Positions 1-35,681 of a stretch of 35,681 nt of DNA are shown here, in pieces (positions within the stretch are counted from its first letter, which is position 1; the number at the start of each line of letters is the position of its first letter). Below the pieces are notes generated by a model, which saw only the letters and a list, made by a program, of their open reading frames with translations, did not search any database and was not told the DNA's origin. This DNA comes from Planctomycetota bacterium. Its GTDB lineage: Bacteria; Planctomycetota; Brocadiia; CAIUPP01. Both the position numbers and the translations under genes were made by a program. The DNA lies in NCBI GenBank assembly GCA_022705425.1, contig JAKJEM010000032.1:1-35681 (forward strand), written 5' to 3'.

Positions 1-1
1 G

Positions 2-562
2 GGGGAGAAGGCACGCCTCTACACCGGCGAACTCCGGGCGGCGTGCCGGGCGACCCTGCCGCCGGAGGATGTCGTCCGGCGCTTCCTGCGTCCCGGTGGC
101 GGGCCGTACCTGAATCAGTTGCTGCGACTGGACCTGGCGACGTGGCTGGCCGACGATCTGCTGGTGAAAGTGGACCGCATGACGATGGCGCACGGCGTCG
201 AGGCGCGCGTGCCGTACCTGGACCACCGGGTGGTGGAGCGCGTGATGCGGATGCCGCCGGCCTGGAAGCTGCGAGGGCTTGCGGGAAAGCGCATCCTCAG
301 GCGCGTCGGAGAGACCCTGCTGCCGCGCGACATCGTCCGCCGCCGCAAGACAGGTTTCGCCGTGCCGGTGGGGGAGTGGGCGGGCGGCGAAATGCGGGAC
401 ATGATGGTGGACTTGATCGGTCCGGAGGCGATTCGGCGGCGCGGGTTCTTTGCGCCGGAGCCGGTGGCGCAGTTGCTGTCCCGGACGACACTGAGCATGT
501 TCGAGCGACGGCAGCTATGGACGCTGGCGACGTTGGAGCTGTGGTGCCGCGAGTTCCTGTAG
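2..562 (+). CDS. asnB: Asparagine synthetase (glutamine-hydrolysing), C-terminal part, cut by window edge
   Basis: The reading frame is open from the window edge, and 186 residues end at a TAG. It carries the synthetase-domain core of AsnB: DDLLVKVDRMTMAHGVEARV, then PYLDHRVVE, then the KTGFAVPVGEW block. In the family this domain makes aspartyl-AMP and transfers ammonia to form asparagine; the N-terminal glutaminase domain would lie upstream. These paralogues also often sit in polysaccharide or exopolysaccharide clusters, so amidation of another carboxylate is possible. The stop lies one base from the stop of the convergent larC gene. Family assignment is firm; the precise substrate is not. 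Confidence 0.9.
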   Translation, partial: GEKARLYTGELRAACRATLPPEDVVRRFLRPGGGPYLNQLLRLDLATWLADDLLVKVDRMTMAHGVEARVPYLDHRVVERVMRMPPAWKLRGLAGKRILRRVGETLLPRDIVRRRKTGFAVPVGEWAGGEMRDMMVDLIGPEAIRRRGFFAPEPVAQLLSRTTLSMFERRQLWTLATLELWCREFL

Positions 563-563
563 T

Positions 564-1736
564 TCAGGGTTCGCGCCGGAAGGCGGCCAGGGCGGCAGCC
601 ATCACCTCGCGGAGGGGCACGTTCTTCTCGCGCGCCAGACTGCGACAGTCCTCGAACTCCGGGGACGCGGTCATCGTCCGCCCGCCCAGGGCGCCGACCT
701 TCACCCGCACAGGACCGTAGGGGGTGGTGACCGTACGGTGTTCGGGCGTCAGCTTGCTTCGCTCCGCGCGGGTGCGCCGAAATCCGAAGGTCGTCGTCTC
801 CCGGAAGAAGGTCTCCTCGACGGCAGGGCGCGCGCGGTCCTCGGCGATGGCGCTCAACAGCCAGGCCGGGCGCGATTTCTTCATCTGGATCGGCGTCGCC
901 CAGGCGTCAAGCGCGCCGGCGGCCAGCAGCCGCTCGATGGCATGGGCGCAGACCTCGGGAGTGGTGTCGTCCAGATTGCACTCGATGACCCACACCGTGT
1001 CGGCCTCCGCGCCGCTCAGAAGGGGTCCGATGAAGAGGCGCAGAACGTTCGCGTGGCCGGGGAATTCCTTCGCGCCCGCGCCGTAGGCGACCCGATCATG
1101 CGCAAGGCGCGGCGTGGTGTCCTGGCGTCCCAGGGTGGTCAGGATTGCGGCGCCGGTGGGCGTCAAGAGCTCGCAGGGGACCGGCCCCATCTCCGAGACG
1201 TACCCGGCGATCAAGCGCGCCGTGGCGGGCGCGGGAACGGGCAGATCGCCGTGCGCGGCGCGAACCGTTCCTCCGCCGAGACGTAGCGTGGAGAAACGGA
1301 CCTCGGCGACGCCGAGATGTTCCATCGCGGCGGACGCGCCGACGATGTCCGCGATGGCATCGAGCGCGCCGACTTCGTGGAAGTGGACGTGGTCTATCGG
1401 ACAGCCATGGACGGCTGCTTCGGCCTCGCCCAGACGGGTGAAGATCCGCACGGCTCGCTCTTTGACGGTCTCGGGCAAAGCGGCGGCGTCAATCAGCGCA
1501 CGGATATCGCTGAGTCCGCGGTGGGCGTGTTCGTGGGGGATCTCGACGTGCACGCGCGTCGCACGGATGCCGCAGCGGTGGACCTTCTCCGCGCGCAGGC
1601 GGATGGGGCCGCAGGGCAGCGCGGACAGGTCGCGGCTGAGCGCGTCCAAGGAGACGCCGGCATCCACCAGCGCGCCAAGGATCATATCGCCGCTGGCGCC
1701 GGAGAAGCAGTCGAAGAAGAGGTTTTTTTCGGCCAT
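564..1736 (-). CDS. larC: LarC, nickel insertion protein for the nickel-pincer nucleotide cofactor
   Basis: 390 residues, about normal for full-length LarC. Family motifs are the N-terminal FFDCFSGASGDM (residues 7-18), HFHEVGALDAIADIVG (118-133) and ECNLDDTTPE (252-261). LarC is a CTP-dependent cyclometallase that inserts nickel into pyridinium-3,5-bisthiocarboxylate mononucleotide, the cofactor of lactate racemase and other LarA-family epimerases. The gene is one uninterrupted frame, unlike lactobacilli where larC1/larC2 are joined by a frameshift. ATG with GGAG eight bases upstream. It lies 36 bp behind a small membrane protein gene and probably shares its promoter. No larA, larB or larE is in the window. 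Confidence 0.94.
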   Translation of the reverse strand: MAEKNLFFDCFSGASGDMILGALVDAGVSLDALSRDLSALPCGPIRLRAEKVHRCGIRATRVHVEIPHEHAHRGLSDIRALIDAAALPETVKERAVRIFTRLGEAEAAVHGCPIDHVHFHEVGALDAIADIVGASAAMEHLGVAEVRFSTLRLGGGTVRAAHGDLPVPAPATARLIAGYVSEMGPVPCELLTPTGAAILTTLGRQDTTPRLAHDRVAYGAGAKEFPGHANVLRLFIGPLLSGAEADTVWVIECNLDDTTPEVCAHAIERLLAAGALDAWATPIQMKKSRPAWLLSAIAEDRARPAVEETFFRETTTFGFRRTRAERSKLTPEHRTVTTPYGPVRVKVGALGGRTMTASPEFEDCRSLAREKNVPLREVMAAALAAFRREP

Positions 1737-1772
1737 ATCCGGGGCTCCGGGACGGCAATCGAGGGAGGCGGG

Positions 1773-1988
1773 TCAGCGCTTCTTGAAGAAGGTCATGCCC
1801 ATCTGCACGAACTTGCCGGCATTCTGGGAAATCTGGTCGAGTTTGGCGATGAGACGGTTCATCTTGTACGCCAGCACCAGGACCAGCGCGAGCAGCAGAA
1901 GCTGCGCCAGGGTTGTCATGATCACCAGATAGATGATGAACCATGGCAGACTGGCGAGCGACTCGCGATCCAGCCATCCCGGAAGCAT
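1773..1988 (-). CDS. Small single-helix membrane protein, function unknown
   Basis: 71 residues. A short polar N-terminus leads into one long hydrophobic stretch (about residues 14-41, rich in Leu/Ile/Val), followed by an amphipathic basic tail ending in FFKKR. This suggests a membrane-anchored peptide with a cytoplasmic C-terminus. ATG with AAGGG eight bases upstream. It lies between a good promoter and larC, so the two are probably cotranscribed. I do not recognise a family; the start, Shine-Dalgarno and promoter make it likely to be a real gene. Confidence 0.7.
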   Translation of the reverse strand: MLPGWLDRESLASLPWFIIYLVIMTTLAQLLLLALVLVLAYKMNRLIAKLDQISQNAGKFVQMGMTFFKKR

Positions 1989-2058
1989 TCGTGGCCCTTG
2001 ACCCGTAGAGAATGAGGATGCCTCCGCGCCGGGAAGACACCCCTTGTCATGCCGTGGG

Positions 2059-2088
2059 ATAGTAGCACAGGGCGCTCTGAGGTGTCAA
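2059..2088 (-). promoter_or_regulatory. Sigma-70-type promoter for the small membrane protein/larC operon
   Basis: Read on the minus strand: TTGACA, 18 bases, then TACTAT preceded by TG one base upstream (extended -10). The -35 is a perfect consensus match. Transcription would start near 2052, about 65 bases before the small gene at 1988. Confidence 0.55.
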
Positions 2089-2120
2089 GGAAGCGCTCGA
2101 CATGCACGGGCGAGGCCCGG

Positions 2121-3221
2121 TCAGCGCGCCGATTCGGTGACGTCCGTGACGACCTCGGAGCCGGCGTACATGGGAATGCGCCGGAGCGCCGTTGCCGAGA
2201 AGTCTATGCGGTTGAGGTCAATCTTTCGCAGGCTCTGGTTCTCGTACGTCTTGAAGTAGATGACGCGATGGGTAAGGTCGCGGAAGGTGACCCACTGCGT
2301 GGATTCCTTGAGGACGGTCTTCTTGTCCGGCATCGTGTCCGTAACCATGCCGAAGGGGATGGCGAAAGTATTGATGATGTGGTGGGCCAGGGTGAGTGTC
2401 CTTCGCGCATCGGGCTGCTTGTCGGCAAACCGGGTGAGCACCGCGAGGCGCACGAACCGGCTCGGCGGCGTCAGGTCGCCGGGCAGTCCGAACATGCCGG
2501 CCCCGTGGCCCGTGGCGGGGAAGTTGAGGCCGGCGACCTGGAAGGCCTCCGGCTTCTCGCTGGTCATGCCGACGTACTGGCGCAGGTTGGTCATGTGCCA
2601 GGGGAATCGGGGGGCATTTGTCATGATCCCAAGGGGGTTTTCGTGGATGCGGCAGACGCCGTCCTCGTACTCAATGACGATACAGCCGCCCGCGGCGTCG
2701 TACACGACGAAATGCACCGTCAGGGCCATGCGCGTCGCCGGGTCGGTGTAGTTGAAGACGCGGGCGCCGGCGATCTCGCGCTTGACCTCCTCCACGCCGG
2801 CGAAGCTCCCGAGTATCCAGTCGCTGATCATGCTCTGGGCCAGGGCGCGGCGCATGTCGGAGGGGGGAACGGTCGGCCACTTCATGTCGGACTCGAACCA
2901 GAGCACGCCGACGGCGAGCCCCCGCTCGTTCATGCCGTCGGAGACGCCGTACTCCTGTCCGAGGCAGGCAACGCCGACGTAGCCGTAGCGTGTCTTCCAG
3001 GAAAGACCCTCCTTGCCGTCGGGGGCGGGACTGGTGTATGCCCTGTTCCGGGGGACCACGATCACGTCATACTTCAGGTCCACGGCGAACTCCATGGATC
3101 GCGCGACGAGGATCGTGCCGTCATCGGCCGCGAGCCGGAAGGCCGTGCAGGCACCGGCGGAAGTCGAAAACAGGGCCAGCGCGAACAAGGTGGCAATACC
3201 GGCGCTGAAGACAGCCTTCAT
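2121..3221 (-). CDS. Secreted choloylglycine hydrolase / penicillin V acylase family amidase
   Basis: 366 residues. Residues 1-24 form a signal peptide ending SAGA, and Cys25 follows directly, so cleavage exposes the N-terminal nucleophile expected of an Ntn hydrolase. Further family features are ARSMEF (Arg41; the usual Asp is Glu), the NERGLAVGVLWF block, TNAPRFPWHMTNLRQY with the conserved Asn, and the Arg in PPSRFVR. These enzymes cleave linear amides such as bile salts, penicillin V or acyl-homoserine lactones; the substrate here cannot be told. The start is ATG 3221, with AAGGAG eight bases upstream, although the frame is open about 120 bases further. It follows aroC on the same strand. 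Confidence 0.88.
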   Translation of the reverse strand: MKAVFSAGIATLFALALFSTSAGACTAFRLAADDGTILVARSMEFAVDLKYDVIVVPRNRAYTSPAPDGKEGLSWKTRYGYVGVACLGQEYGVSDGMNERGLAVGVLWFESDMKWPTVPPSDMRRALAQSMISDWILGSFAGVEEVKREIAGARVFNYTDPATRMALTVHFVVYDAAGGCIVIEYEDGVCRIHENPLGIMTNAPRFPWHMTNLRQYVGMTSEKPEAFQVAGLNFPATGHGAGMFGLPGDLTPPSRFVRLAVLTRFADKQPDARRTLTLAHHIINTFAIPFGMVTDTMPDKKTVLKESTQWVTFRDLTHRVIYFKTYENQSLRKIDLNRIDFSATALRRIPMYAGSEVVTDVTESAR

Positions 3222-3254
3222 CGGGCACTCCTTCTCCATGCATTCGAGGTGATG

Positions 3255-3283
3255 CGCCGTCCGGCGTCGAGCGCCGGACGGCG
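3255..3283. terminator. Perfect 12-bp hairpin between aroC and the amidase gene
   Basis: The arms 3255-3266 and 3272-3283 pair perfectly around a five-base loop. It lies 45 bases past the aroC stop on the minus strand. No T-tract follows, so it may be an mRNA-stabilising or processing hairpin rather than a strong intrinsic terminator. Confidence 0.45.
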
Positions 3284-3328
3284 TGTTCTCCGCGCCGGAG
3301 CGTGTCCGCGCGCGGTGATTTGCGAACG

Positions 3329-4684
3329 TCACGTTCCCCACGGACGCCCCTGCTCATCCACGTCGCGCGTGCGCGCCACAGCCTGGTAGCCGAGGTGCAT
3401 CATCAGGTGGTCGAGCAGGATCACGGACGTAAAGGCCTCGGCCACAGGCCAGACGCGGGCGACGATGGTCGGGTCGCGGCGGGTGACGGCGGCAAGGCGA
3501 GCGTCGGTGCGGGAGACCTTGTCCACTGTCGTCTGCGGCTTGGCGATGGTCGGGGTGGGCTTGACGGCCAGGCGCACGACAATGTCCTGCCCGGTGGTCA
3601 GGCCGCCGGTGATGCCGCCGGCGTTGTTCGAGCCGAAGGCGACCTTCCCGTCCTTCATGAACATCTGGTCGTTGCAGACGGAGCCGGTCATGTCCTTGAC
3701 GGCCATCCCCGCGCCGATCTCGACGGCCTTGACTGTGCCGATGCCCATCATGCGTCCGAGTTCGCCGTCGAGCTTGTCGAAGACCGGCTCGCCCATGCCG
3801 GCCGGAATGCCGGTGGCCACGACCTCGACCAGACCGCCCGAGGAGTCGCCGCTCTCGCGGATGGCGATGATCCGGGCAACCATTTCGTCGGCGGCGTCAA
3901 GGTCGGGGCAGTTCATGAGCGGATGAACGCCGTAGCGCGCGCGCGCCTCGGCCAGATCGAACTTCTTCTTCTCCTGGAGGTCGGGGATCATCTTCTCGAT
4001 CTCGGCCAGGACGGCGCACTTCTGGAAAAAGCGCATCTCGGGTGTGATGCGCCGGTCGCGGTAGAGCATGGCGTAGAGCAGGTCGTAGTCGCGGCGCAGT
4101 TCCTTGTAGGCGGCGACGCGCTGCTTGACGGTGGCCAGGTCGAGCTCGCGGGCGCGGACCCCGGCGGCCTCGCGCACGTATCCGACGACCTCGATGCCGT
4201 GCAGCCGGAGGACGCGCTTGGCGACGGCGCCGGCGGCGACGATGGTGGAGGTGTAACGCCCGCTGAAGAGTCCCGCGCCGATCGAGTCGTCGCAGGGACC
4301 GTATTTTTCGTAGGAGGCAAAGCTGGCATGGCCGGGACGCGGGGTGCGATTCGTCGAGCGGTATTGCTCGATGTGTTCGAAGTGGCGGTCCATGTTGGGA
4401 ATGAGGATCACGACCGGCGTGCCGTTGGTGACGTTGGCGGTGTGGAAGCCGGACATCGTGTCCGCCGCGTTGACGCCGCTGTAGAGGATCGGGACGTCCG
4501 GTTCGCGGCGGGGGCTGGCCAGCTCGCCCTGGCCGGGTTTGCGCAGGAGGAGGTCGGCATAAATCTCGGCTTCGGAGAGAAGCAGCCCCGGCGGCACACC
4601 TTGGAGATTGGCGGACAACCCCTCCTGGTATGAACCGCCGGCCACGGTCACGCGGAACATCCGACCCAGTGTGCATCCGATCAT
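3329..4684 (-). CDS. aroC: Chorismate synthase homologue with altered first signature and an insertion
   Basis: 451 residues against about 360-390 for most family members. Clear AroC blocks are GVPPGLLLSEAEIYADLL, RREPD, RPGH (His119), the second signature in the form GLFSGRYT, GDSSGG, IPAGMGEPVFDKLD and NAGGITGGLTTGQDIV. Chorismate synthase converts EPSP to chorismate with reduced FMN. Oddly, the first signature GESHG is GGSYQEG here, so the usual catalytic histidine is Tyr19, and the third-signature motif is RRDPT where RHDPC or RSD is usual. An extra charged helical stretch of roughly 50-60 residues lies between residues 172 and 256. Start ATG 4684 has AAGGGAGG upstream; the frame is open far beyond, but that part overlaps two real genes. 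It may be a true but divergent enzyme or a paralogue with a changed role. Confidence 0.88.
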   Translation of the reverse strand: MIGCTLGRMFRVTVAGGSYQEGLSANLQGVPPGLLLSEAEIYADLLLRKPGQGELASPRREPDVPILYSGVNAADTMSGFHTANVTNGTPVVILIPNMDRHFEHIEQYRSTNRTPRPGHASFASYEKYGPCDDSIGAGLFSGRYTSTIVAAGAVAKRVLRLHGIEVVGYVREAAGVRARELDLATVKQRVAAYKELRRDYDLLYAMLYRDRRITPEMRFFQKCAVLAEIEKMIPDLQEKKKFDLAEARARYGVHPLMNCPDLDAADEMVARIIAIRESGDSSGGLVEVVATGIPAGMGEPVFDKLDGELGRMMGIGTVKAVEIGAGMAVKDMTGSVCNDQMFMKDGKVAFGSNNAGGITGGLTTGQDIVVRLAVKPTPTIAKPQTTVDKVSRTDARLAAVTRRDPTIVARVWPVAEAFTSVILLDHLMMHLGYQAVARTRDVDEQGRPWGT

Positions 4685-4742
4685 ACCTGGAGCCTCCCTT
4701 GGGAGACGAGCGAAGTCGCAGCGGCCTGCGATGTGGGGCGGG

Positions 4743-4771
4743 ATTCTAACGAAACACGGGGGCGTTCGCAA
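4743..4771 (-). promoter_or_regulatory. Promoter for aroC and the amidase gene
   Basis: Read on the minus strand: TTGCGA, 17 bases, TAGAAT. The start point would be near 4736, about 50 bases before the aroC ATG. It is back-to-back with the candidate plus-strand promoter at 4804-4832. Confidence 0.5.
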
Positions 4772-4803
4772 CCGCGAGTTGTCAAAAAATAGGATCCGGC
4801 TGC

Positions 4804-4832
4804 TGGAAATGGCATAGGGCATTCGGTATGAT
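4804..4832 (+). promoter_or_regulatory. Candidate promoter for the MttB-like gene
   Basis: TGGAAA, 17 bases, TATGAT. The -10 is good and the -35 weak, which would suit an activated promoter. The start point would be near 4839, about 40 bases before the GTG at 4880. Confidence 0.35.
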
Positions 4833-4879
4833 AGGGACGCGTGGATGGGGCGGCGGCAACGGAGGAAGGAGGTCTGGCG

Positions 4880-6331
4880 GTGAAGACCGACCTGTGGGGA
4901 ACGCGCGCGGTCCTCTGCGACGCGGAGATCGAGCGCATTCACGCGGCGTCGTTGCGCGTGCTCCGGGAGACGGGGGTGCGCGTGCCGGTGCGGCGGCTTC
5001 AGGACGCGGCGGCGGCGCTGGGGGCGCACGTGGACAGCGGGAAAGGGATCATCCGCTTCACGGAATCGGCGGCCAAACGGCGAGCTTGGGCCGCGCGCCC
5101 GAAACCTCCGCCGCGCGAGCCGGGACGCAGGGTGCGCGGGATACTCTCCGGTTCGGCCGTCCGCACACTGGACATGGACACGGGACTGGCGCGCGACGCC
5201 ACCTGTGCGGACCTGGCGGACTCTGTGCGGCTGGCGGACGCGCTGGACTGCGTGGAGGTGGGCAGCAGCCTGGTCTTGCCCCGCGACGTTCCCGCCGGGA
5301 CGGAGGACCTTTGTCAGTTCTTCATCTCGGCCAAGGTCGGACGCAAGCCGGTCGTTCCCACCGTGCTCAACCTCAACTCCGCCGAACCGATCCACGACAT
5401 GCTGGCGGTCCTGCTCGGCAGCCGCGCGGCGCTGAAGGCGTCGGGCCGCTTCTTCGCGCGCTGCTACTGCACCTCGCCCCTGACATACAGCCGGGACGGA
5501 ATCGAACTGGCCCTCAAGATACTGGACATGGGATATCCGGCGGTCTTTGGCGCGCCGATGGTTGTCTCGGGCGCCTCGGGGCCGGTGACGGCGGCCGGAA
5601 CGCTGGCGCTGTCGAACGCGGAGGCGCTGGCGGGCATGTGCCTGACGCACGCGTTGGGACAGGAACCCCACTATGGGGCCGTTCCGGTAGTGATGGATCA
5701 GCGTAGCGGCCAGGCCTGCTACGCGGACCCGCGCAAGATCGTCCTCTGTATGGCCAGCCGCGACCTGACGCGCTGGTACGGCTTTCCTGAGCCGGGGTTC
5801 CACGTTGGGCTCGACGCCTGGCACCCGGGCATCCAGGCGGCTGTCGAGCGCACCTTCACCAGTCTGATGGGCCTGTTTCTCTATGACGTCCCCCTGAGCG
5901 TCCGCCTGGGAATTCTGGGGCCGGCCGGGGCCGTCTGCTCCCTGCCGCAGGCGCTGATAGACGTTGAACTCGTCGGCTTGCTCAACGCTTTGATGGCCGG
6001 GGTGGATGTGAATGACGAGACGCTGGCGGAGGACTTGATTCGCTGTACGGGGCCGGGGGGCTCCTACCTGGCGCTGGACCATACGGCCGAGCATTTCCGG
6101 CAGGAGATGTGGTTGCCGAAGTACTTCGAGCGGCGCCTCCCGGACTCGATTCAGCGAGCAGACATGGAGGGGATCATGCGCCGGGCCTCCGAGGATGTCC
6201 GCAGGATTCTGTCCGCGGAGGAGGCGTCGCCGCTGGACCGGGAGCAGGAGCGGGAGTTGGACCGAATCTTCATCTGTGCGGGCGGGCCGGAGCGCCTCTG
6301 TCGCGTGCGCGGCGGGGGACAGAATCACTGA
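4880..6331 (+). CDS. MttB-superfamily (non-pyrrolysine) corrinoid methyltransferase
   Basis: 483 residues, the usual length for the trimethylamine methyltransferase family (MttB/MtgB). Family blocks are the N-terminal helix region IHAASLRVLRETGVRV, PTVLNLNSAEP, the GAPMVVSGASGPVTAAG segment, LSNAEALAG and the C-terminal GGSYLALDHTAEHF. Members move a methyl group from a quaternary or tertiary amine to a cobalamin protein. There is no in-frame amber codon, so this is the pyrrolysine-free type whose known members use glycine betaine, carnitine or similar compounds. GTG 4880 is chosen because AAGGAGG lies seven bases upstream. No corrinoid protein or RamA-like activator is in the window. A DUF4838 gene follows after 30 bp. 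Confidence 0.9.
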   Translation: MKTDLWGTRAVLCDAEIERIHAASLRVLRETGVRVPVRRLQDAAAALGAHVDSGKGIIRFTESAAKRRAWAARPKPPPREPGRRVRGILSGSAVRTLDMDTGLARDATCADLADSVRLADALDCVEVGSSLVLPRDVPAGTEDLCQFFISAKVGRKPVVPTVLNLNSAEPIHDMLAVLLGSRAALKASGRFFARCYCTSPLTYSRDGIELALKILDMGYPAVFGAPMVVSGASGPVTAAGTLALSNAEALAGMCLTHALGQEPHYGAVPVVMDQRSGQACYADPRKIVLCMASRDLTRWYGFPEPGFHVGLDAWHPGIQAAVERTFTSLMGLFLYDVPLSVRLGILGPAGAVCSLPQALIDVELVGLLNALMAGVDVNDETLAEDLIRCTGPGGSYLALDHTAEHFRQEMWLPKYFERRLPDSIQRADMEGIMRRASEDVRRILSAEEASPLDREQERELDRIFICAGGPERLCRVRGGGQNH

Positions 6332-6361
6332 AGGACTCCTTTCCCTGATGGGGAGTCGCCG

Positions 6362-9100
6362 ATGGCCAAGGCGGTGCTGTGGTTTCTCGTGGCGGCCGGT
6401 CTGTGCGCGTTTGCCCAACGGGTGACGGCGGAGCCTGCGACCGTGACGGTGGTCGGGCCGAAGGTGCGCACGGTCATCATCATCGGCGAGCAGCCGCGGT
6501 ACCAATACCCGTATTGGGGCGGCCACGCCATCGTTCAACGCAACCTGCTGCTGATCACGCGCGATGCGGACGGAAGGGGCGGCATCAACGTCCCCATCGT
6601 CCAGGAGAAGGACCTCCGCGGCAAAGACCTCGACGCCGCGTACGACTTCCGCATCTGGGTCGGCGACCAGCCCAGGGTGCAGGAGATCCTGGGGCCGGCA
6701 CTGACGAAACTGGACGATGACGGGTTCATCCTGCGCTGCACGGGACGCGACCTCTACCTCTGCGGCAAACATAAGTGGGGTACGCACTGGGCGGCCTACG
6801 ACCTCTTTGAGCGTTACGCCGGATGCCGCTGGTACATGGAGGGGGGAGTCCGCTTCTGGATGCCGAAGGAGGACGGCATGATCGGGCTCGGCGACGTCAT
6901 CCCCCGGCGGGAACGATGGGAAATCCCGAGCGCCTTCGACATCGTCGAGGAGCCCAGCTACAAGATGCGCTGGTTCATGACGGCGCCGGCCCACAGCTTT
7001 CGGTTACGCTATCGGGACCGGTTCCATCACGCCCTGGTCAACATCCTTCCCCCGCAGAAGTACGGCGCGGAGCACCCGGAGTACTACCCGGAGTTGGACG
7101 GCAAACGCCATGTGCCGCAGCCGCCGCGCGAGCAGGATTTTCAGCCGTGCATCTCGAATCCGGAGGTGGTGCGCCTCGTGGCCGCCGCAGCCATCGAGCA
7201 TTTTGACAAGAACCCGGCGGACACCAGTTTCAGCGTGGGCATGAACGACACGAACAAGTTCTGCCGCTGCGCGCGCTGCCAGGCGATGGCGCCGGCCGCC
7301 ATCACTGAACCGGGTGCGCGAACGGCGTACGCCTTCTTCCGTTTCTACAACGAGGTGGCCGAACAGGTTGCGCAACGCCATCCGGACAAGCGCCTGGGCT
7401 GCCTGGCCTACGCCGGGATCAAGGGCGTTCCGGCCGGTTCCATCCGCCTCCATCCGATGCTGGTGCCATACCTGACGGTGGACAGCGCGCAGCTCTGGGA
7501 CGAGCCGGTCCGCGCCTCCTTCCGCGAGAACGTGGCGAAGTGGAACAGCCTTGCCACGCGCATGGGCATCTACGAGTACATCTACGGGCGCGAGTTCATC
7601 GTGCCGCGCATCTACAACCGCCATCTCCTGTCGAACATCCGAGAGCGCTACGGCGTCGGCGTGGACGGCTTCTATGCCGAGTGCGGCCCCAACTGGGGCC
7701 TCGACGGTCCGAAATACTGGCTGATTGACAAGCTCCTGTGGGATCACCGGAAGGACCCGGAGGCTCTGGCCGCGCAGTACTACTCGGACATGTTCGGCCC
7801 GGCGGCCGGAGAGATGAAAGCGTACTTCGACTTCCTTGAACAGACCTGGTGTACGCAGCCCCTGAAGAGCGCCAAGAGCAACTATCGCTGGATGGGGGAC
7901 GTCCGGCAGCTTGAGATATTCCCCCCGGCAAAGTGCGACGAGGCGATGCGACTCCTCGGCGCGGCCGAGACCAGACTTGGCGCAGCGTCACGCGCGGCGG
8001 CCGACCGGCGCGCGGAGTTGGCCGAAGCCGCACGGCGGGTCGAGTTCTTCAAGACCTCCTTCGCATTTACGCGCATGATGTCCTATCGCTACGCGGCGTG
8101 TCAGGCGCTCGAACGCGGGGCCGCCATCCAACCACCGGATTGGGCGCAGATGTTGAACGGACTGGAGACGTGGCTGGAGTCCGGATCGTTGCGGAACAGC
8201 TATGAAGCCGTGCGGAACCTGAAGTTCGCCATTGACACGGTGTCCGGGCACGGCGCCAACCTGGAGAGCTTCCGCTATCATTTCGACGGCAACCCCGGCC
8301 CGGCACGGGCGTTGCACGCGCTGTCGCAGGAGATGGTGAAGCGGGCGGCGGCCCAAGGCCCGGTTCGGAGCGCGGATGAGATGCGCCGGCGGATTGCGCT
8401 TGTCCCGGCGGAAATGACGGCGGGCCGGGAGGAACTTCGTGCGCCGAACGCCGTTCGATTTGCCGTCGAACTGGCCGGCGAGAGTGGATTTCTCTTCATC
8501 CGCCGTGCCGCGCAGCCGCCCACGCTGGACGGCACGATCGAGGCGCACGAGTGGGGCGCGCCGGCCTATTCCGGGCGTTTTCACGAGGGGTACGTCATCG
8601 AGGACCGTGTGCCGCACCGAACGAACATCTACGCCGTGGCCCACGACAAGACGCTCTACCTGGCCTTTGACTGCGAAGGGGATCCCAAACTGATCGGTGC
8701 CTCGGTGGAGGGCGTCAACACGGACACCTCCGCCTACCCCGCAATGGCGCGGGATGATGCAATCGCTCTGAGTTTGCTGAACGCGGGACGTTCGGCCATG
8801 CGTGTGCTGGTGAATGCCAACGGCTCCATCCAGGATGAGAAGCGCGGCATCTGCCAGGCCAAGGTCCGGCGCACGGAGCAGGGGTGGCAGGTGGAGATGT
8901 CGTTGCCGTTGAGCGTCATTGGCAGCGGCGCCGCGATTGCGCGCTACTCTCGCGTGGCCGGTGGACCGAAAGAGCATCGAACGCAGTTCTCGACCATCGC
9001 GCCAGTGGCGCGCGGGGTTGGGAACGTCATCGGAACGGGCAATCACGACGCGTGCATGTGCTTCGTGTGGGGGCCGCGATGGGTGCAGGAGGGGCCCTGA
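6362..9100 (+). CDS. Secreted DUF4838 protein with C-terminal CBM9-like domain
   Basis: 912 residues with a signal peptide (about 1-23, cleavage after VTA). The N-terminal 200 residues resemble the GH67/GH115 alpha-glucuronidase-type beta domain, including GTHWAAYDLFERYAGCRWY. The central region matches DUF4838, with YYPELDGKR, FSVGMNDTNKFCRCARC and DGFYAECGPNWGLDGPKYW. Residues about 720-900 look like a carbohydrate-binding family 9 domain, beginning PPTLDGTIEAHEWG. DUF4838 proteins are abundant in polysaccharide-degrading PVC and Bacteroidota bacteria; a role on glycans is likely but no activity can be assigned. ATG 6362 has GGGGAG upstream. It probably shares a transcript with the methyltransferase gene. 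Confidence 0.85.
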   Translation: MAKAVLWFLVAAGLCAFAQRVTAEPATVTVVGPKVRTVIIIGEQPRYQYPYWGGHAIVQRNLLLITRDADGRGGINVPIVQEKDLRGKDLDAAYDFRIWVGDQPRVQEILGPALTKLDDDGFILRCTGRDLYLCGKHKWGTHWAAYDLFERYAGCRWYMEGGVRFWMPKEDGMIGLGDVIPRRERWEIPSAFDIVEEPSYKMRWFMTAPAHSFRLRYRDRFHHALVNILPPQKYGAEHPEYYPELDGKRHVPQPPREQDFQPCISNPEVVRLVAAAAIEHFDKNPADTSFSVGMNDTNKFCRCARCQAMAPAAITEPGARTAYAFFRFYNEVAEQVAQRHPDKRLGCLAYAGIKGVPAGSIRLHPMLVPYLTVDSAQLWDEPVRASFRENVAKWNSLATRMGIYEYIYGREFIVPRIYNRHLLSNIRERYGVGVDGFYAECGPNWGLDGPKYWLIDKLLWDHRKDPEALAAQYYSDMFGPAAGEMKAYFDFLEQTWCTQPLKSAKSNYRWMGDVRQLEIFPPAKCDEAMRLLGAAETRLGAASRAAADRRAELAEAARRVEFFKTSFAFTRMMSYRYAACQALERGAAIQPPDWAQMLNGLETWLESGSLRNSYEAVRNLKFAIDTVSGHGANLESFRYHFDGNPGPARALHALSQEMVKRAAAQGPVRSADEMRRRIALVPAEMTAGREELRAPNAVRFAVELAGESGFLFIRRAAQPPTLDGTIEAHEWGAPAYSGRFHEGYVIEDRVPHRTNIYAVAHDKTLYLAFDCEGDPKLIGASVEGVNTDTSAYPAMARDDAIALSLLNAGRSAMRVLVNANGSIQDEKRGICQAKVRRTEQGWQVEMSLPLSVIGSGAAIARYSRVAGGPKEHRTQFSTIAPVARGVGNVIGTGNHDACMCFVWGPRWVQEGP

Positions 9101-9153
9101 CCGTCGCCCGGTCGCGACAGACACGCACGTAGGGTGCCTGAGGGGCGCTTCTG

Positions 9154-9170
9154 CGTCGCAGATTGCGACG
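9154..9170. other. Small hairpin in the 260-bp gap before the pseudopilin gene
   Basis: The arms CGTCGCA and TGCGACG pair perfectly around GAT. A second short palindrome, CGTTGTGCAACG, lies at 9182-9193. No T-tract follows either. The rest of 9101-9360 is less GC-rich than the flanking genes and presumably holds the promoter of the pseudopilin gene, but I cannot pick a convincing -35/-10 pair. Confidence 0.35.
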
Positions 9171-9360
9171 GCGAAGTGTTCCGTTGTGCAACGCACGAGA
9201 CGCCGCTGAGGGTGCTACTCGTAGCTCATCCACATCGCGCATTCAGTCTATCCATTGAATCAGCAAGGCTTTACGGCACATTGCCGGTCAAGTGTGTATG
9301 TCGCGGTATGCAACATGCTCTGCGATTAGCGGAAGATTAGGATTCATAAGGAGACGTGCC

Positions 9361-10434
9361 ATGAAGAACAGGAGCTACGGCTTCAGCCTCGTCGAGATGC
9401 TTGTCGTTATCGCGATTGGGGCGGTTCTGAGCCTGCTCCTCATCCCGATGGTCTTCAAGACACGCGAGAGCGCGCGCGCCGCTGTCTGCGCGGACCATCT
9501 GGGCAAGTTGGGGGCGGCCTTGGCCGTGGTCATGCCGCAGGACGGCGGTCGGTTCTCGAACGTTTACTACGATGCAAAGGACTTCGCCGGGGGCGGGAAG
9601 TGGTGGCTGGATTCGCGAACGGGGGGTGAGCGTGATGCGTTCCTTTCCGAGCCGGTGAAGGATGTGCTCGGTTGCCCCAGTGCGCGGGGATACATGCGTG
9701 TGCCTGTGCGCAGTGCAGGGGGCCAGATGATCAGCGCCATGGCGAGCTATGCGCACAATGTCGAGATGCCCCTGATCGCCAAGGTGATATCGCGGGTGCC
9801 GGATCCGGCTGACCGGGTGATCTTCTATGACGGCGTCCCGGCGGCCGTGCTGGGGATGTGGGAGCATTCTGCGACATGGGCGGATGCGACGATTGTGCGT
9901 CGCCATGCGGGAGAGGCGAACTTCCTCTTCCTTGACGGGCACGTCGAGCGCAGGGGGGAGTTCAAGGCAGGAATGTTCCACGGCGCCTGTGGGATGGATT
10001 CATCCCTGCTCTTGCAGGGGCTTGCCGCGAAGGACGAGAAGGAAGGGGAATGGAACCCCTTCCTGGGCGTGACGGCGACGATTCAGACGCAGAGCAACAA
10101 CGTGAATAACGAGGGGCAGTACATCCACTGCGTTCTCACCTTCGGGCCGGAAATCGGAAGCGGTGTGGACCCGACAAGCGTGTATCTTCTGGGCACGTCG
10201 TCTGTCGCCTTTGAAACGCCCGTGCCGATGATCCCACCGATGAAGACCTCGATAGACAAGGACGGCAAGCTTGTCTGCAAGGTCACCTTTGACCGGGGGC
10301 AGTTGTACAGCGAACTGCTCAAGCTCAAGCAGCTTGGCTCAGAGGTGGCGATCCGCGTGGTGGGTGTGATGACGAACGGGCGTCCCTTCACGGGCGAGGA
10401 CGCCAACGCGTACTTCCTGCCGGGCGAGAAGTAG
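9361..10434 (+). CDS. Type II/IV pseudopilin-like protein with H-X9-DG motif and extra C-terminal beta domain
   Basis: 357 residues. The prepilin signal is GFSLVEMLVVIAIG: cleavage after Gly7, Phe8 as +1, Glu12 as the conserved +5 glutamate, then a hydrophobic helix to about residue 31. His182 and Asp192-Gly193 (HAGEANFLFLDGHVER) form the H-X9-DG motif of the planctomycete/lentisphaera DUF1559-type pseudopilins. Those usually end soon after the motif; here about 150 more residues follow. They include VDPTSVYLLGT and a pattern VTFDRGQLY...VVGVMTNGRPFTGED that resembles beta-sandwich repeats of secreted proteins with a GxxFxGxD ending. ATG 9361 has AAGGAG seven bases upstream. It may assemble into, or ride on, a secretion pseudopilus. 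Confidence 0.9.
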   Translation: MKNRSYGFSLVEMLVVIAIGAVLSLLLIPMVFKTRESARAAVCADHLGKLGAALAVVMPQDGGRFSNVYYDAKDFAGGGKWWLDSRTGGERDAFLSEPVKDVLGCPSARGYMRVPVRSAGGQMISAMASYAHNVEMPLIAKVISRVPDPADRVIFYDGVPAAVLGMWEHSATWADATIVRRHAGEANFLFLDGHVERRGEFKAGMFHGACGMDSSLLLQGLAAKDEKEGEWNPFLGVTATIQTQSNNVNNEGQYIHCVLTFGPEIGSGVDPTSVYLLGTSSVAFETPVPMIPPMKTSIDKDGKLVCKVTFDRGQLYSELLKLKQLGSEVAIRVVGVMTNGRPFTGEDANAYFLPGEK

Positions 10435-10460
10435 GCAACGTACACGGCGGGTGTCGCACG

Positions 10461-10489
10461 GACCGGGACGGGGGGGCAGCGTCCCGGTC
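10461..10489 (+). terminator. Hairpin after the pseudopilin gene
   Basis: The arms GACCGGGACG (10461-10470) and CGTCCCGGTC (10480-10489) pair perfectly around a G-rich nine-base loop, 26 bases after the stop. The T-tract is poor (TCTGTG), so termination efficiency is uncertain. Confidence 0.5.
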
Positions 10490-10563
10490 TCTGTGGGCGT
10501 CCGGCGATCCCATCCGTAGTATCCGGGCTGTTCCGTGCCCCTGCCCTTTGCGCTAACACAATG

Positions 10564-10591
10564 TTGCATTTGCCTTGGCGGGGTGTATAAT
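10564..10591 (+). promoter_or_regulatory. Promoter for the coiled-coil lipoprotein gene
   Basis: TTGCAT, 16 bases, then a perfect TATAAT. The start point would be near 10598, giving a leader of about 85 bases before ATG 10682. Confidence 0.6.
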
Positions 10592-10681
10592 GCTTGGCCA
10601 AACGGCTCTCGATGCCGGGACGACCAGCAGAAGGTACGGGACCGTCGTGGTCCGGATCATTTTCTTCGGGAGGTGGAGAGC

Positions 10682-11179
10682 ATGAGACTTGCACAGGTGT
10701 TGACGGGGGTGGCGGTCGGCGCGGCGCTTTTCGGGCTTTCGGGTTGCGTGGTTCTCAAATCCACGTACAAGGAAGACCTGGCGACGCAGGAGAAGCGGAT
10801 TGAGATTCTGAAGACCGACCTCAAGAAGGCGGATGCGGAGAAGAAGGCGGCTCAGGACCAGGCCGCGAAGGCTGCCGAGGACCTGAAGGCCGAGCAGAAG
10901 AAGTCGGCGGCGATCAAGACTGCCGCGGATACGGCGGCGATGAACGCCAAGGCCGAGCAGGACCGGCTGAAGGTTCAGTTGACAGCGGCGGAAACGGCCA
11001 AGAAGGGCGCGGAGGCGAAGGTCGCCGAGTCCGGCAAGTTGGCGGCGGAACTGAAAAAGCTCAAGGACGCTCTTGAGGCGAAGGTGAAGTCCCTGGAAGC
11101 CAAGGTGGCGCAGCTTGAGAAGGAGAAGGCTGCTGCCGTTCCGGCCCCGGCGCCTGCCCCGGCCCCGGCGGGGAAGTAA
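10682..11179 (+). CDS. Coiled-coil lipoprotein, Lpp-like in design
   Basis: 165 residues. A lipoprotein signal peptide ends in the lipobox LSGC, so Cys22 would be lipidated. From about residue 28 to 150 the sequence is almost pure Ala/Lys/Glu/Leu/Gln with heptad spacing, predicting one long coiled coil. The last dozen residues are an Ala-Pro repeat ending in PAGK. This resembles abundant Lpp/LPP20-type envelope spacer proteins in architecture, but the sequence is low-complexity and gives no orthology. The start is ATG 10682 with GGAGGTGG upstream. It has its own consensus-like promoter and a strong terminator, as expected for a highly expressed monocistronic envelope protein. Confidence 0.85.
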   Translation: MRLAQVLTGVAVGAALFGLSGCVVLKSTYKEDLATQEKRIEILKTDLKKADAEKKAAQDQAAKAAEDLKAEQKKSAAIKTAADTAAMNAKAEQDRLKVQLTAAETAKKGAEAKVAESGKLAAELKKLKDALEAKVKSLEAKVAQLEKEKAAAVPAPAPAPAPAGK

Positions 11180-11215
11180 GACCCACGTCAGGACGCAGAC
11201 ACAGCCTCAAACACA

Positions 11216-11254
11216 AAGGCCGTCCGGTCATTGCGGTGCAGACCGGACGGCCTT
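11216..11254. terminator. Bidirectional terminator between convergent genes
   Basis: A perfect 14-bp stem (11216-11229 with 11241-11254) encloses an 11-base loop. On the minus strand it is followed by TTTGTGTTTG and on the plus strand by a short GCCGTTT. It sits between the convergent lipoprotein and DUF1854 genes and can serve both. Confidence 0.75.
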
Positions 11255-11279
11255 GCCGTTTCAGGGGCGAGGGGAGGGG

Positions 11280-11861
11280 TTACCAGTAGATGTAACGCTG
11301 GAACTCCGCGCGCTCGTCTTCGTCAAGAGCCTCGACGTCGGGGATCAGGTAGCGGTTGTTGTCCAGGTCCATCAAGACCTTGCCGCGCTGGCCGTAGTCC
11401 ACGGCGCGATCGGAGGACCAGCGCATGAAAAAGCTGGCAGGTCCCTTGTCCGTTTCCACGTCCATGGCGATAAGCCCGTACTTCCACCCGATGTTGACGA
11501 TGCGCTTCACAATGTGAACGAAGTAGCGGCGTCGGAGCGCCTTGCGTACCAGGTCGGCGGCGTCGGCCGGAAACTCATCAAGGTTGCGGATGAGGCCGAT
11601 CTCGAAGTCCTTCTCTCCGGCGGTGTAAAGGAGGGAGATGTACCCGTTGGGATGGGCGACGGGGAAGGCATACGCGGCGTAAACGCCGCCGTAGATGCCT
11701 TCGTTGAGGACGGTCACGTGCAGGGCGCCCAGGTTCCCCAGATGGATGCGGCACATGTTCGGGGTGAGGAAGCGGACCTGCGTCTCCGTCTTCGGGGGAG
11801 GGGGGTTCTTCAGAAGCGCCTCGGACGCGGGGGCGTCCGGCGCGGCGGGGGCGTCGGTCAT
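11280..11861 (-). CDS. DUF1854 protein, partner of the adjacent ABC transporter
   Basis: 193 residues. About 30 Pro/Ala-rich residues precede a DUF1854 domain (about 35-190). It is recognised by AYAFPVAHPNGYISLL, the RRRYFVHIVKRIVNIGWKYG block, DVETDKGPASFFMRW and the C-terminal DNNRYLIPDVEALDEDER. DUF1854 occurs as a separate protein beside, or fused to, ABC exporters, and some copies lie near cyanophycin genes; none of those is visible here. The start is 10 bp past the transporter stop, and the Shine-Dalgarno TAAGGG overlaps that stop codon, so translation is probably coupled. No signal peptide; cytoplasmic. Molecular role unknown. Confidence 0.85.
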   Translation of the reverse strand: MTDAPAAPDAPASEALLKNPPPPKTETQVRFLTPNMCRIHLGNLGALHVTVLNEGIYGGVYAAYAFPVAHPNGYISLLYTAGEKDFEIGLIRNLDEFPADAADLVRKALRRRYFVHIVKRIVNIGWKYGLIAMDVETDKGPASFFMRWSSDRAVDYGQRGKVLMDLDNNRYLIPDVEALDEDERAEFQRYIYW

Positions 11862-11871
11862 GGCAAGACCC

Positions 11872-14481
11872 TTACTTCTTGACGAGGTGAATGGTGTCCA
11901 CGTTGGCTTCGCGCGAGAGTTCGGTCTGGATTTTGACGAGACGGTAGTAGAGGCCGCCCAAGGCCAGGAGTTCCTCGTGGGACCCCTGCTCGATGATGCG
12001 GCCTTCTTCCATCACGATGATGCGGTCGGAGTTCTTGAGGGTGCTGAGACGATGGGCAATGGCGATGGTGGTGCGCCCGGCCGTTACGCGGAGCAGGGCC
12101 TCCTGGATGAGTTGCTCGCTTTCGGTGTCCACGTTGCTCGTCGCCTCGTCGAGAATGAGGATCTTCGGATCGTAAAGGAGCGCACGGGCGATGGAGATGC
12201 GCTGTCGCTCCCCGCCGGAGAGTCCCGCGCCGCGCTCGCCGATGTAGGTGTCGTAGCCCAGGGGATGTTTGATGATGAAGTCGTGCGCGTTGGCGGCCTT
12301 GGCTGCGGCCAGCACCTGGTCGGGGGTGGCGTCCTGCCGCCCGTAGGTGATGTTGTCGTAGATCGTGCCGCGGAACAGGAAGGGCTCCTGCAGCACGATC
12401 CCCACGCAGCGGTGTAGGTCGTCTACGTCCAGGTCGCGAATGTCCACCCCGTCAATCAGGACGCGCCCCTCGTCCACGTCGTAGAAGCGCCCGATGAGGT
12501 TGGTGATGGTGGTCTTTCCCGACCCGCTCTTTCCGACAATTCCGACACGCTCGCCGGGCTTGATGGCGAAGGAGACGCCCTTCAGAACCGGCTCGTGCCG
12601 GTTGTAGCCGAAGGTGACCTTCTCCAGGGCCACGGCGCCCTTGGGGTTCGGGAGGCGGATGGGATTCTCCTTCTGGACGATCTGGGGATTGGTGTCGAGG
12701 ATCTCAAAGGTGCGCTGTGCGGCGGTGAGGAACTGGGTGAACCAGTCCGTCAGCGTGGTCATGTGCGCCAACGGGGCGTAGAACATGCCGAGGTAGGCGA
12801 AGAAGGCCATCAGGTCGCCCAGTGACAGGCTGATGCCGTGGCTGGTGAGGACCTCCGCCCCGCCGAAGAGCCACACGATAAGACCGCCCAGCCCGAAGAT
12901 GAGTCCCATGGCGGGGTTGAACAGACTGGTGGCGTATTCCACGCGACGACCGCTGTCGCGCAGGTAGCGCGTGGACTTGGCAAAGCGGCGGTCCTCACGA
13001 TCCACCTGGCCGAAGGCTTTGACGACGCGGATGCCGGAGAGGATCGAACTGACGGAGCCCAACATGCGGCTCCAGGCATCCCAGACGCGGAAGTAGCGGG
13101 GATAGACGCGCCGCCAGTAGAAAATGCTCGCGGCGATGACGAGGGGCGCGGGCAGCAACGTCCAGAGCGCCAGTTTCCAGGAGATGCTGAAGAGCATGAT
13201 GCCGGTAATGATCACCATGAGAATCTGCGCCAGGAATCCCTGGGTGGCTTGGCGCACAAACTCGCGCATGGCGCCGGTGTCCTGGCCGATGCGGCTGATG
13301 AGATTGCCGACGCTGTGACGATCATAGTAGTCCACGCTCAGGTGTGTGAAGCGCGAGAAGATGGCGTTGCGCAGATCGTAGGTGATCTGGGTGCCGACGT
13401 AGCTGTTCAGACGACCGTTGATGCTGTTGCCGACGGCGGTGAGCAACTGCACGGCGAAGAGGGCCAGGACCAGGTACATGAGGAGGCGAAGAGGCTTGGC
13501 CAGTTCGTCCTTGGCGGCGGCGCGGACGATGTACTTCTGCGACGCGCTGAAATGGGGGGCTATCTCGTCGGTGGTGATGTCGCCGGCAATAAGGGCGTGG
13601 CGCTTCTGGAGGGCCATCTCCACGTTGAGGTGTGGGAGGTCACGCTTCCGCGCCCAGAGCCGCACGTTCTCGGCCACCAGCGGGGGGCAGCCGGGCAGGA
13701 TGACGACGGCGTCGGCGGGCTGATCCCCCAGTTCCGACAGGGGCACGGCGTAGAGAGTGGCCGCGTTTCGCGTAATCAGGTACACTTGCTGGTCAGGCTG
13801 TGCGGCGGCAAGATCAAAGGAGTCCGACTTCGAGTAGGGGATGATCACGTCGTCCACGAGAATCTTGGTCAGGCGGGGGGGAATCATGTGCAGCGCGGTC
13901 ACCACGAAGAGCACCACCAGCATCAAGGCGGCGTAGCCGGCATAGGGGCGCATCATCTTGAGGACGCGTTGAAGGACGGCCCCGCGATCCACGCAGCGGT
14001 GGCAAATCTCCCCCTTGAACTCAAGGGTCATATTGCACTTGGCACACTTACGCGGGTCCTGGTCGTCCTCGGGCCCCGTGGTTACGGGGTGGTTCTCAAT
14101 CCAGAGCTTGAGCTTGGCAACCACCTTGTGGAAGTTGTCCGCCTTGGCGTTGGAGTAGGCGAGGACCTCGACGAACACGCCCTCGACCAAGGCATCTACG
14201 AACCCGCCGCCGACGCCCTGGCGTGCCCGGACCTCGCGGATGCTTTCCTTCTTGAGAAGCAACCGAACGGCCTTGGGGTTCTCCGCCGTCGGCATGGCTG
14301 CCTTGACGAGGCGGTCGCGCTCCACGAGGAGAAATATCTCCTCGTATGTGCCTTCAAGATTGAGGTCCGTAGCCGTGGACAGCCACGCATCACCGGGGTT
14401 GACGCCTTCCTTCTGAAGGAGGGTGGCAAGCGCCTTGGGAACGGGGCGGTTCAGGAGGCGGGAATGGGAGTGCGATGACAT
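11872..14481 (-). CDS. ABC exporter half-transporter with N-terminal PH-like and zinc-ribbon region
   Basis: 869 residues against about 580-620 for an MsbA-type half-transporter. The nucleotide-binding domain is intact: Walker A GIVGKSGSGKTT (647-658), signature LSGGE (754-758), Walker B ILILDE (774-779), H-loop His810. Before the first membrane helix (about 181-200) lie 180 extra residues. These hold a PH-like stretch (about 45-135) and a zinc-ribbon pattern with Cys146, 149, 160 and 163. A second addition of about 115 residues (213-330) is inserted between membrane helices 1 and 2. Start ATG 14481 is preferred over ATG 14499 because GGAGGAG lies nine bases upstream of it. It pairs with the DUF1854 gene. 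Substrate unknown; the protein presumably works as a homodimer in the inner membrane. Confidence 0.94.
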   Translation of the reverse strand: MSSHSHSRLLNRPVPKALATLLQKEGVNPGDAWLSTATDLNLEGTYEEIFLLVERDRLVKAAMPTAENPKAVRLLLKKESIREVRARQGVGGGFVDALVEGVFVEVLAYSNAKADNFHKVVAKLKLWIENHPVTTGPEDDQDPRKCAKCNMTLEFKGEICHRCVDRGAVLQRVLKMMRPYAGYAALMLVVLFVVTALHMIPPRLTKILVDDVIIPYSKSDSFDLAAAQPDQQVYLITRNAATLYAVPLSELGDQPADAVVILPGCPPLVAENVRLWARKRDLPHLNVEMALQKRHALIAGDITTDEIAPHFSASQKYIVRAAAKDELAKPLRLLMYLVLALFAVQLLTAVGNSINGRLNSYVGTQITYDLRNAIFSRFTHLSVDYYDRHSVGNLISRIGQDTGAMREFVRQATQGFLAQILMVIITGIMLFSISWKLALWTLLPAPLVIAASIFYWRRVYPRYFRVWDAWSRMLGSVSSILSGIRVVKAFGQVDREDRRFAKSTRYLRDSGRRVEYATSLFNPAMGLIFGLGGLIVWLFGGAEVLTSHGISLSLGDLMAFFAYLGMFYAPLAHMTTLTDWFTQFLTAAQRTFEILDTNPQIVQKENPIRLPNPKGAVALEKVTFGYNRHEPVLKGVSFAIKPGERVGIVGKSGSGKTTITNLIGRFYDVDEGRVLIDGVDIRDLDVDDLHRCVGIVLQEPFLFRGTIYDNITYGRQDATPDQVLAAAKAANAHDFIIKHPLGYDTYIGERGAGLSGGERQRISIARALLYDPKILILDEATSNVDTESEQLIQEALLRVTAGRTTIAIAHRLSTLKNSDRIIVMEEGRIIEQGSHEELLALGGLYYRLVKIQTELSREANVDTIHLVKK

Positions 14482-14688
14482 GACAGAGTGCTCCTCCATC
14501 GGCGCGTCAAGGGGAAGAAGCGGTGCACATGCCCCTGAGGCAGACGACGTCTGCGTTGCTGACGAACAGGGCGCAATCTATGAGACACCCAACACCGGTT
14601 GGGATGGCGTTCAAGCCTGTGCCGCTCATCAAACCATCGCGAGGGGGGCATAACTGCCGATTCGGGGGCCATCCTCACGACGCCGGGG

Positions 14689-14717
14689 ATTGTAGCGGAA
14701 GAGGGGCAGGAGCGCAA
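14689..14717 (-). promoter_or_regulatory. Candidate promoter for the ABC transporter/DUF1854 operon
   Basis: Read on the minus strand: TTGCGC, 17 bases, TACAAT. The start point would be near 14682, leaving a leader of about 200 bases. The rest of the gap 14482-14827 shows no convincing gene on either strand. Confidence 0.4.
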
Positions 14718-14827
14718 GTTTGAACGAAACCGAAGGCGACAGGCGCAGTTGGACGTGTGATGCTCTTGGACAGCAGGGGGGGCGGTTGCGGTTCGTCTGG
14801 GCACGCCGGACGGCCCGGAGACAGCAT

Positions 14828-14856
14828 TTGACGTCGTTGCTCTTCGATGGTAGAAT
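14828..14856 (+). promoter_or_regulatory. tRNA-Leu promoter
   Basis: TTGACG, 17 bases, TAGAAT, both hexamers 5/6 matches with ideal spacing. The start point would be near 14863, just before the tRNA. Confidence 0.75.
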
Positions 14857-14871
14857 CTCTGTAATGTTGCT

Positions 14872-14958
<87 letters not shown>

Positions 14959-14968
14959 TCTGTAACCC

Positions 14969-15002
14969 AAGGCCGAACGGCGTTTTATGCCGTTCGGCCT
15001 TT
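14969..15002 (+). terminator. Intrinsic terminator after tRNA-Leu
   Basis: A 13-bp perfect stem (14969-14981 with 14989-15001) closes the loop GTTTTAT and ends in TTT, ten bases past the tRNA CCA. The 150 bases from here to the STAS gene hold nothing else I can support. Confidence 0.85.
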
Positions 15003-15152
15003 GAGCTTCTGGGGTAACGGCGATCGGTGAACGGGGAGGGGTGAGCACAGGACGTCCATGGAAGAGCCTGTGTCCGCAACGGCGGTCCCGCTGCGGAAAT
15101 GCGCACGAGAAGCCTCTCATTGGGGAAGAGGGAAGGCTTGCGTTTACGCCTT

Positions 15153-15440
15153 CTATCCCAGCATCCCCTGAAGGCCGGAGATCATGAAGACCTTTTTGAC
15201 AGGGGGCTTTGAGTTGACGATGGTGAAGCCTTCGGCGCCGGCGGCGCGGTGGGCGGCGACGCAGAGGCGGATGAAGGCGGACGCGACGTAGTCAACCTCT
15301 TGAAGGTCGAAGACGATGGAGCCCTTGTATCCGTCAAGGGCTTGACGAAGCTGCGGCTCGACGCGCCCGCTGTTGGACGTGTCCATGAATCCCTTGAAGG
15401 TGCAGAGGAGCTTGTTGCCGTCCTGTTTGATCTCGATCAT
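15153..15440 (-). CDS. STAS-domain protein (anti-sigma-factor-antagonist-like)
   Basis: 95 residues, the length of SpoIIAA/RsbV. The STAS pattern is visible in LLCTFKGFMDTSNSGRVEPQ, SIVFDLQEVDYVASAFIRL and the C-terminal VKKVFMISGLQGML. In classic members the phosphorylated serine sits in DSSGL or DSTGL; here the stretch is ASAFI, so a serine (Ser54) remains but the Asp and Gly beside it are lost. It may therefore be phosphorylated differently or not at all. ATG 15440 has AAGGGA seven bases upstream, and about 80 bp separate it from the aldehyde dehydrogenase gene read before it. A kinase or phosphatase partner is not adjacent; a PP2C phosphatase lies 17 kb away. Confidence 0.85.
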   Translation of the reverse strand: MIEIKQDGNKLLCTFKGFMDTSNSGRVEPQLRQALDGYKGSIVFDLQEVDYVASAFIRLCVAAHRAAGAEGFTIVNSKPPVKKVFMISGLQGMLG

Positions 15441-15520
15441 GGCATTCCCTTCCATTGGAGTCCTTGTGCCGCGGGGCCGGGGCGGCCCGAGAGCCGTCGG
15501 CGCAGCGGGTCGCGCAAATC

Positions 15521-16945
15521 CTAGAGATAGTTGCGGTCGTATTCCTCCTCGATGGAAGGAAGCGCGCGGGTCTCGTCGAGCCAGGCGGCGACGTTGAATC
15601 GCGTGAAGCACTGGTTCTCGCGCCGATAGGCAATGCGCTGGATATTCAGCAGGTGCGCGGCGGTGACGTTGTCGGTGGTGATGTTCTTTCCACCGGTGCC
15701 GCAACCGAGCGTAAGGGAGGGGCTGAGGGTGTTGAACATGCCGCCGACGCCGCCGTGGGACGAGGGCTGGTTGACCAGGATTCGACCGGCGTTCATCATC
15801 AGCGCGAACCGCGAGATCTTGTCGCGGTCATTGCTGAAGATGCTGACGGTGTGGCCGATGCCGTTGAAGTAGTTCAGGTCCAGGCAGCGGTTGACGGCGG
15901 AGGAGAAGTCCTCGGTGACGTAGAAGGCGATGACGGGGGCGAGTATCTCGCCGGAGAGGGGATAGCGGGGTCCGACGCCCTCCAGGGGGGCGAGGAGAAG
16001 GCGCACGTCTTCGGTAACGGGCAGCCCGGCCAGGCGCGCAAGCTTGGCGGCCGGCTGACCGACAGAGGCCGGGTTCATGCGCGCGCGCTTTTCGTCCAGG
16101 ACGACGGCTTCAAGCTTGGGGATTTCCTCCGGGCTCAGGAAGTAGCCGCCGTTGCGGCGGAACTCCTCCATAAGCGCCGGGGCGGTCCTCCGCTCGACGA
16201 CCACCGCCTGCTCGCTGGCGCAGATGGTGCCGTAGTCGAAGGTCTTGGACAGGAGAATCTGCCGCACGGCGAAGGGGATATCGGCGGTGGCCTCGACGTA
16301 AACGGGAGTATTCCCGGCGCCGACGCCGATGGCGGGCGTGCCGGAGCTGTAGGCGGCCTTGACGAGGGAGGGGCCGCCGGTGGCCAAAATAAGGGCCAGA
16401 GACTTGTGGGACATCAGCTCCTGGGTCTGCTCATGGGAACAGGAATCGAGACACTGGATGCAGTCCTCGGGAGCGTCCTCGGCCAGGGCGGCTTCGTAGC
16501 AGACGCGCGCGGCCTCGGCGCAGCACTTGCGGGCCTTGCCGGAGGGGCTGATGACGAGCGGGTTGCGCGTCTTGAGGGCGATGAGGACCTTGAAGAAGAC
16601 GGTGGAGGTGGGGTTCGTCACGGGAATGATGGCCAGGATGGGGCCCATGGGCTGGGCGATCTCGACGATGCCGCGCTGGGGGTCCTCGCGAATGATGCCC
16701 ACGGTCTTGACGGACTTGATGTCGTTGTACACGAGTTGAGTGGCGACGACGTTCTTGAGGACTTTGTCCTGCCACCGCCCGATGCCCGTCTCCTCGGCGG
16801 CCATCTTGGCCAGGGCAACGCGGCGGGCGAAGGCGGCCTTGCAGACGGCGCGGACAATGCGGTCCACGCGCTCCTGACTGTACTGGCTGAAGACCCCGGC
16901 GGCGGCCACGGCGTTCTGCATGATGCGGTCAATCTCGACACTCAT
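15521..16945 (-). CDS. CoA-acylating aldehyde dehydrogenase (AdhE N-domain/EutE type)
   Basis: 474 residues, complete as a stand-alone acylating dehydrogenase. The catalytic Cys242 is in FDYGTICASEQ, the nucleotide region is GVGAGNTPVYVE, and the C-terminal GGKNITTDNVTAAHLLNIQR is characteristic of AdhE-type domains. The family oxidises acetaldehyde or another short aldehyde to acyl-CoA with NAD, or runs in reverse. The iron alcohol dehydrogenase half of AdhE is absent, and no extra N-terminal microcompartment-targeting helix is seen. ATG 16945 has AAGGAG seven bases upstream, and a near-consensus promoter lies 47 bases before the start. Substrate chain length is not determined by sequence alone. 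Confidence 0.92.
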   Translation of the reverse strand: MSVEIDRIMQNAVAAAGVFSQYSQERVDRIVRAVCKAAFARRVALAKMAAEETGIGRWQDKVLKNVVATQLVYNDIKSVKTVGIIREDPQRGIVEIAQPMGPILAIIPVTNPTSTVFFKVLIALKTRNPLVISPSGKARKCCAEAARVCYEAALAEDAPEDCIQCLDSCSHEQTQELMSHKSLALILATGGPSLVKAAYSSGTPAIGVGAGNTPVYVEATADIPFAVRQILLSKTFDYGTICASEQAVVVERRTAPALMEEFRRNGGYFLSPEEIPKLEAVVLDEKRARMNPASVGQPAAKLARLAGLPVTEDVRLLLAPLEGVGPRYPLSGEILAPVIAFYVTEDFSSAVNRCLDLNYFNGIGHTVSIFSNDRDKISRFALMMNAGRILVNQPSSHGGVGGMFNTLSPSLTLGCGTGGKNITTDNVTAAHLLNIQRIAYRRENQCFTRFNVAAWLDETRALPSIEEEYDRNYL

Positions 16946-16991
16946 CGAAGACTCCTTGGCGATGATGACTGGCGGGCCGTGTCCGTGAGGG

Positions 16992-17019
16992 ATTGTACCA
17001 AGGCGCGGCGGGGAGTCAA
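16992..17019 (-). promoter_or_regulatory. Strong promoter for the aldehyde dehydrogenase/STAS operon
   Basis: Read on the minus strand: TTGACT, 16 bases, TACAAT, each a 5/6 match. The start point would be near 16985, about 40 bases before ATG 16945. Confidence 0.7.
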
Positions 17020-17159
17020 CCCGAGACTGCGACCAGTTGAATGGGCGCCGGGACCGGTCGGCCTCGGCCCCGCGGCGGCGTCGGAGAGTCGGCGGCCGGC
17101 TGTTGGGACGAGGCCAAGGGGTTTCCCGCGAGCCGCTGGAAATAATTCTGCGCTCCTAG

Positions 17160-17188
17160 TGGACAATGTAAACGGACTATGTTATCCT
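17160..17188 (+). promoter_or_regulatory. Candidate promoter for the Cys-rich protein cassette
   Basis: TGGACA, 17 bases, TATCCT. The -10 is the left arm of an inverted repeat (TATCCT at 17183-17188, AGGATA at 17195-17200), which could be an operator or chance. The local sequence is more AT-rich than its surroundings. Confidence 0.4.
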
Positions 17189-17418
17189 AATGAAAGGATA
17201 GCGCGTTGGGCTGTTGCAAGCGTCACGACAATGGGCTGGGTGGTCCATCGGGTGGAGGAGTGGGCGACGCGTGACGACATGGGTTTCACGCATCCTACCT
17301 CAGACATGTTCCCTTGCGGAGCAGGACGCATGAGCGTCATTTCCCGAATGGCGTTGTCGGCTCGAGGCTGTGCCTCGGGCCGCCAAGTCGGGCCGGCTTG
17401 AACAGGAGGGCGGGCGTC
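17189..17418 (+). other. Long non-coding leader with two hairpins before the Cys-rich gene
   Basis: About 220 bases separate the candidate promoter from ATG 17419. Two perfect small hairpins are visible: GACGC/GCGTC (17325-17338) and CGAGGC/GCCTCG (17363-17377). No known riboswitch pattern is recognised. Short open frames here have no good Shine-Dalgarno sequence. Confidence 0.3.
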
Positions 17419-17850
17419 ATGTTACGGTCAGTTCGTGTTGGGGGGCTTGTCGCGTTGTGCGCATTGATCTTGTTTGTGGGCGGGGTGGTCTGGGGGGTCG
17501 AACGCTTCACCGGAGTTCTTCCCGAGGAGACACTTGCTTCGCTGACGGGAGGTAGCTGGTGCATGAAGGAGGACTGCCCCAATCCTCCTTACACCTCGCG
17601 GTGCCCGGTGGACACCTGCAAGAATGCGCGGGAGGGGGACGAGTGCGACGACTGCACGTCAACTCAGACCTGGGTCACATGTGCCGTGTTGACGTCCTGG
17701 CCGGACTACTGCATTGATGATGCACCGGCGGGCAAACGATGTGTCGGCACAGTCAAGGGGGTGTGCGTCACCAACTCCTGTGTCGGGACAGCCAACTACT
17801 ATCGCAACTGCTCTCAGGCGACGTCGGTCTATTCGGTCTGCTGGTTCTGA
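17419..17850 (+). CDS. Secreted or membrane-anchored Cys-rich small protein, function unknown
   Basis: 143 residues. Residues 1-27 form a basic start and hydrophobic segment that can be a signal peptide or N-terminal anchor. The remaining 116 residues hold 13 cysteines, spaced like a small disulphide-knotted extracellular domain (for example CPVDTCKNAREGDECDDC), with many Thr, Asp and Gly. The odd number leaves one free Cys or an intermolecular bond. ATG 17419 follows AGGAGGG at good spacing. The next gene starts 60 bp downstream and encodes another exported protein, so the pair probably acts outside the cytoplasm. I recognise no family. Confidence 0.75.
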   Translation: MLRSVRVGGLVALCALILFVGGVVWGVERFTGVLPEETLASLTGGSWCMKEDCPNPPYTSRCPVDTCKNAREGDECDDCTSTQTWVTCAVLTSWPDYCIDDAPAGKRCVGTVKGVCVTNSCVGTANYYRNCSQATSVYSVCWF

Positions 17851-17910
17851 GAGACACCTGTCATGGAAGCGGAGTGCGCATCACACGCGCGCCGCTCCGA
17901 AGGAGACTAT

Positions 17911-19083
17911 ATGTCCGGCAAGAATGGACTCATGTGCGCACGGGGTGTCGTTGCGGCCACCCTATTGGGGCTGTGCCTGACCCCTCTGGCCTTGGGTGCC
18001 GGCGTTGCGGCGGGCCCAAGCTCGACGGCGCCGGTCGAAGCGGTTCAACAGGCCCTCATCTTCTACATCGAGTCCACCCGCGATTTCGAGTCGCACATGA
18101 CCGAGACGCACCGAACTTATCGCGAGAGCGACAACACGATGGTCGGCGAGCACCGAGGAAGCTTTGTCTACGCGCGAAAGGGCGTCAAGGAGTACGTCTC
18201 CTCCTATGTTCAGGGGGCGCGCCATGCCGACGAGGCCGCCTTCAACGGCACGAAGTATGTCACTCGCATGACCCTGCGCGGCACGGATGAGGAAAAGGCG
18301 AACATCATCATTGCCGCTGACAAGGATTCGAAACCCTTCGCCGCCTTTCTTGGGAGCAGCCGGGGGTTCGGACGGTGGATATTCCAGACACCGATCGAGA
18401 AGCTCTTCGGCGACGCGCGAACGCTGAAGCTGAGAGCGGCAACCCCTGTTGTGAACGGTTGGCGCTGCCGCGTCCTCGAGCTGGACAACAAGTCCGGCGC
18501 GATGTCCTACGTGTTGTACTTGGGTGAAGATATCGGCTTCGCCCCCGTCAAGTATGAGGTCTTCGCTCCAAAGCACGGCAGCGACGCGCGGGTCGTTGGC
18601 GAGGCTGTCCGTATGGCCGAAGTGGTCAAAGGGCACTGGCTTCCGCTCGAAGCAAAGACCACGTTCCGCCACCCCTTCTGCGAAAAGGGCCACTACGAGG
18701 TCTCCACGGTCGCGGCTGATGCGACGGCCCTTCGCATGGGCGACGCCGTGAGTGACGCGATCTTTGAGATAACCCCGGCGGCCAACTCGCGCGTCTATGA
18801 CCTGACCACCGGGGAGACCTACCGGGTCTTCTCCAAGAAGGAGGTCACCAAGGCCGGCAGCCTGAGTAACGAGTCCTTGGACAGAGTCGTTGAATACGTT
18901 CAGTCCGCTGTGACGTCGCCGGCAGCCTCTGCCTCGGCTGGGACGGCACAGTCTCCCGCGTCGCGCTGGTCGCCGTGGTGGGTCGGTGCGCTGTGTCTGG
19001 GCGCTGTCGGAGTCTCCGCGACGGGTTACTTTGCGTTCCGACGAAGAAAGGAAAACTCGTCATGTCGGCGACCCGGTTTCTGA
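17911..19083 (+). CDS. Exported LolA-like protein with C-terminal membrane tail
   Basis: 390 residues. A signal peptide ends around residue 30 (LALGAGVAAG). Residues about 38-300 have the look of LolA/RseB-like beta proteins found in planctomycetes: an N-terminal helix with FYIESTRDFESHMTETHRTY, alternating strands, and a closing FEITPAANSRVYDLTTGETY motif. A Ser/Ala-rich linker precedes a transmembrane segment (WWVGALCLGAVGVSATGYF) and RRRK, a layout like C-terminal sorting or stop-transfer tails. ATG 17911 has AAGGAG seven bases upstream. The fold assignment is inference from pattern, and the role is unknown; it may anchor or handle the Cys-rich product encoded just before it. Confidence 0.75.
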   Translation: MSGKNGLMCARGVVAATLLGLCLTPLALGAGVAAGPSSTAPVEAVQQALIFYIESTRDFESHMTETHRTYRESDNTMVGEHRGSFVYARKGVKEYVSSYVQGARHADEAAFNGTKYVTRMTLRGTDEEKANIIIAADKDSKPFAAFLGSSRGFGRWIFQTPIEKLFGDARTLKLRAATPVVNGWRCRVLELDNKSGAMSYVLYLGEDIGFAPVKYEVFAPKHGSDARVVGEAVRMAEVVKGHWLPLEAKTTFRHPFCEKGHYEVSTVAADATALRMGDAVSDAIFEITPAANSRVYDLTTGETYRVFSKKEVTKAGSLSNESLDRVVEYVQSAVTSPAASASAGTAQSPASRWSPWWVGALCLGAVGVSATGYFAFRRRKENSSCRRPGF

Positions 19084-19157
19084 CGTGGGCGGCGGCGCTC
19101 TCTGCGATGGCCGGGGCAACGCGCGACTTGCAGGACGTGAACGGGTCTTGTCCCTGA
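19062..19157 (+). CDS. 31-codon open frame: microprotein or broken gene start
   Basis: It overlaps the last 22 bases of the LolA-like gene, with AAAGGA about ten bases before its ATG. The peptide begins like a signal peptide (MSATRFLTWAAALSAMAG) and stops after DLQDVNGSCP. It could be a translationally coupled microprotein or the remnant of an exported protein gene truncated downstream. Reading on in other frames I see no continuation. Confidence 0.25.
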   Translation: MSATRFLTWAAALSAMAGATRDLQDVNGSCP

Positions 19158-19317
19158 CGTTCTCCATCTTCGCCTTCTGCCACCGTTCCACCGCAGGGCC
19201 GCCTCGAAAACAAAGGCGCTGCAAAGGCGGCATGACGGGGGGGCGCCCCTGACATCCACGTCAAGGCGCAACGCTCCGGCGCAGGGCGGGGGCCTTTCCC
19301 AAGACTACAATCGCTTC

Positions 19318-19346
19318 TTGAAACCGCAGGCGAGGCGGGGTAACAT
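19318..19346 (+). promoter_or_regulatory. Promoter for the liv operon
   Basis: TTGAAA, 17 bases, TAACAT; the start point would be near 19353, about 57 bases before livK. The rest of 19158-19409 holds no gene I can support. Confidence 0.5.
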
Positions 19347-19409
19347 CTACCGGCATTTCCGGCGCGGACTCCGCGCATTCCACGGGTCATTCTGAAGAAG
19401 GGAAGGGCA

Positions 19410-20558
19410 ATGGCAGGCAGGATGCTGGCCGGGCTTCTCGCGGCGGCGGTGTTGTGGGCGGTTCCTTTGGCGGCGGGGCAGGGGGAGCCTATCAAGGTGG
19501 GCGCGATCCTTTCGGTGAGCGGGCCGGCCTCCTTTCTGGGCGCGCCGGAGAAGCGCACGGCGGAGATGCTGGTGCAGAAGATCAACGCCTCGGGCGGGCT
19601 GTTGGGGCGCAAGATTCAACTGATCGTGAAGGATTCCGAAGGAAGCCCTGAGAAGGCGACCTCCTTCGCCAAACAGTTGATCGAGGAAGAGAAGGTGCTG
19701 GCGATCATCGGGCCTTCGACGTCGGGGGAGTCGCTGGCGATCAAGAACCTGTGCCAGGAGGGGAAGACGATTCTGCTGTCGTGCGCGGCGGCGGAAAAGA
19801 TCGTGGACCCGATTGCACCGTATGTGTTCAAGACGCCGCAGAAGGACAGCGACGCGGCCCGGTGGATCTTCCAGACGATGCGGGAGATGAATATCCGCCG
19901 GATCGGGGTGATCGTGAGCAACGACGGCTTCGGGATTGCGGGCAAAGCGCAGATCGAGAAGATTGCGCCGGAGTACGGATTGCAGATCGCCATCGCCGAG
20001 GTGTACGACAAGGGCGCCACGGACCTGACCGGGGTGTTGAACAAGATCAAGGGCCAGAACGTGGAGGGGCTGGTGAACTGGTCCATCGTGCCGGCGCAGG
20101 CGCTGGTGGCGAAGAACATGAAGCAGATCGGCTTCCAGGTCCCCCTCTTCCAGAGCCATGGGTACGGCAACATCAAGTACGTACAGGCCGGTGGCGAGGC
20201 GGCGAACGGAACGATGTTCCCGGCCAGTCCGATCCTGGTGGCCGATCAGTTGCCGGCCAAGCACCCGCAGAGGGAGCTTCTCCTGTCGTACAAGAAGGAC
20301 TACGAAGCGATGTACAAGGAGGAAGCCAGCGCCTTCGGCGCCTATGCCTATGACGCGATCCTGATCCTGGCAGAGGCGATTCGCAAGGCAGGCACGACCG
20401 ACCGCGAGAAGGTGCGCGCGGCCATTGAGGATCTGAAGGGATTCGTGGGGACGTCCGGAATCTTCAACTACTCCAAGACGGACCACAGCGGGCTGGATAT
20501 GTCGGCCTTTGAGATGCTGACGGTGAAGGACGGGAAGTTCGTCCGGCTGAAGCCGTAG
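19410..20558 (+). CDS. livK: Periplasmic substrate-binding protein of a LIV-type ABC transporter
   Basis: 382 residues with a signal peptide (about 1-24, ending PLAAG). The mature start IKVGAILSVSGPASFLG, then INASGGLLGRKIQLIVKDSE and IIGPSTSGESLAI, are classic for type I periplasmic binding proteins of the HAAT family. The C-terminal domain includes AYAYDAILILAEAIRKAG. The family binds branched-chain amino acids, but many members bind aromatic acids, amides or urea. The ATG follows GGAAGGG. It heads a five-gene transporter set linked to an aryl-CoA ligase gene, which points to an aromatic acid as ligand. Confidence 0.93.
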   Translation: MAGRMLAGLLAAAVLWAVPLAAGQGEPIKVGAILSVSGPASFLGAPEKRTAEMLVQKINASGGLLGRKIQLIVKDSEGSPEKATSFAKQLIEEEKVLAIIGPSTSGESLAIKNLCQEGKTILLSCAAAEKIVDPIAPYVFKTPQKDSDAARWIFQTMREMNIRRIGVIVSNDGFGIAGKAQIEKIAPEYGLQIAIAEVYDKGATDLTGVLNKIKGQNVEGLVNWSIVPAQALVAKNMKQIGFQVPLFQSHGYGNIKYVQAGGEAANGTMFPASPILVADQLPAKHPQRELLLSYKKDYEAMYKEEASAFGAYAYDAILILAEAIRKAGTTDREKVRAAIEDLKGFVGTSGIFNYSKTDHSGLDMSAFEMLTVKDGKFVRLKP

Positions 20559-20580
20559 CCGCCCGCGCGCGTCATTTTCC

Positions 20581-20619
20581 GGCGGAGGGACCCCCGCAGA
20601 GGCGGGGCGTCCCTTCGCC
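20581..20619 (+). other. Large intercistronic hairpin between livK and livH
   Basis: A near-perfect stem of about 17 bp (20581-20597 with 20602-20619, one bulge and one G-T pair) with a four-base loop. No T-tract follows, so read-through is expected. Such hairpins between binding protein and permease genes are known to protect the upstream mRNA and raise the binding protein to permease ratio. Confidence 0.6.
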
Positions 20620-20645
20620 GTTCCCAGGAGCCTGATCGAGCCGCC

Positions 20646-21536
20646 ATGTCTGCGGAGCAAGCGCTGCAGTATTGCCTGGCCGGCGTTACGGTGGGAAGCA
20701 TCTACGCCATCGTTGCGATCGGCTTCAACATCATCTACAACACCACGGGGATCATCAACTTCGCGCAGGGGGAGTTCGTGGTGCTGGGGGCGATGACGGC
20801 TATCAGCCTGCACACGGTGACGCCGCTGCCCTTGGCCGTGGCGGGGGCGGTGGCGATTACGGCGGCGGCGGGGGGACTGATCGGGGCGGGGCTGACGCGC
20901 GCGGTGAAACGCCCCACGGTGTTGCGGTTGATCATCGTGACGATCGGCCTCTCGATTGTTCTGCGGGCGGCGGTGCTGCACATCTGGGACGAGAAGGTGC
21001 GCGCGTTGCCGTTCTTCACGGGCACGGAAGTTTCATCTGTGGGCTTCTTCGGGGCGCGGATCACCCCGCAGGCGCTGTGGGTGTTGGGAATCTGCGCGGT
21101 GACCGTGGCCGGGCTGACGCTGTTCTTCCGCCACACCTTGACGGGACGGGCGATGCGGGCCTGCGCCGCGAACCGCACGGCGGCGGGGCTTTGCGGCATT
21201 CCCGTGGGGCGTATGGTGACGCTGTCCTTCACGCTGAGCGCGGCGATCGGGGCGTTGGCGGGGTGTGCCATCTCGCCGGTGACGCAGACGCAGTACGACA
21301 TGGGCGCGCCGCTGGCCATCAAGGGGTTCACCGTGGCGATCCTGGGCGGGATGGGCAACAGCCTGGCCGCCGTGGCGGCGGGGCTGCTGCTCGGGGTGCT
21401 GGAGTCCTTCAGCATCTGCATCTTCCCGTTGGCCTACCAGCACGCCGTATCCATCGCAGTGCTGCTGGCGGTTCTGGTCTTTCGCCCCTCAGGCCTTTTC
21501 GGCAGCCGCGACGTCAGCGCGCTGAAGGAGCACTGA
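20646..21536 (+). CDS. livH: LIV-type ABC permease, LivH subunit
   Basis: 296 residues with about eight hydrophobic segments. Family features are the N-terminal LAGVTVGSIYAIVAIGFNII, NTTGIINFAQGEFVVLGAM, and the C-terminal cytoplasmic loop AIKGFTVAILGGMGN that couples to the ATPase. With LivM it forms the translocation path in the inner membrane. The Shine-Dalgarno is weak (AGGAG about 15 bases before ATG), so initiation may be modest. Its stop overlaps the livM start (TGATG). Confidence 0.93.
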   Translation: MSAEQALQYCLAGVTVGSIYAIVAIGFNIIYNTTGIINFAQGEFVVLGAMTAISLHTVTPLPLAVAGAVAITAAAGGLIGAGLTRAVKRPTVLRLIIVTIGLSIVLRAAVLHIWDEKVRALPFFTGTEVSSVGFFGARITPQALWVLGICAVTVAGLTLFFRHTLTGRAMRACAANRTAAGLCGIPVGRMVTLSFTLSAAIGALAGCAISPVTQTQYDMGAPLAIKGFTVAILGGMGNSLAAVAAGLLLGVLESFSICIFPLAYQHAVSIAVLLAVLVFRPSGLFGSRDVSALKEH

Positions 21537-22600
21537 TGGAGGGGCGACGCTACATCCCGATCGTTCTGCTTCTCCTGGCCGCGGTCGGCGTGCAGTTGAC
21601 GCTGAGCGCCTGCGACGCGGCATACTACCTGACGCAACTGACGATGTCGCTGTACTACGCGATCGTCGCCGTGGGGCTGTCGCTGCTGATGGGCTATGCG
21701 GGGCAGGTTTCGCTGGGGCACGCGGGTTTTTTTGCGATCGGCGGCTACACGGCCGCCGTGCTGGCCACGCGCAATCTGGCGGTGGAGCCTGGGGCGATGG
21801 CGCGCGCCCTGGGGGCGATGGGGCTGCTCCTGCAACGCGAGGACTTGTACGGGCAGACGATCGTCTATTTGTCGCCGTGGGTGTCGCTGGCGGCGGCGAT
21901 TCTCCTGACGTCCGCGGTGGCGTGCGTGATCGGGGTGCCCGTCATTCGTCTGAAGGGCCACTACCTGGCGATGGCCACACTGGGTTTCGGGCTGATCGTG
22001 TATTACACCGTGCTGGGCGCGCCGGGGTTGGGAGAGGCGGACGGCTTCTCGGACGTGCCCGGTTTCCGCCTGGCGGGGCCGTTGGAGGTGAACGGGCGCA
22101 GCGCCTTCCGGGTGCAGAACTTCTACATCGCCTGCGTCCTGGCGGCCGGGGTCATGGCGCTGGGGGGCAATCTGGTGCGGTCGCGCATGGGACGGGCGTT
22201 GCGGGCCGTCCATGAAGGGGAGGAGGCGGCGCAATCGCTGGGGATTCACGTGGCGCGCGCCAAGTTCGGAGTCTTCCTGCTCAGCGCGTTAATCGCCGCC
22301 GTGGCGGGCTTCTTCCTGACGCACTACAACGGGGGGATCGGCCCATCGGAGGCGACGGCGCTGAAGTCGGTGCGCTACCTCGCCATCGTGGCGGTCGGGG
22401 GGATGGCGAATCTCTGGGGTACGCTGATTATGGGAGTGGGGCTGAACTTCCTTTCGTTGCGCGGAGCCTTCGGCAGCTTCGACGACGCGGTCTTCGGGGT
22501 CATCCTGATCGCGGTCATGGTTCTGGCGCCGGAGGGGGTGTTCCGGCGGTTACCCTGGCCGTTCCGGCGGAAGGGGGGGGACGATGCCGCCGCTGCTTGA
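21536..22600 (+). CDS. livM: LIV-type ABC permease, LivM subunit
   Basis: 354 residues with multiple membrane segments. Typical blocks are LTMSLYYAIVAVGLSLLMGY, AGQVSLGHAGFFAIGGYTAA, VIRLKGHYLAMATLGFGLIV and the coupling region VGGMANLWGTLIMGVGLNF. Some HAAT LivM proteins end in an ATPase fusion; this one does not. ATG 21536 shares its first base with the livH TGA, a four-base ATGA overlap, and its end overlaps livG by 17 bases, so the genes are translationally coupled. A longer open frame upstream overlaps livH and is not used. Confidence 0.93.
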   Translation: MEGRRYIPIVLLLLAAVGVQLTLSACDAAYYLTQLTMSLYYAIVAVGLSLLMGYAGQVSLGHAGFFAIGGYTAAVLATRNLAVEPGAMARALGAMGLLLQREDLYGQTIVYLSPWVSLAAAILLTSAVACVIGVPVIRLKGHYLAMATLGFGLIVYYTVLGAPGLGEADGFSDVPGFRLAGPLEVNGRSAFRVQNFYIACVLAAGVMALGGNLVRSRMGRALRAVHEGEEAAQSLGIHVARAKFGVFLLSALIAAVAGFFLTHYNGGIGPSEATALKSVRYLAIVAVGGMANLWGTLIMGVGLNFLSLRGAFGSFDDAVFGVILIAVMVLAPEGVFRRLPWPFRRKGGDDAAAA

Positions 22601-23351
22601 GGTCAGGGGTCTGAACCGGCGCTTCGGCGGACTTCACGCCGTGCGCGACCTGGAGTTCGACGTGGAGGAGGGGCGCATCCAGGCGCTGATCGGGCCGAAT
22701 GGCGCCGGGAAGAGCACGGTGTTCAACATGATCGCCGGCGCCTTGTCGCCGGACGGGGGGGACATCCTCTACCGGGGCGCCCGGATCACAGGCCGCGCGG
22801 CGCACGCCGTGGCGGCGATGGGTATCGCGCGCACCTTTCAGACCACGCGGCTCTTTCCGCAGATGACGGTGCTGGAAAACGTGCAGGTGGGCCGGCACAT
22901 ACGATCGAGCGCCGGTTTCCTGGCGGGCCTGTTTCATCCGCCCTGGTCCTGGCGAGAGGAACGGGAGATCCGCCGCTCGGCGATGGAGACCCTGGAGAAG
23001 CTGGGGTTGGCCGCTCTGGCAGGGACGACAGCGGGAACGCTCTCCTTCGGCCAGCAACGCCTGGCGGAGTTCGCGCGAGCGCTGGCGATGGAGCCGAATC
23101 TGCTGCTGCTTGACGAGCCGGCGGCGGGGCTGAACATGCACGAGACGGCTGCCTTGGCAACGCTCCTGACGCGCATCCGTGAGTGGGGGATCACGATCCT
23201 GATTGTGGAGCACGACATGTCGCTGGTGATGGACATCTCCGACCACATTGTGGTGCTGAACCAGGGGGCGAAGTTGCGGGAGGGCAGGCCTGCCGAGATT
23301 CAGAGGGACCCCGAGGTGATTCGGATCTACCTGGGGGACGACCATGCTTAG
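22584..23351 (+). CDS. livG: LIV-type ABC ATPase, LivG subunit
   Basis: 255 residues. Walker A GPNGAGKST, the LivG-typical RTFQTTRLFPQMTVLENV, signature LSFGQQRLAEFARAL, Walker B LLLLDEPAAGLN and the H-loop in IVEHDMSLVM are intact. The protein energises the LivHM pore from the cytoplasmic side together with LivF. It overlaps livF by eight bases. The signature LSFGQ in place of LSGGQ is usual in this subfamily. Confidence 0.94.
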   Translation: MPPLLEVRGLNRRFGGLHAVRDLEFDVEEGRIQALIGPNGAGKSTVFNMIAGALSPDGGDILYRGARITGRAAHAVAAMGIARTFQTTRLFPQMTVLENVQVGRHIRSSAGFLAGLFHPPWSWREEREIRRSAMETLEKLGLAALAGTTAGTLSFGQQRLAEFARALAMEPNLLLLDEPAAGLNMHETAALATLLTRIREWGITILIVEHDMSLVMDISDHIVVLNQGAKLREGRPAEIQRDPEVIRIYLGDDHA

Positions 23352-24078
23352 AATCCTGAATCTGGAGACGGGTTACGGGCGGCTGCGCGTGTTGAAGGGG
23401 GTGTCGCTGCACGTGTCGTCGGGGGAGATCGTGACGCTGATCGGCGCGAACGGCGCGGGGAAGAGCACGCTGCTTTCCTGCGTGGCGGGGGTGGTGCGCC
23501 CCTGGGCAGGGGAGGTGGTCCTCAACGGACGCCCGATTACGGGCCTGCCGCCGGAGCAGGTGGTGGCGTCGGGATGCTCGCTGTCGCCCGAGGGGCGACA
23601 GGTTTTCGGGCCGATGACCGTGCGCGAGAATCTGCTCATGGGCGGCTATGTCCGCCGGGGCGAGCGCGGACGCGAGGAAACGGAGGCCGCGTTGGAGGAG
23701 GTGTACGGGCTGTTCGAGGTGCTCCGCCAGCGGCGCGATCAGTTGGCCGGGACGCTCTCCGGAGGCGAGCAGCAGATGCTGGCGATCGGGCGGGCGCTGA
23801 TGGCGCGTCCGCGGCTCGTGATGATGGACGAGCCCTCGCTCGGCATTGCGCCACGCGTGGTGCAGATGATCTATGAAACGCTGCCGGAGTTGAAGCGGCG
23901 CGGCATGACGCTGCTGCTGGTGGAGCAGAACGCGCGGGCCGCGCTGCGCGTGGCTGACCGGGGATACGTCCTGGAGACGGGCCAGATCGTCTGCGAAGGG
24001 GACTCGGAGGAGTTGCTGGGGAACCGCGAGGTGCAGCGCGCGTACCTGGGCAAGGACTATCGGCGGATTGACGAATGA
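23344..24078 (+). CDS. livF: LIV-type ABC ATPase, LivF subunit
   Basis: 244 residues. Walker A GANGAGKST, the LivF signature block SPEGRQVFGPMTVRENLLMG, LSGGEQQMLAIGRALM, Walker B LVMMDEPSLGI and LLVEQNARAAL are all intact. It pairs with LivG as the heterodimeric motor. Its TGA lies within the Shine-Dalgarno of the following ligase gene (TGAGGAG), so the ligase is translated from the same message. Confidence 0.94.
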   Translation: MLRILNLETGYGRLRVLKGVSLHVSSGEIVTLIGANGAGKSTLLSCVAGVVRPWAGEVVLNGRPITGLPPEQVVASGCSLSPEGRQVFGPMTVRENLLMGGYVRRGERGREETEAALEEVYGLFEVLRQRRDQLAGTLSGGEQQMLAIGRALMARPRLVMMDEPSLGIAPRVVQMIYETLPELKRRGMTLLLVEQNARAALRVADRGYVLETGQIVCEGDSEELLGNREVQRAYLGKDYRRIDE

Positions 24079-24088
24079 GGAGCGGGCC

Positions 24089-25387
24089 ATGCTGTATAAC
24101 CCAAAGTACGAGCGTCTGACGCGCGGGGAACTGGCGCAGGTGCAGATCGAACGCCTCCAGTCCACACTGAACCGCGCCTACCGGAATGTGGCCTTCTACC
24201 GCCACCTGTTCGACGCGAACGGCGTGGACCTCGAGGGCGTGAAGAGCGTCGAGGCGCTGGGGCGGCTGCCGCTGACGACGCGCGAGGACCTGGCGCAGAG
24301 CTACCCCTACGACATGTTCGCGGTGCCGCTGCGCGACATCGCGCGCATTCACTCCATCGCCGGGGCGTCGAGCGCTCCCGTGGCTGTGGGCTACACGCGG
24401 AACGACCTGAAGCACTGCACGGAGTGCACGGCGCGCGCCCTGACGGCGGCGGGGGTACACGCGGGGGACGTGGTGCAGATCGCCTTCCCCTACAACCTCT
24501 TCCTGGGCGGCTACGGCTTTCATCAGGGGGCGGAGCAGGTTGGCGCGTCGGTCATTCCTTCGCTGGCTACGGCGTCCGTCGAACGCCAGATCGTGCTGAT
24601 GCGCGACTTCAAGACGACGATCCTGATCTGCACGCCAGGATACGCCCTGCAACTGGCGCACGCGCTGGAGGAGCTTCAGGTCCATCGCGAGCGCCTGCAC
24701 CTGCGGGTGGGCATATTCGGCGGTGAACCCTGGCCGGAGGGCGTGCGGCAGGAACTGGAGCAGCGCCTGGGGGTCGTGTGCCTGGACGCCTACGGGCTGT
24801 CGGACGTCATGGGGCCGGGCGCGGCGGCGGAGTGCGGCGAGCGACAGGGACTTCATGTCAATGAGGACCATTTCATTGTGGAGGCCGTTCACCCGGAGAC
24901 GCTCTGTCCCGTGAAGCGCGGGGAGGCGGGGGAACTCGTCTTCACGACGATTGCGCGCGAGGGGTTCCCCGTGATTCGCTATCGTTCGGGGGACATCGGC
25001 GCGCTCGATGAGGCCCCGTGCGCCTGCGGACGGAGCTTCGCGCGGATTCGGAAGTCGGCGCGCCGGGCGGATGACCGCTTCTTCTTCCAGGGGGTGGGAA
25101 TCTTCCCGGCACAGATCGGGCGCATTATAGACGACGTGATGGGATGGAAGCCGCGCCGGCAGATACTTCTGGACCGGCACGAGGGGACGGACGCGATGGA
25201 GGTTCGCCTGGAGGTGACGGAGGGGATTGCGTCGTTGGATGAGATCCGAAACCTGGAGCATCTGCGCGAGCGGGTGGAGAAGCGCATCGAGACGGTGCTG
25301 GACGTGCGGGTGAAGGCGTGTTTCGTCGAGCCGGCGTCACTGGCGGATGCTGAGGCGAACCCGGTCGTTGACCGCCGCCCGACGTAG
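24089..25387 (+). CDS. PaaK-like aryl-CoA ligase with degenerate P-loop
   Basis: 432 residues, the length of phenylacetate-CoA ligases. Family blocks are the N-terminal YRNVAFYRHLFDANGV, YGFHQGAEQVGASVIP, FGGEPWPEGVRQELE, YGLSDVMGPG, EDHFIVEAVHPET and FPVIRYRSGDI. PaaK-family enzymes activate phenylacetate, indoleacetate or similar acids as adenylates and then CoA thioesters. The adenylate P-loop, usually SSGTTGKP, reads AGASSAP here, with Ala96 where the Lys lies, although the flanking IH and VGYT are kept. ATG 24089 with GAGGAG seven bases upstream, 10 bp after livF; an in-frame TTG 21 bases upstream is less likely. Linkage to the transporter suggests activation of the imported acid. Activity is uncertain given the motif. 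Confidence 0.87.
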   Translation: MLYNPKYERLTRGELAQVQIERLQSTLNRAYRNVAFYRHLFDANGVDLEGVKSVEALGRLPLTTREDLAQSYPYDMFAVPLRDIARIHSIAGASSAPVAVGYTRNDLKHCTECTARALTAAGVHAGDVVQIAFPYNLFLGGYGFHQGAEQVGASVIPSLATASVERQIVLMRDFKTTILICTPGYALQLAHALEELQVHRERLHLRVGIFGGEPWPEGVRQELEQRLGVVCLDAYGLSDVMGPGAAAECGERQGLHVNEDHFIVEAVHPETLCPVKRGEAGELVFTTIAREGFPVIRYRSGDIGALDEAPCACGRSFARIRKSARRADDRFFFQGVGIFPAQIGRIIDDVMGWKPRRQILLDRHEGTDAMEVRLEVTEGIASLDEIRNLEHLRERVEKRIETVLDVRVKACFVEPASLADAEANPVVDRRPT

Positions 25388-25392
25388 AGCGT

Positions 25393-25929
25393 TCAGCGCG
25401 CGATCATGCCGGGGCCGACGATGAGGCCGGTGACGACAATCAGCACCCTCAAGGCGATGCCGGCAAAGATGCCCGCCAGGACGTCGTCCAGGATGACCCC
25501 CCAGTGACCGGGGATATCCTCGATCTTGCGGATGGGGAAGACCTTGGAGACGTCGAAGGCGCGGAAGAGGAAGAAAGCGACGGCGACGTAGCCGGCGGCG
25601 GTGAGGGGCGGCAGGGGTTCCACGGTCTGTGCGCCGGGGAGAAGGCACAGCGAGGGGATGAAGAGGAAGGTGATCCACTGGCCGACGACTTCATCGAGGA
25701 CGTAGGCGCGCGGATCGGCCGCCCCGAAGTCCTCCGCCGCGCGGGCATAGCACAACGCGGCGGCAATCCAGACGATCACCGTCAGCCCGATAACAAGGGG
25801 GCCGGCCAGGTCCGGAACGGCGCGCCAGAGGATGTAGAAGATGACGGCGCTTAGAAGAGAGGCGTAGGTGCCTGGGGCGCCGCGCAGCAGGCCCACGCCG
25901 CCGAAACTGGCAATCCATTTCCACATCAT
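25393..25929 (-). CDS. pgpA: Phosphatidylglycerophosphatase A
   Basis: 178 residues. PgpA motifs are SFGGVGLLRGAPGTYASL, the metal-site DEVVGQW, the FRAFDVSKVFPIRKIE block and WGVILDDVLAGIFAG. The membrane enzyme removes the phosphate of phosphatidylglycerophosphate to give phosphatidylglycerol; about four hydrophobic segments are visible. Two adjacent ATGs (25929 and 25926) exist; the first has GGAG about nine bases upstream and is used. It lies 14 bp after the AarF/UbiB-like gene and is the last gene of this operon, ending five bases from the convergent ligase gene. Confidence 0.92.
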   Translation of the reverse strand: MMWKWIASFGGVGLLRGAPGTYASLLSAVIFYILWRAVPDLAGPLVIGLTVIVWIAAALCYARAAEDFGAADPRAYVLDEVVGQWITFLFIPSLCLLPGAQTVEPLPPLTAAGYVAVAFFLFRAFDVSKVFPIRKIEDIPGHWGVILDDVLAGIFAGIALRVLIVVTGLIVGPGMIAR

Positions 25930-25943
25930 GGGGACGGACTCCG

Positions 25944-27656
25944 TCAGAGCCGGCCGCTGCGCCAGATGGCGACGGCCAGGAGCATTCCAAGAACCCCGGC
26001 GAAGAGAAAACCGCACAAGCCCAGGGCGGAGATCTCCGGAAGGTGCGCGGCAAAGAAGCGTCCCAGTGCGCCGGGGAGCACCGTTTCGACCAGGGGCGGC
26101 ACCTTGGCGTGCAGGAGAACGCTCGATCCGATCACGATGGCGGCGACAAGAATGCTGAAGGCCAGACGGTTGGTGGCTCGGTCCAGCTCCCGCAGCACGC
26201 CCTCAAACTCGCGCAGATGCAGGGTGACCTGCAGGGAACCGTTGAGGAGCTTGCGCGTGAGGGAGCGCATGTCGCGCGGGAAGCGGCGCAGCATCTGACC
26301 GACGTACCAGCCCTGGCTGGCGATGTCGCGCCCGACGGCCGTGGGGGAAAACTTCGCGGCCACGAGGGAAAGGGCGTATGGTTTCGATATTTCGGCCAGG
26401 TCGAAGTCCGGATCGAGTTCCTTGGCCATCATCACCATTGTGACGAATGACTTCCCGAGGAGAACGAAATCGCGCGGCAGCAGGACGCCGTGGACACGGG
26501 CCACGCGCATGGCATCGGAGAAAGCCGCGCGCAGGTCCAGACAGCGGATAGGGATTCCATAGTACTTGTCGAGAGCCTCCTGAAGGTCGGACTTCAGGCG
26601 CTCGACGTCGGTATCCTCCGAGAGCGCGCCGATCTCGAGGTAGATGTCGGTGATGATGTCCAGGTCGCGGTTGGTAAGGGCGATGAAGCTGCTGGCAAGT
26701 TGCGCGCGCAGGTCGGAGGTCAGGCGTCCGGCCATGCCGAAATCCACCAGGGCGATCCGGTGGTCGCGGGTGATCAGCAGATTGCCGGAGTGCGGGTCGG
26801 CGTGGAAGATGCCGCTCTTGAAGTACTGGTGAAGGAAGACCTCGGCCAGGTCGCGGGCCAGGCGGCGTCGGTCGAGACCCATCCGGGCCAGTTCCTCGCG
26901 CCCGTTGAAGCTGACGCCGTCAATCCGTTCAAGGACAAGAACGTTGGAGGTAGTGAAGGCCCAGTGAACCTTGGGGATCATGACGCGCGGGTCGTCGGCC
27001 AGAGCCTCGCCGATCTTGGTGGTGAAGGATGCCTCGGAGACAAAGTCAATCTCCCGCATGAGGGAGCGCCGAAACTCGCCGACGATCATCGGGATGCGCA
27101 ACGGGCGCAGTTCGTCAAACCGGTCGGCGAGGGGGGCGAGAAGTTCCAGGCGGTCGAGGTCGGCCAGGACCTTCTCCTCGATGTCGGGGCGGCGGACCTT
27201 GACGACGACGGGTTCGCCGGACTTGAGCCGGGCATGGTGCACCTGGCCGATGGATCCCGCGGCGACGGGCGTGTCGGCGAACTCGGCGAAGAGATCGCCG
27301 ATCGGGCGCTTGAGATCGCTCTCGATGATGCGCCGGGCTTCGGCGGAGTCGAAGGGCGGGACGTGTTCGGTCAGGTTGCGCAGTTCCTCGCGCCAGGAAT
27401 CGGGCAGGAGGTCCGCACGCGTCGAGAGCATCTGCCCGAACTTGATGAAGGTGGGGCCGAGTTCCTGGCAGACCATGCGGAAGCGGCGCGGGGCGCTGAC
27501 GAGTTCAAGCGCGTCGGGGCGGGCGAGGCGTCCGGGCAGGCCGGCGTGCGAGCGGAAACGGGTCACATAGTAGCCGAAGCCGTGACGGATCAGGACCCCA
27601 CCGATGGGGGCCAGCCGGTATCCGGAGCGCGCAAGGTTGTACAGGGGGAAACCCAT
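25944..27656 (-). CDS. ABC1/AarF/UbiB-family atypical kinase
   Basis: 570 residues. Diagnostic features are the KxGQ motif (KFGQ, 72-75), the Ala-rich loop in the form AAGS (132-135), Lys153 in VVKV, Glu202/207, HADPHSGN (Asp287, Asn292) and DFG (305-307). Two hydrophobic segments at about 510-530 and 545-565 form a C-terminal membrane anchor. UbiB/COQ8 proteins are ATPases that aid ubiquinone synthesis or lipid handling. No Ubi or Men genes are adjacent, and position before pgpA would suit a role in membrane lipids. No clear Shine-Dalgarno precedes ATG 27656, which starts 12 bp after mdh, so coupling to mdh translation is likely. Confidence 0.93.
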   Translation of the reverse strand: MGFPLYNLARSGYRLAPIGGVLIRHGFGYYVTRFRSHAGLPGRLARPDALELVSAPRRFRMVCQELGPTFIKFGQMLSTRADLLPDSWREELRNLTEHVPPFDSAEARRIIESDLKRPIGDLFAEFADTPVAAGSIGQVHHARLKSGEPVVVKVRRPDIEEKVLADLDRLELLAPLADRFDELRPLRIPMIVGEFRRSLMREIDFVSEASFTTKIGEALADDPRVMIPKVHWAFTTSNVLVLERIDGVSFNGREELARMGLDRRRLARDLAEVFLHQYFKSGIFHADPHSGNLLITRDHRIALVDFGMAGRLTSDLRAQLASSFIALTNRDLDIITDIYLEIGALSEDTDVERLKSDLQEALDKYYGIPIRCLDLRAAFSDAMRVARVHGVLLPRDFVLLGKSFVTMVMMAKELDPDFDLAEISKPYALSLVAAKFSPTAVGRDIASQGWYVGQMLRRFPRDMRSLTRKLLNGSLQVTLHLREFEGVLRELDRATNRLAFSILVAAIVIGSSVLLHAKVPPLVETVLPGALGRFFAAHLPEISALGLCGFLFAGVLGMLLAVAIWRSGRL

Positions 27657-27668
27657 GTGAACCGGTCG

Positions 27669-28610
27669 CTACAGTCCGATGAGGCGGGCCAGAAGTTCGC
27701 AGTTCGAGCGCACGCTTTCCGCGGAGCGGTGAAGGGCCTGAGACTCCTCGGGCAGGAGCTTGAAGGAAAGCACGCCTTCGACGCCCCCGGCGCCGAGACG
27801 GGTCGGGACGCCGACGAAGACGTCGCGCAGGCCGAACTCGCCTTCGAGAAGCACACAGGCGGGAAGGACGCGCTTCTCATCGCGCAGGACGGCGGCGACC
27901 ATGGCGACGGCCGAGGCCGAAGGCGCGTAGAAGGCGCTGCCGGTCTTGAGCAAGGCCACGATCTCCGCCCCCCCGTCGCGCGTGCGCTGGACGATCCGGG
28001 CGAGCCGGTCGTTCGGAATGAGTTCGGTTACGGGGACGCCGGCCACGGTGGTGAAGCGCGGCAGGGGGACCATCGTATCGCCGTGGCCGCCGAGGACCAT
28101 GGCGCGGATATCCTTGACGGACAGGCCGAGTTCCATGGCGATGAAGGCAGACATGCGAGCGGAATCCAGCACACCGGCCATGCCGATCACGCGGCTCTTG
28201 GGGAAGCCGGTCTTGCGCCACGTCAACCACGTCATTACGTCAAGGGGGTTGCTGACGACGATGACGACGGCTTCCGGGGCGTGCTGCCGGACGGCCTCGG
28301 CAATCCCGCCGACAATGGCGGCGTTCTTCTGGAGCAGGTCCTCGCGGGACATGCCGGGCTTGCGGGGAAGGCCGGCGGTAATGACGACCACGCGGCTGCC
28401 GCGCATGGCGGCAAGATCGTTGGCGCCTTCATAGGCGGCGTCGGCGCCGAGGACGGGGGCCGTCTCAGCCAGGTCCAGAGCCTTGCCCTGGGGCATACCC
28501 TCGACGATGTCAATCAGCGCGACGTCGGCCAACTCGGCCTCGCCGATGCGCTGCGCGGTTGTTGCGCCGACATTACCGGCGCCGACAACGGTTACTTTTT
28601 CGCGGGCCAT
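27669..28610 (-). CDS. mdh: Malate dehydrogenase (LDH-like type)
   Basis: 313 residues. The Rossmann start is VTVVGAGNVGATTAQ, the NAD-selecting acidic residue is in LIDI, and the active-site loop is LPRKPGMSREDLL, whose Arg favours malate/oxaloacetate over lactate/pyruvate. VSNPLDVMTW, the substrate Arg in GVLDSAR and the catalytic His in GGHGDTMVPL complete the site. It acts in the TCA cycle. ATG 28610 has GGAG upstream. It is the second gene of an nfu-mdh-aarF-pgpA operon. Confidence 0.95.
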   Translation of the reverse strand: MAREKVTVVGAGNVGATTAQRIGEAELADVALIDIVEGMPQGKALDLAETAPVLGADAAYEGANDLAAMRGSRVVVITAGLPRKPGMSREDLLQKNAAIVGGIAEAVRQHAPEAVVIVVSNPLDVMTWLTWRKTGFPKSRVIGMAGVLDSARMSAFIAMELGLSVKDIRAMVLGGHGDTMVPLPRFTTVAGVPVTELIPNDRLARIVQRTRDGGAEIVALLKTGSAFYAPSASAVAMVAAVLRDEKRVLPACVLLEGEFGLRDVFVGVPTRLGAGGVEGVLSFKLLPEESQALHRSAESVRSNCELLARLIGL

Positions 28611-28658
28611 GTGAACTCCGTAGGAAAGGGCAGTGGCGTCGGAGGCTGTGCCGAAGAA

Positions 28659-28889
28659 TCAGGCTGGAATGACGCCCTTGACCTCGGGCAGAGCCTGCTT
28701 GAGGATGCGTTCGACGCCCATCTGCAGGGTCATGCGCGCACCGGGGCAGCCGCTGCACGCGCCCTTGAGCCGGACCTTGACCATGCCGTCGGCCGCGACA
28801 TCCACCAGTTCAATCGCGCCGCCGTCCATCGCCAGGCGGGGGGCGATCTGTTCCTCCAGCACCTTCTGTACCTGTTCGCGCGTCAGCAT
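28659..28889 (-). CDS. Nfu-domain iron-sulfur carrier (NifU C-terminal type)
   Basis: 76 residues covering only the Nfu domain: VQKVLEEQIAPRLAMDGGAI, LVDVAADGMVKVRLKGAC and the cluster-binding CSGCPG. Such proteins bind a bridging 4Fe-4S cluster as dimers and pass it to apo-enzymes. ATG 28889 has AGGAG six bases upstream. An earlier in-frame ATG at 28937 is rejected because it falls on the -10 element of the promoter at 28936-28965. Confidence 0.92.
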   Translation of the reverse strand: MLTREQVQKVLEEQIAPRLAMDGGAIELVDVAADGMVKVRLKGACSGCPGARMTLQMGVERILKQALPEVKGVIPA

Positions 28890-28935
28890 GTTCCGCTCCT
28901 GTTCGCTGAATTGACGGAAGACCGTAACAAACCTC

Positions 28936-28965
28936 ATCTTATCAGGAAGGGCGTGAGAGGGTCAA
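28936..28965 (-). promoter_or_regulatory. Promoter of the nfu-mdh-aarF-pgpA operon
   Basis: Read on the minus strand: TTGACC, 18 bases, then TAAGAT with TGA directly before it (extended -10). The start point would be near 28929, 40 bases before the nfu ATG. It decides the short start of nfu. Confidence 0.55.
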
Positions 28966-28968
28966 AAC

Positions 28969-30069
28969 TCAAGGTCGCCATTCGGCAAGCTGCACGAGGC
29001 GTTGCAGAAGCCAGCGACGGCTGTCGCGATAGACTCCGTTCGATCCCTCTTCGAGGGCGCTCAGAATCCAGCGTCGGAGGCAACGCATCTCCCATCCCAG
29101 CCAAAGGGCCTTGGCCTCGGCGAGGAGCTCGCCGACATCGCGCGGCGCGTTGGGGGCGGGGCCGAGGGAATCGAGATAGGCGCGCGCGAGTTCGCGTCGG
29201 CGATCGGCAAGAAGAGGGGTGGCGTCTTCCGGGGCGCCGAGGAATGGAGCAAGGTCGAAGAGGCGCGGTCCCCTCTGCGTGTAGAGCATGTCTATTACGA
29301 GCCACTCGCCGGTGTCCGCTCGGACGCCGACATGGCGGGGAAAGAGGTCGCCGTGGATGAGACCGACGGGCATGGCGCGCAGGCGCCGGACCAGGGCGCG
29401 CAACTGTGCGGCAAGATGGGCGGCGGAATGCGGCCCGCGGGTGAGCAGCCGGCGCACGTCCGTCCCCAGCCCTCCCCGCCGCCCGTGGGCAACCAAGGTC
29501 CGCAGGGCGGGTACCGCATCTTCGAGTATGCCGGGCAGGTCCGCCAGGGGAAGTTGCGCCAGATAGCGTGTGGGTGGCTGAAGGGCATTGAAGCGGGCGA
29601 TGAGGCGGACGAAGGCTTCATAGCGGCTATCTTCGGGCGGCAGAGACTCGTCGGTGAAGCCCATGTGGAGGTGTTCGAGGAAGAGAACTTCGTGGCCGTC
29701 GGCGTTGCTCATCCATCCATAAAGAACGGGGACGGGCGCCCCGGCGGGCGTGAGGGCGAGGTAGTGCCAGGCCTCGTGGTAGCGCGGGTCGTTCAGCTGC
29801 TTGACGAAGAGGCGGTATCGGGGAGGGATTGTGGCCGCGCTCTCAAGAGGGGCGACCTCAAAACAGTCGCTCTGGTCGCCGGCGCGGTCGGGGTTGAGGG
29901 ACGCAGGGTGATAGCGGTCGGGTGTCTGCCCCTGCATCTGCTCCGCCCGACGGAGAATGCGGTCCACGTGGCGGCGTTGCAGGCGGGTTCGGGTGTGAAG
30001 CCAGTCGAGTAGTCCCTCGCGGGAGAGGGCGGGGATGGCGGTATTGGGGACGGCCGTTCGGGCGCTCAT
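28969..30069 (-). CDS. Aminoglycoside-phosphotransferase-fold protein, substrate unknown
   Basis: 366 residues. APH-fold signs are YRLFVKQLND with a likely ATP-binding Lys90, LIHGDLFPRH (239-246) as catalytic loop and VIDMLY (Asp260) as the metal-binding segment, followed by RGPRLFDLAPFL. In canonical members the loop is HGDxxxxN; here the metal-ligand Asn is His246. The rest is largely helical with many Arg and Leu. ATG 30069 has AAGG eight bases upstream; a GTG at 30099 would overlap the preceding stop and has no Shine-Dalgarno. It follows the MBL/kinase-like gene within the same operon, so a role in the same signalling or metabolic pathway is likely. Drug resistance is not suggested. Confidence 0.8.
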   Translation of the reverse strand: MSARTAVPNTAIPALSREGLLDWLHTRTRLQRRHVDRILRRAEQMQGQTPDRYHPASLNPDRAGDQSDCFEVAPLESAATIPPRYRLFVKQLNDPRYHEAWHYLALTPAGAPVPVLYGWMSNADGHEVLFLEHLHMGFTDESLPPEDSRYEAFVRLIARFNALQPPTRYLAQLPLADLPGILEDAVPALRTLVAHGRRGGLGTDVRRLLTRGPHSAAHLAAQLRALVRRLRAMPVGLIHGDLFPRHVGVRADTGEWLVIDMLYTQRGPRLFDLAPFLGAPEDATPLLADRRRELARAYLDSLGPAPNAPRDVGELLAEAKALWLGWEMRCLRRWILSALEEGSNGVYRDSRRWLLQRLVQLAEWRP

Positions 30070-30095
30070 GAGGTCAGCCTTGTGCGAAGGGCATG

Positions 30096-31811
30096 TCACG
30101 CCCGTGTCGGAGACTCGGCGGCGGGCAGGTCAAAGCGTATGGCGTCCTTCTCGCGGCGGCAACTGCCGCCCTGGGGCCGCAGCACGGCATCGAAAAAGCG
30201 CACGTGGCGGATTTCGAGATCGGCGGCGGCGGACGGCGGCTCGGAACGGACAGACAGGATGACCCGCCCGGAGTGCGCCGTCGCGTCGAAACGAAGTCCG
30301 GCGACACCTTGGGCGGCCAGAATCTCGATCAGTGTCGTCATCTGTTCGACGATCCGGTCGGCTTCAACGTACACGGCGGGCAGATCGGCGGGGATGAGAT
30401 TCTCGAAGGCGACGTCCGCCGCCGCCGGCTGTTGCAGGATGCGCCGTCCCAGGGCGCGGGCAAAGGCTCGCTCGTCTTCAAGGCTGCCGTCGAGATCCCC
30501 TTCGGCGCGACCGCCGCTGCGGGCGAGGTTCTGCGCTTCCGTGAGGATATCATGGACGGAGGCGGGCCGAAGGGCGTCGGGGCGGCGCATACCGTACAGC
30601 GTGTGGACGAAGTCCGCTATCATGCGGCGGGTCCGCCGAAGCAGAAGGGGGGAGACGTAGGTGGCCAGGGCCGGCTCGCTGAGGACGCCATCGAGGCGGA
30701 GAATGACGGCCATTCCCTTGTGCGGCAGAGACAGGGGCAAAGAGCGTCCGTCGAGGACGGCGGCCAGGTGCTCGGAGAAGGAATCGAGCGCAGCGTCCAC
30801 GGCACGGGGATCGAGCGCGCGGAGGGCTTCGGCGGCGGCAGCCCGTTCATCGAGCGCTTCCAGGTGGAAAGCGGCCGTTTCCAGTCGCCCGGCAATGACG
30901 GCCAGCGCGTCGCCGGCTTCTGCGACAAGCCAGCGCGTGTAGTCGGCCAGCAGGCGCACCCGCTCCGCGTCCACGCTCTCCAAGTTGGATAGTGACTCGA
31001 CAGTAGCCAGGGTGCGTTCGAGCATGGCGGCGGCGGCGGCGGCGGACAGGGAATAGCCGTGCCCCGGCGCTAGAACGGCCAGATCGCCGCCGCGCAGGAG
31101 GGGAACGACGCCGCCCAGGGAGGCGATCAGCGCCGGCTGATCCCAACCCGGCGCTCCGGCCACCAGGGGTCGCGCTGCAACGGTGAGGTCGCCGCAGAAG
31201 ATCACGGCGCCCGCGCGAAGGGCCACGCTGTCGGGGCTGTGGCCGGGAACGTGATACATCAGGAAGAAATCGGTCCCGACCTGAAGGCGTTCGGCTCGAA
31301 GGGCGGCATTGCCGGGAATGGGAGTCACTGTCAGTGAATGCCCATGTCCCAAGGCGAAGGGGCGCAAGACCGCGGAGGCCGCGCCGGTGGGAAAGAGCGG
31401 GACATGGACTTCGCACCGGGGGGCGTCTTCGTCGTAGATCTCGGCCATCGTCAGCGCGCGGTCCCCTTGGGCCAGCGCGCGAGCGGCGGTCTCATGGGCC
31501 AGAACCCAGGGTGGCGTGCTGGATTCGAGTGATCGGACCTCCCGGACGTGGTCGCGATGACAATGGGTCAGGAGAACCAGCACCGGACGGGGTCGTTGTC
31601 GCAACGCGTCGTTGACGACCTGGCCAACACGCGTAATCTGGCGGCGGTCCGCGCCGGGGTCCAAGACAAGAAGGACGTCGCGCCCGCGCAAGACGTAGGT
31701 GTTGCAGGAGAGGAGGTTAGGGCGGGTTTCAAAGGGAAAGACCTCCAGGTCGGGGGCGCCCGGAACGGGCTGCCAGCGCTCGGAGAGAAGGACGGCAGCT
31801 TCAGGACTCAT
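30096..31811 (-). CDS. Metallo-beta-lactamase-fold protein fused to a degenerate histidine-kinase-like module
   Basis: 571 residues. Residues about 20-255 form an MBL domain with THCHRDH (His83, His85, Asp87, His88), HVPGHSPDS (His191), FCGDL (Asp208) and LAPGHGYS (His251), so two metals can be bound. After a helical middle, residues about 390-432 look like a histidine-kinase helical hairpin ending in LRPASVHDILTEAQNLARS. Residues about 475-563 follow the kinase ATPase layout (VYVEADRIVEQMTTLIEIL, then VLRPQGG and IRFDLPAA) but lack the N-box Asn and the DxGxG box. This suggests a pseudokinase or adaptor. The ATG overlaps the STAS gene by 11 bases, so the two are coupled. MBL assignment is firm; the kinase-like part is inference. 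Confidence 0.85.
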   Translation of the reverse strand: MSPEAAVLLSERWQPVPGAPDLEVFPFETRPNLLSCNTYVLRGRDVLLVLDPGADRRQITRVGQVVNDALRQRPRPVLVLLTHCHRDHVREVRSLESSTPPWVLAHETAARALAQGDRALTMAEIYDEDAPRCEVHVPLFPTGAASAVLRPFALGHGHSLTVTPIPGNAALRAERLQVGTDFFLMYHVPGHSPDSVALRAGAVIFCGDLTVAARPLVAGAPGWDQPALIASLGGVVPLLRGGDLAVLAPGHGYSLSAAAAAAMLERTLATVESLSNLESVDAERVRLLADYTRWLVAEAGDALAVIAGRLETAAFHLEALDERAAAAEALRALDPRAVDAALDSFSEHLAAVLDGRSLPLSLPHKGMAVILRLDGVLSEPALATYVSPLLLRRTRRMIADFVHTLYGMRRPDALRPASVHDILTEAQNLARSGGRAEGDLDGSLEDERAFARALGRRILQQPAAADVAFENLIPADLPAVYVEADRIVEQMTTLIEILAAQGVAGLRFDATAHSGRVILSVRSEPPSAAADLEIRHVRFFDAVLRPQGGSCRREKDAIRFDLPAAESPTRA

Positions 31812-32118
31812 GGCGGTTGATTTCCATGAAGGTGTCGAAACCGCAGCGCCGGAGAATGGAGTACACCTCGGGCCGAACGTCGCTCAGTCGCAGGGAGAAA
31901 CCCTTCCGCGCGGCAGCCTTGGCGGTTACGGCAATGGCGCGCAAGCCCATGCTGGACACGTACTCGACGCCGGAAAAATCGAGCCGAGTAGCGTGGTCGG
32001 CCTTTCCGACAAGAGAAAGCACGGCGTCCTGAAACTCCTGTGCGGTCTGCGCGTCGAGGCGCCCGGTGACACGGGCAAGGGGTGCGGGAGAGACCGAGAC
32101 CACCTCTACGCTGATCAT
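31801..32118 (-). CDS. STAS-domain protein (anti-anti-sigma/RsbV-like)
   Basis: 105 residues. The STAS core is ARVTGRLDAQTAQEFQDAVL, RLDFSGVEYVSSMGLRAIAV and SLRLSDVRPEVYSILRRCGF. The phosphorylation loop is SSMGL against the usual DSSGL: the acidic residue is replaced, but Ser56 and the Gly remain, so reversible phosphorylation is plausible. ATG 32118 has AAGGAG seven bases upstream. It is the first gene of the STAS-MBL-APH operon and is divergent from a PP2C phosphatase gene, the enzyme class that dephosphorylates such proteins. Confidence 0.92.
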   Translation of the reverse strand: MISVEVVSVSPAPLARVTGRLDAQTAQEFQDAVLSLVGKADHATRLDFSGVEYVSSMGLRAIAVTAKAAARKGFSLRLSDVRPEVYSILRRCGFDTFMEINRHES

Positions 32119-32174
32119 CAAGGGCTCCTTTGTCCGTCTTCCGTGCGCCCGGGACCGGCGCTCAGTTGAAGGGT

Positions 32175-32203
32175 ATAATACACTACAGGGAGGGGCGTCG
32201 CCA
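32175..32203 (-). promoter_or_regulatory. Weak candidate promoter for the STAS-MBL-APH operon
   Basis: A lone AT-rich patch GTATAATAC (32173-32181) gives TATTAT on the minus strand and TATAAT on the plus strand. On the minus strand a poor TGGCGA lies 17 bases upstream. It may need an activator or another sigma factor. Confidence 0.25.
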
Positions 32204-32287
32204 GTGGAAGACATTGTTCGTCCTGCCGTTGACGTCGGTTCAAGTGCCGCAGGGTGGGTTGAGGCGGTCGCGCGTCCGGATATCGCC

Positions 32288-32316
32288 TTGACAGCACAGA
32301 CAAGGCGTGATATACG
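32288..32316 (+). promoter_or_regulatory. Promoter of the PP2C phosphatase gene
   Basis: A perfect TTGACA, 17 bases, then TATACG with TGA directly before it (extended -10). The start point would be near 32323, 50 bases before ATG 32374. Confidence 0.65.
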
Positions 32317-32318
32317 CC
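32304..32318 (+). repeat. Inverted repeat over the phosphatase -10 element
   Basis: GGCGT and ACGCC flank GATAT, centred on the -10 of the promoter above. The position suits an operator, but the arms are only five bases and may be chance. Confidence 0.3.
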
Positions 32319-32373
32319 GTTGGGCGTAGGGCGGCACGCCGCGCCGGGGAAGAGGCCGAAGGGAGAATCGTCC

Positions 32374-34272
32374 ATGACGTTGCGGAATCGGCTGCTGGTC
32401 TCGTTCGTTGCGCTCATGGTGGCGGCGCTCGGTGTCAACTACGTGGTCATGCTGAACGTTGCGCGCCGGCACAGCCGGGAGGAACTCAAGGCTCGCGCCA
32501 TGAGCCTCGCGGAGGTGCTCTCGGTCGTGGGGCATTACGCGACGAAGGTGGAGGTGGTGGCCGACGACATCATCGGGCGGCAGATGCTGGCGCAGGCGAC
32601 GCTGTCGGCGCACCTGGTGGACATTGCGGAGAACCGGGCCAAGATGCCCACGGCGGAGTTGATCGCTCGGCTGAAGAGCATTGCCCGGGATTCCGTCATT
32701 GACGAGTTCTGGATTACCGACGAAAAGGGGCACGCCTACCTGCGCACGGAGGATGCGATAGATTTCACCTTTCCGGCCGAGGGGGAGGCATCCGGAACGC
32801 AGGCAGCAGCCTTTTCCCCGCTGCTGCGCGACCGGACGCTGAAGGTGACGCAACTGCCCCAGGAGCGGTCGTACGACAAGAAGATCTTCAAGTACGTCGG
32901 TGTTTCTGGGGTGGACAAGCCTCGGATCGTTGAGATCGGCGCCGAGGCCGAAACCCTGGCGAAGCTTACGGGTTCCATTGACCCGACGGCGCTGGTGAAG
33001 ACGCTGGTGGGCAAGGGCGGGATCATGGGGGCTGAAATCCTGCGACAGGACGGTGTGGCTGAACTGGCCGTTGTGGGGGGCGGGGTGTCGAAGACAACGC
33101 TCTATCGGGCGCGCTCGTTGCTGGAGAAGCAGGTCGCGCAGAACGTGGAGCATCTGACGGCGGACGCCTACATGGAGGGGAACTGCATGGCGGTTCTCTC
33201 CCCCGTCCTGTTGTACGAAAAGCGCTTTGCGCTGCTGATCTACTTCGATATGAGTCGGGCGAACGCCACGATCAGGAATGCGACGGTCATCATGACCGGT
33301 ATTGCCGCCATCGTTTGCCTGGCGGCGCTGCTGATGGCGGTGCGGATCAGCAGAGGGATTGCCGCGCCGATCCAGCAACTGGCGGCGGAGACGGTGGCCA
33401 TCGGTCAGGGGCAGTTGGAGCGCCGGGTGGCCGTGCGCGGCACGCGCGAGGTGGAACAACTGGGCGCGGCCTTCAACCAGATGATGGAGGCGCTGCGGCA
33501 GCACATCGAGGACTTGCAGCGCACCACGGCGGAGAAGGAGCGGCTGGAAAGCGAAGTCAAGATTGCCGCTGAAGTGCAGCAGTCCATGTTGCCGCGCGTC
33601 CTGCCGCGCGCGAAGGGGGTGAGCATTGCGGCCAGCATGCAGCCCGCCAAGGTGGTCGGGGGGGACTTCTACGACGCGGCGGCCCTTGCGGGTGGAAGGC
33701 TGGGGGTGTCGGTGGGGGATGTGTCGGGCAAGGGACTTCCCGCGGCCCTCTTTGCGTCGCAGTCGCTGAGTCTGATGCGGATCGTGGCGAAGGAGAACGT
33801 GAGCCTGGACCGGATCATGGATCTGGGGAACAAGCTGGTGCTGCTCTCAAACGAAACGCACGGGTTCTTCATCACCATGTGCGCGGCCGTGGTGGACCCC
33901 GAGTCGGGAACGATCCGCATCGCCAACGCAGGGCACCCGCCGCCGGTTCTGCTGCGTCCGGGACAGGCGCCCTCCTTCCTGTGCGATGCCACCGGGCCGG
34001 TGCTGGGGCTGATGGACGAGGCGGTTTACGAAACCCGGCAGTTTGAACTGCACCCGGGAGACGCCGTGGTCTTCTACACCGACGGCGTCACGGAGGCGGC
34101 CACGGAGGACAAGCAGCTCTTCGGGGAGGAGCGCCTGCTCGCATGTCTGGAGGGATGCGAGCGGATGAACGCCGAGGAGATCGTGGCGCGCGTTCACCGC
34201 GCGGCGCAGGACTTCGCGCATACGGAGGAACCGAGCGACGATCTGACGCTGCTCGTGGTCAAGATGGGGTGA
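32374..34272 (+). CDS. Membrane sensor PP2C (SpoIIE/RsbU-type) serine phosphatase with HAMP domain
   Basis: 632 residues. Transmembrane helix 1 is at about 6-29, an extracytoplasmic sensor of about 270 residues (Cache-like in layout) follows, then helix 2 at about 303-325, HAMP (to about 378, with AAPIQQLAAE and AAFNQMMEAL), a coiled-coil linker ending AAEVQQSMLP, and the phosphatase domain. Metal-binding residues are intact: GGDFYD (Asp431), VGDVSGKG (Asp449), FYTDGVTEA (Asp570) and PSDDLT (Asp622/623), with NAGHPPPVLL between. Such enzymes dephosphorylate STAS antagonists in partner switching, and one is encoded directly across the divergent promoter. ATG 32374 has GGGAG nine bases upstream. 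The signal sensed is unknown. Confidence 0.94.
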   Translation: MTLRNRLLVSFVALMVAALGVNYVVMLNVARRHSREELKARAMSLAEVLSVVGHYATKVEVVADDIIGRQMLAQATLSAHLVDIAENRAKMPTAELIARLKSIARDSVIDEFWITDEKGHAYLRTEDAIDFTFPAEGEASGTQAAAFSPLLRDRTLKVTQLPQERSYDKKIFKYVGVSGVDKPRIVEIGAEAETLAKLTGSIDPTALVKTLVGKGGIMGAEILRQDGVAELAVVGGGVSKTTLYRARSLLEKQVAQNVEHLTADAYMEGNCMAVLSPVLLYEKRFALLIYFDMSRANATIRNATVIMTGIAAIVCLAALLMAVRISRGIAAPIQQLAAETVAIGQGQLERRVAVRGTREVEQLGAAFNQMMEALRQHIEDLQRTTAEKERLESEVKIAAEVQQSMLPRVLPRAKGVSIAASMQPAKVVGGDFYDAAALAGGRLGVSVGDVSGKGLPAALFASQSLSLMRIVAKENVSLDRIMDLGNKLVLLSNETHGFFITMCAAVVDPESGTIRIANAGHPPPVLLRPGQAPSFLCDATGPVLGLMDEAVYETRQFELHPGDAVVFYTDGVTEAATEDKQLFGEERLLACLEGCERMNAEEIVARVHRAAQDFAHTEEPSDDLTLLVVKMG

Positions 34273-34284
34273 GGGCGTCGGACG

Positions 34285-35400
34285 TTACGGCAGGAACTTC
34301 TCCGGGTGCTTCAGCTTGGCCGGGAGGTACTTGGTGACGACGTACTCAAGCCCGTGCTTGGCAAAGGCCTGCTGCTCGACGCGCTTGCCCATCTTGAGCA
34401 TGACGGCGATGGCCTCCTGCCACTTTTTGTGATGAATCACGAAGGGATCGTTGCGCAGGGCGTCCTGGGCGCGCTTGATGTCCACCGCCTCAAGGGGATG
34501 GGTGCAGTCCTTCAGGTCAAAGGTATCCACGTCGTACGGCGTCACGCCCAGGTAGCGGGCCTGCGGCACGCAGAAGAACTCGTTGAGGTGCGCGGCGTTC
34601 CCGGAGCCGACCTTGAGCGTGCGGTAGATGTTGAAGTAGCCGTAGGGGTCGCCGTCGGTGAAGACGTACACGGGGATGTCGTGCGTGTCGGCCAGGAGGC
34701 GCACGAAACGGCGGCAGGCGCGGCTGGGGACGCCGCCCATGGCCACCAGGACGCAGTTGGCGGTCTGGAAGTAACTTTCCTCGACGAGCCGCTCGAACGT
34801 GCCGTTGGTCTCGATGCAGAGAATGAAACGCGCCTTGGTGCGGAACTCCAGGTGCTCGACGACGCTGGGGACGGTGTAGCTGCCCGAGCCGAAGCGCGAG
34901 CAGTCAATTTCGAGACGCTTGCCGGTCTTGCGGTCCTTGTCTATCACCACGAGTTCGCCGGCCACGCTGCCGCCGTGTTCGTCGGCGCGGAAGTGGATCT
35001 GCTCGCGGTTGACGCGGAGCATGGCTTCGACGTCGTCCATGATGGCGTCGGATTCCGGCTGCTCGCTGAAGCGCGCGTCGCCCCAGTTCTTGCTGATGTA
35101 GTAGGCCTCCCGCTTGGAGGAATGCTTGCGCGTTTCGATGTGCATCTTGGCGAGAGCCATCATGCGCAGTGTCTGCGCGAAGGTCTTGACAGTGTTGACC
35201 GTCAGTGTGCGCTCCATCATGGCGCCCTTGAGGCGGAAATAGCCGTCCCTGGCCTTGTAGCTGACGTTTCCCAGAGAGCGAACGGGGACGTTCATGTTCG
35301 GTTTGCGCCCGTCGAGGACCTTGCCGCGGACATCGGCGGCAACGCCACGAATCTGCTTGACGACGGCGGCGCCCTGCTCGGGCGTGGCGGCTTTGCTCAT
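34285..35400 (-). CDS. top6A: DNA topoisomerase VI subunit A (Spo11-like)
   Basis: 371 residues, typical for Top6A. The winged-helix part holds the catalytic tyrosine in KREAYYISKNW (Tyr101 by alignment with Spo11-type motifs). The Toprim part shows CIETNGTFERL with Glu197 and TDGDPYGYFNIY with Asp249 and Asp251, the Mg2+ ligands. The enzyme cuts both DNA strands for passage of a second duplex, but needs ATPase subunit B. In most genomes top6B adjoins top6A; here the next gene upstream encodes a small membrane protein, so B must lie further on or elsewhere. ATG 35400 has GGAG seven bases upstream. Topoisomerase VI is mainly archaeal and plant, and patchy in bacteria. Confidence 0.93.
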   Translation of the reverse strand: MSKAATPEQGAAVVKQIRGVAADVRGKVLDGRKPNMNVPVRSLGNVSYKARDGYFRLKGAMMERTLTVNTVKTFAQTLRMMALAKMHIETRKHSSKREAYYISKNWGDARFSEQPESDAIMDDVEAMLRVNREQIHFRADEHGGSVAGELVVIDKDRKTGKRLEIDCSRFGSGSYTVPSVVEHLEFRTKARFILCIETNGTFERLVEESYFQTANCVLVAMGGVPSRACRRFVRLLADTHDIPVYVFTDGDPYGYFNIYRTLKVGSGNAAHLNEFFCVPQARYLGVTPYDVDTFDLKDCTHPLEAVDIKRAQDALRNDPFVIHHKKWQEAIAVMLKMGKRVEQQAFAKHGLEYVVTKYLPAKLKHPEKFLP

Positions 35401-35443
35401 TTCGAACTCCGAAGGATGGGGATCACTCGGAAGGCCGTTCCGG

Positions 35444-35680
35444 CTACTTCCCCTTCAGGAAAAAGGTCAGGGCCATAACTTGAAGAACCAAGGCAGCCAG
35501 GAGAAGATTCTGCGGGTTCTCCTGCCACTGCATGAGGGCGATCACAAAGACGGCGGCAGCAAGACACTGGGCGACAATGGCCAGCACGTTCCAAGGCGAC
35601 GTGCGCTCGAAGAGGATAGCGCGCCGGATGGCTTGTATCTCCTGCTGGATGGCCGAGAGCAGGGGGGCGGGGTCGGGAAT
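35444..35680 (-). CDS. Small membrane protein, C-terminal 78 residues, cut by window edge
   Basis: The minus-strand frame enters from the window edge and ends at the TAG at 35446-35444. The visible part begins with a helical, charged stretch (SAIQQEIQAIRRAILFERTS) and then two hydrophobic segments, NVLAIVAQCLAAAVFVIALM and LLLAALVLQVMALTFFLKG, separated by a short QWQENPQN turn. This looks like a two-helix hairpin membrane protein with a cytoplasmic N-terminal coiled region. It ends 43 bp before top6A on the same strand and may share its transcript. No family recognised. Confidence 0.65.
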   Translation of the reverse strand: MPDPAPLLSAIQQEIQAIRRAILFERTSPWNVLAIVAQCLAAAVFVIALMQWQENPQNLLLAALVLQVMALTFFLKGK

Positions 35681-35681
35681 A

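Follow-up and report, generated by a model that had tools for sequence, protein, structure and literature searches.

In the genome of an uncultured planctomycete, the genes for a STAS protein, an MBL-fold metallo-hydrolase and an APH-fold protein form one tight minus-strand operon, which lies divergently to the gene of a membrane-bound sensor phosphatase. We tentatively favour the view, to which we give somewhat less than an even chance, that this trio is an imported cassette in which the STAS protein acts as a phospho-controlled subunit of the MBL hydrolase, that the cognate kinase is supplied in trans, and that the divergent phosphatase is a plausible, albeit unproven, partner. The window, i.e. 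the whole stretch of DNA that was analysed, comprises 35,681 nucleotides.

Architecture of the locus

The STAS gene (31801-32118, minus strand) encodes a protein of 105 aa from an ATG at 32118, which is located behind an AAGGAG sequence. It overlaps the gene for the MBL-fold metallo-hydrolase fusion (30096-31811, minus strand; 571 aa) by exactly 11 bp (ATGAGTCCTGA), and the stop codon of the latter shares 4 bp (GTGA) with the GTG start of the gene for the APH-fold protein (28969-30099, minus strand). This aminoglycoside/choline kinase-like protein has 376 aa when read from GTG 30099, or 366 aa from ATG 30069. The two overlaps, 11 bp and 4 bp long, imply that translation of the three genes is coupled. 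On the other side of a divergent intergenic region of 255 bp (32119-32373), in which no match to a sigma-70-type promoter was found, begins the plus-strand gene of the membrane HAMP/SpoIIE-PP2C sensor phosphatase (32374-34272; 632 aa from ATG 32374); an alternative open reading frame from a TTG is longer, with 650 aa. ORF and domain checks proved correct the gene positions, the 11-base and close APH spacing and the 255-bp divergence given in the sequence-only reading of this DNA.

The operon is followed, 31 bp past the APH gene, by NifU (28659-28937) and then by Mdh, UbiB and PgpA, the last of which was named from its own sequence without a family search. At the opposite end, the gene for the topoisomerase VI A subunit (TopoVIA; 34285-35400, minus strand) is convergent with the phosphatase gene. 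No sigma factor is encoded among the operon genes, and a comparison of the four genes with the known defence systems in PADLOC gave no match. The same window also contains an MTTB gene (trimethylamine methyltransferase family) at 4841-6331 on the plus strand.

The STAS protein matches PF01740 with 62.9 bits and TIGR00377, the NCBIfam family of anti-sigma-factor antagonists, with 58.1 bits, exceeding the cut-off of 53.45. Its loop YVSSMGL aligns with YMDSAGL of TM1442 (1sbo), and this alignment places Ser56 (codon 31951-31953), the candidate phosphoserine, at the phospho-acceptor position. The TIGR00377 score and the alignable serine bear out the earlier assignment as a switch protein, here an anti-anti-sigma-type STAS; STAS-only proteins have been reviewed (PMC8256260). 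A second STAS-like protein of 100 aa is encoded elsewhere in the window (15153-15455, minus strand), just downstream of a same-strand aldehyde-dehydrogenase-family gene (15521-16945) and adjoining an ABC exporter (11872-14499) with a DUF1854 protein (11280-11861).

For the APH-fold protein, the match to PF01636 (36.1 bits) is above the cut-off. The motifs HGDLFPRH and VIDML are present, the Asn of the Brenner motif HGDxxxxN being replaced by His, and a sequence search retrieved no relative from the PDB.

The MBL protein probably ends in a dead kinase-like domain

The MBL protein is composed of a hydrolase domain (approximately aa 1-255), a helical middle part and a C-terminal domain (approximately aa 466-571). 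Its Lactamase_B match (39.3 bits) is over the cut-off, the metal-ligand motifs THCHRDH (82), PGHS (189), CGD (206) and APGHG (248) are kept, and the domain is similar to glyoxalase II-like structures. For the C-terminal domain no Pfam family was found, even at E=10. A blind search of the phylum with aa 256-571 gave a single, weak foreign match (E=1e-3) to a histidine kinase in another planctomycete. We compared the region with a histidine-kinase profile of 15 sequences, namely this foreign match and 14 sequences from the same genome. The profile aligns with aa 466-547 of the MBL protein, a likeness that spans about 80 residues. When aa 440-571 were used, the HHalign score of 28.7 was reached by none of 400 shuffles and by none of 250 decoys, which were pieces of long open frames from related loci. 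With aa 379-571 the score was 31.8 and one of 60 shuffles reached it, so that the assignment of the C-domain is probable rather than proven.

To the same effect, the C-domain scores 31.1 against the histidine-kinase profile and 11.8, i.e. at background (shuffles 12.6±2.5), against a profile of six RsbW-type domains from the same genome. This comparison ruled out the tail as an RsbW. An added alignment revealed that the N-box Asn and the DxGxG and G2/ATP-lid (GxGxGL) motifs are absent from the C-domain. Since these ATP-binding motifs are missing, phosphorylation of the STAS protein by the MBL protein is not to be expected. The DHp segment (aa 379-470) reaches a score of 18.0, the maximum among shuffles being 22.9. 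An AlphaFold prediction without homologues gave an unusable model (pLDDT 39); a Foldseek search with it returned many DesK histidine-kinase chains at query TM values of about 0.2-0.3, none with E<0.001, and was excluded from the evidence. Judging from the profile comparison and the missing motifs, the MBL protein probably has a dead GHKL domain, of the histidine-kinase type, at its C-terminus, which agrees with the earlier description of an MBL hydrolase fused to a dead kinase-like fold.

The sensor phosphatase and its relatives

The phosphatase consists, in this order, of a transmembrane (TM) segment, an extracytoplasmic domain of about 280 aa that no Pfam family recognises, a second TM segment, a HAMP domain (48.8 bits), a coil and a SpoIIE/PP2C domain (PF07228, 177.6 bits). 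Full-length orthologues with 42% and 37% identity occur in other planctomycete families, together with a partial one. Residues D431, D449, D570 and D622/D623 are invariant between the phosphatase and two orthologues, and the PP2C metal-ligand motifs are intact. As judged from these acidic residues, the SpoIIE-type phosphatase looks active, as had been proposed. SpoIIE-type phosphatases are known to act on STAS proteins (PMC11418112; PMC8256260), and the docking between the two partners has been described (PMC11418112). Within the surrounding kilobases examined, no STAS, MBL or APH gene was found near the phosphatase orthologues. An assignment of the phosphatase as SiaA (NCBIfam NF038263) was rejected at 59.4 bits, the cut-off being 700.

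The HAMP–SpoIIE phosphatases of three pairs of loci (L172/L178, L173/L179 and L174/L180) represent a planctomycete family of their own, in which the extracytoplasmic domain is conserved; this is the domain that lacks a Pfam match in the window protein. In at least seven loci of Phycisphaerae/Planctomycetota (L098, L120, L129, L133, L138, L144 and L147), a SpoIIE-type phosphatase is found about 1 kb downstream of TopoVIA, and the gene between the two in those seven usually encodes a YggS/PROSC-looking protein. A locus of Thermoanaerobaculia (L113) shows the convergent arrangement of the window, with a SpoIIE gene facing TopoVIA. The TopoVIA of the window has 84% identity to the copy of a same-family genome; its weak JetD-like matches in PADLOC look like common Toprim/Spo11 ancestry.

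Origin of the trio and candidate kinases

Among 293 further genomes in the phylum sample, no orthologue of the MBL or of the APH protein was found. A search of the 392-genome sample with the MBL tail matched only one other sequence, a histidine kinase. A scan of genome contigs revealed no wider homologues of the MBL protein, and a plasmid search with the same protein yielded nothing beyond a 30% match to the MBL domain; no donor of the trio was found. In a same-family genome (G001), where NifU was recognised via an antisense frame, NifU–Mdh–UbiB–PgpA and TopoVIA are located apart from each other, and the trio accompanies neither of them. According to the sequence-only reading, a neighbourhood not conserved in close relatives would speak against it. 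The neighbourhood is indeed not conserved: the 293 genomes yielded no MBL or APH orthologue, and the trio is found neither in G001 at these places nor in the examined surroundings of the phosphatase orthologues. The adjacency of STAS and MBL is known from a single copy, and neither coevolution nor conservation supports their coupling.

The GC3 values of the STAS (0.755), MBL (0.773) and APH (0.767) genes lie below that of 59 other genes (0.882±0.032; z about -3.4 to -3.9). As the genes used for comparison derive from simple ORF calling, this serves as supporting evidence only. The adjacent phosphatase gene has a GC3 of 0.85. By its common atypical GC3, the trio looks like one block with a history unlike that of its neighbours. 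This composition suggests that the three genes were acquired jointly or evolved unusually; relaxed selection, instead of transfer, could also account for the low GC3.

Genome-wide, we detected ten SpoIIE, eleven STAS and 14 HATPase_c_2 matches, five of the latter above 60 bits and none in the locus or on its contig. A kinase–STAS (RsbW/RsbV) pair is present on contig C44 of the same genome. An RsbW-like gene, for which the sequence-only reading had proposed a search, is thus encoded elsewhere in the genome, in the form of RsbW-type kinases and of an RsbW/RsbV pair, but none of these stands out as the partner of this phosphatase or of this STAS protein. The kinase for the STAS protein can come from elsewhere in the genome. 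Two SpoIIE–RsbW-type HATPase fusions in one reading frame are also encoded (C222:99445-100788, L061; C110:26418-27467, L063), and the one on C222 is followed by a STAS gene.

Weighing the explanations

The sequence-only reading had placed the MBL hybrid in the kinase slot of RsbW. That the C-domain takes the place of RsbW, acting as kinase of the STAS protein or as anti-sigma factor, would fit its position beside the STAS gene and its GHKL ancestry, yet the domain is of the histidine-kinase type, scores at background with the RsbW profile and lacks the ATP-binding motifs, and we regard this replacement as exceedingly improbable. The tail could instead be a histidine phosphotransferase resembling Spo0B, ChpT or PhyT, with a retained DHp histidine linking a two-component relay to the hydrolase. 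Degenerate histidine kinases are known in such a role (PMC5898713) and the C-domain is of the corresponding type. However, the DHp part does not rise above shuffles, and His364, the sole candidate, is placed on the margin of a helix that is itself weakly predicted, without an H-box motif; we regard a phosphotransferase as very unlikely. Less unlikely is that the STAS gene is a passenger or coupling gene, with MBL and APH being metabolic or detoxifying small-molecule enzymes on which no phospho-switch acts. Members of both families are mostly small-molecule enzymes, and the MBL domain is similar to hydrolases of the glyoxalase II-like kind. Against this stand the 11-bp overlap, the retained phospho-acceptor and the signalling origin of the C-domain, and we give it a minor though real chance.

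A true local partner switch would require that the divergent phosphatase dephosphorylates the STAS protein, that the units have been co-selected and that the MBL hybrid is the STAS target. The arrangement across 255 bp, the active-looking PP2C domain, the appropriate serine of the STAS protein and the documented action of SpoIIE-type phosphatases on STAS proteins are all consistent with it. On the other hand, full-length orthologues of the phosphatase occur without STAS, MBL and APH in their surrounding kilobases, the composition of its gene is more native than that of the cassette, and, since the genome has ten matches to SpoIIE and eleven to STAS, the adjacency may be due to chance. We consider such a switch, like the passenger reading, possible but on the unlikely side. 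In another reading, the sensor phosphatase might set the phosphorylation state of the STAS protein, which would gate the MBL hydrolase through the dead domain as a docking module and so connect an extracellular signal to small-molecule turnover without a sigma factor; this we judge doubtful.

According to the imported-cassette explanation that we favour, STAS–MBL–APH would be a cassette restricted to this lineage, probably acquired en bloc, that was inserted between the conserved NifU–Mdh–UbiB–PgpA block and the resident sensor phosphatase. An RsbW-type kinase from elsewhere in the genome would phosphorylate Ser56, and a SpoIIE phosphatase would remove the phosphate; among the ten candidates for the latter, the divergent one is best placed. 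The unphosphorylated STAS protein may then dock on the dead kinase-like tail and thereby change the activity or location of the MBL hydrolase. For the APH-fold protein, we infer that it would most likely phosphorylate a small molecule related to the substrate of the hydrolase. Likewise, we infer all protein–protein interactions of this scheme, the supply of a kinase from elsewhere and the resulting output.

Comparison with known systems

In a search of open-licence papers, neither a STAS–MBL–APH operon nor an MBL–dead-kinase fusion was found to be described, in line with the earlier statement that no described system with this gene set is known. The locus may be regarded as an odd and unproven variation on a familiar signalling switch; as an oddity of which one copy is known, from a single uncultured planctomycete, it is of value mainly as a lead. 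Like RsbU–RsbV–RsbW and SpoIIE–SpoIIAA–SpoIIAB, it combines a SpoIIE-type PP2C phosphatase with a STAS protein that has a phospho-acceptor serine. In contrast to these systems, it contains neither an RsbW-type kinase nor a sigma factor; the STAS gene instead overlaps that of an MBL hydrolase with a dead histidine-kinase-type tail, and an APH-fold gene is added.

The hydrolase part shares the HxHxDH, PGHS, GD and PGHG ligand motifs with glyoxalase II-like MBL hydrolases (2zwr, 7ev5, 2xf4), to which it adds a helical middle and the C-terminal dead kinase-like domain. The latter has in common with Spo0B, ChpT and PhyT, which are examples of dead histidine kinases as signalling parts (PMC5898713), a GHKL domain without ATP-binding motifs. 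Here, however, the tail is fused behind an MBL hydrolase and has no supported DHp histidine. If our proposal is true, it would provide an example of a dead histidine-kinase domain that has taken on a new role as a regulator responding to STAS.

SiaABCD of Pseudomonas aeruginosa (PMC7647112) is a known case of partner switching in which the output is an enzyme rather than a sigma factor; the locus shares with it a two-TM HAMP–PP2C phosphatase and, if our proposal holds, this kind of output. The present operon differs in having neither a SiaB kinase nor a diguanylate cyclase, and the output enzyme would be the MBL hydrolase. If the STAS protein controls this enzyme, partner switching would extend to the direct control of a metallo-hydrolase, just as SiaC controls a diguanylate cyclase.
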